Assembly: GCA_904419285.1 (NCBI GenBank) | Contig: CAJFQZ010000016.1 | Coordinates: 1-64,000, forward strand | Source of the DNA: Lachnospiraceae bacterium UBA1818 | GTDB taxonomy: Bacteria > Bacillota > Clostridia > Lachnospirales > Lachnospiraceae | Direction of reading: 5' to 3' | DNA length: 64,000 bases | Part shown: positions 1-64,000 of the stretch, one piece after another | Layout: each line of letters opens with the position of its first letter | Position numbering within the stretch: the stretch's first letter is position 1 | The notes under the pieces: model-generated | The model's input: the letters and a program-made list of their open reading frames with translations, nothing else | Told to the model about the DNA's origin: nothing | The model's database searches: none | Made by a program: the position numbers and the translations under genes

Positions 1-89
1 AGGTTGTTTCATGGTATGACAACGAGAACTCTTACACAAGCCAGATGGTAAGAACAATCAAATACTTCGGAAAACTGCTTGAGGCTTAA
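1..89 (+). CDS. gapA: Glyceraldehyde-3-phosphate dehydrogenase, C-terminal fragment
   Basis: Only the last 28 codons are in the window, read from base 3 to the TAA at 87-89. The translated tail contains VSWYDNENSYTSQM, a segment typical of the C-terminal catalytic domain of type I GAPDH, and ends FGKLLEA. The enzyme makes 1,3-bisphosphoglycerate and NADH from glyceraldehyde-3-phosphate in the cytoplasm. The next gene downstream is pgk, which uses the product, and this is the usual order in Firmicutes. The 5' part lies outside the window, so active-site cysteine and cofactor-binding residues cannot be checked. Confidence 0.93.
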   Translation, partial: VVSWYDNENSYTSQMVRTIKYFGKLLEA

Positions 90-150
90 TTCATTCTAAT
101 CAATGAGGACAAGCGCTCAGAAGAGATTCTGAATCATTGACTCACAATGG

Positions 151-188
151 GGTCCGGTCTTGTTGTAGGACCGGACCTTATTTCTTTT
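151..188 (+). terminator. Intrinsic terminator or attenuator between gapA and pgk
   Basis: A perfect 9-bp GC-rich stem (151-159 with 169-177, 9-base loop) is followed by TTATTTCTTTT. It lies between gapA and pgk. I see no convincing promoter between this hairpin and pgk, so it probably terminates only part of the gapA transcription and sets a gapA/pgk ratio. Confidence 0.75.
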
Positions 189-249
189 AGACTGTGTGGG
201 GAGAGATCCTTTTCACAGCCGGTTTAAAAAGTATCAGGAGGCTATTAAA

Positions 250-1449
250 ATGGCAGCACTTAACAAAAAAACAGTAGATGATATCAATGTAAAGGGCAAA
301 AGAGTCCTTGTAAGATGTGATTTTAACGTACCGCTTCAGGATGGAAAGATCACAGACGAGACACGTATCGTGGCAGCGCTTCCGACGATCAAGAAACTGA
401 TCGCTGACGGAGGAAAAGTGATCCTCTGTTCACACCTCGGAAAACCGAAGGGAGAGCCGAAGCCGGAGCTTTCTCTTGCACCGGTTGCAGTAAGACTGGC
501 TGAGCTTCTCGGACAGGAAGTAAAATTTGCAGCTGATCCGGAAGTCGTAGGACCGAACGCAAAGGCCGCTGTTGAGGCGATGAAAGATGGAGATGTTGTC
601 CTTCTTGAGAATACACGTTACAGAGCAGAAGAGACAAAGAACGGCGAGGAGTTCTCTAAAGAGCTCGCATCTCTCTGTGATGTATTCGTAAACGATGCAT
701 TCGGAACTGCTCACAGGGCACACTGCTCAAACGTTGGTGTTACAAAATATGTTGACACAGCAGTTGTCGGATACCTGATGGAAAAGGAGATCAAGTTCCT
801 TGGAAATGCTGTAGAGAATCCGGAGAGACCGTTTGTAGCGATCCTCGGCGGATCCAAAGTTTCCAGCAAGATCTCTGTTATCAACAACCTGCTTGAGAAG
901 GTTGACACACTGATCATCGGCGGAGGAATGTGCTACACATTCTCAAAAGCTCAGGGCGGAAGCGTTGGAAATTCTCTTCTTGAGGAAGATTATCTTCAGT
1001 ACGCACTGGATATGATCGAGAAGGCAAAGGAGAAAGGCGTAAAACTCCTTCTTCCGGTAGACGCTGTTATCGCAGATGCATTCTCAAATGATGCAAATAC
1101 AAAAGTAGTCGCACAGGGCGAGATCCCGGACGGCTGGATGGGTCTTGATATCGGACCTGAGACAGCGAAGATGTATGCTGAGGCTGTTAAGTCAGCTAAG
1201 ACGGTCGTATGGAACGGACCGATGGGATGCTTTGAGATGCCGAAATTCGCAGACGGAACAAAGGCAGTCGCAGAGGCTATGGCTGAAGCGGATGCAGTTA
1301 CGATCATCGGAGGTGGAGACTCTGCAGCAGCAGTAAACCAGCTCGGATACGGCGATAAGATGACACACATCTCTACTGGCGGCGGTGCTTCTCTTGAGTT
1401 CCTTGAAGGAAAGGAACTGCCGGGTGTAGCAGCAGCTAACGATAAGTAA
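250..1449 (+). CDS. pgk: Phosphoglycerate kinase
   Basis: The product is 399 residues, the normal length for the family. Phosphoglycerate kinase transfers the acyl phosphate of 1,3-bisphosphoglycerate to ADP, the first ATP-forming step of lower glycolysis. The N-terminal domain shows RCDFNVPL (substrate binding) and ETRI; the C-terminal part has the nucleotide-binding run GGGDSAAAV and ends [19 protein letters not shown], as in all members. The frame stays open upstream to 196, but ATG 250 has AGGAGG at 236-241 eight bases before it, so I start there. It sits between gapA and tpiA and is separated from tpiA by an unusual structured 139-base gap. Confidence 0.97.
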
Positions 1450-1569
1450 AAAGCTTAGTGAAGCCGAGCCGGAGGCGAAGGCTGAGCTTAGCGTTTACTT
1501 AGTTCGGCGCACTTGGCGAGGTATTTTCGAGCCTAGTAAGCCGAACATACACTTAAAAGCTTAGTGAAG
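1449..1569. repeat. Structured intergenic element bounded by 15-bp direct repeats
   Basis: The 15-mer AAAAGCTTAGTGAAG occurs at 1449-1463 and again at 1555-1569, exactly 106 bases apart. The first copy begins at the last base of the pgk stop codon. Two hairpins lie between the copies. The first pairs 1461-1464 with 1486-1489 and 1467-1470 with 1480-1483. The second is stronger: 1502-1508 with 1540-1546 (7 bp) and, nested inside, 1511-1517 with 1531-1537 (one mismatch). There is no U-run, so it does not look like a terminator. No coding potential is visible. Direct repeats with a compact fold suggest a small mobile or duplicated element that would be transcribed within the pgk-tpiA mRNA. Confidence 0.6.
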
Positions 1570-1588
1570 TGAAATAGGAGAAGAGAAA

Positions 1589-2338
1589 ATGGCAAGAAAG
1601 AAAATCATTGCAGGCAACTGGAAAATGAACAAGACTCCAAGCGAGGCAGTTGCACTTGTTGAAGAATTAAAACCGCTCGTTGCAAACGAGGAAGTGGACG
1701 TAGTGTTCTGCGTACCGGCGATTGATATCGTACCGGTCGTTGAGGCGGTAAAGGGAACAAACATCCAGGTAGGCGCTGAGAATATGTACTTTGAGGAGAG
1801 CGGAGCATACACAGGGGAGATCTCTCCGGCAATGCTCGTTGACGCTGGCGTAAAGTATGTTGTTCTCGGACACTCTGAGAGAAGAGATTATTTCGGAGAG
1901 ACAAATGAGGATGTAAATAAGAAAGTCCTCAAAGCTTTCGAACACGGCATCACACCGATCATGTGCTGCGGCGAGACTCTGGAGCAGAGAGAGCAGGGCG
2001 TGACGATGGATTTCATCCGTCAGCAGGTAAAAGTCGGCATGCAGAATGTGACAGCTGACCAGGCGAAGACAATGGTCATCGCATACGAGCCGATCTGGGC
2101 GATCGGAACAGGAAAGACTGCTACAACTGAGCAGGCTGAAGAAGTATGCAAGGGCATCCGCGAGTGTGTAGCTGAAGTTTACGACGAGGCTACAGCAGAA
2201 GCGATCCGTATCCAGTACGGCGGATCTGTAAATGCAGGAAACGCTGCAGAGCTGTTCGCACAGGCTGACATCGACGGCGGTCTGGTAGGAGGCGCTTCTC
2301 TGAAGGCTGATTTCGGCAAGATCGTAAATTACAAATAA
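1589..2338 (+). CDS. tpiA: Triose-phosphate isomerase
   Basis: 249 residues, standard size for this dimeric TIM barrel, which interconverts dihydroxyacetone phosphate and glyceraldehyde-3-phosphate. Visible family signatures are the N-terminal AGNWKMNKT (catalytic Asn and Lys), the catalytic His in VLGHSERR, the catalytic Glu and loop 6 in [14 protein letters not shown], and the phosphate-binding YGGSVNAGN and GGLVGGASL near the C-terminus. ATG 1589 is preceded by TAGGAG at 1575-1580. It is followed by a strong terminator, so gapA-pgk-tpiA can form one unit with gpmI separately promoted. Confidence 0.97.
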
Positions 2339-2352
2339 ATGATAATTTTTCG

Positions 2353-2383
2353 CGGACACAGCTTCGGCTGTGTCCGTTTTCTA
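2353..2383 (+). terminator. Intrinsic terminator after tpiA
   Basis: A perfect 10-bp stem CGGACACAGC/GCTGTGTCCG closes on a stable TTCG tetraloop (2353-2376) and is followed by TTTTCT. It ends the glycolytic gapA-pgk-tpiA unit. Confidence 0.92.
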
Positions 2384-2394
2384 TGTTCTCTGTC

Positions 2395-2423
2395 TTGCAA
2401 ATTACAGGAAAAGCGGGTACAAT
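2395..2423 (+). promoter_or_regulatory. Sigma-A promoter for gpmI
   Basis: TTGCAA at 2395-2400 and TACAAT at 2418-2423 are separated by 17 bases, immediately after the tpiA terminator. The expected start point is near 2430, giving a leader of about 40 bases. Confidence 0.8.
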
Positions 2424-2470
2424 AGTTTACGGGATAAATACCCAAATGTACAGATAAAGGAGATATGGAT

Positions 2471-4009
2471 ATGAGCAAGAAACCAACCGTATTGATGATA
2501 TTAGACGGCTACGGCCTGAGAGACGACAAACACGGAAACGCAGTGGCTGAGGCCGCTACCCCGGTAATGGACAAGCTGATGGCTGAGTGCCCGTTCGTGA
2601 GAGGGAATGCCAGCGGCATGGCAGTAGGACTTCCGGACGGACAGATGGGAAACTCTGAGGTAGGACATCTGAACATGGGTGCAGGACGCATTGTATATCA
2701 GGATCTGACGAAGATCACGAAGGCGATTCAGGACGGCGATTTCTTTGAGAATAAAGCGCTCGTGGCAGCGTGCGAAAATGTGAAGAAGAATGATTCCGCA
2801 CTCCACCTGATGGGACTTGTTTCCGACGGAGGCGTACACAGCCACAATACACATATCTATGGCCTTCTGGAGCTGGCAAAGAGACAGGGGATCGAGAAAG
2901 TTTATGTACACTGCTTCCTTGACGGACGTGACACACCTCCGGCATCAGGAAAAGAGTATGTGGAAGAGCTGGAAGCAAAGATGAAAGAGATCGGCGTCGG
3001 CGAGGTTGCTACAGTGTCCGGACGTTACTATGCGATGGACAGAGACAACCGCTGGGACCGTGTGGAGAAAGCTTACAGAGCTCTTGTAAAAGGTGAGGGA
3101 GACCAGGCTGCTTCCGCGACAGAAGGGATCCAGGCTTCTTATGATAAAGATGTGACAGATGAGTTTGTTGTGCCGATGGTGATCATGAAAGACGGCGCTC
3201 CGACAGCGACGGTGAAAGATGGAGATTCTGTTATCTTCTTCAACTTCCGTCCGGACCGTGCGAGAGAGATCACAAGGACATTCTGCGACGATGACTTTAC
3301 AGGATTTGACAGGGGCGAGAGAGTGAAGACGACATATGTATGCTTCACAGAGTATGATGTTACGATCCCGAACAAACTGGTCGCATTTGTAAAGGAAGAG
3401 ATCACGAACACATTCGGTGAATTCCTTGCCGCTCACGGTCTGAAGCAGGCGCGTATCGCTGAGACAGAGAAGTACGCTCACGTAACATTCTTCTTCAACG
3501 GCGGCGTTGAGGAGCCGAATCCGGGCGAGGACCGCATCCTTGTAAAATCACCGAAGGTTGCGACATATGATCTGAAACCTGAGATGAGCGCATATGAAGT
3601 GTGTGACAAGCTGTGCGAGGCGATCAGATCCGGAAAATATGATGTGATTATCATCAACTTCGCGAACCCGGATATGGTAGGACATACAGGCGTTGAAAAC
3701 GCTGCCATTAAGGCAATTGAGGCAGTTGACGAGTGCGTAGGAAAAGCGGTCGATGCGATCAAAGAGGTTGACGGACAGATGTTCATCTGCGCTGACCACG
3801 GAAATGCAGAGCAGCTGATCGATGAGGAGACCGGCGAGCCGTTTACAGCCCACACGACGAATCAGGTTCCGTTCATCCTGGTGAATGCGGATCCGTCGTA
3901 TAAGCTGAGAGAAGGCGGATGTCTGGCAGATATCGCTCCGACACTGATCGAGATGATGGGCATGGAGCAGCCGAAAGAGATGACAGGAAAATCTCTCATT
4001 GTCAAATAA
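2471..4009 (+). CDS. gpmI: 2,3-bisphosphoglycerate-independent phosphoglycerate mutase
   Basis: 512 residues from ATG 2471. The enzyme interconverts 3- and 2-phosphoglycerate using two Mn ions and a phosphoserine. Seen in order: [11 protein letters not shown] at the N-terminus (metal-binding Asp), the catalytic serine in [50 protein letters not shown], and the second metal site [12 protein letters not shown] and CADHGNAE. An in-frame ATG at 2465 lies only two bases after AAAGGAG (2456-2462), whereas ATG 2471 sits eight bases after it, so I prefer 2471. It has its own promoter and is expressed apart from the upstream glycolytic genes. Confidence 0.97.
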
Positions 4010-4065
4010 TATTTCAGTGAAAAGTCGAATAATATTTCAGCGGAAATACAGGACTGAAATGAGAA

Positions 4066-4107
4066 GCAGACTCTCAGGCGGCAGAAAAACGCCGCCTGAG
4101 AGTCTGC
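4066..4107 (+). other. Perfect 17-bp hairpin between gpmI and greA
   Basis: 4066-4082 pairs without mismatch with 4091-4107 around an 8-base loop. No U-run follows on the plus strand, and only TCTCATTTC follows on the minus strand, so it is not a classical terminator. Just upstream, AATAATATTTCAG appears twice (4007-4037 region). The rest of the 4010-4217 gap holds a possible -10 (TATAAT, 4162-4167) for greA without a recognisable -35. Possible roles are 3'-end protection of gpmI mRNA or factor-aided termination. Confidence 0.55.
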
Positions 4108-4217
4108 TGACTGTATAAGGGAAACAATATAAACGGATACGGCTTCTGCTTTGAAAAGCCGTATAATGCGTATCGATAGAAAAGCGCAGAGTGAGTCTGC
4201 AGGAGAGATGATTGAGT

Positions 4218-4721
4218 ATGCGTGAAAAACTGACAAAAAGCGATGTAGAAAAGATTCAGGCTGAGATTGAACACAGAAAGCTTGTGGAGCGCAAGGAACT
4301 GATCGAGGCGGTGAAGGAGGCGCGGTCCCACGGTGATCTGAGCGAGAACTTTGAGTACCACGCCGCTAAAAAGGAGAAGAACCGCAACGAGAGCAGGATC
4401 CGCTATCTTGAGAGAATGCTGAAGACAGCGGTCATTGTGGAGGATCATTCAAAAGAAGACGAGGTGGGGCTCAACAATACGGTGGAACTCTACTGTGAGG
4501 ACGATGATGAAGTCGAGACGTACCGCCTCGTCACGTCCGTGAGAGGAAGTTCTCTGAACGGCCTGATCAGTATTGAGTCTCCCATCGGAAAAGCGATCCT
4601 GGGCCACAGAGAAGGCGACAGAGTCTATGTGAAGGTCAATGATGACTATGGATATTATGTTGTGATAAAGAAAGTGATCAACACACAGAGCGAGGCAGAG
4701 GATCACATCAGAAGCTATTGA
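4218..4721 (+). CDS. greA: Transcript cleavage factor GreA/GreB family
   Basis: About 167 residues. GreA enters the RNA polymerase secondary channel and stimulates cleavage of backtracked RNA. The N-terminal coiled-coil carries ELIEAVKEARSHGDLSENFEY, with the acidic tip residues Asp and Glu in GDLSEN, then HAAKKEK. The C-terminal FKBP-like domain shows SPIGKAILGHREGDRV. Two starts are possible: TTG 4212, six bases after AGGAG (4201-4205), or ATG 4218, which I chose because the sequence then begins MREKLTK, close in form to relatives. A plausible -10 lies at 4162-4167. It is somewhat divergent, with an acidic insert (CEDDDEVE) in the C-terminal domain. Confidence 0.9.
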   Translation: MREKLTKSDVEKIQAEIEHRKLVERKELIEAVKEARSHGDLSENFEYHAAKKEKNRNESRIRYLERMLKTAVIVEDHSKEDEVGLNNTVELYCEDDDEVETYRLVTSVRGSSLNGLISIESPIGKAILGHREGDRVYVKVNDDYGYYVVIKKVINTQSEAEDHIRSY

Positions 4722-4747
4722 TCTTGTTTTCAGTACGGGAGAGACAG

Positions 4748-5410
4748 ATGAAATTTCAAACACTATTATTTGATCTTGACGGGACAGTGACGGATTCCGG
4801 ACCGGGGATTCTGAACAGTGTGAGATATGCTCTGGAGAAGGCCGGGATGCGGAGCGCTGATGAGGAGGAACTGCGTTCGTTCATCGGACCGCCGCTACAT
4901 GAGCAGTTCCAGAGATTCTGCGGGATCACGGCGGAGCAGGCGAAGAAAATGGTGTCCCTCTACCGTGAGTATTATACAGAGAAAGGAATCTTTGAGAACC
5001 GCGTCTACGACGGTGTGATCCCTGTGCTCGGCAGGCTGAAGGAGAGAGGATGCAGGATCCTGCTTGCCACCTCCAAGCCGGAGAAATTTGCCAGGATCAT
5101 CGCACAGCATTTCGGGTTTGTACAGTATTTTGATTTTATCGGAGGTGCGAATCTGGACGGGAGCAGGACGGAGAAACAGGAAGTGATCGAGTATGTTCTC
5201 TCTGAGTGCGGTGCAGAGTGCCGGTCGGATGTGCTCATGATCGGAGACCGCAGATACGATATTGAAGGAGCTCGGCGTGCCGGAGTGCACTCTATGGGCG
5301 TGCTGTACGGATACGGGAGCAGAGCGGAGATCGAGGAAGCGGAACCGGATTTCATCGCAGAGACTCCGGATGAGATCGCCGGGATCGTCCTGGAGGAGAT
5401 GGCGGTCTGA
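4748..5410 (+). CDS. HAD-family phosphatase, phosphoglycolate phosphatase-like
   Basis: 220 residues from ATG 4748, with GGGAGA at 4738-4743; the frame extends further upstream to a TTG but without a good site. HAD motif I is FDLDGTVTDSGPG (nucleophile Asp and acid/base Asp), motif II the Ser/Thr in LLATSKPE, motif III the Lys following in KPEKFA, and motif IV GDRRYDIEGARRAGV. A helical cap domain lies between motifs I and II, as in the Gph/PpaX group that removes phosphate from phosphoglycolate, pyrophosphate or nucleotides. The substrate cannot be told from sequence. It follows greA by 26 bases and may be cotranscribed with it. Confidence 0.85.
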   Translation: MKFQTLLFDLDGTVTDSGPGILNSVRYALEKAGMRSADEEELRSFIGPPLHEQFQRFCGITAEQAKKMVSLYREYYTEKGIFENRVYDGVIPVLGRLKERGCRILLATSKPEKFARIIAQHFGFVQYFDFIGGANLDGSRTEKQEVIEYVLSECGAECRSDVLMIGDRRYDIEGARRAGVHSMGVLYGYGSRAEIEEAEPDFIAETPDEIAGIVLEEMAV

Positions 5411-5601
5411 AACGCCTGTATTCAAGTATGGCGTCCGCAGGCGCAGAGGATTGACATTAATTTACGGAAAATTTTCAGAGAAAGAAGAATACTTTTTACA
5501 TTTCAAACCTATAATAAAGTCAGTATCAGTGATAAGAGGATGTGTACTGATAACAGACAGAGCTCTTCGCCTGGGCGGGGACAGGAAATGAGGAATTTGG
5601 A

Positions 5602-5847
5602 ATGTACAGAGGATTATGGAATTATATTAATCGGTTTATGGATAAGGGGCATGCAGTATCGATCTTTCTCCCGGCGGTGATCGTCGGATGGACTCTGGCC
5701 GGTGTTACTGCCGGAATTCTGGTATGTGTACTGACGGGGACAGATCTGACTGCAGCACTGGCTGATATTATCTGCGGGGGCGGCTATGCCGGCATTATCC
5801 TCGGGCTGTTCGGAGGCGTTTTCTTTTTGTATAAGACAGATATCTGA
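5602..5847 (+). CDS. Small two-helix membrane protein of unknown function
   Basis: 81 residues starting at ATG 5602, with GAGGA at 5590-5594. Two hydrophobic stretches are evident: about residues 20-44 (IFLPAVIVGWTLAGVTAGILV) and 55-77 (IICGGGYAGIILGLFGGVFFL), separated by a short loop, with a charged N-terminus. No family is recognised. The 191 bases upstream (5411-5601) contain TATAAT at 5510-5515 but no good -35 at the right distance. A strong terminator follows directly, which supports this being a real single-gene transcript. Confidence 0.6.
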   Translation: MYRGLWNYINRFMDKGHAVSIFLPAVIVGWTLAGVTAGILVCVLTGTDLTAALADIICGGGYAGIILGLFGGVFFLYKTDI

Positions 5848-5883
5848 GACAGTCCCGTTTATTAGAAGTTCATACAGAAAAAG

Positions 5884-5948
5884 TACCGGATACAGAAATG
5901 CTGTGTAAACAGCTGAAAATGTTTTCTGCATCCGGTATTTTTGTTTTT
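5884..5948 (+). terminator. Intrinsic terminator after the small membrane protein
   Basis: TACCGGAT-CAGAAA (5884-5898) pairs with TTTCTG-ATCCGGTA (5922-5937) with one mismatch, and an inner 5-bp hairpin GCTGT/ACAGC fills the loop. TTTTTGTTTTT follows. The complement also ends in a short T-run, so it may act on both strands between convergent genes. Confidence 0.85.
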
Positions 5949-5990
5949 AGACGCCGGAATCTCTATCAAAGAGACAGGGAAGTGATATTC

Positions 5991-6022
5991 AAAAAGGGCA
6001 GGGGCCATGCGGAACCCTGCCC
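5991..6022 (-). terminator. Intrinsic terminator of the giant activase gene
   Basis: On the minus strand an 8-bp GC stem (5996-6003 with 6015-6022) is followed by TTTTT. It starts six bases past the stop codon of the minus-strand gene at 6029. Confidence 0.85.
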
Positions 6023-6028
6023 TGCAGA

Positions 6029-9000
6029 CTATGCGGAAGCTTCTTCATTCTTGTCCGCGTCATTCTCTTTTTCAAGATTTTTAAATGCAGTGGACAGCAT
6101 CAGTTTGATCCTGTTCAGCTGGTTTACCTCACTTGCGCCTGGGTCGAAATCGATCGCCACAATATTAGACTGCGGATACAGTCGGCGGAGTTCTTTGATA
6201 ACACCTTTTCCTACGACATGGTTCGGCAGGCAGGCAAAGGGCTGTGTACACACGATATTTCCTGCGCCATTGTGGATCAGCTCCAGCATTTCTCCGGTCA
6301 GGAACCATCCTTCACCGGTCTGGTTTCCGATGGAGACGATATCAGACGCCATCTTTGCCAGATCCTCAATGTGTGCCGGCGGATCAAAGTGCTTACTGTC
6401 CGCGAATGCTCTGGAAGCAGGAGAACGAAGCCATTCTACTGCTTTGATGCCGAGATTTCCGATCAGCGCCTTGGATTTCTTGAATCCCAGGTGGGACACC
6501 TTGAAGTTCTGGTTGTAGAAGCAGTACTGCATGAAGTCGATCAGATCAGGAACGACTGCCTCAGCTCCTTCTGACTCCAGCAGGTCCACAAGATGATTGT
6601 TGGCTGCCGGCAGGAATTTTACAAGGATCTCTCCGACTACGCCGACTCTCGGCTTCTTGATGTCCAATGTCTCAATATTGTCAAAATCATTGATGATGTC
6701 GCGGCACAGCTTTTTGAATTTCCGCCGTGACGGATAGCCTTCAGACACAAACTTTTTGACAACTTCAGCCCATTTGCGGTGTGTCGCGTCAGTGGTGCCG
6801 GACACTGCCTCATAAGGGCGCATCCGGTAGACGCATTTCATAAAGATATCGCCGAAGACGGCAGCATATGCCACGCGGAGGATCAGCGGGAGCGTCAGCT
6901 TGAATCCCGGATTGCCTTCCAGTCCGCTTAAGTTGATGGAGATGACCGGAATATGTCCGTATCCCGCTTTCTTCAGCGCACGGCGGATAAATCCGATATA
7001 GTTGGAGGCACGGCATCCGCCGCCGGTCTGGCTGATAATGACTGCCAGATGGTCTGTATCATATTTCCCGGACAAGATGGCGTCCATGATCTGTCCGACA
7101 ACGATCAGGGACGGGTAGCAGGCGTCATTGTTTACATATTTCAGTCCCATGTCCACTGCCTGTCTGTTGTCGTTTGGCAGTACTTCGATCTTATATCCGG
7201 CAGCCCTGAATGCAGGCTCCAGAAGTTCAAAGTGGATCGGCGACATCTGCGGGCAGAGGATGGTATGTGTCCTGCGCATCTCCTTAGTGAACGGCACTTT
7301 GGTGATGGACGACGGATGGATCTCACGCGCCGCGTGCTTCTGATCTCTGACACGGATCGCGGCAAGAAGAGAACGAACGCGGATCCTGGCAGCGCCCAGG
7401 TTGTTCACTTCATCGATCTTCAGCGTTGTGTAGATCTTGCCGGAATTCGTCAGAATATCCGCTACCTGATCCGTGGTCACGGCATCCAGTCCGCAGCCAA
7501 AGGAATTGAGCTGGATCAGATCCAGATTGTCTGTTGTCTTGACATAGTTTGCTGCGGCGTAGAGGCGGGAGTGGTACATCCACTGGTCCATCACGTTCAG
7601 AGGACGCTCTACCTGATGCAGGTGAGATACGGAATCCTCTGTCAGCACTGCGATGTTGTATGATGTGATCATCTCCGGCAGGCCGTGGTTTACTTCCGGG
7701 TCAATGTGATAGGGACGTCCCGCCAGGACGATTCCTCTGTTGCCTGTCTCATTTAAGAATCGGATCGTCTCCTCGCCCTTGCGGCGCATATCCTCGCGGC
7801 AGGCCGCCAGTTCGTTCCACGCATCGTGGACGGCGGACTTGATCTCATCGTCTGAGAGAGAGAACTTTTCCCCCAGCTCTTCGATCAGGCGGTAGGAGAT
7901 CGTCTCCTCGTTCTGGAGGGAGAGGAACGGGTGGATGAAATCCACTTCTCCGTGTACGATCGGATCCATGTTGTTCTTGATGTTTTCCGGATAGGAAGTG
8001 ACGATCGGGCAGTTGTAGTGGTTGTTGGCATCCTCAAACTCATTGCGCTCGTAAGGAATGGAAGGATAGAAGATGCGCTTCACGCCTTTATTGATGAGCC
8101 ACTGTACATGTCCGTGGGCCAGCTTCGCCGGATAACACTCGGATTCACTGGGGATAGATTCAATTCCCAGCTCGTAGATCTTCCGCGTGGAAGCGGGAGA
8201 GAGTACGACTCTGAAGCCGAGTTTTGTGAAAAATGTAAACCAGAAGGGATAGTTCTCATACATGTTGAGCACACGCGGGATTCCGATCACGCCCCGTTTT
8301 GCTTCCGACTCTTCGAGGGGAGTGTAGTCGAAGTAGCGGTGGAATTTGTAATCGAACAGGTTCGGCATCTGGTTTTTCGACTTCTCTTTTCCGAGTCCCC
8401 GTTCACAGCGGTTTCCGGTGATGAATTTACGGCCGCCGCTGAAATGGTTGATGGTCAGACGGCAGGTGTTTGTACATCCCCGGCATTTGGTCATAGTGGT
8501 TGAGTATTCGAGCGCATTGATGTCGTCGATGGATAGCATGGTCGTACCCTCGCACTCCACGTAGCGCTCCCTCGCGATGAGGGCCGCGCCGAACGCGCCC
8601 ATGATTCCCGCAATGTCAGGACGGATCGCCTCGCAGCCTGCGATCTTCTCAAAGCTTCGGAGGACTGCATTGTTGTAGAAGGTTCCTCCCTGAACAACGA
8701 TGTGCTTTCCAAGTTCGGAGGCGTCAGATACTTTGATCACCTTGAACAGCGCGTTCTTGATGACCGAGTAGGCAAGTCCTGCGGAGATATCCGCGACGGA
8801 TGCGCCCTCCTTCTGCGCCTGCTTTACTTTGGAGTTCATGAACACGGTGCATCGTGTTCCAAGGTCGATCGGGGTACGGGCATAGAGCGCTTCATGGGCG
8901 AAGTCTTCCACGGTGTAGTTCAGTGATTTCGCGAATGTCTCGATAAAGGAACCGCACCCCGAGGAGCAGGCCTCGTTGAGCTGTACGCTGTCTACGGTCT

Positions 9001-10306
9001 GGTTCTTGATCTTGATGCACTTCATGTCCTGTCCGCCGATGTCCAGGATGCAGTCTACATCCGGTTCGAAGAAAGCGGCGGCATAATAATGCGAGACGGT
9101 CTCCACCTCTCCTTCGTCGAAAAGGAGGGCGGCTTTGATCAGCGCCTCGCCGTAACCGGTGGAGCAGGAGTGTACGATCTCAACTCCCTCCGGAAGCTGG
9201 CTGTAGATATCCTTGATCGCGGTGATCGTAGTGCCCAGCGGATCTCCGTCATTGTTGTGGTAGAAGGAGTAGAGGAGTGTACCGTCCTCTCCGACAAGTG
9301 CGGCCTTTGTTGTGGTAGAGCCCGCATCGATGCCGAGGAATGCCTTCCCGCGGTAGGTAGCCAGATCCTTTACCGGCACCTGGTGCTTTGCATGACGGGC
9401 CGTGAACTCTTCATATTCTTCCGTGGTGGCAAAGAGAGGCTCCAGACGTTCTACCTCCATCTCCATCTGTACCTTTGCTTCCAGACGGTTCTGAAGTTCG
9501 CGGAGCGCAACGGACATCTCCTTTTTGGAATTCAGGGCAGAGCCGATGGCAGCGAACAGGTGAGAGTGGTTCGGAGCGATCGTATGCTCGTCGTCCAGTT
9601 TCAGCGTGCGGACGAACGCGGCGCGCAGTTCGGAGAGGAAATGAAGCGGTCCTCCAAGAAATGCAACATGGCCGCGGATCGGTTTTCCGCAGGCGAGTCC
9701 GCTGATGGTCTGGTTTACGACGGCCTGGAAAATGGACGCCGCAAGGTCTTCCTTGGAAGCCCCGTCGTTGATCAGCGGCTGGATGTCGGACTTGGCAAAT
9801 ACACCGCAGCGGGCTGCGATGGAATAAAGCGCCTTGTAATGCTTTGCATATTCATTCAGGCCGGCCGCATCTGTCTGCAGAAGAGACGCCATCTGGTCAA
9901 TAAAAGAGCCTGTACCGCCAGCACAGACACCATTCATCCTCTGTTCGATATTACCGCCTTCGAAATAGATGATCTTGGCATCTTCGCCGCCCAGTTCGAT
10001 GGCTACGTCTGTCTGAGGAGCATAGTCCTGCAGAGCCGTTGAGACTGCGATGACCTCCTGAACGAAAGGGATGTCAAGATGCTTGGCAAGTGACAGACCG
10101 CCGCTTCCGGTGATGACCGGGGAGACTTGGATCGGCCCGAGCTTATAGAGGGCGCGGCCCAGCAGGTCGGACAGCGTCTCCTGGATATTGGCGAAATGTC
10201 TTTCATAGTCAGAAAAAAGGACTTCGTTGTCCTCATCCAGAATTGCGATCTTAACTGTGGTGGAACCGATGTCGATTCCGAGAGTATGTAATTCTTTCAG
10301 ATTCAT
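6029..10306 (-). CDS. Giant acyl-CoA dehydratase activase-like protein (two BcrAD/BadFG ATPase modules plus DUF2229 and dehydratase-like C-terminus)
   Basis: 1425 residues. Residues 1-260 form an ASKHA ATPase module ([29 protein letters not shown]). A second copy spans about 315-590 ([35 protein letters not shown]). In HgdC, the activator of 2-hydroxyglutaryl-CoA dehydratase, the two matching cysteines of each subunit hold one 4Fe-4S cluster at a homodimer interface; here both copies keep both cysteines. Next come CRGCTNTC (about 620-640), a DUF2229 region from about 670 ([15 protein letters not shown]), and a C-terminal half with NNDACYP and GGGCRASNY resembling dehydratase/reductase subunits. 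It probably drives ATP-dependent low-potential electron transfer; the substrate is unknown. It is transcribed alone, with its own promoter and terminator. Confidence 0.88.
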
Positions 10307-10396
10307 GATATAATCCCCATTCTTTTGTGTACTTTTTCGTAATATGATATGAGTTACTTCATATTAAATGTGTTTTTTGAATTTACAACAACTAAC

Positions 10397-10425
10397 ATTA
10401 TACGACACGATCCTGAAAAAGACAA
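10397..10425 (-). promoter_or_regulatory. Promoter of the giant activase gene
   Basis: On the minus strand TTGTCT (10420-10425) and TATAAT (10397-10402) are 17 bases apart. The start point would be near 10390, giving an 85-base leader that includes an imperfect palindrome AATATGA/TCATATT (about 10340-10366). The remainder of the 294-base divergent gap (10307-10600) holds the opposing promoter. Confidence 0.7.
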
Positions 10426-10520
10426 TTGTTATTATTATGCGGGATTTCAAAATAATTCCTGAGCTTATGGGTAATTTATATAAAGATAAGGAGAAAGCCC
10501 TGAAAAGAAATAACATGTGT

Positions 10521-10549
10521 TTGACAAACGGTTTGACTGACGGTACAAT
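10521..10549 (+). promoter_or_regulatory. Strong sigma-A promoter of the rhomboid-like gene and pyk
   Basis: Consensus TTGACA (10521-10526), 17-base spacer, TACAAT (10544-10549). It faces away from the activase promoter. Confidence 0.85.
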
Positions 10550-10600
10550 TGTATAGAAATTTAAAACAAGTACAAAAATTAAGTAAGGGAGTAACTGCAT

Positions 10601-11446
10601 TTGAACTGGCTGGACAAATTGGAAAGAAAACTGGGGCGCTATGCGATCCCCAATCTGACAGTATATCTCCTCGCGGGATATGTGATAGGTTTTGCGGTGA
10701 TGAATTTTATGCCGAGTCTGCTGAACTGGCTCACTCTGGAGCCGGGCCTGGTCATCAGAGGACAGGTCTGGCGGATCATATCCTGGGTTCTGATCCCGCC
10801 CAGCACGAACCTGATCTCACTGATATTTCTTGTACTTCTGTACTACTCGCTGGGGTCAGCGCTGGAGAGGACATGGGGGACTTTCCGCTATAATGTTTAT
10901 ATTTTTTCAGGCATCCTTTTTACAGTGGTGGCTGCATTTCTGCTGTACGGAGCTCTGTATCTCATTTACGGAGTCGAGTTTTCTCTGTCGTCCGTGGGAC
11001 TGATCAGCACAAACTATATCACGATGTCGATCTTTCTGGCATTTGCGGCGATCTATCCGGATATGGAAGTGCTTCTATATTTTATCCTGCCGATCAAGAT
11101 GAAATGGATGGCGCTTGTGTACGCGGCGATGGCTGTTTACTATTTTATTCAGGGAGGACTTGCGACCCGCGTTGCGATCGCGGCATCTCTTTTGAATTTT
11201 GTTATTTTCTTCCTGTCCAGCAGGAATATGAGGCGCTTTGGGCCTCGTGAGCAGGCGCGCAAGGCGAAGTTCAAGAAGCAGTCAAGACCTCACATGACCT
11301 ATGCGGGCGGCGCAAGACACCGGTGTGCGGTGTGCGGGCGCACGGAGCTGGATGATCCGAATCTGGAGTTCCGTTTCTGCTCAAAGTGCAGAGGGAATTA
11401 TGAGTACTGCCAGGATCATCTGTTTACACATGAGCATGTGAAATAG
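10601..11446 (+). CDS. Rhomboid-fold membrane protein with C-terminal zinc ribbon; catalytic residues absent
   Basis: 281 residues; start is TTG 10601 with AAGGGAG at 10584-10590, and no in-frame ATG precedes the conserved part. About six hydrophobic segments span residues 15-210. The segment RGQVWRIISWVLIP and the helix SLGSALERTWGTFRYNVYIFSG match the L1 loop and TM2/TM3 region of rhomboid proteases. The expected GxSG serine motif in TM4 and the histidine in TM6 are not found, so it is likely an inactive rhomboid. The cytoplasmic tail has a basic stretch and a Cys4 zinc ribbon (CAVC about 239-242, CSKC about 257-260). The strong promoter suggests it leads a unit running into pyk, 42 bases downstream. 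Confidence 0.8.
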   Translation: MNWLDKLERKLGRYAIPNLTVYLLAGYVIGFAVMNFMPSLLNWLTLEPGLVIRGQVWRIISWVLIPPSTNLISLIFLVLLYYSLGSALERTWGTFRYNVYIFSGILFTVVAAFLLYGALYLIYGVEFSLSSVGLISTNYITMSIFLAFAAIYPDMEVLLYFILPIKMKWMALVYAAMAVYYFIQGGLATRVAIAASLLNFVIFFLSSRNMRRFGPREQARKAKFKKQSRPHMTYAGGARHRCAVCGRTELDDPNLEFRFCSKCRGNYEYCQDHLFTHEHVK

Positions 11447-11488
11447 CGGCAGGGTCAGTTTTTGATGAAAAAGAGAAGGAGAGATTAT

Positions 11489-12925
11489 ATGAAGAAGACG
11501 AAAGTGGTTTGTACGATGGGGCCGAACACAAATGATAAGGAAATGATGCGAAAGCTCATGCTGAATGGTATGGACGTGGCGAGATTCAATTTCTCCCATG
11601 GAGACCATGCAGAGCAGAAGAGCAGGATGGACCTGCTCAAGCAGCTCCGCGAGGAAGAACATACGAATACAGCGATCCTTCTGGACACCAAGGGGCCCGA
11701 GATCCGTACCGGAAGACTGAAAGACGGGAAGAAAGTTATGCTGGAGACCGGTGCCACTTTTACTCTTACTGTAGATGATATTGAAGGAGACGATAAGAAA
11801 GTTTCCATTTCCTATGAAGGACTTGTGGAAGACATCGACCGGGGCAATACGATCCTGATCGACGACGGACTGATCGGCCTGAAGGTGGTCAGCAAGAACG
11901 CAAAAGAGATCGTGTGCGAAGTAATCAACGGCGGGGAGCTGGGCGAAAAGAAGGGGGTCAATGTCCCGAACGTAGCGGTCAGGCTTCCGGCTATCACAGA
12001 GAAGGATAAAGACGACATCAAATTCGGTGTGGAGCAGGGAATTGACTTCATCGCGGCTTCCTTTGTCCGCAATGCGGAGTGTGTGCTGGAGATCAGAGCA
12101 TACCTGAAAGAGCTCAATGCGCCGTATATTCCGATCATCGCAAAGATTGAAAATGCGGAAGGAATCCGCAACATTGACGAGATCATCCGTGCGGCCGACG
12201 GCATTATGGTGGCACGAGGCGACCTGGGCGTTGAGATTCCGGCAGAGGAAGTGCCGTATCTGCAGAAAATGATGATCCAGAAGTGCAATCAGAATTTCAA
12301 GACAGTCATCACGGCGACACAGATGCTGGATTCCATGATGCGCAACCCTCGTCCGACAAGAGCAGAGGTGACGGATGTCGCCAACGCGGTGTACGACGGA
12401 ACAGACGCGGTCATGCTGTCCGGCGAGACTGCACAGGGAAAATATCCGCTGGAGGCGCTTCAGATGATGGTCCATATCATCGAGAATACAGAGCAGCATC
12501 TTGATTATGACACAATGCTCGAGAAGCTGGGCGCGCATACAAAGAGCGGCCTGTCTACCGCGATCGGTTATTCTTCCGTGCTCGCGGCGGCGAACCTTGA
12601 TGCAAAATGCATCATCACGCCTTCTGTCTCAGGAGCGACGACCCGTATCGTGTCAAATTTAAGACCGAAACAGGATATCCTGGGAATCACGCCGAATGAG
12701 AGAACGCTTAGAAGAATGTCCATTTACTGGGGCGTGAGACCGCTGAAGACGATGAAGTTCAACACAACGGATGATATCTGCAACAGCGCAATCGAACTGG
12801 CGACCGTGAAACAGTATATTGAGCCCGGCGATGTGGTCGTGCTCACGGCGGGGATCCCGTCCCAGAACATCAGTCAGGAACATACAACGACGAGCAATAT
12901 GATGCGTATTGCTATCGTTGATTAA
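11489..12925 (+). CDS. pyk: Pyruvate kinase
   Basis: 478 residues from ATG 11489, seven bases after AAGGAG (11476-11481); an in-frame ATG at 11462 is less likely. The enzyme converts phosphoenolpyruvate and ADP to pyruvate and ATP. Visible are KVVCTMGPNT, FNFSHGD, LLDTKGPEIRTG, the active-site segment IPIIAKIENAEGI, MVARGDLGVEIP, and ATQMLDSM followed by PTRAEVTDVANAVYDGTDAVMLSGETA. It ends after the allosteric C domain and lacks the extra PEP-utiliser domain of Bacillus pyruvate kinase. It closes the set of lower-glycolysis enzymes in this window. Confidence 0.96.
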   Translation: MKKTKVVCTMGPNTNDKEMMRKLMLNGMDVARFNFSHGDHAEQKSRMDLLKQLREEEHTNTAILLDTKGPEIRTGRLKDGKKVMLETGATFTLTVDDIEGDDKKVSISYEGLVEDIDRGNTILIDDGLIGLKVVSKNAKEIVCEVINGGELGEKKGVNVPNVAVRLPAITEKDKDDIKFGVEQGIDFIAASFVRNAECVLEIRAYLKELNAPYIPIIAKIENAEGIRNIDEIIRAADGIMVARGDLGVEIPAEEVPYLQKMMIQKCNQNFKTVITATQMLDSMMRNPRPTRAEVTDVANAVYDGTDAVMLSGETAQGKYPLEALQMMVHIIENTEQHLDYDTMLEKLGAHTKSGLSTAIGYSSVLAAANLDAKCIITPSVSGATTRIVSNLRPKQDILGITPNERTLRRMSIYWGVRPLKTMKFNTTDDICNSAIELATVKQYIEPGDVVVLTAGIPSQNISQEHTTTSNMMRIAIVD

Positions 12926-12961
12926 GTCTTTCCGACAAATTACAAGAAGGAGATAACGGCA

Positions 12962-14236
12962 ATGGAAAAGAAACCATTTGTGACAAAGGAACAGCTGGAT
13001 GAGATAACGAAGACCTATCCGACCCCGTTTCATCTCTATGATGAAAAGGGGATCCGCGAAAATATGAGAAACCTGAAAGAGGCGTTTTCCTGGAACCCGG
13101 GATTCAGAGAGTATTTTGCAGTGAAGGCTACTCCGAACCCGTTTCTGATCGATATTTTAAAGGAATACGGCTGCGGCTGCGACTGTTCGTCCTACACGGA
13201 ACTGATGCTCTCAGAGGCGGTTGGTGTGACCGGTGAAAATATTATGTTTTCTTCCAATGACACACCTGCTCAGGACTTCGAGCTGGCGGACAGGCTGGGC
13301 GCGATCATCAATCTGGATGATATCACGCACATCGATTTCCTTGAGAAGGCAATCGGCCATATCCCGGAGACGATCAGCTGCCGGTATAACCCGGGCGGAC
13401 TGTTTAAGATCAGCAATGATATCATGGACAATCCGGGAGATGCAAAATATGGAATGACTACAGAACAGATCACGGAGGCTTATAAGATCCTGAAGGAAAA
13501 GGGCGCGAAAGAGTTCGGGATTCACGCGTTCCTGGCAAGCAATACCGTGACCAATGATTACTATCCGATGCTGGCAAAAGTCCTCTTCGAGCAGGCGGTG
13601 CGTCTGGCGAAGGAGACAGGCGTGCACATCAAGTTCATCAATCTGTCCGGCGGAATCGGTATCCCGTACAGACCGGATCAGGAGCCGAACGACATCTTCG
13701 CCATCGGCGAGGGAGTCCGCAGAGTGTACGAGGAAGTGCTTGTTCCCGCAGGCATGGGGGATGTGGCGATCTACACGGAACTCGGACGTTTTATGACCGG
13801 ACCGTACGGCTGCCTTGTAACGAAGGCAATCCATGAAAAGCATACCTATAAAGAATACATCGGAGTGGATGCCTGCGCTGTAAACCTGATGCGCCCGGCA
13901 ATGTACGGAGCATACCACCACATCACGGTCATGGGAAAGGAGAACGAGCCCTGCGACCACAAGTATGACATCACAGGTTCTCTCTGCGAGAACAATGATA
14001 AGTTTGCCATCGACAGGATGCTGCCGAAGATCGATATTGGAGATTATCTTGTGATCCATGACACCGGTGCCCACGGATTCTCTATGGGATACAATTATAA
14101 CGGAAAGCTGAAATCCGCGGAGCTTCTCCTGAAGAAAGACGGAAGCGTGCAGCTCATCCGCAGAGCGGAAACGCCGGCAGATTATTTCGCAACATTTGAC
14201 TGCTTTGACATCGGGAAGAAACTGATAAAAAAGTGA
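12962..14236 (+). CDS. lysA: Diaminopimelate decarboxylase family (PLP-dependent, fold III)
   Basis: 424 residues, ATG 12962 nine bases after AAGGAG. PLP-binding Lys is in YFAVKATPNP (about residue 55-60); further motifs are CDCSSYTEL, HAFLASN, LSGGIGIPY (phosphate loop), ELGRFMTGPYG, the partner-subunit cysteine in GSLCENNDKF (CESGD equivalent), and HDTGAHGFSMGYNYNG where most LysA have GAY. These place it in the LysA/ornithine-decarboxylase fold-III family, most likely making lysine from meso-diaminopimelate. The altered C-terminal motifs mean another carboxyl substrate is possible. It lies 36 bases after pyk; no lysine riboswitch is present. Confidence 0.85.
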   Translation: MEKKPFVTKEQLDEITKTYPTPFHLYDEKGIRENMRNLKEAFSWNPGFREYFAVKATPNPFLIDILKEYGCGCDCSSYTELMLSEAVGVTGENIMFSSNDTPAQDFELADRLGAIINLDDITHIDFLEKAIGHIPETISCRYNPGGLFKISNDIMDNPGDAKYGMTTEQITEAYKILKEKGAKEFGIHAFLASNTVTNDYYPMLAKVLFEQAVRLAKETGVHIKFINLSGGIGIPYRPDQEPNDIFAIGEGVRRVYEEVLVPAGMGDVAIYTELGRFMTGPYGCLVTKAIHEKHTYKEYIGVDACAVNLMRPAMYGAYHHITVMGKENEPCDHKYDITGSLCENNDKFAIDRMLPKIDIGDYLVIHDTGAHGFSMGYNYNGKLKSAELLLKKDGSVQLIRRAETPADYFATFDCFDIGKKLIKK

Positions 14237-14243
14237 AAAAATG

Positions 14244-14272
14244 TTGAAAAAGCAAAGTTGATATGATATCAT
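14244..14272 (+). promoter_or_regulatory. Probable promoter of tRNA-Leu
   Basis: TTGAAA (14244-14249), 17 bases, TATCAT (14267-14272). The expected start point, near 14279, falls inside the hairpin at 14277-14302. Confidence 0.55.
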
Positions 14273-14276
14273 AAAA

Positions 14277-14302
14277 GGCGGCTCGGAGATAACCGGGCCG
14301 CC
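14277..14302 (+). terminator. GC-rich hairpin between lysA and tRNA-Leu
   Basis: GGCGGCTCGG (14277-14286) pairs with CCGGGCCGCC (14293-14302), one G-U pair, 6-base loop; only TTGTAT follows. It probably ends the pyk-lysA transcript. It overlaps the predicted tRNA start point, so a tRNA transcript beginning near 14279 would not contain the whole 5' arm. Confidence 0.5.
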
Positions 14303-14310
14303 TTGTATCA

Positions 14311-14392
14311 GCCGCTGTGGCGGAATTGGCAGACGCACTTGACTCAAAATCAAGCGGTTCACCCCGTGCCGGTTCGAGTCCGGCCAGCGGCA
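14311..14392 (+). tRNA. tRNA-Leu(CAA)
   Basis: A cloverleaf can be drawn by eye. The acceptor GCCGCTG (14311-14317) pairs with CAGCGGC (14385-14391), with discriminator A at 14392. The D-arm is GGCGGAATTGGCAGACGC. The anticodon stem CTTGA/TCAAG closes the loop CTCAAAA with anticodon CAA. A short variable arm and a T-arm with GGTTCGAGTCC follow. CCA is not encoded. It decodes UUG. Confidence 0.97.
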
Positions 14393-14416
14393 TCGAGCAT
14401 TCCTGGAAGGGGCCGC

Positions 14417-14462
14417 TGCTCCATAGATGAGTAATCATTTATGGAGCAATGGCTCCATTTTT
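14417..14462 (+). terminator. Terminator after tRNA-Leu with an overlapping alternative hairpin
   Basis: TGGAGC (14442-14447) and GCTCCA (14452-14457) form a short hairpin followed by TTTTT. The same TGGAGCA segment can instead pair with TGCTCCATA at 14417-14425 in a 9-bp stem (14417-14425 with 14440-14448), so the two hairpins exclude each other. Confidence 0.7.
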
Positions 14463-14522
14463 ATGCTTGAAAACAGAAAACGGACCCTGAAGAGCCCGTA
14501 ATCCATGGTATAATCAGATATA

Positions 14523-14572
14523 CAGGCAGTGAGCCGGGACAGCTGTTGGACAGCTTCCCGGCTCACTGCCTG
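14523..14572 (-). terminator. Long hairpin at the 3' side of the minus-strand HAD gene
   Basis: CAGGCAGTGAGCCGGGA (from 14523) pairs with its complement ending at 14572, with inner AGCTG/CAGCT pairs. The U-run is poor on both strands. Its place 17 bases past the stop of the 14589-15206 gene makes a terminator role most likely. Confidence 0.55.
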
Positions 14573-14588
14573 CTTCAGAACGTCTCTT

Positions 14589-15206
14589 TTAATACATCGT
14601 AAGAAGCTCAGGAAAGGCCTTGATCCGCACTTTCGCGTCAGGGACCTCCCCGAAACCGTATTCCGCGAATACAAAGGGGACTCCCGCATCGCGGCAGGCG
14701 TCAGCGTCGCCCTGCGTGTCGCCCACATATACCACGTCCCTGAGACCGTTCCTCTCCATGAGCTTCAGGATGGTCTGGCTTTTCGGAGTCTGTGTCTCCC
14801 CGAAGCAGAGATGGTCCTTGATATAAGATCCGAGACCGGAAGCGTTCAGCATCGCCTCGATATACCCGCACTGGCAGTTGCTGACGATAAAGAGAGGATA
14901 CTTTTCAGACAGCTTCTTTACCGTATCGACGACTCCGTCGTACATCCTTCCCGGATGGGTCTCCAGATACCGGTTCTCATAATCAAAACAGACCGCGATA
15001 AAATCCATGCGCTCTTTCTCGGAGAGAGAGGGGAAGAGCGCGTCTGCGATCTCGGTCATGGTTTTTCCGAAGAGCCCTTGAAGGATCTCTCCGTCTATTG
15101 TAAGGTCCAGTGTTGAATTTTCGCGGATCGCAAGATTCCAGGACTCTGCCACAGAATCTGTAGAATCCCAGAGCGTTCCGTCAACGTCAAAAATGATTCC
15201 GTCCAT
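14589..15206 (-). CDS. HAD-superfamily phosphatase (phosphoglycolate phosphatase-like)
   Basis: 205 residues. Motif I is FDVDGTLWDS at the N-terminus (Asp7 nucleophile, Asp9), motif II the Ser in LFIVSNCQ, motif III the Lys in TPKSQTI, and motif IV VYVGDTQGDADACRDAGVPF. A helical cap separates motifs I and II (subfamily IA). Substrate unknown; candidates are phosphoglycolate and small sugar phosphates. The minus-strand GAAGGAG lies about 7 bases before the ATG. It stands alone between the tRNA and polA, transcribed divergently from polA, with its own promoter. Confidence 0.85.
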   Translation of the reverse strand: MDGIIFDVDGTLWDSTDSVAESWNLAIRENSTLDLTIDGEILQGLFGKTMTEIADALFPSLSEKERMDFIAVCFDYENRYLETHPGRMYDGVVDTVKKLSEKYPLFIVSNCQCGYIEAMLNASGLGSYIKDHLCFGETQTPKSQTILKLMERNGLRDVVYVGDTQGDADACRDAGVPFVFAEYGFGEVPDAKVRIKAFPELLTMY

Positions 15207-15253
15207 TATCGTTCTCCTTCAAAATTTCTGTTCACGATATGTCGTGTACGCTC

Positions 15254-15283
15254 ATTATACTATGAAATACGAAGGAGAGACAA
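15254..15283 (-). promoter_or_regulatory. Promoter of the minus-strand HAD gene
   Basis: On the minus strand TTGTCT (15278-15283), 18-base spacer, TATAAT (15254-15259). Start point near 15247, about 40 bases before the ATG. Confidence 0.65.
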
Positions 15284-15316
15284 GCGGTTGAACAGCGATC
15301 ATTCGGAAAATCAGCC

Positions 15317-15345
15317 TTTAAAAAACATTATTTTTAGTGTATACT
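15317..15345 (+). promoter_or_regulatory. Possible promoter of polA
   Basis: TTTAAA (15317-15322), 17 bases, TATACT (15340-15345). The -35 is weak. Confidence 0.45.
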
Positions 15346-15430
15346 GGATTAATGCGAAAGAAAACGATATAATTGAATTTTAATTCGTGCCTTCCGCGGC
15401 ATGGCGGAGGGAGAAGGAGACGCTTATCAT

Positions 15431-18046
15431 ATGAGAGAAAAAATTGTTCTGATCGACGGACACAGCATCCTGAACCGCGCGTTTTACGGTGTGCCGGACC
15501 TGACCAACTCGGAAGGGCTTCACACGAACGCGGTCTACGGTTTCCTGAATATCATGTTCAAAGTCCTGGACGAGGAGAAGCCGGAATATCTGACCGTCAC
15601 ATTCGATGTGCACGCGCCCACATTCCGCCATAAAATGTTCGCTGACTACAAGGGGACGAGAAAACCGATGGCGGAAGAACTGCGCCAGCAGGTTCCGGTC
15701 ATCAAGGATGTCTTAAAGGCGATGAATATTGAGATCATAGAAAAGGAAGGACTTGAGGCAGACGACCTCCTCGGGACGATCTCCTGCATGTGCGAGGAGA
15801 AGGGGATGGACGTTTCCATCATCTCAGGAGACAGGGACACCCTGCAGCTAGCAACGGAGCATGTGAAGATCCGTATTCCGAAGACGAAGCAGGGCAGGAC
15901 CGAGGTGGAGGATTACAATGCCTCGGATGTGATAGAAAAATACGGTGTGACGCCCAAGGAATTCATTGACGTGAAGGCGCTGATGGGCGACGCGTCGGAC
16001 AATATCCCGGGAGTCCCCGGCGTGGGCGAGAAGACGGCGACGAAGATCATACAGCAGTACAAGTCGATCGAGAACGCTTATGAGCATGTGGATGAGCTGA
16101 AGCCTCCGAGAGCCAGCAGGAACCTGAAAGAGTTCTGGGAGCAGGCAGAGATGAGCAAGACTCTGGCGACTATCGAGACCCACGCGGAGATCGAGTTTGA
16201 TGTTGAGAAGGCGCATCTCGGAGACCTCTATACAAAGGAGGCACATGACCTGTTCCAGCGGCTTCAGTTCAAGAACCTGCTGGGGCGGTTCGACGTGGGC
16301 GTCTCCGCCAATGAAGTGGAGAAGAAATTCAGGGAAGTGACGGAACGCGAAGAGATCGAGCGCGTCTTTGAGGAAGCGATGCATGCTGAGAGTGTGGGGG
16401 CGGCGTTTTCGAAGGACCAGGGAAATGTTCTTCCGCTGTTTGCGCATCCCTCCGGTTTCGGGCGGATCGCGGTTGCCTTCGGTGAGGACAGGATCTACTC
16501 CATTCCATGTGATATGGACACAGATATGGAGTATCTGTTCGGCGGACTTTCAAAGATCGCCGGAACAGTGAAGACATTTGCCATGTGCGGGCTCAAGGAG
16601 TATCTCTCTTACCTGCCTGATGCAGAGAGCAGCAGAAGTTTCGACGTGATCGTCGCGGCATACCTTCTGAACCCTCTGAAGAGTGATTATGATTACACGG
16701 ATGTGGCGAGGGAGCAGCTGAACCTTCTTGTCGATGAGAAGGCGGACGAGTCTGCCAAGGCGTGTTATGAAGCCTACACCGCATATGCATCGGTCCCTCT
16801 TCTGGAGAAGAAGCTGGAAGAAACCGGCATGGACCGGCTTTTTAGTGAGATTGAGATGCCTCTTGTGTTTACCCTCTATGACATGGAGCAGGCGGGCGTC
16901 AAGGTGGAGGCGGAAGCGCTGAAAGCCTATGGGGATCAGCTCGGCACACGGATCGTGGAGCTGGAGAAAGAGATCTACGAGATGGCAGGGGAAGAGTTCA
17001 ACATCAATTCTCCGAAGCAGCTCGGCGTGATCCTTTTTGAGAAGCTCGGGATGCCCCATGCGAAGAAGACAAAGACAGGATACTCCACCGCTGCGGATGT
17101 GCTGGACAAGCTTGCCCCGGACTACCCCATTGTGGCAAAGATCCTGGAATACCGCCAGCTCGCGAAATTGAAATCCACTTATGCGGACGGGCTTGCCGTA
17201 TTTATCGGAGCGGACGGCCGTATCCACGGAAAGTTCAACCAGACGATCACAGCGACAGGAAGGATCAGCAGCACGGAACCTAATCTCCAGAACATCCCGG
17301 TCAGGATGGAGCTGGGCAGGCTGATCAGAAAGGTGTTCGTGCCGAAGGAGGGATGCGTGTTCGTGGACGCGGACTATTCCCAGATCGAACTTCGCATCCT
17401 GGCCCACTGCTCCGGAGACGAGCAGCTGATCCAGGCCTACAGGGAGGCAAAGGACATCCACAGGATGACAGCCTCCCAGGTGTTCCACACGCCGTTTGAC
17501 GAGGTGACGGACCAGCAGAGGAGGAACGCGAAGGCGGTCAACTTCGGTATTGTGTATGGCATCAGCTCCTACGGGCTGAGCGAGGACCTGAGCATTACCC
17601 GCAAGGAGGCGGCCCAGTATATTGAACACTATTTTGAGACTTATCCGGGCATCAAGCGATTCCTTGACGACTCGGTGGCAAACGCGAAAGAAAAAGGGTA
17701 TGCGGTCACTCTCTTCGGAAGACGCAGGCCGGTTCCGGAGCTGAAGTCCAGCAATTATATGCAGCGGAACTTCGGGGAGCGTGTTGCCATGAACGCGCCG
17801 ATCCAGGGAACAGCGGCGGATATCATCAAGATCGCAATGATCGGCGTGAACAGTGAGCTGAAGAAACGGAATATGAAATCCCGCCTGATCCTCCAGGTAC
17901 ACGACGAACTGCTGATCGAGGCCGATGAGAACGAGGTGGACGAGGTCAGAGAGATCCTGCGGGATCAGATGGAGAACGCGGCGCAGCTGTCAGTGCCGCT
18001 GATCGTAGACATGCATACAGGGCACAACTGGTACGAGGCGAAGTAG
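15431..18046 (+). CDS. polA: DNA polymerase I
   Basis: 871 residues from ATG 15431; AAGGAG is at 15414-15419. An in-frame ATG at 15401 lacks a ribosome-binding site and would overlap the real one. Residues 1-290 are the 5'-3' exonuclease (VLIDGHSILNRAFYG, DDLLGTI, SGDRDTLQL, GDASDNIPGVPGVGEKTA). The middle domain has the fold of the 3'-5' exonuclease but not its acidic metal ligands, as in Bacillus. The polymerase domain has motif A DADYSQIELR (646-655), motif B RRNAKAVNFGIVYG and motif C QVHDELLIEA. It fills gaps in repair and removes Okazaki primers. It heads a tight operon, with coaE starting two bases after its stop. Confidence 0.97.
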   Translation: MREKIVLIDGHSILNRAFYGVPDLTNSEGLHTNAVYGFLNIMFKVLDEEKPEYLTVTFDVHAPTFRHKMFADYKGTRKPMAEELRQQVPVIKDVLKAMNIEIIEKEGLEADDLLGTISCMCEEKGMDVSIISGDRDTLQLATEHVKIRIPKTKQGRTEVEDYNASDVIEKYGVTPKEFIDVKALMGDASDNIPGVPGVGEKTATKIIQQYKSIENAYEHVDELKPPRASRNLKEFWEQAEMSKTLATIETHAEIEFDVEKAHLGDLYTKEAHDLFQRLQFKNLLGRFDVGVSANEVEKKFREVTEREEIERVFEEAMHAESVGAAFSKDQGNVLPLFAHPSGFGRIAVAFGEDRIYSIPCDMDTDMEYLFGGLSKIAGTVKTFAMCGLKEYLSYLPDAESSRSFDVIVAAYLLNPLKSDYDYTDVAREQLNLLVDEKADESAKACYEAYTAYASVPLLEKKLEETGMDRLFSEIEMPLVFTLYDMEQAGVKVEAEALKAYGDQLGTRIVELEKEIYEMAGEEFNINSPKQLGVILFEKLGMPHAKKTKTGYSTAADVLDKLAPDYPIVAKILEYRQLAKLKSTYADGLAVFIGADGRIHGKFNQTITATGRISSTEPNLQNIPVRMELGRLIRKVFVPKEGCVFVDADYSQIELRILAHCSGDEQLIQAYREAKDIHRMTASQVFHTPFDEVTDQQRRNAKAVNFGIVYGISSYGLSEDLSITRKEAAQYIEHYFETYPGIKRFLDDSVANAKEKGYAVTLFGRRRPVPELKSSNYMQRNFGERVAMNAPIQGTAADIIKIAMIGVNSELKKRNMKSRLILQVHDELLIEADENEVDEVREILRDQMENAAQLSVPLIVDMHTGHNWYEAK

Positions 18047-18048
18047 AG

Positions 18049-18633
18049 ATGAAAGTTCTTGGGATCACCGGAGGCGTCGGCTCCGGGAAGAGTGAGGTAT
18101 TGAATTACTTAAGAGAAGCGTACGGCGCAGTAGTCTGCCAGATGGACGAGACGGCGAAGCGCCTGCAGGAGAAAGGGACCGGATGCTTCCGGAAGATCGC
18201 AGAGGCGTTCGGTCCGGAGATCATCGGTGCGGACGGGGAGCTGGACCGGAAGAAGCTTGGAGCAAGAGTCTTTTCTGATCCGGAGCAGCTCCGCCTGCTC
18301 AACAGTATCGTCCATCCGGAAGTCCTGCGCAGCGTGAGCGCGGACATCAGGAAGCATACAGAGGAGGGGACACCGCTCTATGTTGTCGAGGCAGCTCTGC
18401 TCCCGGATGTGGGCGGGGAGCTCTGCGATGAGATCTGGTACATCTACGCTTCGGAAGAGGTGCGCCGGGAGCGGCTGAAGGCTTCCCGGCATTATTCGGA
18501 CGAAAAGATAACGGACATGATCGCGTCCCAGCCCTCCGAGGAGACCTTCCGGCGGGCGTGCACCGCGGTCATTGACAACAGCGGTCCGTTTGAGAATACA
18601 GAGAGACAAATAGGAGAGAGATTGAGATTATGA
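18049..18633 (+). CDS. coaE: Dephospho-CoA kinase
   Basis: 194 residues, the usual size. Last step of coenzyme A synthesis: phosphorylation of the 3'-hydroxyl of dephospho-CoA. The P-loop is GGVGSGKSEV at residues 8-17; other signs are the CMDETAKRL region (normally DAD) and EGTPLYVVEAALLPDVGG, which corresponds to the conserved VPLLFE segment. Substituted residues in these regions make it a somewhat divergent member. ATG lies two bases after the polA stop, and its end overlaps the next ATG by four bases, so translation is probably coupled. Confidence 0.92.
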   Translation: MKVLGITGGVGSGKSEVLNYLREAYGAVVCQMDETAKRLQEKGTGCFRKIAEAFGPEIIGADGELDRKKLGARVFSDPEQLRLLNSIVHPEVLRSVSADIRKHTEEGTPLYVVEAALLPDVGGELCDEIWYIYASEEVRRERLKASRHYSDEKITDMIASQPSEETFRRACTAVIDNSGPFENTERQIGERLRL

Positions 18634-19427
18634 GAATGTGCAGCATTGCCAGCGGGAGCAGCGGCAACTGTATCTACGTGGGGAACGATGACACGCATCT
18701 GCTCGTGGATACGGGGATCAGTAAGAAAAGGATAGAGGAAGGACTTCGGGAACTTGAGATCAAAGGGGAGGAGCTGGACGGGATCCTGATCACCCATGAG
18801 CATTCGGATCACATTCAGGGCCTGGGCGTGTTCAGCAGAAAATATGAGATCCCGATCTATGCGACGCCGGGGACGATCGAGGGGATCCGGAATTATTCCG
18901 GTCTGGGCAGGCTTCCAGAGGGGCTGCTCCATCCGGTACATACAGATGAACCTTTTGTCCTGGGAGATATCACGGTGAATCCGTTCCGGATCTCACACGA
19001 CGCCAATGAGCCGTCAGGATACCGTCTTGAATGCGGAGAAAAGTCTGTTGCCATTGCCACGGACCTGGGAAAATACGATGAGTATACAGTCTCCCATCTG
19101 AAGGATCTGGATGCAGTGCTCCTGGAGGCGAACCATGACATCCATATGCTGGAAGTGGGCGCCTATCCGTACTATCTGAAGCAGCGCATCCTGGGAGAAA
19201 AGGGGCATTTATCAAATGAATTGTCAGGACAGCTCCTTTGTGATATACTACATGATAATTTGAAACACATCGTCCTCGGGCATCTGAGCAAAGAGAATAA
19301 TTATGCAAGGCTTGCCTATGAGACGGTGAAGCTGGAGGTCACTCTGGCGGACAATGACTATAAAGGCGAGGATCTGGACATGTTTGTGGCGAAACGGGAT
19401 TCTGTTTCGGATATTATCACAGTCTGA
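18630..19427 (+). CDS. walJ: Metallo-beta-lactamase fold protein, WalJ/YycJ family
   Basis: 265 residues. The N-terminus CSIASGSSGNCIYV and LLVDTGIS, the metal-binding HEHSDHIQGL (His56-His61) and later SHDANEP, ATDLGKY, EANHD and LGHLSKEN match the YycJ/VicX/WalJ family, thought to be a cytoplasmic DNA-processing nuclease linked to replication and cell-wall control in Bacillus. In Bacillus it sits with walRK; here it is in an operon with polA and coaE, supporting a DNA-repair role. ATGA overlap with coaE (18630-18633). Confidence 0.88.
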   Translation: MRMCSIASGSSGNCIYVGNDDTHLLVDTGISKKRIEEGLRELEIKGEELDGILITHEHSDHIQGLGVFSRKYEIPIYATPGTIEGIRNYSGLGRLPEGLLHPVHTDEPFVLGDITVNPFRISHDANEPSGYRLECGEKSVAIATDLGKYDEYTVSHLKDLDAVLLEANHDIHMLEVGAYPYYLKQRILGEKGHLSNELSGQLLCDILHDNLKHIVLGHLSKENNYARLAYETVKLEVTLADNDYKGEDLDMFVAKRDSVSDIITV

Positions 19428-19456
19428 GCATGCCGGCTGAACAGGAGGAAGAAAAA

Positions 19457-19729
19457 ATGAAGAAATGTATTGTTACAGTACTTGGAAAAGATACGGTAGG
19501 TATCATTGCAAAAGTGTGCACCTACCTGGCAGAGAATGAGATCAATATCCTTGATATCTCACAGACGATCGTGCAGGGGTATTTTAATATGATGATGATC
19601 GTGGATGTAACGGACCTGAAGAAGGATTTCACACAGGTGTGCGACGAGATGGAAGAACTGGGAAAAGAGATCGGCGTGAATATCCGCTGCCAGAGAGAAG
19701 AAATTTTTGAGAAAATGCACAGACTGTAA
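19457..19729 (+). CDS. ACT-domain protein, UPF0237 family
   Basis: 90 residues from ATG 19457, eight bases after AGGAGG (19443-19448). The single domain begins CIVTVLGKDTVGIIAKVCTY and has NILDISQTIVQGYFNMMMIVD, the ligand-binding beta-alpha-beta of ACT domains. Small stand-alone ACT proteins of this type are regularly found next to UPF0210 genes, as here. It presumably binds an amino acid or other small ligand; the target is unknown. Confidence 0.9.
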   Translation: MKKCIVTVLGKDTVGIIAKVCTYLAENEINILDISQTIVQGYFNMMMIVDVTDLKKDFTQVCDEMEELGKEIGVNIRCQREEIFEKMHRL

Positions 19730-19808
19730 TATCAGATGAAAGATGAGTCCCGGACAGGGACCGGGGAGCCTTCGGAGCGAACAGTGTGAAGAATGTGAGG
19801 ACAAAAAT

Positions 19809-21173
19809 ATGATAAATATGTATGAAGTATCAGAGACAAATAAGATGATCGAGCATGAGAACCTGGATGTGAGGACTATCACTCTCGGGCTCAGCCTGCT
19901 CGACTGCGTGGACTCTGATCTGGATGAACTGAACCGCAAGATCTATGAGAAGATCACCCGCCTGGCGGAGAATCTTGTCGCTACAGGGCAGGAGATAGAG
20001 AAGGAATTCGGAATCCCGATCGTCAATAAGAGGATCTCAATCACTCCTGTCTCCCTGGTGGGAGGCGCTGCCTGCCGTACGCCGGAGGACTATGTGACGA
20101 TCGCCAGGACACTGGACAAGGCGGCTCACAAGGTGGGCGTGAACTTTATCGGAGGATATTCTGCTCTTGTCTCAAAGTCCATGACAAAGAGCGACGAGAA
20201 TCTGATCCGTTCGATCCCCCAGGCACTTGCGGAGACAGAGCGGATCTGCAGCTCTGTGAATGTGGGATCCACGAAGACTGGCATCAATATGGATGCGGTG
20301 CGCCTGTGCGGAGAGATCGTCAAGGCGACTGCGGAGGCGACGAAGGAGGAGGATTCTCTCGGCTGCGCAAAGCTGGTGATCTTCTGCAATGCGCCGGATG
20401 ACAATCCGTTTATGGCGGGCGCTTTCCTCGGCGTGACGGAAGGTGACGCGGTGATCAACGTGGGAGTCAGCGGTCCGGGCGTTGTGAAGAAAGCTTTGGA
20501 GAAGGTGAGAGGGAAAGGCTTTGAAGAGCTCTGCGAGACGATCAAGAAGACTGCCTTCAAGGTTACCCGTGTCGGACAGCTTGTCGCAGGGGAAGCTTCC
20601 CAGCGTATGGGAATCCCCTTCGGTATTGTGGATCTCTCTCTTGCGCCGACACCGGCAGTGGGAGACAGTGTGGCTGAGATATTGGAGGAGATCGGGCTTG
20701 AGAGGGTCGGAGCTCCGGGAACAACAGCGGCTCTTGCCATGCTCAACGACCAGGTGAAGAAGGGCGGCGTGATGGCGTCCTCCTACGTGGGCGGATTGAG
20801 CGGAGCATTCATACCGGTCAGCGAGGATCAGGGAATGATCGATGCAGTGAATGCAGGCTCGCTTACACTGGAAAAATTGGAGGCGATGACCTGTGTCTGC
20901 TCTGTAGGGCTTGACATGATCGCGATTCCAGGGAAGACATCTGCTTCTACGATCTCGGGGATCATCGCGGACGAGATGGCCATCGGTATGGTGAACCAGA
21001 AGACAACGGCGGTGCGCCTGATCCCTGTGATCGGGAAAGATGTAGGGGATACGGCGGAATTCGGCGGTCTGCTCGGATACGCTCCGATCATGCCGGTCAA
21101 CGAGTTCGGATGCGATGCGTTTATCAGCAGGAAGGGAAGGATCCCGGCGCCGATCCACAGCTTCAAGAATTAG
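19809..21173 (+). CDS. UPF0210 (DUF711/PFL-like) family protein
   Basis: 454 residues. Start chosen at ATG 19809, eight bases after TGAGGA; the frame is open back to 19743 but that part looks non-coding. Conserved segments include [79 protein letters not shown] and [17 protein letters not shown]. Structures of this family resemble the glycyl-radical enzyme barrel fold, but the catalytic Gly and Cys motifs of such enzymes are not evident. Function is unknown. It is paired with the UPF0237 ACT protein just upstream, so the two probably work together. Confidence 0.9.
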
Positions 21174-21238
21174 CAGACGGAAGAGAAAAAACAGGAGAAT
21201 GACTGGGCCGGGAAGACAGCGGCGGAACGGAGAGTGTT

Positions 21239-22096
21239 ATGAAAAAAACAGCGATCGTAACAGACAGTAACAGTGGGATCACGCAGAGCAGAGGAAAGGA
21301 ACTGGGCATCTATGTGCTCCCGATGCCTTTCTTTATCGACGGCGAACTTTTTCTGGAAGATATTTCTCTGACACAGGAACAGTTTTATGAGAGACTGGGA
21401 GCAGATTCGGAGATCTCCACCTCCCAGCCCTCACCGGGGGACGTGATGGAGCTGTGGGAGAATCTGCTCAGAGAATATGATGAGATCGTCCATATCCCGA
21501 TGTCCAGCGGGCTGAGCAACAGCTGCGAGACAGCGATGTCGATCGCGGCGGAATATGACGGGAAAGTCCAGGTAGTGAACAATCAGAGAATTTCTGTCAC
21601 TCAGGAGCAGTCTGTCTATGACGCGATGAAGCTCAGAAGCCAGGGAAAAACTGCCCGGGAGATACGGGAGGTGCTGGAACGGGAGAAGTTCCAGTCCAGT
21701 ATCTATATCACAGTAGATACCCTCAAGTATCTGAAAAAAGGCGGAAGAGTCACTCCTGCGGCTGCAGCCATCGGTACGGTGCTCAATCTGAAGCCGGTGC
21801 TCCAGATCCAGGGAGAGAAGCTCGACGCCTTCGCCAAGGTAAGAGGATGGAAGGCTGCGAAGAAGACGATGCTCAAGGCGATTGAGGCAGACCTTTCCGG
21901 ACGGTTTGCGGATGTGAAGGAGGATATGATCCTGGGGATGGCCTATACCTGCAGCAGAGAAGAAGCGCAGGAGTGGAAGAAGGAGATCCAGGAGAGGTTT
22001 CCGGGGTATGAGATGCTGGAAGGACCATTGTCGCTGAGCGTTGCATGCCACATCGGACCGGGCGCAATGGCGGTCACATGCATGAAAAAGATCTGA
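21239..22096 (+). CDS. DegV family fatty-acid-binding protein (FakB-like)
   Basis: 285 residues. Opens with AIVTDSNSGI and has the fatty-acid-carboxylate motif in STSQPSPGD and IPMSSGLSNSCETA, as in FakB proteins that hold a fatty acid for the kinase FakA. VDTLKYLKKGGRV and GTVLNLKPVLQI are also typical. No fakA lies in the window. The stop codon at 22094-22096 lies within a hairpin shared with the convergent tmcAL gene. Confidence 0.9.
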   Translation: MKKTAIVTDSNSGITQSRGKELGIYVLPMPFFIDGELFLEDISLTQEQFYERLGADSEISTSQPSPGDVMELWENLLREYDEIVHIPMSSGLSNSCETAMSIAAEYDGKVQVVNNQRISVTQEQSVYDAMKLRSQGKTAREIREVLEREKFQSSIYITVDTLKYLKKGGRVTPAAAAIGTVLNLKPVLQIQGEKLDAFAKVRGWKAAKKTMLKAIEADLSGRFADVKEDMILGMAYTCSREEAQEWKKEIQERFPGYEMLEGPLSLSVACHIGPGAMAVTCMKKI

Positions 22097-22115
22097 ATCC
22101 GGAGACTCAGATCTT
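22085..22115 (-). terminator. tmcAL terminator that embeds both convergent stop codons
   Basis: AAGATCTGA (22088-22096, ending with the degV stop) pairs perfectly with TCAGATCTT (22107-22115, starting with the complement of the tmcAL stop), 10-base loop. On the minus strand the stem runs directly into TTTTT, so it terminates tmcAL; no U-run exists on the plus strand. Confidence 0.75.
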
Positions 22116-23393
22116 GATCACTGCCTGTTTGTATTCATTTTGAAATGCCGTCTTAAACTTATCCGTGACAACGGAATTGTACAGATTGGATGCCAGAAGA
22201 TCATTTCTGAGCATCTGCCTGCCGGGGGCGGGGAGGACGGCGCTTTCGGAAAGTCTTGTGAGGACCGGGAGAGAACTCTTTTCAGACAGAAGGGAAAGGA
22301 GCTTTACCCGGTCTTTTCTGAAACCGAGGAGCCGGGCATAGAAATGCCAGCCTCCGTCGATATATTCCTGTACATTTTTTGTCTTGATCCCAAGCATAAT
22401 ATGAAGAAGGGCACGGCTGATCCTGGCGTGGGTAATCTCCCGTGTCTTTAGCAGCTCACAGAACTGTTTATAGTTGAAAAAGTTGTTGAGCTGGGAACAG
22501 ATGCGGTTCGCAAGTTCCCCGGAGACGTCCAGATACCGTGTGAGATCCTCAGGCTGTTTGTTGAGAAGCTTGTATTTCAGGATCAGGGAAAAGTCATTCT
22601 GATAAACCGGAAACAGGACTTTATGGCAGTCTTTCAGCAGTTCCAGGCAGCAGGCGGGCACCTGTTCCTCCAGTACTCCCAGTATGTTTGAAAACGGTGT
22701 GTCGTCAAATGAGCCTCCCGAGCGGTCTGTGCGCAGAGAGGAAGAGGAGTATGCCAGCAGAGAGCGGATGGCGGAAGCAGAGCTGAAGCGTCCGTTGATG
22801 GAGCTGTCATGGTAGTGGGATCCTTTCCGGAGTATGGTATAGGGCACCATGGAGCTGTTCAGCCTGCGGAGTGCTTTCAGGTACTCGATTCCCAGGATAT
22901 TGTTCGGATCATCCAGAAGAGAAGCGAGCCTTTCATTTCCGGTATAGTCCGAGACTGCTTTTTTTCTTGCGGCAGGATAAGACTGCCCGTTTTTCAGTGC
23001 TTCTCTCAGAGACTCCTTATATGCTTCAGGCTCATCGAGAAGGATGCGGGCAATGTCCCAGAGAGAGTCCAGATCATTGCATTCGCTCCCGAAGCAGACT
23101 GCGTCTGTTACGCCCAGACGATCCAGAAGAGAGACTGCTCCCATGGCAAAGTATTCTGCGCTCCCCGAAGCATAGCAGACGGGGAGCTCAAAGACTGCTC
23201 CTGCGCCGCACTTGAGGGCCATCTCCGCGCGCAGCCGCTTTGGCATGATCGCGGGAGTACCTCTCTGGACATAGTCTCCGCTCATGACGACGATGACTGT
23301 GTCTGCGCCGGAGACACGTTTGGCCTCCTCGATATGGTAGAGGTGTCCGTTGTGGAACGGGTTGTATTCAGTGATCAGACCGACAATTTTCAT
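22107..23393 (-). CDS. tmcAL: tRNA(Met) cytidine acetate ligase
   Basis: 428 residues from the ATG at 23391-23393, with AAGGAG at 23400-23405 on the minus strand; the frame extends to 23426 but that start lacks a site. The enzyme activates acetate with ATP and acetylates cytidine 34 of elongator tRNA-Met. The N-terminus GLITEYNPFHNGHLYHIEEAK has the HxGH nucleotidyltransferase motif (14-17); MSGDYVQRGTPAIMPK and FGSECNDLDSL are also typical of the YlbM family. Acetate for it would be available through ackA-pta nearby, but it is a single-gene unit. Confidence 0.93.
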   Translation of the reverse strand: MKIVGLITEYNPFHNGHLYHIEEAKRVSGADTVIVVMSGDYVQRGTPAIMPKRLRAEMALKCGAGAVFELPVCYASGSAEYFAMGAVSLLDRLGVTDAVCFGSECNDLDSLWDIARILLDEPEAYKESLREALKNGQSYPAARKKAVSDYTGNERLASLLDDPNNILGIEYLKALRRLNSSMVPYTILRKGSHYHDSSINGRFSSASAIRSLLAYSSSSLRTDRSGGSFDDTPFSNILGVLEEQVPACCLELLKDCHKVLFPVYQNDFSLILKYKLLNKQPEDLTRYLDVSGELANRICSQLNNFFNYKQFCELLKTREITHARISRALLHIMLGIKTKNVQEYIDGGWHFYARLLGFRKDRVKLLSLLSEKSSLPVLTRLSESAVLPAPGRQMLRNDLLASNLYNSVVTDKFKTAFQNEYKQAVIKI

Positions 23394-23403
23394 AAGAATC
23401 TCC

Positions 23404-23432
23404 TTGTATATCATTTCCGTAACCATTATACT
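23404..23432 (+). promoter_or_regulatory. Promoter of mgtE, overlapping a minus-strand -10 for tmcAL
   Basis: Plus strand: TTGTAT (23404-23409), 17 bases, TATACT (23427-23432). Minus strand: TATAAT at 23425-23430 with a weak -35 for tmcAL. The two -10 elements overlap, so the divergent promoters probably compete. Confidence 0.6.
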
Positions 23433-23483
23433 ATAAAAAGATGGATTTCAATAGACAAAAATATCGTAAAGAGGGTGTGTGGC

Positions 23484-24836
23484 ATGGGTCAGGACAGAAA
23501 ACTTGATGTAGAACAGATGACGGAGCTTCTGGAGGAACATGATTTTAAAAAGCTGAAAGAGGAACTGGAGACCATACATCCGGTCGATATCGTTGATGCG
23601 ATGGAGGAGCTGGACAAGAAACAGAGAACGCTCATTTTCCGTCTTCTTGCAAAGGAAGAGGCGGCGGAAGTGTTCACGGATATGGACAGCGATATGCGTG
23701 AGGATCTGATCAATGCTCTGACAGATTCCGAGCTGGAAGAAGTCATGGAAGAGATGTATGTGGACGATACGGTGGACGTGCTGGAGGAAATGCCGGCAAA
23801 CGTGGTAGACCGTCTCCTCATGGCAACGGATGAAGACACGAGGAAGAAGATCAACGCGCTCCTGCAGTATCCGGAGGACAGCGCGGGCAGCATCATGAAT
23901 ATTGAATATATCAGCCTGCGCAGAGAGATGACGGTGGCGGACGCCATCCTGAAGATCCGGCAGGTCGGCATTAACAAGGAGACGATCTATACCTGCTATG
24001 TCACGGAGAAAAAGAAGCTGATCGGGATGGTCGACGTCAAGGATCTGCTGACGGCAGGAGAGTCGAGGAAAATAGAGGAGATCATGGATGACAATGTCCT
24101 CTTTGCCCGGACCCTGGACGATCAGGAGTATGTGGCGAACATGATCAACAAGTACGGACTTGTGGCGATCCCGATCATCGATCATGAGGACTGCCTTGTC
24201 GGAATCGTTACGGTGGATGACGCCATGCTCGTGCTGCAGGATGAGACGACCGAAGACATTAGCATCATGGCCGGCGTCAGTCCCAACGAGGATTCCTACT
24301 TCGGCACCTCTGTTTTCCAGCACGCGAAGAACCGTTCCCTCTGGCTTATGCTCCTGATGCTCTCAGCCACGGTCACGGGAGAGATCCTCGGATATTATGA
24401 GAACGCCATGGCGGTGATGCCCGTGCTGATCACCTTTATCCCGATGCTGATGGGAACGGGAGGAAACTGTGGTTCCCAGAGCTCTACGCTTGTGATCCGC
24501 GGACTCGCCGTAGGAGAGATTGAATTTAAGGACATTTTCAGAGTCATCTTCAAGGAGATCCGCATCGCGCTGATCGTGGGACTGCTGCTGTCAGTGGTCA
24601 ACGGGATCCGGATCTACATCATGTATGATCAGAATATCATGCTGGCACTGGCGCTGGGCATCACGATGATCGCCGTGGTCACTATGGCGAAGTGCATCGG
24701 ATGTATCTTGCCGCTCCTCGCAAAGAAGCTGGGGCTGGATCCGGCGATCATGGCGGCGCCTCTGATCACGACGATCCTGGATACGTGTACGATCCTTGTG
24801 TATTTCAATATTGTGACCGCATTCTTCCATATATAA
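23484..24836 (+). CDS. mgtE: Magnesium transporter MgtE
   Basis: 450 residues from ATG 23484 (GAGGG at 23471-23475). Order of parts: acidic superhelical N domain (residues 1-130), two CBS domains (about 135-260) that sense cytoplasmic Mg, a connecting helix, then five membrane helices (about 285-450). The pore segment MLMGTGGNCGSQSSTLVIRGLA is the family signature, and the conserved Asp in GLDPAIMAAPLITTILDTC lines the pore. The frame is open far upstream, over tmcAL on the other strand, but that portion is not protein-like. No M-box riboswitch is seen in the short leader. Confidence 0.95.
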   Translation: MGQDRKLDVEQMTELLEEHDFKKLKEELETIHPVDIVDAMEELDKKQRTLIFRLLAKEEAAEVFTDMDSDMREDLINALTDSELEEVMEEMYVDDTVDVLEEMPANVVDRLLMATDEDTRKKINALLQYPEDSAGSIMNIEYISLRREMTVADAILKIRQVGINKETIYTCYVTEKKKLIGMVDVKDLLTAGESRKIEEIMDDNVLFARTLDDQEYVANMINKYGLVAIPIIDHEDCLVGIVTVDDAMLVLQDETTEDISIMAGVSPNEDSYFGTSVFQHAKNRSLWLMLLMLSATVTGEILGYYENAMAVMPVLITFIPMLMGTGGNCGSQSSTLVIRGLAVGEIEFKDIFRVIFKEIRIALIVGLLLSVVNGIRIYIMYDQNIMLALALGITMIAVVTMAKCIGCILPLLAKKLGLDPAIMAAPLITTILDTCTILVYFNIVTAFFHI

Positions 24837-24939
24837 TAGGAAGAAATGAGACCAAAAAAGATTGTTATTTTTGTGACAAACATAGAAAAAAAGTGTGCGA
24901 AATATGACGATTGTATTTGAAAATGCACATGAATTGTAC

Positions 24940-24968
24940 TTGTATACAAAAAACCTTTGAGTTATAAT
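24940..24968 (+). promoter_or_regulatory. Promoter of pta-ackA
   Basis: TTGTAT (24940-24945), 17 bases, TATAAT (24963-24968), about 45 bases before the pta ATG. Confidence 0.75.
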
Positions 24969-25014
24969 AAGCATGGTTATCAAGTTATAAAAAATGAAAG
25001 GTGGCTTTTCAATC

Positions 25015-26019
25015 ATGGGATTTATTGATGAAATCAAGGCTAGGGCAAAGGCGGATAAAAAGACGATCGTGCTTCCTGAGACCGAGGACGAGAGAACTTA
25101 TAAGGCTGCAGAGACAGTCTTAAAAGAGGGGATCGCAGACCTGATCCTGATCGGAAAAAAAGAGGATATCGAGAAGAACAAAGGCGCGTATGACATTTCA
25201 GGCGCGGCGATCGTTGATCCGGCGACAAATGATAAGACAGAAGCATATATTGCTAAGCTTGTCGAACTTAGACAGAAAAAAGGCATGACAGAGGAGCAGG
25301 CAAGAGATCTGCTCATGAACAACTACATATACTATGGCGTAATGATGGTGAAGATGGGAGATGCCGACGGAATGGTTTCCGGAGCATGTCACTCCACAGC
25401 GGACACACTTCGTCCGTGCCTTCAGATCCTGAAGACAAAACCGGGCACAAAGCTTGTATCTGCATTCTTCCTGATGGTCGTTCCGGACTGCGATATGGGC
25501 GCAAACGGAACATTTATCTTCGGCGATGCAGGACTTGAGCAGAATCCGGATCCGGAAAAACTCGCAAATATTGCGATCTCTTCCGCAGAGTCCTTCCGTA
25601 CACTGACAGGCAAGGAGCCGATCGTGGCAATGCTGTCACACTCCACAAAGGGAAGCGCAAAGCATCCTGACGTAGATAAAGTGGTTGAGGCGACGAAGAT
25701 CGCTCATGAGCTTGCTCCGGACCTGAAACTTGACGGAGAGCTTCAGCTGGATGCCGCGATCGTTCCGGAGGTAGGAGCGTCAAAGGCTCCGGGAAGCACA
25801 GTCGCAGGACATGCCAACGTGCTGATCTTCCCGGATCTGGATGCAGGAAACATCGGCTACAAGCTGGTTCAGAGACTTGGAAAGGCAGAGGCTTACGGAC
25901 CGCTCACACAGGGAATCGCAGCACCGGTCAACGATCTGTCACGCGGATGCAGCGCAGAGGATATCGTGGGCGTTGTCGCGATTACATCTGTACAGGCACA
26001 GGCTCAGGAGCAGGCTTAA
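25015..26019 (+). CDS. pta: Phosphate acetyltransferase
   Basis: 334 residues from ATG 25015; AAAGGTGG lies at 24996-25003. It converts acetyl-CoA and phosphate to acetyl phosphate. Conserved parts are VLPETEDERTYKAA, GMVSGACHSTADTLRP, SFRTLTGKEPIVAMLSHSTKGSAKH, LDGELQLDAAIVPEV, and FPDLDAGNIGYKLVQRLG. Length fits the short Pta form lacking the N-terminal regulatory domains. It is followed by ackA with 110 bases between, forming the acetate-producing, ATP-yielding branch of fermentation. Confidence 0.96.
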   Translation: MGFIDEIKARAKADKKTIVLPETEDERTYKAAETVLKEGIADLILIGKKEDIEKNKGAYDISGAAIVDPATNDKTEAYIAKLVELRQKKGMTEEQARDLLMNNYIYYGVMMVKMGDADGMVSGACHSTADTLRPCLQILKTKPGTKLVSAFFLMVVPDCDMGANGTFIFGDAGLEQNPDPEKLANIAISSAESFRTLTGKEPIVAMLSHSTKGSAKHPDVDKVVEATKIAHELAPDLKLDGELQLDAAIVPEVGASKAPGSTVAGHANVLIFPDLDAGNIGYKLVQRLGKAEAYGPLTQGIAAPVNDLSRGCSAEDIVGVVAITSVQAQAQEQA

Positions 26020-26070
26020 GAGCCGGGACAGCAGAGCAGAATATCAGGGTAACAAACAGGAAGAGCATTC

Positions 26071-26091
26071 AGGGGACGGTCATCGTCCCCT
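26071..26091 (+). other. 8-bp perfect hairpin between pta and ackA
   Basis: AGGGGACG (26071-26078) and CGTCCCCT (26084-26091) pair around GTCAT. No U-run follows. It lies in the intercistronic part of an otherwise conserved two-gene unit and may stabilise or separate processed mRNAs. Confidence 0.5.
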
Positions 26092-26129
26092 GCTCGGGAT
26101 AGAATCAAAGGTTTTCGGGAGGAAAGAAA

Positions 26130-27326
26130 ATGAATGTATTAGTAATCAACTGCGGAAGCTCATCTCTGAAATTCCAGCTGATCAACGCGGAGACAGAGGA
26201 TGTGCTGGCAAAAGGAATCTGCGAGAGAATCGGTATCGACGGACGTCTCACATACCAGCCGACCGGCGGTGAGAAAGAGAAGTCTGACAAGGCGATGCCG
26301 ACGCACACAGAGGCGATCCAGTATGTGATCGACGCCCTGACGAACGCAGAGACAGGTGTTGTCAAGAGCCTGGATGAGATCGGCGCTGTCGGACACCGTG
26401 TCGTGCACGGTGGAGAGAGGTTCGCTTCTTCTGTTGTCATCACAGAGGATGTGAAGAAAGCGATCGAAGAGTGCAACGAACTGGCTCCGCTCCACAATCC
26501 GGCCAACCTGATCGGAATCGAGGCATGTGAGAAGCTGATGCCGGGAACACCTATGGTTGCTGTATTTGATACGGCGTTCCATCAGACAATGCCGGAGAAG
26601 GCATATATGTACGGCCTCCCGTATGAGTATTATGAGAAATATAAAGTAAGACGCTACGGCTTCCACGGAACAAGCCACAGCTATGTGTCAAAGAAGGCGG
26701 CTGAAGTGATAGAGAGACCGTACGACCAGCTGAAGACGATCGTCTGCCACCTGGGCAACGGCTCAAGCGTTACCGCTGTCATGAACGGAAAATCCGTAGA
26801 TACTTCCATGGGACTGACTCCTCTTGAGGGACTTGTCATGGGAACACGCTCCGGCGATATCGATCCTGCGATCATGGAGTTCATCGCAGGAAAAGAAAAC
26901 CTTGATATCGAAGGCGTTATGAATGTGCTGAACAAGAAATCCGGCGTGTTCGGTCTGTCTGGAGAGCTCTCCAGCGACTTCCGCGATCTTACGGATGCAA
27001 TGAACAACGGCGACAAGAAAGCAAAGATCGCAATGGACGTATTCTCCTACAGAGTTGCAAAATACATCGGATCCTATGCGGCTGCCATGAACGGCGTGGA
27101 CGATATCGTGTTCACAGCAGGAATCGGCGAGAACGACGATTATGTAAGAGAGCAGGTCTGCAGCTATCTTGACTACCTTGGAGTTGACTTTGACAAAGAG
27201 GTGAACAAAGGCCTGAGAGGAACACAGAAGGAACTCACGAAACCGGGCTCCAAAGTCAGAGTATTCGTGATCCCGACAAATGAAGAGCTTGCCATCGCAA
27301 GAGAGACACTTGCCCTTGTGAAATAA
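26130..27326 (+). CDS. ackA: Acetate kinase
   Basis: 398 residues, standard length. It transfers phosphate from acetyl phosphate to ADP, giving acetate and ATP. ASKHA-fold signatures: VINCGSSSLKFQL at the N-terminus, VGHRVVHGGERF, FDTAFHQTMP (catalytic Asp), GFHGTSHSYVS, CHLGNGSSV, and FTAGIGEND. GGGAGG at 26117-26122 precedes ATG 26130 by seven bases. The next promoter lies 70 bases past the stop; a small 8-bp hairpin (27328-27347) without U-run comes first. Confidence 0.97.
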   Translation: MNVLVINCGSSSLKFQLINAETEDVLAKGICERIGIDGRLTYQPTGGEKEKSDKAMPTHTEAIQYVIDALTNAETGVVKSLDEIGAVGHRVVHGGERFASSVVITEDVKKAIEECNELAPLHNPANLIGIEACEKLMPGTPMVAVFDTAFHQTMPEKAYMYGLPYEYYEKYKVRRYGFHGTSHSYVSKKAAEVIERPYDQLKTIVCHLGNGSSVTAVMNGKSVDTSMGLTPLEGLVMGTRSGDIDPAIMEFIAGKENLDIEGVMNVLNKKSGVFGLSGELSSDFRDLTDAMNNGDKKAKIAMDVFSYRVAKYIGSYAAAMNGVDDIVFTAGIGENDDYVREQVCSYLDYLGVDFDKEVNKGLRGTQKELTKPGSKVRVFVIPTNEELAIARETLALVK

Positions 27327-27327
27327 A

Positions 27328-27347
27328 GTTACTGTATGAACAGTAAC
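27328..27347 (+). terminator. Hairpin directly after ackA
   Basis: GTTACTGT and ACAGTAAC form an 8-bp stem with an ATGA loop, starting one base after the ackA stop. The lack of a U-run makes termination efficiency doubtful. Confidence 0.4.
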
Positions 27348-27396
27348 GGAAATAAATCCCGGAGGCAGCTCTGACGAAAACTTAATATTTTTATGG

Positions 27397-27424
27397 TTGA
27401 CAAACAGGATTTACATGCTATAAT
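27397..27424 (+). promoter_or_regulatory. Promoter of the DUF177-rpmF unit
   Basis: TTGACA (27397-27402), 16 bases, and an extended -10 TGCTATAAT (TATAAT at 27419-27424): one of the best sigma-A matches in the window. Confidence 0.88.
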
Positions 27425-27453
27425 AGTCTAGGTATGAATAGGAGTAATACATT

Positions 27454-27981
27454 ATGTTAATTAACCTATCAGACGTTTTGTCAGACCAGCATAAGACGGT
27501 CGAAGAGACTGTGCGGCTGGAGATGGAAGAGATCCGGATGAAATCCGGAACCTACCCCATTGTCAGCAAGGAGCCGGTTCATGTGAGCGTGGAGCATATA
27601 AGGGGAAAGGAACTGCTCATCAAGGCAGAGACCAGACTGACTGTTGTGATCCCATGCGACAGATGCCTGGATGATGTCAGGCAGGAATTTGTACTGGATT
27701 GTACAAAGCATGTGGACGTAGGCATCTCCGACGCAGAACTGACAGAGGAGCTGGATGAATCAAACTTCATTGACGGATATCATCTTGACGTGGACAAATT
27801 ACTCTATAATGAGATTTTGTCGGACTGGCCGTCAAAAGTCCTGTGCAGGGAAGACTGTAAAGGGCTGTGCAGAGTGTGCGGCCGGAATCTGAATACGGGG
27901 TCCTGTGACTGCGAAGATCCGGGACTTGATCCGAGAATGTCAGTTGTCCGTGACTTATTCAAGAATTTTAAGGAGGTGTAA
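27454..27981 (+). CDS. YceD/DUF177 family protein
   Basis: 175 residues. The family is almost always encoded directly before rpmF, and in plants and bacteria it is linked to 23S rRNA/large-subunit maturation. Seen here: IPCDRCLDDVRQEF (first CxxC-like pair region), and near the C-terminus CREDCKGLCRVCGRNLNTGSCDC, a cysteine cluster typical of the family. ATG 27454 follows AGGAG at 27440-27444. The rpmF ribosome-binding site AGGAGG (27971-27976) lies within its last codons. Confidence 0.92.
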   Translation: MLINLSDVLSDQHKTVEETVRLEMEEIRMKSGTYPIVSKEPVHVSVEHIRGKELLIKAETRLTVVIPCDRCLDDVRQEFVLDCTKHVDVGISDAELTEELDESNFIDGYHLDVDKLLYNEILSDWPSKVLCREDCKGLCRVCGRNLNTGSCDCEDPGLDPRMSVVRDLFKNFKEV

Positions 27982-27984
27982 CCT

Positions 27985-28164
27985 ATGTCAATCTGTCCAA
28001 AGAATAAATCTTCTAAAGCAAGAAGAGACAAAAGAAGAGCAAACTGGAAGATGAGTGCTCCGAATCTTGTAAAGTGCAGCAAGTGCGGCGAGCTGATGAT
28101 GCCTCACCGTGTATGCAAGGCATGCGGAGCTTACAACAAGCGTGAAATCATTTCCGTTGACTAA
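27985..28164 (+). CDS. rpmF: 50S ribosomal protein L32
   Basis: 59 residues, read directly from ATG 27985 to TAA 28162-28164. It starts MSICPKNKSSKARRDKRRAN, close to the L32 pattern of a basic N-terminal tail, and has a Cys4 zinc ribbon CSKC ... CKAC (residues 31-34 and 44-47). Only three bases separate it from the DUF177 stop. A strong terminator follows. Confidence 0.96.
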   Translation: MSICPKNKSSKARRDKRRANWKMSAPNLVKCSKCGELMMPHRVCKACGAYNKREIISVD

Positions 28165-28180
28165 TCAGAAGCTTACAGAG

Positions 28181-28215
28181 AAGGCGTAAAAACTTTGTGT
28201 TTTACGCCTTTTTTT
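28181..28215 (+). terminator. Intrinsic terminator after rpmF
   Basis: AAGGCGTAAAA (28181-28191) pairs with TTTTACGCCTT (from 28200) and runs into seven Ts. A possible -10 for plsX (TATAAT, 28225-28230) lies just after, with a -35 that would be inside the terminator. Confidence 0.93.
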
Positions 28216-28273
28216 GTTGATTTTTATAATGTTTTCCAGTAGAATTATTTCAGTAGTGTTAGGAGGAAGAACT

Positions 28274-29305
28274 ATGTCTGATATTACGAAGGTCGCTCTC
28301 GATGCGATGGGTGGAGACAATGCGCCCGGCGAGATCGTAAAGGGAGCGGTGGAAGCGGTTCAGAAGAGAAAGGATATCAAGATCCTGCTGACCGGAAAGG
28401 AAGAACGCCTGAAGGAAGAACTTGCACAGTACACATATCCGAAGGAGCAGATCGAGATCGTGAACGCGACGGAAGTGATCGAGACTGCAGAACCTCCGGT
28501 GAAAGCGATCCGCGGGAAGAAGGACTCTTCCATTGTGGTCGCGATGAAGATGGTGAAGAATGGGGAGGCGGACGCCTTCGTCTCAGCGGGAAGTACGGGG
28601 GCCGTCCTTGTAGGAGGTCAGGTGCTCGTGGGAAGGATCAAAGGAGTGGAGAGACCTCCGCTGGCGCCTCTTCTGCCGACATTGAAAGGTGTTTCGCTCC
28701 TGATCGACTGCGGAGCAAATGTAGATGCCAGACCGTCTCATCTTGTACAGTTTGCCAAGATGGGTTCAATTTATATGGAAAGCGTAATGGGAAAGAAGAA
28801 TCCGACTGTCGGTATCGTGAATATCGGCGCGGAGGAGGAGAAGGGCAATGCACTTGTGAAGGAGACCTTCCCGCTCCTGAAGGCGTGCAGCGATATTAAT
28901 TTTATCGGTAGCGTGGAGGCGAGAGATATCCCGTACGGAGCGGCAGATGTAGTCGTCTGTGAAGCATTTGTGGGGAACGTGATCCTGAAGCTGTATGAAG
29001 GAGTCGGGGGAGCCCTGTTGAAGAAAGTGAAGAGCGGAATGATGACGAATCTGCGGAGCAAGATCGGCGCGCTGCTCGTGAAACCTGCGCTGAAAGCGAC
29101 AATGAAGGATTTTGATGCGAGCGAGTATGGCGGAGCACCCCTTCTTGGGCTGAACGGTCTGGTTGTGAAGACTCACGGAAGTTCTACTTCCACTGAGGTA
29201 TGCAATTCAATTATCCAGTGCGTCACATTCAGGGAACAGAAGATCAACGAAAAGATAAAGGCAGCAATTCAGTCGACGCAGAACGAAGAAAAAAGTAAAG
29301 AGTGA
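28274..29305 (+). CDS. plsX: Phosphate acyltransferase PlsX
   Basis: 343 residues from ATG 28274, seven bases after AGGAGG (28261-28266). It makes acyl phosphate from acyl-ACP, used by PlsY (also in this window) to acylate glycerol-3-phosphate. Hallmarks: VALDAMGGDNAPGEIVKGAV, RGKKDSSIVVAM, DAFVSAGSTGAVL, IDCGANVDARP, FVGNVILKLYEG and GGAPLLGLNG. The neighbouring acpP and rnc give the common Firmicute order plsX-acpP-rnc-smc-ftsY (fabD/fabG absent here). Confidence 0.96.
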   Translation: MSDITKVALDAMGGDNAPGEIVKGAVEAVQKRKDIKILLTGKEERLKEELAQYTYPKEQIEIVNATEVIETAEPPVKAIRGKKDSSIVVAMKMVKNGEADAFVSAGSTGAVLVGGQVLVGRIKGVERPPLAPLLPTLKGVSLLIDCGANVDARPSHLVQFAKMGSIYMESVMGKKNPTVGIVNIGAEEEKGNALVKETFPLLKACSDINFIGSVEARDIPYGAADVVVCEAFVGNVILKLYEGVGGALLKKVKSGMMTNLRSKIGALLVKPALKATMKDFDASEYGGAPLLGLNGLVVKTHGSSTSTEVCNSIIQCVTFREQKINEKIKAAIQSTQNEEKSKE

Positions 29306-29322
29306 GTAGGAGGAACGAAGTA

Positions 29323-29553
29323 ATGGAATTTGAAAAACTGCAGGATATCATAGCGGACGTATTGAATGTTCAGAAAGAGGATATCAAACCGGAGACAACA
29401 TTTGTGGATGACCTGGGAGCGGATTCTCTGGATATCTTCCAGATCATCATGGGGATCGAGGAAGAGTTCGACATCGAGATCGACAATGATGAAGCAGAGA
29501 AGATAGTAACTGTGCAGGATGCAGTTGACCAGATCAAGAAGGCTGTGGATTAA
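29323..29553 (+). CDS. acpP: Acyl carrier protein
   Basis: 76 residues from ATG 29323, nine bases after AGGAGG (29308-29313). The phosphopantetheine attachment serine is in DDLGADSLDIFQIIM. Acidic four-helix bundle; carrier of growing fatty acids and donor for PlsX. A strong bidirectional terminator follows immediately. Confidence 0.96.
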   Translation: MEFEKLQDIIADVLNVQKEDIKPETTFVDDLGADSLDIFQIIMGIEEEFDIEIDNDEAEKIVTVQDAVDQIKKAVD

Positions 29554-29565
29554 GAAGCAGAAAGT

Positions 29566-29594
29566 GAAAAAGCCCTCAGGGGCTTTTTCCTTTT
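29566..29594 (+). terminator. Intrinsic terminator after acpP
   Basis: GAAAAAGCCC (29566-29575) pairs with GGGCTTTTTC (29580-29589) around TCAG; T-rich on both sides. No good promoter is visible before rnc, so read-through probably feeds rnc-smc-ftsY. Confidence 0.9.
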
Positions 29595-29624
29595 CAGGAC
29601 AAAAAAGAAGAAAGCAGGGAAACA

Positions 29625-30314
29625 ATGGAACACAGATTAAAAGAGCTGGAACAGAAGATCGGTTATACCTTTCATGACTTTTCACTTTTGAAACGGGCCA
29701 TGATGCACAGCTCCTACACGAATGAAAAGCATCTGGAGAAGTACCAGTGCAACGAACGGCTGGAATTTCTCGGTGATGCTGTGCTGGAACTGGTGTCCAG
29801 CGAATTCTTATTCAAAGAGTCTCCAAAGGTATCGGAGGGCGAACTTACAAAGACACGTGCCAGCATGGTGTGCGAGCCTTCTCTCGCGCTGTGCGCGCGG
29901 GACATCGGCCTGGGAGGCTATCTGCTCCTCGGAAAGGGAGAGGAAGCGACCGGGGGGAGAAAGAGAGATTCCATCACATCGGATGCGCTGGAAGCCCTGA
30001 TCGGCGCCATCTATCTTGACGGTGGTTTTACTAATGCAAAAGAGTTTATCCATCGCTTTGTGCTGACAGATCTGGAGGATAAGAAACTCTTTTATGATAG
30101 TAAAACTATCTTACAGGAGATCGTACAGGCAGACAGGAACGAGGAGATATCCTATCATCTTGTCAGAGAAGAGGGACCGGATCACAACAAGTCCTTCTAT
30201 GTGGAAGTGAAGATCGGGGATAAAAGCTGCGGATTTGGCCAGGGACGGACAAAGAAGGCGGCGGAGCAGAAAGCTGCGTATGAGGCGATCCTGAAACTCA
30301 GAAAGCAGAAGTAA
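29625..30314 (+). CDS. rnc: Ribonuclease III
   Basis: 229 residues. The nuclease domain has the signature NERLEFLGDAVLELVSSEFL, plus HSSYTNE and DALEALIGAIYLDGG (metal ligands Glu and Asp). The C-terminal double-stranded RNA-binding domain (about 155-229) ends GQGRTKKAAEQKAAYEAI. It processes rRNA precursors and structured mRNAs; the long perfect hairpins seen elsewhere in this window would be natural substrates. Smc begins 12 bases after its stop. Confidence 0.96.
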   Translation: MEHRLKELEQKIGYTFHDFSLLKRAMMHSSYTNEKHLEKYQCNERLEFLGDAVLELVSSEFLFKESPKVSEGELTKTRASMVCEPSLALCARDIGLGGYLLLGKGEEATGGRKRDSITSDALEALIGAIYLDGGFTNAKEFIHRFVLTDLEDKKLFYDSKTILQEIVQADRNEEISYHLVREEGPDHNKSFYVEVKIGDKSCGFGQGRTKKAAEQKAAYEAILKLRKQK

Positions 30315-30326
30315 AGCGGGTGTTAT

Positions 30327-33300
30327 ATGTATTTAAAGAGCATTGAGGTGCAGGGGTTCAAATCCTTTGCAAATAAGATCAAATTTGACTTCCATAACGG
30401 GATCACCGGGATCGTCGGTCCCAATGGAAGCGGAAAGAGCAATGTGGCTGACGCGGTCCGCTGGGTCCTGGGAGAGCAGAGGGCGAAGCAGCTCCGAGGG
30501 GGAAGCATGCAGGATGTCATCTTCTCCGGGACAGAGAACCGCAGGCCGCTGAGCTATGCTTCGGTGGCGATCACGCTGGACAATTCTGACCATAAGCTCC
30601 CGGTGGAGTTCGAGGAAGTCACTGTGACGCGAAAGCTTTACCGTTCCGGAGAGAGTGAGTATATGATCAACGGGGCGGCATGCCGTCTGAAAGATATCAA
30701 TGAGATGTTCTACGACACGGGAATCGGAAAAGAGGGGTACTCCATTATCGGACAGGGACAGATCGATAAGATCCTCAGCGGAAAGCCGGAGGAGCGCAGG
30801 GAACTCTTCGACGAGGCTGCCGGGATCGTGAAGTTCAAGCGGCGCAAGGCCCTTTCCCTGAAGAAGCTGGAAGAAGAGCGGATGAACCTTACCCGCGTCA
30901 ACGATATCCTGGCGGAGCTTGAGAAGCAGCTCGGCCCGCTTGAGAAACAGTCCGAGACAGCCAGGGAGTATCTGAAGAAAAAAGAAGAGCTGAAAACCTA
31001 TGATATCAATATGTTCCTTCTGGAGGAGGAACGGATCCGCGAGAGACTCAGGGAAGTGGAAGGCAAGTATGAGAATGCGTCCGCTGAGATGGAGGAGTCC
31101 AATGCGCGCTATGAGAAGATGAAGGCGGAGTATGAGCGGATCGAGGAGGAGGTCGAGGAGATCGACCAGGCTATAGAGGATGCGAAAAATCAGCTCAATG
31201 AGACGAATCTTCTGAAACAGCAGCTGGAAGGCAGGATCAATGTCCTGAAGGAGCAGATCAATACTGCCAGGATGAACGATGAGCACTATGACCGCCGCCT
31301 GGCTGCAATCCGTGAGGAGATGAATGCAAAAGCAGAACAGAAACAGGCGTTTGTGGAAGAGCACAGCGAAGTGCAGAGAAAGCTGGGTGAAGTGTCCGGA
31401 CAGGATGAAGAGGCGGCAAAGCAGCTGATCAGCGTCCAGACGCGGATCGCGGAGCACACTGCGCAGATCGAGAAAGGAAAGCAGGAGATCATGGATCTTC
31501 TGGGAAACCGGGCATCCACAAAGGCGAAGATCCAGCATTACGATACGACAAGAGCGCAGATTGCTTCGAGGAAAGCGGTGCTGGCAAGAACCATCCTGGA
31601 AATCTCCTCGGAGGCGGAAGAACAGAACGAAAGTCTCAAGAAATATGAAGAAGAACTGGCCGGTGTCAGGGGCAGGATCGCTGAATATAACAGCAGGATC
31701 GCAGCAGATGAGCAGGAGATCGAAAAACTCAGGAAAGAACTGGCTGACAGGCAGGAGAAGCTGAAGATCGGGCAGACCGCTTACCACAGAGAGGCCTCCC
31801 GTCTGGAATCGCTGAAGAATATTACGGAGCGGTATGACGGCTACGGGAACAGCATCCGGAAGGTGATGGCGAACAGGGACAGGGAAAAGGGCCTGATCGG
31901 TGTAGTCGCTGATATCATAAAGGTAGATAAAGAGTACGAGATCGCCGTGGAGACGGCGCTCGGCGGAAATATACAGAATATCGTTACAGATAACGAGGAG
32001 ACTGCGAAGCGGATGATCACCTTCCTTAAAAAGAACAAGTTCGGGCGGGCGACCTTTCTTCCGCTCACGAGCATGCATGGGAGCGGGGGGATCCGCCAGC
32101 AGGAAGCGCTGCGGGAGCCGGGCGTCATCGGACTCGCCAATACGCTTGTCCACGTGGAGAAGCGTTTCGAGGGACTTGCGGACCAGCTCCTGGGAAGGAC
32201 CATCGTGGTGGACCAGATCGACCACGGGATCGCCATTGCCAGAAAGTACCGTCAGTCGCTGCGGCTGGTGACCCTGGAAGGGGAACTGATCAATCCGGGC
32301 GGATCCATGACCGGAGGAGCTTTCAAGAACTCCAGCAACCTGCTGAGCCGGAGAAGGGAGATCGAAGAATTTGAAAAGACTGTCTCCATGCTCCGCTCTG
32401 ACATGGATGAGATGGAGAAAGCGGTGGAGGACATTAAGTCCAGAAGGACTTCCTTCTACAATGAGATCGATCAGATCCGTCAGGAATTAAGAGAGGCTTC
32501 TGTTGCCGAGAACACTGCCAGGATGAATGTGGAGCAGATCCAGGTCCGGCAGCTTGAGGCAAAACGCAGGTTTGAGACTGTGCAGAAAGAACAGGAGAGC
32601 CTTGCAGAAGAACTCCGGGAGATCGCCGAGAATGAAGAGTCCATTCAGATGGAGCTGGAGACATCTGAGAATCTGGAGAAAGAGCTGAATGAAAAGATCG
32701 AGGCCATGCAGAAAGCGCTGGAGGAGGAACGTGAGACTGAGGCAGCCCAGATGAAACAGGCGGAAGAGATGCATCTGTCCCGCGCGGGGCTGGAACAGCA
32801 GAGCACCTTTATCCGGGAAAATATCGAGCGTCTCGACGAGGAGACGGAAAAGCTGAAGAAGGAACTGGAGGAGCTGAACCAGAGCAAAGGGAATGCATCT
32901 GACGAGATCCGGGAGAAGGAACAGAGCATCGAGGATCTCAAGTCTGCTATACGGGAGTCCGGTGATCTGCTGGAAGAGATCGAGAAGGAGATCCGGGAGA
33001 AGACTTCTGAAAGGGAGGAACTCAATCAGAAGCACAAAGGATTCCTCAGACAGAGAGAAGAACTCTCCGAACATATCTCAGCGCTGGACAAAGAATGCTT
33101 CCGGCTGAACAGCCAGAAGGAGTCCTACGAGGAGGCGTCAGAGAAGCAGATGAATTATATGTGGGAAGAGTACGAACTCACATTTAACCGCGCTATGGAG
33201 CTGAGAGATACAGAACTGACAGATCTGGCGTATATGAAACGGAAGATCCAGGAACTGAAAAATGAGATACGGAAGCTGGGAAATGTAAATGTCAATGCGA

Positions 33301-33887
33301 TCGAGGATTTCAGGAACGTTTCTGAGAGATATACGTTCCTCAAGGGACAGCATGATGATCTTGTAGAAGCGGAGGCTTCTCTTGTACAGATCATTGATGA
33401 ACTTGACGCTGCCATGAGAAAACAGTTCACAGAGCAGTTCGCCCGCATCGCGCGGGAGTTCAATCTTGTGTTCCGCCAGCTGTTCGGGGGAGGAAAAGGA
33501 ACCCTGGAGCTGATGGAAGATGAGGATGTCCTGGAAGCAGGGATCCGGATCGTGGCGCAGCCTCCGGGAAAGAAGCTGCAGAATATGATGCAGCTCTCGG
33601 GAGGAGAGAAGGCGCTGACAGCCATCTCGCTGCTGTTTGCGATTCAGAACCTGAAGCCATCTCCCTTCTGTCTCCTGGACGAGATCGAGGCGGCGCTGGA
33701 TGACAACAACGTTACCCGGTTTGCGCAGTATCTGCACAAACTGACCAAGAATACCCAGTTCATTGTGATCACCCACAGGCGTGGGACAATGGCGTCGGCT
33801 GACCGGCTCTACGGTATCACGATGCAGGAGAAGGGAGTCTCCACACTTGTTTCAGTGGACCTCCTGGAGGATGAACTGGATAAATAG
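30327..33887 (+). CDS. smc: Chromosome segregation protein SMC
   Basis: 1186 residues, standard. Walker A GPNGSGKSNVADAVRWVLGEQ near residue 32; long coiled coil (about 165-500); hinge about 510-680, with the conserved glycines in GGSMTGGAFK; returning coiled coil to about 1000; C-terminal ABC signature LSGGEKALTAISLLFA at about 1091 and Walker B FCLLDEIEAALDD. With ScpA/B (not in the window) it compacts and separates sister chromosomes. Located between rnc and ftsY as in most Firmicutes. Confidence 0.97.
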   Translation: MYLKSIEVQGFKSFANKIKFDFHNGITGIVGPNGSGKSNVADAVRWVLGEQRAKQLRGGSMQDVIFSGTENRRPLSYASVAITLDNSDHKLPVEFEEVTVTRKLYRSGESEYMINGAACRLKDINEMFYDTGIGKEGYSIIGQGQIDKILSGKPEERRELFDEAAGIVKFKRRKALSLKKLEEERMNLTRVNDILAELEKQLGPLEKQSETAREYLKKKEELKTYDINMFLLEEERIRERLREVEGKYENASAEMEESNARYEKMKAEYERIEEEVEEIDQAIEDAKNQLNETNLLKQQLEGRINVLKEQINTARMNDEHYDRRLAAIREEMNAKAEQKQAFVEEHSEVQRKLGEVSGQDEEAAKQLISVQTRIAEHTAQIEKGKQEIMDLLGNRASTKAKIQHYDTTRAQIASRKAVLARTILEISSEAEEQNESLKKYEEELAGVRGRIAEYNSRIAADEQEIEKLRKELADRQEKLKIGQTAYHREASRLESLKNITERYDGYGNSIRKVMANRDREKGLIGVVADIIKVDKEYEIAVETALGGNIQNIVTDNEETAKRMITFLKKNKFGRATFLPLTSMHGSGGIRQQEALREPGVIGLANTLVHVEKRFEGLADQLLGRTIVVDQIDHGIAIARKYRQSLRLVTLEGELINPGGSMTGGAFKNSSNLLSRRREIEEFEKTVSMLRSDMDEMEKAVEDIKSRRTSFYNEIDQIRQELREASVAENTARMNVEQIQVRQLEAKRRFETVQKEQESLAEELREIAENEESIQMELETSENLEKELNEKIEAMQKALEEERETEAAQMKQAEEMHLSRAGLEQQSTFIRENIERLDEETEKLKKELEELNQSKGNASDEIREKEQSIEDLKSAIRESGDLLEEIEKEIREKTSEREELNQKHKGFLRQREELSEHISALDKECFRLNSQKESYEEASEKQMNYMWEEYELTFNRAMELRDTELTDLAYMKRKIQELKNEIRKLGNVNVNAIEDFRNVSERYTFLKGQHDDLVEAEASLVQIIDELDAAMRKQFTEQFARIAREFNLVFRQLFGGGKGTLELMEDEDVLEAGIRIVAQPPGKKLQNMMQLSGGEKALTAISLLFAIQNLKPSPFCLLDEIEAALDDNNVTRFAQYLHKLTKNTQFIVITHRRGTMASADRLYGITMQEKGVSTLVSVDLLEDELDK

Positions 33888-33918
33888 ATAGAATATTACA
33901 GGAAAGAGAGGGAATACA

Positions 33919-34851
33919 ATGGCGGAGAAACAGGGCTTTTTCAAACGGCTGGTGTCCGGCCTGACAAAGACCAGGGATAATATCGTATCCGGCATGGACA
34001 GCATTTTCCACGGATTTTCAAAGATTGATGATGACTTCTACGACGAACTTGAGGAGACCCTGATCATGGGCGATCTTGGAGTCCGCACGACCATGAACAT
34101 CCTGGAGGATCTGAGGGAGAAGGTCAAGGCACAGCATATAAAGGAACCGGCAGAGTGCCGGCAGCTGCTCATTGACAGCATCAAGGAGCAGATGGACGTA
34201 GGAGAGACAGCATATGAGTTCGAGGACAGAACGTCTGTCGTGTTCGTGATCGGAGTCAACGGTGTTGGCAAGACCACTACCATCGGCAAACTGGCGGGGA
34301 AACTCCGCGCCCAGGGAAAGAGAGTTGTGCTTGCCGCTGCGGATACTTTCCGGGCAGCTGCCGGAGAGCAGCTGAAAGAGTGGGCAAACCGTGCGGGCGT
34401 GGATATGATCGGCGGCCAGGAAGGCGCTGATCCGGCTTCTGTGGTGTATGATGCAGTGGCTGCCGCTAAGGCGAGAAAGGCGGATGTACTGCTCTGTGAC
34501 ACTGCGGGACGCCTGCACAACAAGAAGAACCTGATGGAGGAGCTGAAGAAGATCAACCGTGTGATCGACCGGGAGTATCCGGAAGCGTTCCGCGAGACAC
34601 TGGTCGTCCTTGACGCCACGACAGGACAGAATGCCCTTGCCCAGGCAAAGGAATTCAATGAGGTGGCGGATATCACAGGCGTGATCCTGACCAAGATGGA
34701 TGGAACGGCAAAAGGCGGGATCGCGGTTGCGATCCAGGCGGAGCTCGGCATTCCTGTGAAGTATATCGGAGTGGGAGAGAGCATTGACGATCTGCAGAAA
34801 TTTGATTCAGAAGAATTTGTAAATGCGCTGTTCTACCGGGAAGAGGAGTAG
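33919..34851 (+). CDS. ftsY: Signal recognition particle receptor FtsY
   Basis: 310 residues: a short N-terminal segment in place of the long acidic A domain of E. coli, then the N domain and the GTPase G domain. G1 is GVNGVGKTTTIGKLAG from about residue 112; others are AADTFRAAAGEQLKEWA, DTAGRLHNKKNLMEEL and TKMDGTAKGG (specificity). It docks SRP-ribosome complexes at the membrane. It is 31 bases after smc. Confidence 0.96.
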   Translation: MAEKQGFFKRLVSGLTKTRDNIVSGMDSIFHGFSKIDDDFYDELEETLIMGDLGVRTTMNILEDLREKVKAQHIKEPAECRQLLIDSIKEQMDVGETAYEFEDRTSVVFVIGVNGVGKTTTIGKLAGKLRAQGKRVVLAAADTFRAAAGEQLKEWANRAGVDMIGGQEGADPASVVYDAVAAAKARKADVLLCDTAGRLHNKKNLMEELKKINRVIDREYPEAFRETLVVLDATTGQNALAQAKEFNEVADITGVILTKMDGTAKGGIAVAIQAELGIPVKYIGVGESIDDLQKFDSEEFVNALFYREEE

Positions 34852-34912
34852 GAACGGAGAAGACAAAAGAGTGAAGTGAGAGGGAATCCAGAACAGAAAG
34901 AGGGACAGAAGA

Positions 34913-36127
34913 ATGTTGACATTGGAAAAATTTGAGGAAGCAAGCGAACTTGTCAAAAGGGTGACCAATCCCACAAAGCTGATCTACAGCGACTATCTGA
35001 GCGAGCAGACCGGGGCAAAGGTATACCTGAAACCAGAGAATATGCAGTATACGGGAGCTTACAAGATCCGCGGGGCATACTACAAGATCAGTACACTGAC
35101 AGAGGAAGAAAGATCCCGGGGACTGATCACCGCGTCTGCGGGAAACCACGCCCAGGGCGTGGCCTTTGCGGCGAAGAAATTCGGCTGCAAGGCGGTCATC
35201 GTCATGCCCACGGTCACCCCGCTCATCAAGGTGAACCGCACCAAGAGCTATGGCGCTGAGGTGGTGCTCTACGGCGATGTGTACGACGACGCCTATGCCT
35301 ATGCATGCGAGCTGGCGGAGAAGAACGGATATACCTTCGTGCATCCGTTCAATGACCTTGACGTTGCCACAGGGCAGGGAACTATTGCCATGGAGATCGT
35401 GCAGGAGCTGCCTACAGTGGATTATATCCTTGTGCCGGTGGGAGGAGGCGGCCTGATCACCGGCGTGTCCACCCTTGCAAAGATGCTGAACCCGAAGATA
35501 AAAGTGATCGGCGTGGAGCCTTCTGAGGCGGCCAGCATGACAGCTGCCCTGCAGGCAGGGGAGGTCGTAGAACTTCCCAGCGCCAATACCATCGCGGACG
35601 GCACTGCCGTTAAGGCGGTCGGAGACAAGATCCTGCCGTATGTGCAGGAGAATGTGGATAAGATGCTCCTTGTAGAGGATGACGAGCTCATCGGAGCATT
35701 CCTCGACATGGTGGAGAATCACAAGATGATCGTGGAAAACTCCGGGCTTCTCTCCGTGGCCGCGCTCAAGCAGCTCGACTGTAAAGGAAAAAAGGTTGTC
35801 TGTATCCTGAGCGGAGGCAACATGGATGTGATCACAATGTCATCCATCGTACAGCACGGACTGATCCAGAGAGACCGGATCTTCTCCGTCTCCGTACTCC
35901 TTCCGGATAAGCCGGGCGAGCTGGTTCAGGTGGCAAAAACGATCGCGGATGAACAGGGCAATGTGATCAAGCTGGAGCACAATCAGTTTGTCAGCACAAA
36001 CAGAAATGCCGCCGTGGAGCTTCGTATCACAATGGAGGCATTCGGCACAGAACATAAGAACAGAATCCTTGACGCACTCGAGAAGAAAGGTTTCAGACCG
36101 AAACTGATCAGCGCGAAACTGTATTGA
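34913..36127 (+). CDS. ilvA: Threonine ammonia-lyase with C-terminal ACT domain
   Basis: 404 residues. Converts threonine to 2-oxobutanoate and ammonia. PLP Lys in the segment TGAYKIRGAY, SAGNHAQGVAFAA, phosphate-binding VGGGGLITG, and ILSGGNMD. The C-terminal ACT domain (about 325-404, VLLPDKPGELVQVAKTI) suggests allosteric control; a single ACT of this kind is common in the catabolic/TdcB-like shorter form, so a degradative role is as likely as an isoleucine-biosynthetic one. No ilv genes are nearby. It may be cotranscribed with ftsY (61-base gap). Confidence 0.9.
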   Translation: MLTLEKFEEASELVKRVTNPTKLIYSDYLSEQTGAKVYLKPENMQYTGAYKIRGAYYKISTLTEEERSRGLITASAGNHAQGVAFAAKKFGCKAVIVMPTVTPLIKVNRTKSYGAEVVLYGDVYDDAYAYACELAEKNGYTFVHPFNDLDVATGQGTIAMEIVQELPTVDYILVPVGGGGLITGVSTLAKMLNPKIKVIGVEPSEAASMTAALQAGEVVELPSANTIADGTAVKAVGDKILPYVQENVDKMLLVEDDELIGAFLDMVENHKMIVENSGLLSVAALKQLDCKGKKVVCILSGGNMDVITMSSIVQHGLIQRDRIFSVSVLLPDKPGELVQVAKTIADEQGNVIKLEHNQFVSTNRNAAVELRITMEAFGTEHKNRILDALEKKGFRPKLISAKLY

Positions 36128-36183
36128 TGGCCGGACCGCCCTCAGACGGATGGCGGATCAAAAGCAAAGAAAGGAAGCTGCGC

Positions 36184-36672
36184 ATGAATCGAAGAAAGCC
36201 TAGAAAAGGAGATCTGTACAGACATTTCAGAGGGAAACAGTACCGTGTGCTGTATCTTGCCGTCTGTGCGGAGACGAAGGAAGAGATGGTCGTCTATGAG
36301 ACGGCGGAGGGGGAACACAGAGTCTATGTCAGCTCTCTTGCAGCTTTTATGAGAGCAGTCAGCAAAGACAAATATCCGGATGCACAGCAGGAATACCGGT
36401 TCGAACTGTGCAGGGACAGCGTACAGGAGATGAAAAAGGATGCGCCGGAAAGTGAAGAATCCCTGATCCTTCAGTTCCTTGATCTGGATGGGAATGAACA
36501 GCGTGCCGAGTTCCTTCAGAAACACAGAGCAGTGCTCACGGACCGGTTTCTGACGGCAGCGGCGGAGAGCATGGAATTTGCGGAGAATGCGGATACGCTG
36601 GAAGAACGGTATGCAGCTCTGCTGCGCTTCCTGAAGACGAAGATGAAGTACGAGGGGAGCAGGCTCCGCTGA
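36184..36672 (+). CDS. DUF1653-domain protein
   Basis: 162 residues from ATG 36184, with AAAGGAAG a few bases upstream; the frame is open back to the ilvA stop, but residues before MNRRKPRKGD look untranslated. The N-terminal part (KPRKGDLYRHFRGKQYRVL ... YVSSLAAFMRAV) matches DUF1653, a small beta-barrel domain of unknown function. The C-terminal half (about 75-162) is acidic and helical with no recognised match. Convergent with prs. Confidence 0.8.
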   Translation: MNRRKPRKGDLYRHFRGKQYRVLYLAVCAETKEEMVVYETAEGEHRVYVSSLAAFMRAVSKDKYPDAQQEYRFELCRDSVQEMKKDAPESEESLILQFLDLDGNEQRAEFLQKHRAVLTDRFLTAAAESMEFAENADTLEERYAALLRFLKTKMKYEGSRLR

Positions 36673-36705
36673 GACAGCGGGATGAACTGAAAAGAGACAG
36701 AGAGA

Positions 36706-36752
36706 AAGACAGGCTTCGGTGGAATGACCAGCATTCCGCCGAGGCCTGTCTT
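36706..36752. terminator. Bidirectional terminator between DUF1653 and prs
   Basis: AAGACAGGC...TGGAATG pairs with CATTCC...GCCTGTCTT in a long stem with small internal loops (36706-36752). TTACATTTTC follows on the plus strand, and a pyrimidine-rich CTTTCTCTCT on the minus strand. Confidence 0.7.
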
Positions 36753-36766
36753 ACATTTTCTCATTC

Positions 36767-37948
36767 TCAGAAGGTCTCTCCGTTCTTATATTTTTCAAGC
36801 AGAGCGTGAATCTTGTCGGTCGGGTTCAGGACCTTGCCGATCGTGATGTCGTGATTCAGAGAATCAATGATCAGTGCAAGGAACTTGCTCATGTCAGCCT
36901 GTACAAAGTATGGCTTCTCATAGAGTTCCGGCGGCAGGTAGGTCAGGTTGGTGGTGACGACCTTGTTGATATATCCCTTTTCGAAATAATCGTCGAACTT
37001 GTCGAAGCCGTCCGTGAACAGCCCGAAGGTGGTGCACACGAAGACTCTGCCGGCATTGCGGTCCTTCAGCTGCTTGGCAACCTCCAGCATGCTTCCTCCG
37101 GAGGAGATCATATCGTCCACGATAATCACATCCTTGCCGCGTACATCGTCTCCGAGGAATTCATGTGCGACGACCGGATTCTTTCCGCCGACGATCGTTG
37201 AATAGTCGCGGCGCTTGTAGAACATTCCCATATCTACTCCAAGTACGTTGGAGAAGTATACGGCGCGGTGCATGGCTCCTTCGTCAGGGCTGACGATCAT
37301 CAGGTGTTCTTTGTCCGGGATGATGTCCGGAACAGCGCGGAACAGCGCCTTCATAAACTGGTACGGCGGATTAAAGCTGTCGAATCCGCTCAGCGGGATC
37401 GCATTCTGAACGCGCGGATCATGGGCGTCAAAGGTGATGATATTCGACACGCCCATTGCGTGCAGCTCTTCCAGCGCAAGGGCACAGTCCAGAGATTCTC
37501 TCTTCGTGCGTTTGTGCTGACGGCTCTCATAGAGGAAAGGCATGATCACATTGATCCTGTGCGCTTTTCCTGTCGCTGCAGAGATGATCCTCTTCAGATC
37601 CTGGTAATGGTCATCCGGCGACATGTGGTTCAGGTGGCCGTTCACCGTGTAGGTGAGGCTGTAGTTGCACACATCGGTCATGATGAAAAGGTCTGTGCCG
37701 CGGATCGTCTCTTTCAGAACGCCCTTTGCCTCGCCTGAGCCGAAACGGGGACAGCTGCAGTCCACGAGATAATTATTCGACTGATAATTGACATACAGAG
37801 GGGATTCTTTTACTTCGTTGATGGTGTTCTCCCGGAAGGAAACGAGATAATCGTTCACTTTCTGCCCCATGCTGCGGCAGCTTTCCATAGCCGCCAGCTT
37901 CAGAGGAGCTACCGGAAGAGTTCTTTCTAACAATTCGATATTTGACAT
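36767..37948 (-). CDS. prs: Ribose-phosphate pyrophosphokinase, long divergent form
   Basis: 393 residues, about 75 longer than classical Prs. It makes PRPP, the precursor of nucleotides, histidine and tryptophan. Family marks: GTDLFIMTDVCNYS, PFLYESRQHKRTKRESLDCALALEEL, ITFDAHDPRVQNAIP, IVSPDEGAMHRA and the PRPP-binding DVIIVDDMISSGGSM (usually DMIDTAGT). The sequence thus belongs to a clade distinct from B. subtilis Prs. Minus-strand AGGAG lies about six bases before the ATG at 37946-37948. Transcribed alone. Confidence 0.9.
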   Translation of the reverse strand: MSNIELLERTLPVAPLKLAAMESCRSMGQKVNDYLVSFRENTINEVKESPLYVNYQSNNYLVDCSCPRFGSGEAKGVLKETIRGTDLFIMTDVCNYSLTYTVNGHLNHMSPDDHYQDLKRIISAATGKAHRINVIMPFLYESRQHKRTKRESLDCALALEELHAMGVSNIITFDAHDPRVQNAIPLSGFDSFNPPYQFMKALFRAVPDIIPDKEHLMIVSPDEGAMHRAVYFSNVLGVDMGMFYKRRDYSTIVGGKNPVVAHEFLGDDVRGKDVIIVDDMISSGGSMLEVAKQLKDRNAGRVFVCTTFGLFTDGFDKFDDYFEKGYINKVVTTNLTYLPPELYEKPYFVQADMSKFLALIIDSLNHDITIGKVLNPTDKIHALLEKYKNGETF

Positions 37949-38007
37949 GATTTTCTCCTGTGATATTATGATATCCGGATACCCGGACTGACTTGTTTAC
38001 ATATACC

Positions 38008-38036
38008 GTTATATCATTTTTTATTTATAAATTCAA
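38008..38036 (-). promoter_or_regulatory. Promoter of prs
   Basis: Minus strand TTGAAT (38031-38036), 17 bases, TATAAC (38008-38013); start near 38001, leader about 50 bases. Confidence 0.7.
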
Positions 38037-38044
38037 GCATAGCT

Positions 38045-38072
38045 TTGCGCGGAACGGGAATTGTGATATACT
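38045..38072 (+). promoter_or_regulatory. Promoter reading into the 38-kb structured leader
   Basis: TTGCGC (38045-38050), 16 bases, extended -10 TGATATACT (TATACT at 38067-38072). Transcription would start near 38079, a few bases before the first arm of the structured element. Confidence 0.65.
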
Positions 38073-38084
38073 ATTGACGTGTTA

Positions 38085-38271
38085 CAGTTCACACCGTACT
38101 CATGGATAGGAAACTGCAGCGTCATGCCTGCATGTAAGAGGCAGTTTCCTATCCATGAGTGCGAGTGGAACTCGCAGCCGCCGCCCAAATAAGCAGCCTT
38201 AGCACGAAGTGCGAAACTGGAGCGCGGCAGCGCGACAAGTGCGCATGCGGGCGGCGGTTAGGTGTGAACAG
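38085..38271 (+). repeat. Multi-hairpin element closed by a 9-bp terminal stem (candidate structured RNA or non-autonomous mobile element)
   Basis: The outer stem is GTTCACACC (38087-38095) with GGTGTGAAC (38261-38269). Inside, in order, are four stems. A perfect 20-bp stem (38098-38117 with 38141-38160) has a 23-base loop. GCGAGT/ACTCGC (38161-38175) has a GGA loop. A perfect 9-bp stem CCGCCGCCC (38178-38186) with GGGCGGCGG (38249-38257) encloses GCAC-GAA-GTGC (38202-38212) and GCGC/GCGC (38222-38233). Nearly every base is in or near a stem, and no ORF is present. The extended promoter just upstream would transcribe it as the 5' part of the DUF512 mRNA. A possible relic of the 3' portion lies at 62701-62745. 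Confidence 0.7.
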
Positions 38272-38284
38272 AAATATGGATATG

Positions 38285-38400
38285 GTTCACTCACAGGCGT
38301 GGAAATGCCCTGCAGATGTGCTTTCGGGACAGCGCGGGAGTGAACTTCAGTATGTTATGGCGTGCCTTCAGCGCGCTGAAGGACCAGAGTAGGAGTTCAC
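38285..38400 (+). promoter_or_regulatory. Second half of the DUF512 leader: alternative pairings reaching the ribosome-binding site
   Basis: GTTCACTC (38285-38292) can pair with GAGTGAAC (38338-38345). The overlapping GTGAACT (38340-38346) can instead pair with AGTTCAC (38394-38400), which is joined to the AGGAG ribosome-binding site (38391-38395). Between them is an 18-bp perfect palindrome (38365-38382). These mutually exclusive pairings resemble a translational switch; no ligand class is recognised. Confidence 0.5.
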
Positions 38401-38407
38401 AGGATAG

Positions 38408-39754
38408 ATGAAAAAGCATGAACATATCGTGAAAAATGTAGAAGCGGGCAGCATTGCCGAAGAGCTCGGGATCGAACCGGGAGACAGGCTCCTGGCGATC
38501 GACGGCCAGGAGATCGAGGACATCTTTGACTACCAGTTCTATGAGGAGAGCGAGGAGCTTCTCCTTCTTATAGAGAAAGCTGACGGGGAACAGTGGGAGC
38601 TGGAGATCGAGAAAGATGCGGACGAATCTCTCGGGATCAGTTTCGGAGAGGGACTGATGGATGAATACCGTTCCTGCCGCAACCGGTGCATCTTCTGTTT
38701 TATCGATCAGATGCCGCCGGGGATGAGGGATACGCTCTATTTTAAAGACGATGATTCCCGCCTCTCGTTTCTTCAGGGAAACTATATTACACTGACCAAT
38801 ATGAGCGATCATGACGTGGAGAGGATCGTCAGATACCGGCTCGAGCCGATCAATATTTCTTTCCATACGACGAATCCGGAGCTGAGGTGCCGGATGCTGC
38901 ACAACCGCTTCGCCGGTGACGCGCTGAAGAAAGTGGATATTCTGTATCAGGGCGGGATCGAGATGAACGGCCAGATCGTCCTCTGCAGAGGAGTGAACGA
39001 CGGGGAGGAGCTGGAACGCACCATCCGCGATCTGACAAAGTATCTTCCGCTTCTGAAGAGCGTCTCGGTCGTTCCTGTGGGACTGACCAGGTTCCGGGAG
39101 GGACTGTACCCTCTGGAACCGTTTACAAGAGAAGAAGCGAGGGAAGTACTCCGTGTGATCCACCGCTGGCAGAAGAAGATCTATGAAGAGTACGGGATCC
39201 ATTTTATACATGCGGGCGACGAGTGGTATCTCCTGGCAGAGGAAGAAGTCCCTGAGGAAGAGCGGTACGACGGATATCTCCAGCTGGAGAACGGCGTGGG
39301 AATGCTCCGCCTTCTGTTCAATGAATTTGAGGAGGGAATGGAACGGCTCGGGGACGGCGACAGATCCGGTGAGATCTCTGCTGCGACTGGGAAACTGGCA
39401 TATCCCTATATCCGCCGTATGGCGGATCGGATCCAGGAGCGTTACCCCGGAGTGAAGGTACATGTGTACTGTATCAGAAATGATTTCTTCGGGGAGAGGA
39501 TCACCGTGTCAGGACTGATCACCGGACAGGATATCATCGCCCAGCTCAAGGGGAAAGAGCTGGGCAGCAGGCTGCTCCTGCCGTGCAATATGCTCAAGGC
39601 GGACGAGGATGTCTTTCTTGACGATATTACCGTGAAAGAAGTATCTGACGCTTTACAAGTTCCGGTCGATATTGTAAAATCAAGCGGGCAGGATCTGATA
39701 GATGCCATATTAGGTCCGGAGACAGAAGAAATGGAGAATAATAAAGGAAGGTAA
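38408..39754 (+). CDS. PDZ and radical-SAM DUF512 protein
   Basis: 448 residues. The N-terminal PDZ-like domain (1-60, [25 protein letters not shown]) is followed by a radical-SAM CxxxCxxC motif CRNRCIFC (Cys90, 94, 97), then DUF512 (about 215-440) with [30 protein letters not shown], and the GxTG-like [10 protein letters not shown] and [16 protein letters not shown]. The reaction is unknown. The gene is nearly always next to der in Clostridia, here seven bases upstream, hinting at a ribosome- or translation-linked role. Expression would pass through the unusual leader at 38079-38407. Confidence 0.88.
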
Positions 39755-39761
39755 AAATACA

Positions 39762-41090
39762 ATGAGTAAACCGGTAGTTGCCATAGTTGGGCGGCCGAAT
39801 GTGGGGAAATCAACTCTTTTCAACGCGCTGGCGGGAGAGAAGATCTCCATCGTCAAGGATACGCCCGGAGTGACAAGGGACAGGATCTATGCGGATGTAT
39901 CATGGCTCAACAGAGAGTTCACCATGATCGATACAGGAGGAATCGAGCCGGACAGCAGGGACGTGATCCTCTCTCAGATGAGGGAGCAGGCGCAGATCGC
40001 CATTGATACGGCGGATGTGATTGTATTCCTCACCGATGTGCGGCAGGGCCTTGTGGACGCGGATTCCAAGGTTGCGGATATGCTGAGACGTTCCGGGAAG
40101 CCGGTCGTCCTGGTGGTGAACAAGGTAGATAATTTTGAAAAATATATGCCGGATGTGTATGAGTTCTACAATCTGGGGATCGGGGATCCGATCCCTGTGT
40201 CAGCGTCTTCCAGGCTCGGACTTGGAGATATGCTTGATGCAGTGACTGCACATTTTCCGGAAGGGGCCGGAGAGGACGAGGAGGACGACCGTCCCCGCAT
40301 CGCTATCGTGGGAAAGCCCAATGTGGGAAAATCTTCGATCATCAATCGTCTTCTCGGGGAGAACCGGGTGATCGTCTCCGATATTGCAGGTACCACCAGA
40401 GATGCAGTGGACACAGAGATCGTGCACAACGGAAGAGAGTATATCTTTATCGATACCGCAGGGCTCAGAAGAAAGAACAAGATCAAGGAAGAACTGGAAC
40501 GCTACAGCATCATCCGCACAGTGACCGCTGTGGAACGGGCGGATGTGGTTCTCATGGTCATCGATGCCACGGAGGGCGTGACAGAGCAGGATGCGAAGAT
40601 CGCGGGGATCGCTCATGAGCGCGGCAAGGGGATCATCATCGTGGTGAACAAATGGGATGCCATCGAGAAGAATGACCGGACGATGCGAGAGTACGAGGCG
40701 AAGATCCGGCAGACTCTTTCCTACATGCCTTATGCGGAGATCATGTATGTATCGGCAGTGACCGGACAGAGACTGAACAAACTTTACGATATGATCGATA
40801 TGGTCATTGAGAATCAGACGCTGAGGATCGCAACAGGCGTGCTCAACGAGATCATGACCGAGGCTGTGGCAATGCAGCAGCCGCCGTCGGACAAGGGCAA
40901 GAGGCTGAAACTGTACTACATTACACAGGTTTCCGTCAAACCGCCTACCTTCGTCATCTTTGTGAATGATAAGGAACTGATGCATTTTTCATATACACGG
41001 TATCTGGAGAACAAGATCAGAGAGGCGTTTGGCTTCCGCGGAACTTCTCTGAAGTTCTTCATCAGGGAAAGAAAGGAAAAGGAGCAGTAG
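39762..41090 (+). CDS. der: Ribosome biogenesis GTPase Der (EngA)
   Basis: 442 residues with the diagnostic tandem GTPase domains: first G1 [10 protein letters not shown] (residues 10-19) with DTPGVTRDR and DTGGIEPD; second G1 [10 protein letters not shown] (about 183) with [19 protein letters not shown] and NKWDAIEK; then a C-terminal KH-like domain ending [13 protein letters not shown]. Acts in 50S subunit assembly. plsY starts six bases after its stop. Confidence 0.97.
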
Positions 41091-41096
41091 AAGGTT

Positions 41097-41753
41097 ATGG
41101 AACGTTTGATTTGTCTGGCGGTCGGCTATGTATGCGGTTTGCTTCAGACCGGCTACCTTGTTGGGAGAATGAATCATATTGACATCAGAAAAAAGGGAAG
41201 CGGGAACGCGGGTACTACCAATGCGCTGCGCGTGATCGGATGGAAAGCCGGGATAATGACATTTTTCGGCGATGTCCTCAAATGTGCCGCCGCGGTGGTG
41301 ATCGTCTGCCTGATGTACCGGGGAAGCGACTGCCTGCCGCTTCTTGCGATGTATGCGGGAGCAGGCGTCACGCTGGGACACAATTTCCCGTTTTATCTGG
41401 GGTTCAAGGGAGGAAAGGGAATCGCCGTGATGGCAGGTCTGGTGGCTGCGAACAGTTTCTGGAACCTTCCGGCCAGCCTGATCCTGATCCCGGTCACACT
41501 GGCATGTTTCCTGATCCCGGTGGTGATCACCCGCTACATATCAGTCGGTTCTCTTACTGCATATACAGTGTTCCTTATCGAAATGATCCTGGCAGGACAG
41601 CTCGGATGGTTTGATATGGATGCACAGCGTGTCTATGAACTGGATATCATTCTCTTCGCGCTGACGGCGCTGGCGTGGTACCGTCACAGAGAGAATATCA
41701 AGAGACTGCTGGCAGGGACCGAGAATAAGTTCGGAGCGAAGAAAAAGGAGTAG
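41097..41753 (+). CDS. plsY: Acyl-phosphate:glycerol-3-phosphate acyltransferase PlsY
   Basis: 218 residues with about five membrane helices. It uses acyl phosphate from PlsX to make lysophosphatidic acid. Motif 1 RKKGSGNAGTTNALRVIG, motif 2 GHNFPFYLGFKGGKGIAV, and motif 3 in the C-terminal HRENIKRLLAGTENKF are all present. The following gene gpsA makes its other substrate, glycerol-3-phosphate. Confidence 0.95.
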   Translation: MERLICLAVGYVCGLLQTGYLVGRMNHIDIRKKGSGNAGTTNALRVIGWKAGIMTFFGDVLKCAAAVVIVCLMYRGSDCLPLLAMYAGAGVTLGHNFPFYLGFKGGKGIAVMAGLVAANSFWNLPASLILIPVTLACFLIPVVITRYISVGSLTAYTVFLIEMILAGQLGWFDMDAQRVYELDIILFALTALAWYRHRENIKRLLAGTENKFGAKKKE

Positions 41754-41760
41754 TGAGATT

Positions 41761-42783
41761 ATGGCAAATGTAGGCGTACTTGGAGCCGGGAGCTGGGGCA
41801 CGGCGCTGTCGGTCCTCCTTCATGACAATGGGCATTCCGTGACAGTCTGGTCGATCGATGAGAGCGAGGTGAAGATGCTGGACGAAAAGAGAGAGCATCT
41901 TCTGAAGCTTCCGGGCGTGAAACTGCCTGAGGATATGGTATTCACAGGCGATATTGAGAAGACGGTCCGGGGTAAGGATTTCCTCGTGCTGGCTGTTCCC
42001 TCCGTGTATACGAGGTCCACGGCAAGAAGCATGAAGCCTTATGTGGCGGACGGACAGATCATCGTGGATGTGGCAAAAGGGATCGAAGAGTCAACACTGA
42101 AGACTCTGTCCTGCCAGATCGAGGAAGAGATCCCGCAGGCGGATGTGGCGGTGCTCTCGGGACCGAGCCATGCAGAGGAGGTCGGCAGAAGGCTTCCGAC
42201 GACCTGCGTGATCGGGGCGAAGACGAGAAAGACAGCAGAATATCTCCAGTCCATGTTCATCAGCAAGGTATTCCGTGTCTATACAAGCCCGGATATACTC
42301 GGGATCGAGCTGGGAGGCTCTCTGAAAAATGTGATCGCTCTGGCAGCCGGTATCGCGGACGGTCTCGGCTACGGCGATAACACGAAGGCAGCGCTGATCA
42401 CAAGAGGAATCGCGGAGATCGCCAGGCTTGGCGTGAAGATGGGAGGAAAGATCGAGAGTTTTGTCGGACTGACCGGTATTGGAGATCTGATCGTTACCTG
42501 TGCCAGCGTGCACAGCCGGAACCGGAAAGCAGGCTATCTGATCGGACAGGGCAGGACCATGCAGGAGGCCATGGATGAGGTCAAAATGGTCGTGGAAGGC
42601 GTCTATTCAGCAAAAGCCGCGGCAAGGCTTGCGAAAAAGTATAATGTATCCATGCCGATCGTGGACGAGGTGAATCAGGTCCTCTTCGAGGGAAAGAGCC
42701 CTGCGGAGGCAGTGGACGACCTGATGCAGAGAGAGTCAAAGAGCGAGAACGGAACTCTCCTCTGGCCGGATGAAGAAAAATAG
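41761..42783 (+). CDS. gpsA: Glycerol-3-phosphate dehydrogenase [NAD(P)+]
   Basis: 340 residues. Reduces dihydroxyacetone phosphate to glycerol-3-phosphate for phospholipids. N-terminal dinucleotide fold GVLGAGSWGTALSVLL, VAKGIEEST, LSGPSHAEEVGRRLPT, the catalytic lysine segment GGSLKNVIALAAGIADGLGYGDNTKAALITRG, and FVGLTGIGDLIVTC. Seven bases after plsY; the two make one functional unit. Confidence 0.97.
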   Translation: MANVGVLGAGSWGTALSVLLHDNGHSVTVWSIDESEVKMLDEKREHLLKLPGVKLPEDMVFTGDIEKTVRGKDFLVLAVPSVYTRSTARSMKPYVADGQIIVDVAKGIEESTLKTLSCQIEEEIPQADVAVLSGPSHAEEVGRRLPTTCVIGAKTRKTAEYLQSMFISKVFRVYTSPDILGIELGGSLKNVIALAAGIADGLGYGDNTKAALITRGIAEIARLGVKMGGKIESFVGLTGIGDLIVTCASVHSRNRKAGYLIGQGRTMQEAMDEVKMVVEGVYSAKAAARLAKKYNVSMPIVDEVNQVLFEGKSPAEAVDDLMQRESKSENGTLLWPDEEK

Positions 42784-42793
42784 AAGATAACAG

Positions 42794-42822
42794 TCATACC
42801 CCCTTTTCTGGCTGCATACATT
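42794..42822 (+). promoter_or_regulatory. Sigma-E-type sporulation promoter of spoIVA
   Basis: CATACATT at 42815-42822 matches the sigma-E -10 (CATACAHT) fully, and TCATACC at 42794-42800, 14 bases away, resembles the -35 (KMATATT). spoIVA is sigma-E-controlled in Bacillus. The start point would be near 42829, about 22 bases before the ATG. Confidence 0.7.
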
Positions 42823-42846
42823 GTTATCAGCAGAACAAGGGGGTAT
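42796..42846 (+). promoter_or_regulatory. Hairpin that sequesters the spoIVA ribosome-binding site in read-through RNA
   Basis: ATACCCCCTT (42796-42805) pairs perfectly with AAGGGGGTAT (42837-42846), which contains the spoIVA ribosome-binding site; inner CTG-CTG/CAGCAG pairs extend the fold. The 5' arm lies upstream of the predicted sigma-E start point, so only RNA reading through from gpsA can form the hairpin. Confidence 0.7.
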
Positions 42847-42850
42847 TTCT

Positions 42851-44323
42851 ATGGATTCATTTCAGGTATACAGAGATATGAAGGTCCGGACAAACGGGGA
42901 GATCTATATCGGTGTCGTCGGTCCGGTGCGGACAGGCAAGTCGACTTTTATCAAGAGATTCATGGATCTGCTTGTGCTTCCCAACATGACGGATGAGCAC
43001 GCCAGAGAGCGGACGAAGGATGAACTGCCGCAGTCGGCGTCAGGGACGACGATCATGACGACAGAGCCGAAGTTCGTACCCAAGGAGGCTGCGTCAGTAA
43101 AGCTCTCTGACGATGTGGAGGTGAAGATCCGGCTCATCGACTGTGTGGGGTATATGGTCGAGGGAGCTTCAGGGCATATTGAGAATGATACAGAGCGCCA
43201 GGTGAAGACTCCCTGGTTCGAGTACGAGATCCCGTTCACGAAAGCCGCAGCCATAGGTACACAGAAGGTGATCCGCGATCACGCGACGATCGGATTTGTC
43301 GTCACGACGGACGGCAGCGTGACGGACCTGCCGAGGGAAAGCTATATTCCGGCGGAGGAGAAGACCGTAAAAGAGCTCCAGTCCATCGGGAAGCCGTTTC
43401 TCATACTGCTCAACTGCCTCAAGCCGTACGGGGAGGAAGCGAAGGCATTAAAGGAAGAACTGCAGCAGAAATATAACGCGCCGGTATTCCCGGTCAACTG
43501 CGAACAGCTCAAGGCAGAGGACATCAACGAGATCATGCGGCAGATCCTCTACCAGTTTCCTGTCACGGAGGTAGAGTTTTATCTGCCGAAATGGGTGGAG
43601 ATGCTCTCCCGCGACCACAGGATCAAGCAGGACCTCCTGGAGCATATCAGAAGGTTCATGGAGAATATGGATGATATCCGCAGCGCCGTATCCTGCGAGG
43701 AGAAGGCTGACAGTCCGTACATAAATGAGATCTCTGTCGAGAAGGTGGAGATGGACACAGGAAAGGTGCGGGTGAGGATCGGGTTTGAGCAGAAATACTA
43801 CTATGAAGTGCTCAGCGAGCTGACCGGTACACAGATCAAGGGAGAGTATGAGCTGATCTCAACCATGAAGGAACTCTCCGCCATGAAGGAAGAGTTCAGC
43901 CAGATCAAAGATGCGTTTGCGGATGTGAAGATCAAGGGATACGGCGTGGTCAGCCCGAAGAAGGAGGAGATCAGGCTGGATGATCCGGTGATCATCAAAC
44001 AGGGAAGCAAATACGGAGTGAAGATACGCTCAGAAGCTCCGTCGATCCATATGATCCGAGCCAACATTGAGACAGAGATCGCTCCGATCGTGGGGAACGA
44101 GAAGCAGGCAGAGGACCTGGTCGAATATATCCGTCAGGAGAGCGAGACTCCGGAGGGGGTATGGGGCACCAATATTTTCGGAAAATCTGTTGAGGAGCTG
44201 GTGATGGACGGAATTCGCAGCAAGATTGCCATGATCAATGATGAGAGCCAGTCAAAGCTCCAGGATTCCATGCAGAAGATTGTGAATGATTCCAACGGCG
44301 GCATGGTGTGCATCATTATCTGA
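42851..44323 (+). CDS. spoIVA: Stage IV sporulation protein A, spore coat base ATPase
   Basis: 490 residues from ATG 42851, seven bases after AAGGGGG. SpoIVA polymerises on the forespore membrane using ATP and anchors the coat. The N-terminal TRAFAC-type ATPase has Walker A GPVRTGKSTF, DELPQSASGTTIMTTEPKFVP, Walker B-like IRLIDCVGYMV, and NCLKPYG. The C-terminal part ends in DSNGGMVCIII, like other SpoIVA proteins. It shows that the organism can form endospores. It follows the vegetative DUF512-der-plsY-gpsA operon but has its own sporulation-type promoter. Confidence 0.96.
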   Translation: MDSFQVYRDMKVRTNGEIYIGVVGPVRTGKSTFIKRFMDLLVLPNMTDEHARERTKDELPQSASGTTIMTTEPKFVPKEAASVKLSDDVEVKIRLIDCVGYMVEGASGHIENDTERQVKTPWFEYEIPFTKAAAIGTQKVIRDHATIGFVVTTDGSVTDLPRESYIPAEEKTVKELQSIGKPFLILLNCLKPYGEEAKALKEELQQKYNAPVFPVNCEQLKAEDINEIMRQILYQFPVTEVEFYLPKWVEMLSRDHRIKQDLLEHIRRFMENMDDIRSAVSCEEKADSPYINEISVEKVEMDTGKVRVRIGFEQKYYYEVLSELTGTQIKGEYELISTMKELSAMKEEFSQIKDAFADVKIKGYGVVSPKKEEIRLDDPVIIKQGSKYGVKIRSEAPSIHMIRANIETEIAPIVGNEKQAEDLVEYIRQESETPEGVWGTNIFGKSVEELVMDGIRSKIAMINDESQSKLQDSMQKIVNDSNGGMVCIII

Positions 44324-44337
44324 CAGTCCACTCTTCC

Positions 44338-44366
44338 TTGACAAGACCGAAAAAATGGTCTAGTAT
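44338..44366 (+). promoter_or_regulatory. Promoter of the punA unit
   Basis: TTGACA (44338-44343), 17 bases, TAGTAT (44361-44366). A 5-bp inverted repeat AGACC/GGTCT (44344-44361) fills the spacer and could be an operator. The start point is near 44373, about a dozen bases before the structured RNA. Confidence 0.65.
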
Positions 44367-44385
44367 CCAATTAGTGGAATGCTTT

Positions 44386-44474
44386 TATATCAGGTGGGGA
44401 GATGACTCCCGCCTCTATAGGCGGTGAGCAACAAAGCAGTATCAGTGGCGGGTGTCAATCCCCCACCTGATATA
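44386..44474 (+). ncRNA. Riboswitch-like structured leader of punA, unassigned
   Basis: A 14-bp perfect closing stem (44386-44399 with 44461-44474) encloses 61 bases. Two inner folds compete. One is TGACTCCCGCC with GGCGGGTGTCA (one T-T mismatch). The other is a local hairpin CTCCCGCCT/AGGCGGTGAG with one bulge. It lies between the punA promoter and a 17-bp hairpin. By eye it does not match the purine, THF, ZTP, SAM or SAH riboswitch cores. It is followed by purine/SAH salvage genes, so a purine-related ligand is the natural guess. Confidence 0.55.
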
Positions 44475-44486
44475 CGCTCCGCGGGG

Positions 44487-44532
44487 ATGCAGGAAGGCGC
44501 TTCAGCAAAAAGGCAGAAGCGCCTTCCTGCAT
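44487..44532 (+). terminator. Perfect 17-bp hairpin between the structured leader and punA
   Basis: 44487-44503 pairs fully with 44516-44532 around a 12-base A-rich loop. Only ATTCTTTC follows, so termination would be weak. It sits where the expression platform of a transcriptional riboswitch would be, 19 bases before AGGAGG. Confidence 0.5.
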
Positions 44533-44561
44533 AGAGCATTCTTTCATTAAAGGAGGAAGTT

Positions 44562-45383
44562 ATGAGCAGACAGTACGAAAGACTTCAGAAATGTTATGAA
44601 TATTATAGATCTGTAACTGATTTTGTCCCGCAGGTCGGGCTGATCCTGGGATCAGGACTGGGCGGGTATGCGAAGAACATGAGAGTGGAGCAGGAGATCC
44701 CGTACGGGGATATTCCGGGATTTCCCGTGTCTACCGTGCAGGGGCACGATGGAAAGTTCCTGCTGGGGTACATTGGAGATGTGCCGGCAGTGGTCATGAA
44801 AGGAAGAGTGCACTACTATGAAGGATATTCCATGGAGGAAGTGGTGCTTCCTGTCCGCCTGATGAAGCGGATGGGGATCGGGACGCTGTTCCTGACCAAT
44901 GCTTCCGGAGGGATCAACCGGGAATTTCACGTGGGAGACTTCATGATGATCACAGATCAGATCTCCAGCTTTGTGCCGTCACCGCTGATCGGAGAGAATG
45001 TATCTGAGCTGGGGGAGCGGTTCCCGGATATGACTCATATCTATGATACAGAACTGATGGAACTGATCCGGACTGTGGCGCAGGAGGAGAAGATCGAGAT
45101 CCGCGAGGGAGTATATCTCCAGACGACAGGGCCGAATTTTGAGAGCCCGGCGGAGATCCGGATGTATGCGGCCTGCGGAGCGGACGCCGTCGGGATGAGC
45201 ACAGCCTGCGAGGCAGTCGCCGCGCGGCACGCCGGGCTGAGAGTGTGCGGGATCTCCTGCATCTCGAATATGGCCAGCGGCCTGTCTGACGAGGAACTGA
45301 GCCATCTGGATGTACAGGCCGTGGCGGACAGGCGTTCCGCTGAATTTGAGCGTCTTGTGACCAGGATCATCGAAAAAATGTGA
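44562..45383 (+). CDS. punA: Purine-nucleoside phosphorylase (trimeric type)
   Basis: 273 residues, AGGAGG at 44551-44556. Splits (deoxy)guanosine and inosine with phosphate into base and ribose-1-phosphate. Family signs: LILGSGLGGYAKNM, GRVHYYEGYSMEEV, LTNASGGIN, LQTTGPNFESPAEIRMY and GADAVGMSTACEAVAARHAG. An MtaD-type deaminase starts ten bases downstream, giving a nucleoside-salvage pair. Confidence 0.95.
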   Translation: MSRQYERLQKCYEYYRSVTDFVPQVGLILGSGLGGYAKNMRVEQEIPYGDIPGFPVSTVQGHDGKFLLGYIGDVPAVVMKGRVHYYEGYSMEEVVLPVRLMKRMGIGTLFLTNASGGINREFHVGDFMMITDQISSFVPSPLIGENVSELGERFPDMTHIYDTELMELIRTVAQEEKIEIREGVYLQTTGPNFESPAEIRMYAACGADAVGMSTACEAVAARHAGLRVCGISCISNMASGLSDEELSHLDVQAVADRRSAEFERLVTRIIEKM

Positions 45384-45393
45384 GGTAAGAAAG

Positions 45394-46674
45394 ATGAATA
45401 CAAGAATTTATAATGCGAGAATACTTACGATGGAAGAAGGCAGAGGAATCTTTGAGGGAGAACTCTGGATCGAAGGGGATACGATCACATATGCGGGAGC
45501 GGGGAAGGACTGCAGCGGAAAAGAGTGGGACGAGCAGATCAACGCGGAGGGAAACCTGATCATGCCCGGGTTCAAGAATGCCCACACTCATTCCGCGATG
45601 ACTTTCCTGCGCTCCCATGCAGATGACATGAAGCTGGACGAGTGGCTGAACACAAGGGTGTTTCCGGCTGAGGCAAAACTGACAGACCATGACATCTACT
45701 GGCTGACCAAGCTGGCGGTGATGGAATATCTGACCAGCGGGATCACAGCGATGTTCGATATGTATATGCACAGAGCGGCAGGTGCCAGAGCCGCCAGGGA
45801 TACCGGATTCCGGAATGTGTTCTGTGAGAGTATCAACAATTTCGGCGGAACACTGGAAGAAGTGGAAGCGGATTACCATACGTACAACCAGGACAAGGAC
45901 CGTCTGATCACCTATCAGCTCGGATTCCATGCAGAATATACGACAAGCCGGGAACTGATGGAGGGGATCGCAGCTCTTTCGGAGAAATATCAGGCTCCGG
46001 TCTATGTGCACTGTTCCGAGACGAAGAAGGAAGTGGAAGAGTGCAGGGAGCGCACAGGAATGACTCCGGTGGCATATATGGATTCTCTGGGACTTTTCCG
46101 TCACGGCGGCGGCCTGTTCCACGGAGTCCACATGGATGACGGGGATTTTGATATTGTAAAGGAGAGAGGACTCTGGATCGTGACGAATCCTGCGTCCAAC
46201 CTGAAGCTTGCAAGCGGGATCGCGCCGGTGAAGCGTTATCTCGATATGGGTATCCCGATGGCAATCGGAACGGACGGGCCCGCCAGCAATAATTGTCTGG
46301 ATATGTTCCGAGAGATGTTCCTGGTAACGGGCCTGCAGAAAGCAGTGTGCGATGATCCGGAGGCGGTTCCGGCGATGGAAGTGCTGAAGATGGCGACGGT
46401 AAACGGTGCCCGTGCAATGGGGCTTCCGGAATGCGACACGCTCGCTGAAGGAAAGAAGGCAGATCTGATCATGATCGATCTGATGCAGCCGAACATGCAG
46501 CCGATCCAGAACATCGAGAAGAATATCGTGTACAGCGGCAGCAAGCAGAATGTGAAGATGACGATGATCGGGGGAAAAGTGCTGTACCGAAATGGGGAAT
46601 TTTTCCTTGATTCTTCTGCTGAGGAGATCTACAGGGAGGCAAATGCATCTGCCAGAAGGATACTGGGAGAGTAA
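45394..46674 (+). CDS. mtaD: 5-methylthioadenosine/S-adenosylhomocysteine deaminase-type amidohydrolase
   Basis: 426 residues. Amidohydrolase metal sites: PGFKNAHTHSAM (His64, His66), HCSETKKEVEEC, HGVHMDD, and GTDGPASNN (catalytic Asp). The overall pattern fits MtaD, which deaminates S-adenosylhomocysteine, methylthioadenosine and adenosine to inosyl compounds; PunA next door can then act on inosine. Other deaminases of the same family (guanine-like) cannot be ruled out by sequence alone. Confidence 0.85.
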   Translation: MNTRIYNARILTMEEGRGIFEGELWIEGDTITYAGAGKDCSGKEWDEQINAEGNLIMPGFKNAHTHSAMTFLRSHADDMKLDEWLNTRVFPAEAKLTDHDIYWLTKLAVMEYLTSGITAMFDMYMHRAAGARAARDTGFRNVFCESINNFGGTLEEVEADYHTYNQDKDRLITYQLGFHAEYTTSRELMEGIAALSEKYQAPVYVHCSETKKEVEECRERTGMTPVAYMDSLGLFRHGGGLFHGVHMDDGDFDIVKERGLWIVTNPASNLKLASGIAPVKRYLDMGIPMAIGTDGPASNNCLDMFREMFLVTGLQKAVCDDPEAVPAMEVLKMATVNGARAMGLPECDTLAEGKKADLIMIDLMQPNMQPIQNIEKNIVYSGSKQNVKMTMIGGKVLYRNGEFFLDSSAEEIYREANASARRILGE

Positions 46675-46758
46675 GGCAGATCAAGGAGACGGCCGATCCG
46701 GAAGAAGGATGCGGCCGCGGGGGAAGAAGCAGATAAGAGAAAGAAAGGGGTACGAACG

Positions 46759-47223
46759 ATGAAAGCAGCGATATTTACCATAGATACAGGAAAATACAAG
46801 GCAAAGGCGGAGAGCGCAGCCGCTACAGCGCTCAAGAGAATGCTGGTCCAGGTGGGATTCGAGGTAAAGGCAGCAGGCGTGCTGCCCCAGGAGAAGGAGG
46901 TCCTTGCCTCTGTGATAAGACAGCTGGCGGACTCCCGGTCAGTGGACCTGATCCTCACGACAGGATCCGTGGGATATCGGGAGAGAGACTGTGCACCGGA
47001 TGCGGTGACCGAGACGGCGGACCGTCTCCTGCCCGGGATCCCGGAAGCGCTGAGAGCCTATAACATCCGGTATTCGAAGAAGATCATACTGGACCGTTCC
47101 GCAGCGGGGATCCGGAAGAAAACACTGATCATCAACCTTCCGGAGAGCGCAAAGATATCCAAGGAAGATATGGAATACATCCTTCCGGAAGTAGTCCAGG
47201 TCGTGGAGACGATGAGCTTATGA
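46759..47223 (+). CDS. MoaB/Mog-like molybdopterin-binding domain protein
   Basis: 154 residues. The motif LILTTGSVGYRERDCAPDAVTE corresponds to the TTGGTGxxxRDxTPEA signature of MoCF-biosynthesis proteins, with the second glycine pair altered. The C-terminal third replaces the usual segment with a lysine-rich KKTLIINLPESAKIS, where true members have LIxNLPG. No other molybdenum-cofactor gene is in the window. It may be a true MogA/MoaB or a repurposed fold. AAAGGGG lies before the ATG. It overlaps the next gene by the ATGA junction at 47220-47223. Confidence 0.75.
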   Translation: MKAAIFTIDTGKYKAKAESAAATALKRMLVQVGFEVKAAGVLPQEKEVLASVIRQLADSRSVDLILTTGSVGYRERDCAPDAVTETADRLLPGIPEALRAYNIRYSKKIILDRSAAGIRKKTLIINLPESAKISKEDMEYILPEVVQVVETMSL

Positions 47224-47909
47224 TGGGGGTAACATATCTTGGACACAGCGGCTTTCTTGTTGAGCTGGAAGACACCTATTTCCTGTTTGACTATTATAAG
47301 GGCAGTCTGCCGAAGATGGATACAGAGAAAAAGATTCTTGTGTTTGTCAGCCACGCCCACTATGATCACTACAGAAAAGAAATCTTTACGCTGCGGGACA
47401 GCTTTTCGAGAATCCGTTTTGTGCTCTCATCAGATATTTTCGTCAGGGAGGCGGAGGACGTGGTTTCCATGAAGCCGAATGAAGAGACTGTCGTATTCGG
47501 CTGCCGTATCCGCACGCTCCGCTCCACGGATGAAGGCGTGGCCTTTCTGGTCCATTACCGCGGCAGGACGCTCTACCATGCAGGAGACCTGAACTGGTGG
47601 CACTGGGAAGGGGAGACAAAGGAAGAGAATACACGGATGCGGCGCGCCTATCAGTCGGAGATCAACAAGCTTCAGAAGGAGAAGATCGATGCGGCATTCG
47701 TGCCGGTGGATCCGAGGCTGGGAGAGCAGTACTGCTGGGGACTGGACTGCTTTATGAAGCGCACGGACACAAAGAGGGTATTCCCCATGCATTTCTGGGA
47801 AAAGTATTCAATATTCGACAGACTTTCCCTCGAGAGATGCGCCCAGGAATATGAGGACCGGATCGTCCGGATCGAGCGGGAGGGACAGACCTTCCTGCTG
47901 GAAGAATAA
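47220..47909 (+). CDS. Metallo-beta-lactamase-fold hydrolase
   Basis: 229 residues. The metal-binding motif is SHAHYDHY (about 44-51); AGDLNWW and a C-terminal VFPMHFWEKY with another His follow the UlaG/YtnP-like pattern of small MBL hydrolases. Substrate unknown. The ATG at 47220 overlaps the stop of the MoaB-like gene; an alternative ATG is the next codon (47223). Translational coupling suggests a shared process, although no functional link is established. Confidence 0.8.
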   Translation: MMGVTYLGHSGFLVELEDTYFLFDYYKGSLPKMDTEKKILVFVSHAHYDHYRKEIFTLRDSFSRIRFVLSSDIFVREAEDVVSMKPNEETVVFGCRIRTLRSTDEGVAFLVHYRGRTLYHAGDLNWWHWEGETKEENTRMRRAYQSEINKLQKEKIDAAFVPVDPRLGEQYCWGLDCFMKRTDTKRVFPMHFWEKYSIFDRLSLERCAQEYEDRIVRIEREGQTFLLEE

Positions 47910-47930
47910 AAGAGCAGAAAGGCTGGAACT

Positions 47931-48404
47931 ATGCTTGTAAAAATCTATACAGACGGGGCGGCGCGGGGCAACCCGGACGGCCCGGGCGGTTATGGAACCG
48001 TGCTTGAATATGTGGATACAAAGGGACAGCTTCATGTAAAGGAACTGTCCTGCGGATATGTGAAGACGACAAACAACCGTATGGAACTGATGGCGGTGAT
48101 TGCCGGGCTGGAAGCCCTGAACCGTCCGTGTACGGTGGAGGTCTATTCGGATTCCCAGTATGTGGTGAACGCGTTCAACCAGCATTGGGTGGAAGGATGG
48201 ATTAAGAAGAACTGGAAGCGGGGAAAGAATGAGCCTGTAAAGAACGTGGATCTGTGGAAGCGCCTGCTGGCGGCGAAGGAGCCTCACAGTGTGACGTTTC
48301 ACTGGGTCAAGGGACATGACGGACATCCCCAGAATGAGCGCTGCGATAAGCTTGCCACGACAGCGGCTGACAGCGGGAATCTGATCGCGGACGAAGGCCT
48401 GTGA
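47931..48404 (+). CDS. rnhA: Ribonuclease HI
   Basis: 157 residues. The DEDD residues are visible in IYTDGAARGNPDGPGGYG (Asp), NNRMELMAVIAGLEAL (Glu), YSDSQYVVNA (Asp) and GHDGHPQNERCDKLA (His, Asp), together with the basic WVEGWIKKNWKRGKNEPVKN handle typical of E. coli-type RNase HI. It removes RNA from RNA-DNA hybrids. rnpB follows with its own promoter. Confidence 0.96.
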   Translation: MLVKIYTDGAARGNPDGPGGYGTVLEYVDTKGQLHVKELSCGYVKTTNNRMELMAVIAGLEALNRPCTVEVYSDSQYVVNAFNQHWVEGWIKKNWKRGKNEPVKNVDLWKRLLAAKEPHSVTFHWVKGHDGHPQNERCDKLATTAADSGNLIADEGL

Positions 48405-48437
48405 CAGGAGAGCGCTTCCGGTTTTCCTGAAAAAGGC

Positions 48438-48466
48438 TGGACAGCAGCGCCATTCAAGAGTATAAT
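48438..48466 (+). promoter_or_regulatory. Promoter of rnpB
   Basis: TGGACA (48438-48443), 17 bases, TATAAT (48461-48466); start near 48473, right at the first base of stem P1. Confidence 0.85.
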
Positions 48467-48472
48467 TGAAAA

Positions 48473-48877
48473 ATGTGTCAAGTAAGACAGACAATCGCGG
48501 CTGCATGCGCCGAAAGGCAGCAGACGAGGAAAGTCCGGGCTTCACAGGGCAGGATGCCGGATAACGTCCGGTGGAGGTGACTCCAAGGCCAGTGCAACAG
48601 AAATAAACCGCCCGGGCAGATGTATGCAGAGATCCGAAGAGAAGATCTCTGCATACATCTGCCCGGGTAAGGGTGGAAAGGCAGTGTAAGAGACTACCGC
48701 CTCGCTGGTAACAGCGAGGGCACATGTAAACCCCATCCGAAGCAAGACCGGAAAGAAGCTGTGTGGCGGCCCGTCACGCTTCAGGTTGGTCGCTTGAGCA
48801 CGGCGGCGACGCCGTGCCTAGATAGATGATTGTCCAACGACATAACCCGGCTTATCGTCTTGCTTGACACTCTTTTT
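48473..48877 (+). ncRNA. rnpB: RNase P RNA, class A
   Basis: Conserved blocks appear in order: GAGGAAAGTCCGGGCT (about 48527), GGCCAGTGCAACAGAAA (about 48588), GGGTAAGGGTGGAAAGGC then AGAGACTACCGC, GGCACATGTAAACCCCATCC, and AGATAGATGATTGTC near the 3' end. P1 is formed by GTGTCAAG-AAGAC (48475-48488) with 48857-48870 (one G-U) and runs straight into TCTTTTTA, so the first helix also acts as the terminator. P12 is a perfect 24-bp helix (48611-48634 with 48644-48667, 9-base loop), unusually long and regular. The RNA is the catalytic subunit that trims tRNA 5' ends. Confidence 0.96.
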
Positions 48878-48950
48878 ATATCCGGACGGCGGCAGCCGGG
48901 CGGGAGTATAAAGAGATCCATTTATAAATCACGACAGGAGAATAATTGCT

Positions 48951-49982
48951 ATGGGAATGAAGATCAATGCAGAACTGCCCCTTCCGGCAGAACTGAAAGC
49001 AGAGTATCCTCTCTCAGAGGAGATCCTGCGGATCAAGGAAAAGAGAGACCGGGAGATCAGAGATATTTTTACGGGAAAGTCAGATAAGTTTATCGTCATC
49101 GTGGGACCCTGCTCTGCGGACAATGAGGAGTCGGTGTGCGAATATGTGAGCAGGCTGGCAGCGGTGAACGACAGAGTGTCGGACCGTCTGATGCTCATTC
49201 CCAGAATCTATACCAATAAGCCGCGGACGACCGGCGAGGGATACAAGGGAATGCTCCACCAGCCGGAACCGGACCGGGAGCCGAATCTCCTGGAAGGGAT
49301 CATCGCGATCCGGAGGCTGCACACACGCGCTATTCGTGAGAGCGGGCTGACTGCGGCGGACGAGATGCTCTATCCAGAGAACAGAAGTTATCTTGACGAC
49401 ATCCTTTCCTATGAAGCGGTGGGGGCCCGCTCTGTGGAGAATCAGCAGCACAGACTGACAGCGAGCAGCATGGATATTCCTGTGGGGATGAAGAATCCGA
49501 CCAGCGGTGATTTCTCGGTGATGCTCAATTCTGTGAAGGCGGCGCAGAGCTCACACCGCTTTATTTACAGAGGGATGGACGTGACCACGGACGGAAACGA
49601 TCTCGCCCATGTCATCTTAAGAGGCGGCGTGGACAAGTATGGCAAGTGCATCCCCAACTATCACTATGAGGACCTGATCCGCCTGCTGGATATGTACAGG
49701 AACAGAGACCTGAAGAATCCGGCAGCCATTGTGGATGCGAACCACTCCAACTCTGACAAGCAGTTTAAAGAGCAGATCCGTATCGTGAGCGAGGTGCTCC
49801 ACAGCAGGAATTATAATACAGAGCTCAAAGGTCTTATCAAGGGAGTGATGATCGAGAGCTATCTGGAAGAGGGATGCCAGAGGATCGATGAGAACAGAGT
49901 CTATGGAAAATCGATCACGGATCCGTGCCTCGGCTGGGAGGATACAGAACGGCTGATCTACAAGATCGCCGAAGAGTGCTGA
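48951..49982 (+). CDS. aroF: 3-deoxy-7-phosphoheptulonate synthase, class I (AroFGH type)
   Basis: 343 residues. First step of the shikimate pathway: PEP plus erythrose-4-phosphate. Seen: IVIVGPCSADN, the PEP site IYTNKPRTTGEGYKGM, GARSVENQQHR, the Lys in GMKNPTSGDF, ILRGG, and DANHSNSDKQ; GVMIESYLEEGCQ near the end. An N-terminal extension of about 45 residues may bear feedback-inhibitor contacts. AGGAG is 10-14 bases before ATG 48951. A weak -10 (TATAAA, 48907-48912) lacks a -35. The gene follows rnpB; pheA lies 2.7 kb away. Confidence 0.93.
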   Translation: MGMKINAELPLPAELKAEYPLSEEILRIKEKRDREIRDIFTGKSDKFIVIVGPCSADNEESVCEYVSRLAAVNDRVSDRLMLIPRIYTNKPRTTGEGYKGMLHQPEPDREPNLLEGIIAIRRLHTRAIRESGLTAADEMLYPENRSYLDDILSYEAVGARSVENQQHRLTASSMDIPVGMKNPTSGDFSVMLNSVKAAQSSHRFIYRGMDVTTDGNDLAHVILRGGVDKYGKCIPNYHYEDLIRLLDMYRNRDLKNPAAIVDANHSNSDKQFKEQIRIVSEVLHSRNYNTELKGLIKGVMIESYLEEGCQRIDENRVYGKSITDPCLGWEDTERLIYKIAEEC

Positions 49983-50002
49983 GAATGAAACGAATGGAAC
50001 AT

Positions 50003-50040
50003 AAAACAGGCAGCGTGCCCAAACGGACATGCTGCCTGTT
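50003..50040 (-). terminator. Terminator of pyrI
   Basis: AACAGGCAGC-TG (50005-50017) pairs with CA-GCTGCCTGTT (50029-50040), one G-U; on the minus strand the stem is followed by TTTTATG. Confidence 0.75.
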
Positions 50041-50049
50041 CTGATCTGT

Positions 50050-50068
50050 CAGGGAAGGACCCTGTTTT
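50050..50068 (+). terminator. Terminator of the DAHP synthase gene
   Basis: CAGGG-AAGGA-CCCTG hairpin followed by TTTT on the plus strand, between the convergent aroF-type gene and pyrI. Confidence 0.65.
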
Positions 50069-50083
50069 AACATTTTCTTCTCA

Positions 50084-50527
50084 TTATCTTCTTCTGCGGT
50101 ATTTCTCTTCGCAGTATTTGCATCTGTAGATCTGGTTTTCCTCGTCTGTGAGGACGAACACATGATCAAGTCCCTGCTCGATGGAGGTGATGCACCTCGG
50201 ATTCTTGCAGCGGATGACATTTTTGATCTCTTTCGGAAGCTTGAGCTGTTTCTTGTCAACGATCTGTTCATTCTCGATGATGTTTACCGTGATATTGTGG
50301 TCGATGAATCCGAGAATATCCAGATCCATAAAGTCGATCGGGCATTCGATCTTGATGATGTCCTTCTTTCCCATCTTGCTGCTCTTTGCATTCTTGATGA
50401 TCGCTACACAGCAGTCCAGCTTGTCAAGATGGAGATATTTGTAGATATCCATGCTCTTGCCTGCCTCAATGTGGTCGAGAACAAAGCCTTCGGAGATCCT
50501 TCCTACATTCAATGTATTTTTTACCAT
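50084..50527 (-). CDS. pyrI: Aspartate carbamoyltransferase regulatory subunit
   Basis: 147 residues. N-terminal nucleotide-binding domain and C-terminal zinc domain with CKNPRC ... CKYC (about residues 107-112 and 136-139), which joins it to PyrB. Its presence indicates an E. coli-like allosteric ATCase controlled by ATP/CTP, rather than the PyrR-attenuated pyrimidine operon of Bacillus. pyrB lies directly upstream on the same strand (55-base gap). Confidence 0.95.
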   Translation of the reverse strand: MVKNTLNVGRISEGFVLDHIEAGKSMDIYKYLHLDKLDCCVAIIKNAKSSKMGKKDIIKIECPIDFMDLDILGFIDHNITVNIIENEQIVDKKQLKLPKEIKNVIRCKNPRCITSIEQGLDHVFVLTDEENQIYRCKYCEEKYRRRR

Positions 50528-50582
50528 TTATCTGTTCCTCTCTTTAATTAAATCGAATTGACGGTTTTTTCGTATCTGACGA

Positions 50583-51503
50583 TCAGTCTACATGAATATC
50601 CAGCAGTGTCAGGATCAGAGCCATGCGCACGTATACGCCGTACTGTACCTGGCGGAAATATGCGGCGCGCGGATCATCGTCGACCTCCACCGCGATCTCA
50701 TTCACTCTCGGGAGCGGATGGAGCACGTACATATCCTCCGGTGCGAGTTTCATCTTCTCTTTGTCCAGGATGTAGAAATCTTTCATGCGCACATAATCTT
50801 CCTCGTTGAAGAAACGCTCCTTCTGTACACGGGTCATGTAAAGGATGTCAAGGCTCGGCAGAGCATCTTCCAGACGAACGACTTCTTCATATGGAATATT
50901 GTTGCGGTCAAGGACTTCATGACGGATATAGTCGGGAAGCCTCAGCTCTTCCGGTGAGATGAGGATGAAGCGGATCCCTTCATATCTCACGAGGGCGTTG
51001 ATCAGAGAGTGGACGGTACGTCCGAACTTCAGGTCACCGCACAGGCCGATCGTCATATTGTTGAGGCGGCCTTTCAGGTTCCGGATCGTGAGCAGGTCAG
51101 TCAGCGTCTGTGTCGGGTGCTGATGTCCGCCGTCTCCTGCGTTGATGACAGGAATGGTGGAGTGCTGGCATGCGACCATAGGCGCGCCCTCCTTCGGATG
51201 TCTCATGGCGCAGATGTCTGCGTAGCAGGAGATCACGCGGATCGTGTCGGCAACGCTCTCTCCCTTGGAAGCGGAGCTGGAGTCTGAGGACGCGAATCCC
51301 ATAACGCTTCCGCCAAGGTTCAGCATTGCCGCTTCATGGCTTAAACGGGTGCGGGTGCTGGGCTCGTAGAAAAGAGTCGCGAGCTTCTTGCCCTCGCATG
51401 CGTGTGCGTATTTTGCCGGGTTTGCCTCGATATCCTGCGCGAGATCCAGCAGATTGTCAAGTTCTTCCACTGAGAAATCCAGCGGACTCATCAAATGTCT
51501 CAT
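50583..51503 (-). CDS. pyrB: Aspartate carbamoyltransferase catalytic subunit
   Basis: 306 residues from the ATG at 51501-51503, preceded on the minus strand by AAGGAGG (51510-51516); the frame continues to 51608 but overlaps the upstream gene and lacks a site. Makes carbamoyl-aspartate. Motifs: [17 protein letters not shown] (carbamoyl phosphate), [27 protein letters not shown], and the aspartate-binding MTRVQKERF. Paired with pyrI. Confidence 0.96.
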
Positions 51504-51541
51504 AAATAACCTCCTTCGTGATATGCAGCTATCACTTAATC

Positions 51542-52078
51542 TTATCTGTATTGAAGCAGCTCTTCGGTCGTTTTCCTCTTCGGAGCGTCGGGATCGATAT
51601 CCGGCCATCCGATGGCGATCAATGCAGCCAGTTCCTGCTCCTCGGGAATATGTAAAAGCTCTGAGATCCCGTCCTCGTCAAAGATCCCCATGATCACGGT
51701 GCCAAGCCCCTTTTCCTTTGCCGCAAGGCAGAAGGTCTGACAGGCGGCTCCTACGTCGAACATCTGCCAGCTGCCGCCCTTTTTGGTAGAGTAAGAGCCG
51801 TCCCGTTCAAAGCCGCTCCTGCCCTTGATAAAGGTGACGGCCATCAGCATGGGTGCCTGACGGATGATCTTTGAATTGTAATCAGGGGTATACTTGTCTG
51901 CGATCTCGTTTAGAAGTGAAGAATCTTCGATCGCGGTGTAACGGGTGATTTGAGTGTTTTTCCAGGAAGGGGAATAAGATGCCATCGAAACAATAGAATC
52001 GATCAGAGAATGATCCACCGGCTCCGGCTTGTATCTGCGGATGCTTCTGCGGGCTTTAATACATTCTGTAACGTTCAT
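51542..52078 (-). CDS. Nitroreductase-family flavoprotein
   Basis: 178 residues. [15 protein letters not shown] at the N-terminus (FMN phosphate-binding arginines), [33 protein letters not shown], and IAIGWPD match the nitroreductase fold, an FMN-dependent NAD(P)H oxidoreductase acting on quinones or nitro compounds in vitro; natural substrate unknown. It lies 38 bases upstream of pyrB on the same strand, with no separate promoter seen for pyrB, so it probably heads the pyrBI transcript. GGAGG is about eight bases before its ATG. Confidence 0.85.
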
Positions 52079-52102
52079 TTGTGTTCCTCCCTATTTTCTT
52101 TA

Positions 52103-52127
52103 AGCAGGCCTTATTGTAAGACCTGCT
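52103..52127 (-). promoter_or_regulatory. Hairpin in the leader of the nitroreductase-pyrBI unit
   Basis: AGCAGG (52103-52108) pairs with CCTGCT (52122-52127), one mismatch, then CTTA/TAAG, 3-base loop. It lies between the promoter (52141-52169) and the start codon. No U-run, so an operator or mRNA-stability element is likelier than an attenuator. Confidence 0.45.
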
Positions 52128-52140
52128 CAAGTTCTACTTC

Positions 52141-52169
52141 ATCATATACTAAAACGCCCTGATTTTCAA
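52141..52169 (-). promoter_or_regulatory. Promoter of nitroreductase-pyrB-pyrI
   Basis: Minus strand TTGAAA (52164-52169), 17 bases, TATGAT (52141-52146). The -35 lies in a small inverted repeat TTTTCA-AC-TGAAAA (52163-52176). Confidence 0.7.
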
Positions 52170-52177
52170 CTGAAAAT

Positions 52178-52558
52178 TTACCGTATTATCTTTTCGAACA
52201 GAAGTCCCGCCCCGAACCACAGGGGAGCATAGTCCAGACGGACCAGGCCTTTGATGTTGTATTTTGCCCTGCTGTAGTCCCAGGGACATGCGCCGTGGCG
52301 TTTCAGGAGACTCCCGCTCACAAATTCCCCTGCAAAGATGCAGCAGGTGTAGACAGAACCCCGCAGGAGAAGGTTTTTCCCTTTCATGAGGCGGCACAGC
52401 GGCCTGAGAAAGCATGCCATTCCGTAGATGGGAAACATCCAGATAGATGTCCGGGCAGTGAGACGGTGTTCGTGGTCTTTCAGGGAGCCAAGTCCGGTAA
52501 AAATGATTTCCATGCACCAGCCGAGGGTGCCGCATAGTATAAATTTATTCTTCATCAT
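52178..52558 (-). CDS. Small CmpB-like membrane protein (putative ABC transporter type IV family)
   Basis: 126 residues with about three or four hydrophobic segments (residues 5-22, 38-55, 63-80, 107-122). GWCMEIIFTGL, SIWMFPIYGMACFL and the loop CPWDYSRAKYNIKGLVRLDYAPLWFGAGL are the conserved parts of the CmpB-type family (PF06541). Despite the family name, a transport role is unproven. The start could be either of two adjacent ATG codons (52558 or 52555 end); no clear ribosome-binding site is seen. Confidence 0.75.
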   Translation of the reverse strand: MMKNKFILCGTLGWCMEIIFTGLGSLKDHEHRLTARTSIWMFPIYGMACFLRPLCRLMKGKNLLLRGSVYTCCIFAGEFVSGSLLKRHGACPWDYSRAKYNIKGLVRLDYAPLWFGAGLLFEKIIR

Positions 52559-52587
52559 AATGAAAAGTATGTATTCAGGGTGTAGAT

Positions 52588-52616
52588 TTTATACAGGAAA
52601 TATATTATACTGTCAG
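52588..52616 (-). promoter_or_regulatory. Promoter of the CmpB-like gene
   Basis: Minus strand CTGACA (52611-52616), 17 bases, TATAAA (52588-52593). A plus-strand TATACT (52606-52611) for pheA overlaps the -35, another face-to-face promoter pair; its own -35 is poor. Confidence 0.55.
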
Positions 52617-52670
52617 ATGGCGGCGCGCCTGGTGAAGTGAGGCGTAGACGCCGGCGAAAGGAGAAAGACA

Positions 52671-53801
52671 ATGGCATCATTGGAAGAACTGAGAGCGGAG
52701 CTGGACACGATCGATGACCAGCTTGTGAGATTATATGAGAAAAGAATGGAAGTCTGCGAGGCGGTAGGAGAATATAAGGTCCATACCGGGCGCAAGGTCT
52801 ACGACAGGCAGCGGGAGAACGAGAAGCTGACAGACGTGGCTTCCAAAGTGGAAGGAGAGTTTAACAAGAAGGGGGTACGGGAACTTTACCGGCAGCTCAT
52901 GTCCATGAGCAGGAAGCTGCAGTACAGGCAGCTTGTAGAGGCGGGAGCCCTGGGAAGGCTGCCCTTTATCCAGGTAGATTCACTGGATGCGGAGAATGCG
53001 AGGGTAGTCTATCAGGGGACCGAAGGAGCCTACAGCCAGGCGGCTATGGAGCAGTATTTTGGCAAGAACGTGAACAGCTTCCATGTCCGGACATTCCGGG
53101 AAGCCATGGAGGCGATCGAGGAGGGATCCGCGGATTATGCGGTCCTGCCCATCGAGAATTCCTCGGCAGGTCCGGTCAATGAGATGTATGACCTTCTGGA
53201 TGAATTTGAAAACTATATTGTGGCGGAGACTATACTTCCGGTCGTGCATACACTTGCAGGCCTTCCGGGGACGTCAATTTCCGATATCCGCACGGTCTAC
53301 TCTAAGACGGAGGCCCTGATGCAGACAAGGCGCTTCCTGGACGACCATTCGGACTGGCAGAAGATCAGCGTGGTGAATACGGCGATCGCTGCGAAGAAAG
53401 TGCTGCAGGATCAGGACAGGACCCAGGCGGCAGTGTGCAGCGCTTATGCTGCGAAGATACACGGATTATCTGTCCTTGTAGATAAGATCAATGACGAGCC
53501 GGATAACTGTACAAGATTTATCGTCGTCACAAACCAGAAGATCTTCCTGAAGAATGCGTCCAAGATCAGCATCCGTTTCGAGGTGCCGCACACCAGCGGT
53601 TCCCTCTACAATATCCTGTCGCATTTTATCTATAACGATCTGAACATGAGCAAGATTGAATCCCGCCCCGTGGAGGGAAAGAACTGGGAGTACTGCTTCT
53701 TCGTCGATTTTGACGGCAATATGGAGGATCCGGCAGTGAAAAATGCGATCCGCGGACTCCGCGAAGAGGCAAGAAACCTGAAGATACTGGGAAACTATTA
53801 A
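52671..53801 (+). CDS. pheA: Bifunctional chorismate mutase/prephenate dehydratase
   Basis: 376 residues. AroQ chorismate mutase (1-90: LEELRAELDTIDDQLVRLYEKRMEV), then prephenate dehydratase (about 110-290: VVYQGTEGAYSQAA, the catalytic NCTRFIVV), then an ACT domain with GSLYNILSHF and the phenylalanine-binding ESRPVEGKNWEY. It takes chorismate to phenylpyruvate and is feedback-inhibited by phenylalanine through the ACT domain. AAAGGAG precedes the ATG. Confidence 0.95.
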   Translation: MASLEELRAELDTIDDQLVRLYEKRMEVCEAVGEYKVHTGRKVYDRQRENEKLTDVASKVEGEFNKKGVRELYRQLMSMSRKLQYRQLVEAGALGRLPFIQVDSLDAENARVVYQGTEGAYSQAAMEQYFGKNVNSFHVRTFREAMEAIEEGSADYAVLPIENSSAGPVNEMYDLLDEFENYIVAETILPVVHTLAGLPGTSISDIRTVYSKTEALMQTRRFLDDHSDWQKISVVNTAIAAKKVLQDQDRTQAAVCSAYAAKIHGLSVLVDKINDEPDNCTRFIVVTNQKIFLKNASKISIRFEVPHTSGSLYNILSHFIYNDLNMSKIESRPVEGKNWEYCFFVDFDGNMEDPAVKNAIRGLREEARNLKILGNY

Positions 53802-53817
53802 GAAAAGAGGAGATACA

Positions 53818-55110
53818 ATGCGGACAAATGAACTGATGTTATATAAAAATATGGAACACGGAGAGATTCTCCGGGATATGACCTTTCTGATCGAAAATCA
53901 GGAGAGCGAATATTACAATAAAGAGGATTTAAGGAGCCTGCTCTTTGAGTGCGTGAACAGACTGCTGGAGCTTTCTGTGAGTCATGGATTTGAGGGAAAC
54001 CTGTGGCATACATATCTTACCTTCCTTCTCGTGAACGACGAGAACGCGTACAGTACGTCCTGCGAGATCGTGGGCGAGGTGGACGGAAGCATCAACCAGA
54101 TCACGCTCCATGACTTCGCCATCTTCAAGGAACTGTTCGACTATGACTTTACAGAACTGGAGAAGCGTCTGGAGGCGGAGTGCATCCAGGTGCTCATGGA
54201 TTATAAAAATGTGACCGGAGGCGGCAAAGTCTTCAACAGACGGGTGAAGGACCGGATCTGTGACCTGAGCAGAAAACTTGGCTCGGCAGCGGACGCGGCA
54301 GAGTTCAAGAAGGCGATGACACAGTTCTACAGAGAATTCGGCGTCGGCAAGCTGGGACTCCACAAGGCGTTCCGCGTGGAGCATCCGGAACAGGGCGATG
54401 TGGAGATCGTCCCCATCACCAATATCGCCCATGTACATCTGGACGACCTGGTAGGGTACGAGATCGCAAAGAAGAAACTGATCGATAATACAAAGGCTTT
54501 CGTGGAGGGAAAGAAGGCGAACAACTGTCTGCTGTACGGCGACGCGGGCACAGGAAAATCATCCTCCATCAAGGCGATACTGAATCAGTACTATGATCAG
54601 GGCCTCCGTATGATCGAGGTATACAAGCATCAGTTCCAGGATCTGAACGATGTGATCGCGCAGATCAAGAACCGCAATTATAAGTTCATCATCTATATGG
54701 ATGATCTCTCCTTCGAGGAGTTTGAGATCGAATACAAGTATCTGAAGGCAGTCATCGAGGGAGGGCTTGAGAAGAAGCCTAAGAACGTGCTCATCTATGC
54801 CACATCGAACCGCCGCCATCTGATCCGGGAGACCTTCCGGGATAAGGCGGACCGGGACGAAGATCTGCACACCAACGACACAGTTCAGGAGAAGCTCTCC
54901 CTTGTCGCCAGGTTCGGCGTCACCATCTATTTCGGCTCTCCGAACAAGAAGGAGTTCCAGGAGATCGTCAGGTCACTGGCAGAAAAGAACGGTATAAATA
55001 TGCCTGAGGAACAGCTCCTGCTGGAGGCCAACAAGTGGGAACTCTCCCACGGCGGGCTCTCAGGAAGAACGGCGCAGCAGTTCATTGATTATCTGGCAGG
55101 CCAGGAATAG
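53818..55110 (+). CDS. DUF815-type AAA+ ATPase
   Basis: 430 residues. The N-terminal 200 residues are helical with no recognised domain. The AAA+ core follows: Walker A GDAGTGKSSS (about 241), Walker B FIIYMDDLSFEEFE, sensor 1 YATSNRRHLI, arginine-rich RETFRDKADRDED and sensor-2 region LSGRTAQQF. FGVTIYFGSPNKKEF is characteristic of DUF815. Function unknown; related proteins resemble DnaA/IstB-like loaders. It follows pheA by 16 bases, probably by operon chance, and ends at a bidirectional terminator. Confidence 0.88.
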   Translation: MRTNELMLYKNMEHGEILRDMTFLIENQESEYYNKEDLRSLLFECVNRLLELSVSHGFEGNLWHTYLTFLLVNDENAYSTSCEIVGEVDGSINQITLHDFAIFKELFDYDFTELEKRLEAECIQVLMDYKNVTGGGKVFNRRVKDRICDLSRKLGSAADAAEFKKAMTQFYREFGVGKLGLHKAFRVEHPEQGDVEIVPITNIAHVHLDDLVGYEIAKKKLIDNTKAFVEGKKANNCLLYGDAGTGKSSSIKAILNQYYDQGLRMIEVYKHQFQDLNDVIAQIKNRNYKFIIYMDDLSFEEFEIEYKYLKAVIEGGLEKKPKNVLIYATSNRRHLIRETFRDKADRDEDLHTNDTVQEKLSLVARFGVTIYFGSPNKKEFQEIVRSLAEKNGINMPEEQLLLEANKWELSHGGLSGRTAQQFIDYLAGQE

Positions 55111-55151
55111 AGAGCCGGCGATGTGCCGGACGGACTGAAGCAGAAAAGAAT

Positions 55152-55204
55152 AAAAAAGCGCGAGGCATGTGATCTGTATCAGGGATCACATGTCCCGCGC
55201 TTTT
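55152..55204. terminator. Bidirectional terminator between the DUF815 gene and rqcH
   Basis: About 21 bp, AAAAGCGCG...CATGTGATC (55154-55174) with its complement ending at 55204, one mismatch and one wobble. T-runs follow on both strands (TTTTG on plus, TTTTTTATT on minus). The 152-base gap also carries no gene. Confidence 0.88.
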
Positions 55205-55262
55205 GTCATACGGTACGTATTTTCCTATGCGAAAGGCCTTTTTCATAAGGATATGTTTTCTC

Positions 55263-57008
55263 TTATGATTCATCCGTCACTTCCCGGATTTCGCTGATAT
55301 CGCTGTCGATGACCAGAGAGTAGTTCGTGTAATACACGACAAAGCCAGGCTTTGCGCCTTTCGGCTTCTTCACATGTTTCTTTTCTACATAGTCGATCTC
55401 CACCTTTTCCCCGCCCCGCATGCTGGAATAATATGCGGCGAGCCGGCCCGCTTCCTCGAAGGTGGAGTCCGGAAGCTCGTCGCCGCCGGTCTTCACGATC
55501 ACATGGGAGCCGGGTGCCTGCTTGACGTGGAACCACCAGTCGTTCCCGGAGGCAAAGCTGAATGTGAGTTCGTCGTTCTGAAGATTGTTCTTTCCCACAT
55601 ACATATGATAGCCGTCGCTTGAAATGTAGTGAAGCGGCGTGTTTTTGATCTTCGGCTTTTTGCGGGTGAATCTTCGCTTGATATATCCTGCGCCTGCCAG
55701 TTCCTCCTTGATCCCGGTCAGGTCATCTTCCGTCATGGCGATATCAAGCGCAGTCTGGACGGATTCCAGGTAGGAGATCTCGTCCTTTGTCTCCCGGGAG
55801 AGCTCTGAGAGCGCCTCAAAGGTGCGCTTCTGCTTGTTGTATTTTGCAAAATACCGCTGGGCGTTCTCCTGGGGCGTCTTCGTCGGATCAAGAGGAATGG
55901 AGACCATCTCATTGTTGTAGTAGTTCAGGGCCTCCAGTTTCTTTGCTCCCTCGGAGAGATTATAGCCGTAAGTGTTGATCAGCTCTCCGTAGACCTTGAA
56001 CTTGTCCCGGTTCTCTGTATCCTTGAGCTGTCGGATCTGGAGATCGTACTTCTTCCGGTTGCGCTCCAGAGCACTCTGGACGATATGGCGCAGATCCGCG
56101 GATTTCTGCCGGATGCGTGTGATCCGGCTGCGGGTGGAATAATAGGTCTCCAGCACCTCTGAGACAGAGCTGAATCCTTTCCTCGTATAGCGGGAGAAGT
56201 GAGTCAGCGGAAGAGAGGAGAATTCCTTCGGTTCCTGCCCGTCATAGTAGATGGCGGGGGAGAAGTGACCTTCCTTCACTGCCGACAGGTAGATCCCGAA
56301 CTGGGTGTAAAGGTGCAGCAGGATATCCGCAGAGTATTCCTTTGCCGGGACAGAAGAATCTGCGCCTGCGAGAGAACAGATCTCCTCCGCCGTCACAGGG
56401 CTGATCCCGGTAAAACTGGTGTAGAGCGCTTTGGCAAGGGGCATGGGCTTCTCTGTGACAAGAGAGGCAAATTCTTCCCCGGATACGGTTAACGGGTCCG
56501 CTTTGTGCATGGTGTCCGGGATGAAATACTCCCTTCCGGGGAGGACTTCCCGCACGGAACTCATCTGGGCGGATACATGCTTGATGCTGTCGATGATTCG
56601 GCCATCCTCTGTACAGAAGATGATGTTGCTGTGCTTCCCCATGATCTCCACGATCAGGTCCTTCCGGCAGAGATCTCCCAGCTCATCCAGATGCTCGATC
56701 GTAAAGTGGATGATCCGCTCGAGTTTCGGCTGCCAGACGTCCACGATCCGCCCGCCGCTGATGTGTTTTCTCAACAGCATGCAGAAGTTGGGCGCCGTGA
56801 TGGGGCTGGGTTTGTTCCTGTCAGTGAGATAGATTAGGGGGAGAGACGCGTCCGCTGAGATGGAGAGCCGCTTCTGTCCGTCAGGGGTCTTCACCGTGAG
56901 GAGCAGCTCGTCTGCCTCGGGCTGTGCAATCTTGGAGATACGCCCGTCTTTTAACTGTTCTTTTAACTCGTGGACAAGGTTCGCCACGACGATTCCGTCA
57001 AATGCCAT
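55263..57008 (-). CDS. rqcH: Ribosome-associated quality control protein RqcH (NFACT family)
   Basis: 581 residues. RqcH binds stalled 50S-peptidyl-tRNA and adds alanine tails. Parts: N-terminal NFACT-N (MAFDGIVVANLVHELKEQL, GRISKIAQPEADELLL, NFCMLLRKHI), helix-hairpin-helix, a coiled coil around 290-430, and the C-terminal NFACT-R domain (YVGKNNLQNDELTF, DWWFHVKQAPGSHVIV). Often misnamed fibronectin-binding protein. GAGGA is about nine bases before the ATG. The promoter region is duplicated and split by a small repeat element (57042-57188). Confidence 0.93.
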   Translation of the reverse strand: MAFDGIVVANLVHELKEQLKDGRISKIAQPEADELLLTVKTPDGQKRLSISADASLPLIYLTDRNKPSPITAPNFCMLLRKHISGGRIVDVWQPKLERIIHFTIEHLDELGDLCRKDLIVEIMGKHSNIIFCTEDGRIIDSIKHVSAQMSSVREVLPGREYFIPDTMHKADPLTVSGEEFASLVTEKPMPLAKALYTSFTGISPVTAEEICSLAGADSSVPAKEYSADILLHLYTQFGIYLSAVKEGHFSPAIYYDGQEPKEFSSLPLTHFSRYTRKGFSSVSEVLETYYSTRSRITRIRQKSADLRHIVQSALERNRKKYDLQIRQLKDTENRDKFKVYGELINTYGYNLSEGAKKLEALNYYNNEMVSIPLDPTKTPQENAQRYFAKYNKQKRTFEALSELSRETKDEISYLESVQTALDIAMTEDDLTGIKEELAGAGYIKRRFTRKKPKIKNTPLHYISSDGYHMYVGKNNLQNDELTFSFASGNDWWFHVKQAPGSHVIVKTGGDELPDSTFEEAGRLAAYYSSMRGGEKVEIDYVEKKHVKKPKGAKPGFVVYYTNYSLVIDSDISEIREVTDES

Positions 57009-57041
57009 AGATAAAATCCTCGTTTCATATCAGAGATAATT

Positions 57042-57188
57042 CGTGCAATCATTATACTACGTGCGCAGGAAAGGAAGCGCCGCGCATGCGGCATTTACTT
57101 TCCAAGCCGTAGCTTCCGGTATAATCCCCGCGCAGCGGGGCGAAGCGGAGAAGCCGCTTCGGATTGCACGAACGTGCAATCATTATAC
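57042..57188. repeat. Small multi-hairpin element between two copies of the rqcH -10 region
   Basis: CGTGCAATCATTATAC occurs at 57042-57057 and 57173-57188 (131 bases apart); the inverse GATTGCACG is at 57162-57170, so the insert has inverted ends. Inside are GGAAAG/CTTTCC (57068-57073, 57098-57103) around GCCGC/GCGGC, CCCCGC/GCGGGG (57126-57140) and CGAAGCGG/CCGCTTCG (57141-57161). Both direct-repeat copies include a minus-strand TATAAT usable for rqcH. It is non-coding, and the layout is MITE-like. The rest of the 57009-57342 gap holds the ribosome-binding region of the surface protein gene and no other clear signal. Confidence 0.6.
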
Positions 57189-57342
57189 CACGGTTTATCC
57201 CCCGAAAAAAGTCCTCATTACGGTTTCGATTTTTAATTCCGCTATAGTTTTGCATAGTAACTGCTGTCAGGGGCTCGGAGCGGCAAGATAAGCAAGGACC
57301 GGTCTGAGTCCCGTATTATTTTTTAAACAGGGAGAAACAGAG

Positions 57343-60300
57343 ATGAAAAGAAAAGAATTGTACCGCAGATGTCTTGCCGCGGTCCTGGGAACAGCTGTCG
57401 CAGCCGGCGCTTTTGCGTCCCCGGTCCGTGCGGCGGGGCTGCAGGCGGCTCCGGCGGCGGAAACAGCGCCGGGCACCCCGCTGATGCTCACGGAGCTCGT
57501 GCCGGATACGGATAACGAGAACGGAGCGGATGCATACGAATATTTTGAGATCACCAATGTAAGCGACCGGGCGGTAAGCCTGGATCAGTACCAGATCATT
57601 TATAATGTGACGGATCTATGGGAGCCGGACCAGGATGGGATCGTTATCGAGCCCGGGCAGTCCCTTCTGCTCTGGATCATTAACGATGGAAACCGGGAAC
57701 TGACGGCGGATGATTTTAACAGGTATTATACGGAGAAGACCGGCGCAGAGCAGAGTTTTGAGATCGGTAAGGATCTTGCTACAGTGCACAGTGACGGAAT
57801 GCATAACAGCAAGGAGCGCCAGATGTCTATATGTACAAACACGGGCATCGAATTAAACCGGGTGCGGTACAATGATGGGGATATAAAAGAAGTAAAGGCA
57901 AACAAAGGTATCACATTTGCCTATAATCCGGCTGATGTGGAAATGGTGCGCATTGCCTATGACAGCGCTCTGACGCCGGGCAGCATGACGGAAGAGCAAA
58001 AGCCTGAGGGAGTCTATGCGTTCGCCCAGAGCAGCATTGACCCGGAGCTTTCCTTCGCGGAGGTTCAGCATAAAGGCGAGGCGTGGACGCTGGAGATTAT
58101 TCCCAACAGCGCGAATACAGTGACAGACGCAAAAATATATCTCAAGCCCGACAAAGCAGAGGAATACGCGGTTTATGACCTGAAATACAGCGGGGATAAG
58201 CTTGTATTCGAACTTCCGTACGACCAGACAGGCGACTGGACGGGCTTTACATTTTATGCGGAACTGACAGACGGGATCTCTGTGGCTGCCACACAGGAGA
58301 GCGCTGTCGCAATTGAGAGGACAGATGTGGACAAGAGCAGCCTTCCGGCTGTGCTTATCACGGAAATCATGCCGGATTCCTCCAATGTGGACGGATCCGA
58401 CGGTTATGAATTTATTGAGCTGTATAACAACTCTGACCAGAGGATCAACCTGAAAGACTACAAGATCTACTATAATTACCCGGACCAGGGAAACGCAAGC
58501 GACGTCCTGTGGGGAAGCATTGACGACGATATCTGGGTGGAATCCAAGGCTGCGGCCGTATTCTGGATCAAAAACGGCCCGAATGACAGCTATACAGCGG
58601 AACAGTTCAATGAGAAGTTCGGGACATCCCTTGTGATGGGAGAGAATCTGTTCGAGATCCATTCCGGAGGAATGGCAAACGGAAGCCCCAGGGCGCTCCG
58701 CGTGACGACAAGTGTGGGGGATGAAGTTGATTTCGTCTCCTACAATATGGAAGCCGGCGTGGACGACACCTATGCGGACAAATCCATCAAATACATGTTC
58801 AGCAGCAGTACAATGACGAGCGCTATCGCCGACAATCAGGCGGATCCGGATCCGGGTGCTGTGAAGGAAGAGGACCGCCCGGAGGGAGCGGAACTGACCG
58901 TGCCGCAGACCGCGCCGTCAGTGACAGACCAGACGCCCGCGCAGTTTGAAAATGAGAACGGGCTGGCGTTCCGTGTGAATGCCGTGGCCGACGGGACGTC
59001 GATCAAGACCGTCAAGCTGGCATTCAAAGACAATACTTCGGAAGAATACGAGATCTATAACCTGACAAGAGGTACAGAAGAAGATACGTTTGAGAAAGTG
59101 ATCGCTGCCATTGACCTGACCGGAAAGAAAAGCTATGAGTATTACTTTGAGGTCAGCGACGGCTTCCAGACTGTCCGCACAGAGACAGGGACTACGGTTT
59201 CTGTCAGCGGAGAACAGGAAGAAATCCGGCTGAATGTGGCGGACGGCGACATCCTCGCAGGACAGCAGGATCTTATTGTCACAGGTGAGAGTGTGACTCT
59301 GGACGGAACGGCCCTGGAAGGCGGAGTCCCGTCTGTCGAGAAAAGCGCGAAGATTGTTTTTGACGTGAGCCAGACAGATGTATTCTTTAAGAATGCGGTG
59401 GCGATCGGAGACCATGTGCTCGGTATTTTTGACGACGGTACATATGAGAACTGGGCGACAGTGAGCTATGACGTGGATCCGTCCTGGTTTACAAAGGGCG
59501 AGACGATCCAGATCGATATCCATGCGGGCAACAAGGCCAACGCGCTGGAGCACAATGAGGAGAATAACGACGATTTTGTCGTGAAGAACATCCGCCTGAT
59601 CATGCCTGACGGCACGACGCTGCGCGCGGACGGGTATGAAGATCCGGAAGAGGTCATCAATATGGGAGATTCCAGTGGAAAGACAGAGATCTTAAAGGCC
59701 GTGTTCACACCGCGGGAGGAGACTTTCAGCAGCATCCGTTTTACGATCGACACGGCGGCATATGCAGACGGAAGCCATACGCTGACGGTCCTGAAAGGGC
59801 AGGATGAAAAGACTGTGTCCTTCCGTATTGACAATACGGCGCCGGAGATCACGACAAATATGATGGAGCAGGAGTACCACGGGACATTTACGATTGAAGC
59901 GGAAGCTTCGGATGCCGTGGCAGGGCTTCAGAGCCTTACGGCGCAGCTCGACGGCGGGTACATCGAACTCCCGTATGAGGCGCGCAGCCTGGAGATGGAG
60001 GCGGGCGGACATGAGCTTGTCCTGACCGCGAGAGACACAAAAGGAAATACAAGTACAAAAACGGTCGTGTTTACTACGCCGGCAGAGGACGCTGAGATTG
60101 GAATGGACATCACTCCGGAGCCCGGAAGCACGGTGGAAGAGGATCCGGTCTTCTCCGTCCGGGTCACAGACCCCACTTCCGATACCATGGATGTGGCTTT
60201 TAAATACGGAGAGCGCTATGTGCTGGGAGACAGCAATATTGCCGTGAGCAGCGGGATCAGCAGCCAGGCCGGATCAAACCAGAACGTGTTTGACGGCACG

Positions 60301-62676
60301 GACGCCAACGGATTCCCTTATGAGCAGTTCGACATCACAGTTGGGGAAAATGTCAGCGAGAATGCTTCGATCGAGGTGAAATGGGAAGGACAGACGAACA
60401 GCGCGAAGACAAAGATGTACGTCTATAACACTGTCACAGGAGTGTGGGAGGAGACTGCGGCAGAGCGGTCCGAAGAAGAAGGCGCAGCAGAGCTTGCAGC
60501 CCTGATCCCTCTGAAGGATCATCTGTCCGGACAGAAGGTACAGGTCATGGTACAGGCGGGCGAGGGATATACTCCGACCCAGTATGCGCCGGGAACGCCT
60601 GCGCTGACTCCGGTTTATGAGACGACGCCGACATCCAATGAGAGTGATCAGGACCGCGGCACTTATGATTTCACATTTGCGATCGAAAGTGATACGCAGT
60701 ATTATAACGAGGATACGCCTGACAATCCGGAGGCGATCGGAAAGTACGAGTCCCAGCTTGCGATCCATGACTGGTTGATCTCCAACAGAGGCAGGATGAA
60801 TATCCAGTATCTCTTCCACAACGGAGACCTGATCGATGATGAGCCTATGGCCTCCCAGTGGGAGAACGCGGATGCGGCGTACAGGATGCTCGACGAGGCA
60901 GGATTCCCGTACGGGGTCCTTGCCGGCAACCATGATGTGGGACATAAGACAGAAGATTACAATAACTTCAGCAAATATTTCGGAGAGTGGCGGTATGCGT
61001 CTGATCCGTGGTATGAAGGAAGCTACAAAGACAATAAAGGGCATTACGACCTGATCTCTGTGGGCGGCATTGATTTTATCATGGTCTACATGGGATGGGG
61101 CATCGGCGATGAAGAGATCCGGTGGATGAACGATGTGCTTGCGCAGTACCCGGAGAGAAAAGCAATCCTGAATTTCCATGAATATCTGCTGGCAAGCGGC
61201 GGTCTCGGGGAAGAGCCTCAGAGAGTGTACAACGAAGTCGTGTCTGTGAACCCGAATGTATGCATGGTATTTTCCGGGCATTATCACAACGCGCAGACTG
61301 TGGTCAAAGAATTTGACGACAATAAGGACGGAGTAAATGACAGAAAAGTCTATGAGATGCTGTTCGACTACCAGGGACTGACAGAGGGCGGCATGGGTTA
61401 TATCCGCCTGATGCACTTTGATATAGAGGGACAGCAGATCCATTTCCGCACCTATTCGCCGGAGCTCAATGATTATAACGCAAAGGACACCGTGGCGGGA
61501 GCGGATACTTCGATCGCGGGAGAAGAAGATTTCACGGTCAGCTTCGCTGATCTGGGGATCGTGCCGGCAAAGAAGACGCTGGAGGTATCTTCCCTTGACG
61601 TCAATGTATACGGCGATGAGCTGATCGGAGCCGCAGAAGGCGTGGACAGCGGGGAACGCGCGGAATATACAATGAAAGACGCGCAGGACGGCACGTTCGG
61701 CTGGTATGCGGAAGTAACGGACGAGTACGGCGGGCTTTCCAGGACAAACGTGAACTATGTGACAGTAAAGAAAGACCGGACCGCACCGGTGATCACGCTT
61801 CCGGAAAAGACAGAGATCCATGTGGGCGATGTGTTTGACCCGATGGAAGGAGTGACCGCGGTGGACGGCAAAGACGGAGATCTCACCGGGGCTGTACAGG
61901 TGATGGGTTCTGTGGACACCTCGAGAGAGGGAACTTATACGCTGACTTACCAGGTAAGCGATAAGGCAGGAAATACAGCTGTGGCAGAGCGGACGGTTGT
62001 TGTGCTGGCAGAAGAAACTCCGGGAACGGACGCCGCAGTGATCGAGATGATCCAGAACGCGCCGGAAGGCGGCAGGGTTCCGATCACAGCCGAGGGAGAA
62101 AACCCGGTGATCAGCAGTGAGATACTGGCGGCGGCGTCAGGGAAAGACGTGGATCTGGTGATCACGACAACGGAAGGCGCAGTGATCACGCTCAACGGGA
62201 AAGAGATCACAGATGTATCGGATTTCGGCGTAAAGCTTGAGATCTATACCGTGGACAGAAAAATCTGCGTGGCGTTCGTAAATGCAGTGAAGCTTCCCGG
62301 AAAGCTGACGGTGGCATTTGAAGAGGAAAATGTATTCGGCCTGACGCAGACCGGCGTGAAGACGGAACTGACTGCCGAGACAGCAAAAGGCAGCGCGTCG
62401 GCAGCTGCGGTACTTCTTGAAAACGGCAGGGTATCCGTCGAGTATACGACCGCTGACGCTGTGAAGGCTGAGCTTTCCTGGCAAAAGAATACGGGCGCGG
62501 ATCCGGACAAAAACACAGGGACGCCGGACAAGGGCAGTGACAGTTCCGATAGAAAGAATGCGCCAAGGACAGGTGAAAGCGCTCCGCTCGGTACAGGTGC
62601 GGGAGTCCTGGCTGTGTCAGCGGCAGCAGGCGCAGCGCTGATCATACTGAAAAGAAAGAAAAATGTGATCTGGTAA
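57343..62676 (+). CDS. Large cell-surface protein: lamin-tail domains, calcineurin-like phosphoesterase, sortase-type anchor
   Basis: 1777 residues. Signal peptide 1-31 (RRCLAAVLGTAVAAGAFASPVRA). Two lamin-tail (LTD) domains start near 46 (LTELVPDTDNENGADAYEYFEI) and 335 (ITEIMPDSSNVDGSDGYEFIEL). Ig-like/CARDB-like repeats fill about 490-1080. A metallophosphoesterase spans about 1107-1420: AIESDTQ, HNGDLID (about 1160), GNHD (about 1195), NFHEY, GHYHN (about 1312). A DUF5011/HYR-like domain lies near 1479-1560 (DRTAPVITLPEKTEIHVGD). The C-terminus has APRTGE (1740-1745), a hydrophobic helix and KRKKN, a sortase-like signal with Ala in place of Leu. Probably hydrolyses a phosphoester outside the cell. 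GGGAGA precedes the ATG; a single-gene unit. Confidence 0.88.
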   Translation: MKRKELYRRCLAAVLGTAVAAGAFASPVRAAGLQAAPAAETAPGTPLMLTELVPDTDNENGADAYEYFEITNVSDRAVSLDQYQIIYNVTDLWEPDQDGIVIEPGQSLLLWIINDGNRELTADDFNRYYTEKTGAEQSFEIGKDLATVHSDGMHNSKERQMSICTNTGIELNRVRYNDGDIKEVKANKGITFAYNPADVEMVRIAYDSALTPGSMTEEQKPEGVYAFAQSSIDPELSFAEVQHKGEAWTLEIIPNSANTVTDAKIYLKPDKAEEYAVYDLKYSGDKLVFELPYDQTGDWTGFTFYAELTDGISVAATQESAVAIERTDVDKSSLPAVLITEIMPDSSNVDGSDGYEFIELYNNSDQRINLKDYKIYYNYPDQGNASDVLWGSIDDDIWVESKAAAVFWIKNGPNDSYTAEQFNEKFGTSLVMGENLFEIHSGGMANGSPRALRVTTSVGDEVDFVSYNMEAGVDDTYADKSIKYMFSSSTMTSAIADNQADPDPGAVKEEDRPEGAELTVPQTAPSVTDQTPAQFENENGLAFRVNAVADGTSIKTVKLAFKDNTSEEYEIYNLTRGTEEDTFEKVIAAIDLTGKKSYEYYFEVSDGFQTVRTETGTTVSVSGEQEEIRLNVADGDILAGQQDLIVTGESVTLDGTALEGGVPSVEKSAKIVFDVSQTDVFFKNAVAIGDHVLGIFDDGTYENWATVSYDVDPSWFTKGETIQIDIHAGNKANALEHNEENNDDFVVKNIRLIMPDGTTLRADGYEDPEEVINMGDSSGKTEILKAVFTPREETFSSIRFTIDTAAYADGSHTLTVLKGQDEKTVSFRIDNTAPEITTNMMEQEYHGTFTIEAEASDAVAGLQSLTAQLDGGYIELPYEARSLEMEAGGHELVLTARDTKGNTSTKTVVFTTPAEDAEIGMDITPEPGSTVEEDPVFSVRVTDPTSDTMDVAFKYGERYVLGDSNIAVSSGISSQAGSNQNVFDGTDANGFPYEQFDITVGENVSENASIEVKWEGQTNSAKTKMYVYNTVTGVWEETAAERSEEEGAAELAALIPLKDHLSGQKVQVMVQAGEGYTPTQYAPGTPALTPVYETTPTSNESDQDRGTYDFTFAIESDTQYYNEDTPDNPEAIGKYESQLAIHDWLISNRGRMNIQYLFHNGDLIDDEPMASQWENADAAYRMLDEAGFPYGVLAGNHDVGHKTEDYNNFSKYFGEWRYASDPWYEGSYKDNKGHYDLISVGGIDFIMVYMGWGIGDEEIRWMNDVLAQYPERKAILNFHEYLLASGGLGEEPQRVYNEVVSVNPNVCMVFSGHYHNAQTVVKEFDDNKDGVNDRKVYEMLFDYQGLTEGGMGYIRLMHFDIEGQQIHFRTYSPELNDYNAKDTVAGADTSIAGEEDFTVSFADLGIVPAKKTLEVSSLDVNVYGDELIGAAEGVDSGERAEYTMKDAQDGTFGWYAEVTDEYGGLSRTNVNYVTVKKDRTAPVITLPEKTEIHVGDVFDPMEGVTAVDGKDGDLTGAVQVMGSVDTSREGTYTLTYQVSDKAGNTAVAERTVVVLAEETPGTDAAVIEMIQNAPEGGRVPITAEGENPVISSEILAAASGKDVDLVITTTEGAVITLNGKEITDVSDFGVKLEIYTVDRKICVAFVNAVKLPGKLTVAFEEENVFGLTQTGVKTELTAETAKGSASAAAVLLENGRVSVEYTTADAVKAELSWQKNTGADPDKNTGTPDKGSDSSDRKNAPRTGESAPLGTGAGVLAVSAAAGAALIILKRKKNVIW

Positions 62677-62700
62677 AAATATGACAGTGTAATACAAAAT

Positions 62701-62745
62701 TTGCGGCAGGCGCAGAATGCGCGGCGGTTAGACGTGTACAGTATC
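62701..62745 (+). repeat. Possible fragment related to the 38-kb element
   Basis: A GCGCA-GAA-TGCGC hairpin (62710-62722) is followed by GCGGCGGTTAG and then GTGTACAG; the 38085-38271 element has a GAA-loop hairpin and ends GCGGCGGTTAG then GTGTGAACAG. The shared order suggests a decayed 3' end. It lies in the 211-base gap after the surface protein gene. Confidence 0.4.
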
Positions 62746-62760
62746 CAGCCGGGATTTTTC

Positions 62761-62786
62761 GAAAATGTCCTCTGAAAATGTCCTCT
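62761..62786 (+). repeat. 13-bp tandem duplication before the yicC promoter
   Basis: GAAAATGTCCTCT occurs twice in immediate succession (62761-62773, 62774-62786), and TTTCGAAAATG recurs on both sides (from about 62757 and 62786). The array ends 11 bases before the -35, where an activator site could be. Confidence 0.6.
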
Positions 62787-62797
62787 TTCGAAAATGG

Positions 62798-62827
62798 TTG
62801 ACCCTGTATGCCCGACGGGAGTATAAT
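62798..62827 (+). promoter_or_regulatory. Promoter of yicC-gmk
   Basis: TTGACC (62798-62803), 18 bases, TATAAT (62822-62827); start near 62834, about 54 bases before the ATG. Confidence 0.75.
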
Positions 62828-62887
62828 GAAACTTACAGTTCGAGGTTTTTACAGAAACTGAAATCAGATGACAGAGGATGAAACAAT

Positions 62888-63766
62888 ATGATAAAGAGCA
62901 TGACCGGTTTCGGCAGGTGCGAGGTACAGAAGGACTCGAGAAAGTTCACTGTGGAGCTGAAGGGCGTGAACCACAGATATCTTGATGTGAATATCAGGAT
63001 GCCCAAGAAGCTGAACTTTTTTGAGACGGCGATCCGCGCTCTGCTGAAATCTTATGTGAGCAGAGGAAAAGTGGATATCTTCATTACATATGAAGATTCC
63101 TCGCAGGCACAGGTGTCCGTGAAGTACAACGCCACGCTGGCGGCGGAGTACTTGAGATACTTAAAGCAGATGGAAGAAGAGTTTGGCCTGGAGAATGACG
63201 TCCGCGTCTCCACGCTGTCCCGCTATCCCGAAGTATTTACGATGGAGGAACAGGCAGAGGATGAGACAGAGCTGTGGAACGGGCTGAAGGAAGCTCTTGA
63301 AGGGGCTTTCGCACAGTTCGTTGAGACTAGGACGGCGGAAGGCGAGAACCTGAAGAAGGATATCCTGGAAAAGCTGGCTGTCCTTGAGGAACAGGTGGCA
63401 TATGTGGAAGAGCGTTCCCCGCAGATTGTCGCAGAGTACCGGGCAAAGCTGGAAGAGAAGGTGCACGAGCTTCTGGCGGATACGCAGATCGAGGACAGCC
63501 GGATCGCTGCTGAGGTGATCCTGTTCGCAGACAAGATCTGTACAGACGAGGAAGTGGTCCGTTTAAAGAGCCATATCCAGCATATGAGGAATACGCTGGA
63601 GGAGAAGGAAGGAATCGGGCGTAAGCTGGATTTCATTGCACAGGAGATGAACCGGGAGGCCAATACGATCCTTTCCAAGGCAAATGATCTTGAGGTGTCC
63701 AATCACGCGATCAGCCTCAAGACAGAGATCGAGAAGATCAGGGAACAGATCCAGAACATTGAGTGA
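62888..63766 (+). CDS. yicC: YicC/YloC family endoribonuclease
   Basis: 292 residues. Begins IKSMTGFGR with VELKGVNHRYLDVNIRMPKKL, and ends in the DUF1732 part GRKLDFIAQEMNREANTILSKAND and HAISLKTEIEKIREQIQNIE, all family hallmarks. YicC proteins are endoribonucleases that act on small RNAs and mRNAs. gmk starts 24 bases downstream, the usual order in Firmicutes and Proteobacteria. Confidence 0.95.
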   Translation: MIKSMTGFGRCEVQKDSRKFTVELKGVNHRYLDVNIRMPKKLNFFETAIRALLKSYVSRGKVDIFITYEDSSQAQVSVKYNATLAAEYLRYLKQMEEEFGLENDVRVSTLSRYPEVFTMEEQAEDETELWNGLKEALEGAFAQFVETRTAEGENLKKDILEKLAVLEEQVAYVEERSPQIVAEYRAKLEEKVHELLADTQIEDSRIAAEVILFADKICTDEEVVRLKSHIQHMRNTLEEKEGIGRKLDFIAQEMNREANTILSKANDLEVSNHAISLKTEIEKIREQIQNIE

Positions 63767-63790
63767 TACAGCAGGAGAGAAGGAAGAGAG

Positions 63791-64000
63791 ATGGAGAAAA
63801 AGGGAATTTTGATCGTAGTATCCGGTTTTTCAGGTTCCGGCAAGGGAACACTGATGAAGGAGCTGCTGAAAAGATATCCGGAGACGTATGCGCTTTCGAT
63901 CTCTGCGACGACGAGACAGCCGCGCGAGGGAGAGCAGGACGGAAGGGAATATTTTTTCAAAACAAAAGAAGAATTTGAAAAAATGATTGCCAAAGGCGAA
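63791..64000 (+). CDS. gmk: Guanylate kinase, N-terminal part
   Basis: 70 codons from ATG 63791 to the window end, with GGAAG before it. P-loop SGFSGSGKGTLMKELL (residues 11-26) and the GMP-binding ALSISATTRQPREGEQDGREYFF are clear. Converts GMP to GDP. The gene continues beyond the window, so the lid and C-terminal part cannot be assessed. Confidence 0.95.
   Translation, partial: MEKKGILIVVSGFSGSGKGTLMKELLKRYPETYALSISATTRQPREGEQDGREYFFKTKEEFEKMIAKGE

What the first reader, a model, noticed from the sequence alone, without database searches (positions are those of the whole stretch)
38079..38407. 330-base structured leader with five alternating GTTCAC/GTGAAC segments before the DUF512 radical-SAM gene
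The sequence shows a promoter ending near 38072, a multi-branched fold closed by GTTCACACC/GGTGTGAAC, then GTTCACTC, GAGTGAACT and AGTTCAC, the last fused to the AGGAG ribosome-binding site. The middle segment can pair with either neighbour, so ribosome-binding-site access could be switched. A perfect 20-bp hairpin and an 18-bp palindrome lie inside. I know of no Rfam class with this layout. It could be a new regulatory RNA or a non-autonomous mobile element that was captured as a leader.
Basis: partly seen in the sequence, partly recalled or inferred. Interest (0 to 1): 0.75.

Follow-up and report, generated by a model that had tools for sequence, protein, structure and literature searches.

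The report
Promoter-seeking mini-transposon inside a gene leader
The odd folded leader is mostly a small mobile DNA element that landed at the start of a gene's transcript, and its relatives tend to land at one fixed distance upstream of bacterial promoters.

Summary
The sequence features are real, but the leader is composite. Bases 38081-38275 are one decayed copy of a dispersed 195-bp miniature inverted-repeat transposable element (MITE): 28 places in this genome (my merge of 38 matches), termini GTTACWGTTCACACC, 8-bp target duplications. Full IS66-family elements with the same termini exist in the genus and are the likely transposase source. A close relative shows the empty site. Only 38284-38407 is older leader. 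The five GTTCAC/GTGAAC segments are the two element ends, an older hairpin and the ribosome-binding-site region. The proposed switch is not supported: its partner segment is not conserved, and predicted site access differs little with or without the element.

Unexpectedly, this family sits at a fixed place. In 38 of 96 flank-distinct insertions a -10 hexamer pointing away starts 54-60 bp from the duplication centre (40 hexamers; 9.2 expected from nearby positions), peaking at 57-58. This held in two further sets, one from records not titled as this genus. The window copy lies at 63, just outside that range. Rfam RF01699 (Clostridiales-1 RNA) also looks like a MITE, with other termini and a 6-bp duplication in 7 of 17 copies.

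The parts
38008..38036 (-). promoter of the divergent gene prs (TTGAAT, 17 nt, TATAAC); measuring point for the insertion distance
   Evidence: read from sequence; motif recurs in relatives; not listed by the consensus scan; the gene 36767-37948 has ribose-phosphate pyrophosphokinase domains
38044..38072 (+). promoter of the DUF512 gene (TTTGCG, 17 nt, TATACT)
   Evidence: recurs in relatives with and without the element; not listed by the consensus scan
38073..38080 (+). left copy of the 8-bp target duplication (ATTGACGT)
   Evidence: the empty site in G006 has one copy of 8 bp at this place
38081..38275 (+). 195-bp MITE, one decayed copy of a dispersed family
38081..38095 (+). left terminal inverted repeat GTTACAGTTCACACC
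   Evidence: the same 15 nt with T at position 6 start IS66-type elements
38099..38159 (+). long hairpin of the element, stem varies with compensatory changes
   Evidence: 13 of 16 pairs with a change on both sides over 16 copies
38161..38175 (+). small hairpin GCGAGT/ACTCGC
   Evidence: 3 of 6 pairs with a change on both sides
38178..38257 (+). conserved second module with GCAC-GAA-GTGC and GCGC hairpins
38261..38275 (+). right terminal inverted repeat, decayed (GGTGTGAACAGAAAT)
38276..38283 (+). right copy of the target duplication, 5 of 8 matching (ATGGATAT)
38284..38346 (+). older leader hairpin GGTTCACTC ... GAGTGAAC, present in G006 with compensatory changes
38391..38395 (+). ribosome-binding site AGGAG; the overlapping AGTTCAC (38394-38400) is also in G006, which lacks the element
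38408..39754 (+). DUF512 radical SAM / PDZ protein, 448 aa
   Evidence: PF04459 277 bits, PF19238 223.8 bits; TIGR03279 432.8 bits, below its cut-off of 574.7

Best explanation
Bases 38081-38275 are a non-autonomous IS66-type mini-transposon (MITE) that inserted, with an 8-bp target duplication, at about the transcription start of the DUF512 gene, between that promoter and the divergent prs promoter. It is now carried as the first ~195 nt of the DUF512 leader, in front of an older 124-nt leader. Shown: repeats, ends, duplications in the family, empty site, full-length IS66-type elements with the same ends, covarying hairpin. Also shown as a pattern over the family: insertions pile up with the duplication centre 57-58 bp upstream of a -10 hexamer, about -69 from the expected start site. 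Inferred: the element is transcribed; the transposase acts in trans; the transposition complex is guided by promoter-bound RNA polymerase or by promoter DNA shape; the leader has no switch function.
For: Copies: 38 BLAST matches in the own genome, 12 of 41 searched genomes match; exact 13-nt TIR in 32 of 58 genus genomes. Ends and duplications: 61 elements of 16-300 bp, non-redundant by 40-bp flank, with TSD at least 7/8, 37 of them 8/8. Autonomous form: 558-aa PF03050 protein (90.5 bits, cut-off 23.1) in a 2358-bp element with the same 15-nt start and TSD GCCGGAAT 8/8. Empty site: G006 reads TATACTAAAGACGT|GGTCCGCTCACAGG. Promoter distance: discovery 23 strict hexamers at 54-60 vs 5.6 expected from near positions; second set, same genus, 5 vs 1.2 and 5 full promoters vs 0.2; third set, other record titles, 13 vs 3.5 and 12 full promoters vs 1.2; pooled 40 vs 9.2, P 5e-14, with better -35 boxes than background, P 1e-7. 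The IS66-type element L291 has an 11/12 promoter at 57. At prs/DUF512, element remnants in G007 and G041 lie at 58 and 57 from the prs -10.
Against: The window copy lies at 63, outside the 54-60 range, and its duplication matches only 5 of 8. 58 of 96 insertions show no strict -10 at 54-60. Promoters are predicted, none mapped. The range was chosen after seeing the first set. In the third set the 60-65 bin is raised too, 9 hexamers. Hexamers pointing towards the element number 21 at 54-60, without a sharp peak. The own genome has no PF03050 match at E 0.001, so the copies are orphans here or the assembly lacks the source. Of 4 autonomous elements examined only L291 shows the distance; L303, L290 and L292 do not, though the left flanks of L303 and L291 (21 and 24 nt) were too short to test. 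The transposase scores 162 bits against a 180-bit NCBIfam IS66 cut-off.
Confidence: 0.86

Rival explanations
1. A cis-acting regulatory RNA of the DUF512 gene, in which GTGAAC segments pair alternately with neighbours and gate the ribosome-binding site.
For: Strong fold, in whose minimum-energy form the element's right end pairs with GTTCACA next to the ribosome-binding site; compensatory changes in the element; older leader hairpin kept in G006; RBS positions slightly less open with the element, for example 0.19 against 0.30.
Against: The full element is in none of the other DUF512 leaders printed; copies lie scattered elsewhere; the older-leader partner of AGTTCAC is lost in G006; RBS access is otherwise similar with and without the element; the fold is nearly as strong on the other strand.
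Confidence: 0.05
2. The promoter distance comes from selection after random insertion: insertions nearer than the -35/UP region are purged, those upstream survive.
For: Insertion points avoid genes: 27 of 71 inside an ORF of 100 aa or more against 212 of 274 control points. The raised 60-65 bin of the third set fits a softer edge.
Against: Selection predicts a plateau beyond the promoter, but pooled counts are 10 and 13 at 57 and 58 and 0-3 per position from 61 to 66; the same peak is seen in records of other taxa.
Confidence: 0.15
3. A member of Rfam RF01699 (Clostridiales-1 RNA), an sRNA of unknown function.
For: Sub-threshold full-length match, 22.8 bits; both groups share a hairpin-cap motif (15/16 and 13/13) and partly a GNNC-GNA-GNNC motif (13/16 and 6/13) (motifs defined by me after seeing both groups).
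Against: Below gathering score 48; unrelated miRNA models score as well, so a long hairpin alone can explain it. RF01699 copies have other termini and a 6-bp duplication.
Confidence: 0.1

Closest known systems
IS66 family insertion sequences (PF03050 / NF033517)
   Same: transposase domain of this family, 8-bp target duplication, inverted ends
   Different: no accessory gene recognised (89-aa ORF without Pfam match), NCBIfam score under cut-off, insertions anchored to promoters; that IS66 ends usually start GTAA is recalled, here mostly GTTAC
Bacterial MITEs with strong secondary structure (Correia, ERIC, RUP, BOX; recalled, not searched)
   Same: short, palindromic, mostly intergenic, can become part of transcripts
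   Different: termini, duplication length and the fixed promoter distance
Clostridiales-1 RNA, Rfam RF01699
   Same: similar size and hairpin plan, shared hairpin-cap motif, same genus, also found in the DUF512 leader of G043 (L159, 151.1 and 142.6 bits)
   Different: termini TGATGYYRGGGTCAAAAG, 6-bp duplication, no promoter at 54-60 in the 18 flanks of the 9 elements checked
Transposons tethered to promoters through RNA polymerase (yeast Ty1/Ty3 with Pol III; recalled)
   Same: works like them in the sense of a fixed distance from a start site
   Different: bacterial sigma-70-type promoters, DDE insertion sequence, no protein contact shown

Membership tests
IS66-derived MITE | termini shared with an autonomous element of the family | tested here: met
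   15-nt identity of the family termini (T at position 6) with 2358-bp PF03050 elements L291, L303
IS66-derived MITE | 8-bp target duplication | tested here: met
   61 elements at 7-8 of 8, 37 at 8/8; window copy 5 of 8
IS66-derived MITE | multiple copies without transposase gene | tested here: met
   28 places in G000 merged from 38 matches; no PF03050 match in G000
IS66-derived MITE | moved in trans by that transposase | not testable with these tools
   needs a transposition assay
IS66 family (autonomous element L291) | IS66 transposase domain | tested here: met
   PF03050 90.5 bits, cut-off 23.1
IS66 family (autonomous element L291) | NCBIfam IS66 equivalog cut-off | tested here: not met
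   162 bits, cut-off 180; so L291 is called IS66-type, not a certified IS66 member
IS66 family (autonomous element L291) | accessory tnpA/tnpB genes (recalled as typical, not universal) | tested here: inconclusive
   one 89-aa upstream ORF with no Pfam match
Rfam RF01699 Clostridiales-1 | gathering score 48 bits | tested here: not met
   22.8 bits
cis-regulatory leader RNA of DUF512 | conserved upstream of orthologues | tested here: not met
   leaders of relatives differ
cis-regulatory leader RNA of DUF512 | structure change alters RBS access | tested here: inconclusive
   predicted access slightly lower with the element, otherwise similar; one pairing of the element's end with the RBS-side GTTCACA in the minimum-energy fold; no wet test

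The most novel reading that the evidence does not exclude
A widespread group of IS66-type elements and their MITEs in Clostridia and neighbours chooses targets by reading promoter-bound RNA polymerase (or the DNA wrap at its upstream edge), inserting about 69 bp upstream of start sites. This would be a bacterial counterpart of promoter-tethered eukaryotic retrotransposons, and it seeds structured DNA between divergent promoters.
Probability: 0.45. Interest if true: 0.82.

Novelty: new variant of a known kind. Interest (0 to 1): 0.62.

Why it matters
The leader itself turns out ordinary, but it leads to a testable rule for where a bacterial transposon lands: a fixed distance upstream of promoters, reproduced in records of other taxa. 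If it is RNA-polymerase guided, it links transposition to transcription in bacteria and explains why some intergenic regions collect such elements. It also suggests that Rfam's Clostridiales-1 RNA is a mobile DNA element, which would change how its covariation should be read.

Tried and rejected
Rejected: insertion just downstream of -10 boxes as a general rule (first idea from DUF512 leaders); no such peak in 61 elements.

Rejected: an older degenerate copy at about 38278-38352 as source of the second GTTCAC pair. The apparent match used bases of the newer duplication, and the 329-base query gave no own-genome match to that part apart from itself.

Undecided: whether the folds matter as DNA or RNA. 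G-U versus A-C at paired columns is 23 versus 22 in the window's group (one pair with a G-U majority left out), 31 versus 7 in the G008 group and 22 versus 11 in 13 RF01699-type copies. These are cell counts, not events; the last two lean towards RNA.

Undecided: a common core of the window's group and RF01699; motifs shared but absent from the 26 G008 copies that have the window's termini.

Control: RF01699 elements show no promoter at 54-60 (9 elements, two of them the same place in two genomes, 18 flanks).

Led nowhere: a search for IS66 ends by duplication recovered only L291 and L292 of 30 loci; both were already known.

Literature: searches listed nothing that by title or start of abstract treats this family, or target choice by IS66 at a promoter distance. 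Only open-licence papers are held, no preprints. PMC2864571 was seen as three passages (Clostridiales-1 appears there as a table row). The other papers were seen only as search listings with starts of abstracts.

Full report
What was checked. The fold is much better than shuffles on both strands, z -6.8 and -6.0, which hints at inverted-repeat DNA rather than a strand-specific RNA. In the + strand minimum-energy fold the element's ends do not pair with each other; the right end pairs with GTTCACA beside the ribosome-binding site. Rfam at curated thresholds has nothing here; with a relaxed threshold RF01699 matches end to end at 22.8 bits against a gathering score of 48, alongside chance-like miRNA hits.

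The repeat. Bases 38081-38275 recur in the own genome: 38 BLAST matches, which I merge into 28 places, and 12 of 41 searched genomes match, all in the same genus. Sixteen near full-length copies align over 196 columns at 88% mean column identity. The termini are GTTACWGTTCACACC and its complement. The sixth base changes together at both ends in 6 of 16 copies. The window's left end is intact and its right end is decayed.

Mobility. A search of 247 loci for paired ends gave 61 elements of 16-300 bp, non-redundant by 40-bp flank, with an 8-bp flanking duplication of at least 7/8, 37 of them 8/8. Lengths cluster near 18, 31, 82-109, 142-145 and 195 bp. The 142-145-bp group of genome G008 has the same termini but a different interior. 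No element of 260-5000 bp with matching ends and duplication was found in those loci. A PF03050 search (20 of 58 genus genomes match) then led to IS66-type elements with these termini. L291 is 2358 bp with duplication GCCGGAAT on both sides and a 558-aa protein scoring 90.5 bits on PF03050 but 162 bits against an NCBIfam cut-off of 180. L303 (2358 bp) and L290 (2253 bp) are similar without a clear duplication, and L292 is a more distant 1820-bp relative with duplication CGAAAAAA. The own genome has no PF03050 match.

The empty site. In G006, whose DUF512 protein is 90% identical, the leader reads TATACTAAAGACGT|GGTCCGCTCACAGG, while the window reads TATACTATTGACGT|element|ATGGATAT|GGTTCACTCACAGG. 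This fits one insertion with an 8-bp duplication that has since drifted to 5 of 8. Eight bases lie between the TATACT hexamer and the element, so the element forms the start of the DUF512 transcript (inferred, no RNA data).

The switch. The AGTTCAC next to the ribosome-binding site is also in G006, which lacks the element, while its proposed partner GAGTGAAC is GAGCGGGC there, so that pairing is not kept. The older hairpin GGTTCACTC/GAGTGAAC is kept in G006 as GGTCCGCTC/GAGCGGGC; I saw it in those two genomes only. Unpaired probabilities over 38390-38397 are slightly lower with the element than without (for example 0.19 against 0.30, and 0.90 against 0.89), too little to argue for a switch. 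The other leaders printed differ from these.

Covariation. On the 16 copies, 20 of 59 pairs have a change on both sides, against 9.4 in shuffles, and 94.5% of cells pair against 26-45% for slid controls; the long hairpin contributes 13. G-U and A-C at paired columns are 23 and 22 in this group, leaving out one pair with a G-U majority, but 31 and 7 in the G008 group and 22 and 11 in RF01699-type copies, so DNA- or RNA-level selection is not settled. Inverted-repeat correction during replication is a further possibility.

The promoter distance. The DUF512 leaders suggested a link with promoters. In the 61 elements, TATAAT-like hexamers (TAnnnT, at most one mismatch) reading away from the element peaked 54-60 bp from the duplication centre: 23 against 5.6 expected from nearby positions and 3.9 from far ones. 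The range was chosen after seeing this set. With it fixed, 10 further elements from the genus gave 5 against 1.2, and 5 full promoters (-35 and -10, score 9 or more) against 0.2. Thirty-two elements from the GTDB scan (80 of 119 stretches listed; records titled as other Clostridia, Christensenellaceae, Coriobacteriales and unnamed Lachnospiraceae, none as Mediterraneibacter, though an unnamed one could belong to it) gave 13 against 3.5, and 12 full promoters against 1.2; there the 60-65 bin is raised too, with 9. One of these, L408, is a 2358-bp element with the same duplication word and promoter distance as L291, perhaps an orthologous place; L291 was not in the pooled set. Pooled and reduced to 96 flank clusters, 38 have such a hexamer: 40 hexamers against 9.2, P 5e-14, with counts of 10 and 13 at 57 and 58; 20 of the 38 also have a -35 of at least 4/6, and -35 boxes at the peak are better than background, P 1e-7. 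Hexamers pointing towards the element numbered 21 in the same range, without a sharp peak. Left and right sides are equal, 20 and 18. The duplication centre then lies near -69 from the expected start site.

The window copy against this rule. Measured from the divergent prs promoter (TTGAAT, 17 nt, TATAAC) the window copy is at 63. Remnants in G007 and G041 are at 58 and 57, and one in G061 at 58 by the same spacing (distances taken by me from its offsets). Whether G007, G061 and G041 are separate insertions or one old one is not settled. G043 instead carries RF01699 in its DUF512 leader, two matches in locus L159. So the region is a repeated landing site, but the window copy is off the peak by about 5 bp.

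RF01699. For 17 RF01699-type copies, extending the match by 27-35 bases gave the best duplication in 8, with termini of the form TGATGYYRGGGTCAAAAG at both ends in those; 7 of 17 have a perfect 6-bp duplication, allowing a small search over end positions. Of 9 such elements, none has a promoter at 54-60. The 2010 paper lists Clostridiales-1 in its table of motifs (PMC2864571, three passages seen). Two searches of the held library for the family's name listed no paper that by title or abstract treats it as mobile.

Verdict. The leader is ordinary as a MITE insertion. What is new is the promoter-anchored choice of target in this IS66-type group. The pattern is well supported; its mechanism is inferred.

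Noticed in passing
window 27328-27347: A 20-bp minimal copy GTTACTGTATGAACAGTAAC between two ORFs, apparently flanked by GAAATAAA with one extra base.
   Followed up: partly
window 57042-57192: 20-bp direct repeats CGTGCAATCATTATACNACG bracketing ~110 bp of palindromic sequence; by eye it resembles an insert in the DUF512 leader of G072 (L150).
   Followed up: no
window 44386-44474: 31-nt inverted-repeat element TATATCAGGTGGGG...CCCCCACCTGATATA after the spoIVA gene; a second copy at 79% identity on contig C6.
   Followed up: partly
window 48611-48667, inside RNase P RNA: A perfect 24-bp hairpin within the RNase P class A match of 48479-48870.
   Followed up: no
L043, L052, L181, L186, L193: Elements of only 18-31 bp, little more than the two fused ends, with 8-bp duplications intact; possibly excision or hairpin-deletion remnants.
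   Followed up: no
L088, L092, L093, L099, L159: RF01699-type elements here lie within about 10 nt downstream of TATAAT-like hexamers, or in AT-rich targets that mimic them.
   Followed up: partly
L159 1780-1947 and 2138-2305 (G043): Two RF01699 matches (151.1 and 142.6 bits) about 190 bases apart upstream of DUF512.
   Followed up: no
L187 2773-2914 (G008): An element with the window's kind of termini but RF01699-like hairpin caps ATGC-TT-GCAT and GCGTAGC, a possible bridge between the groups.
   Followed up: no
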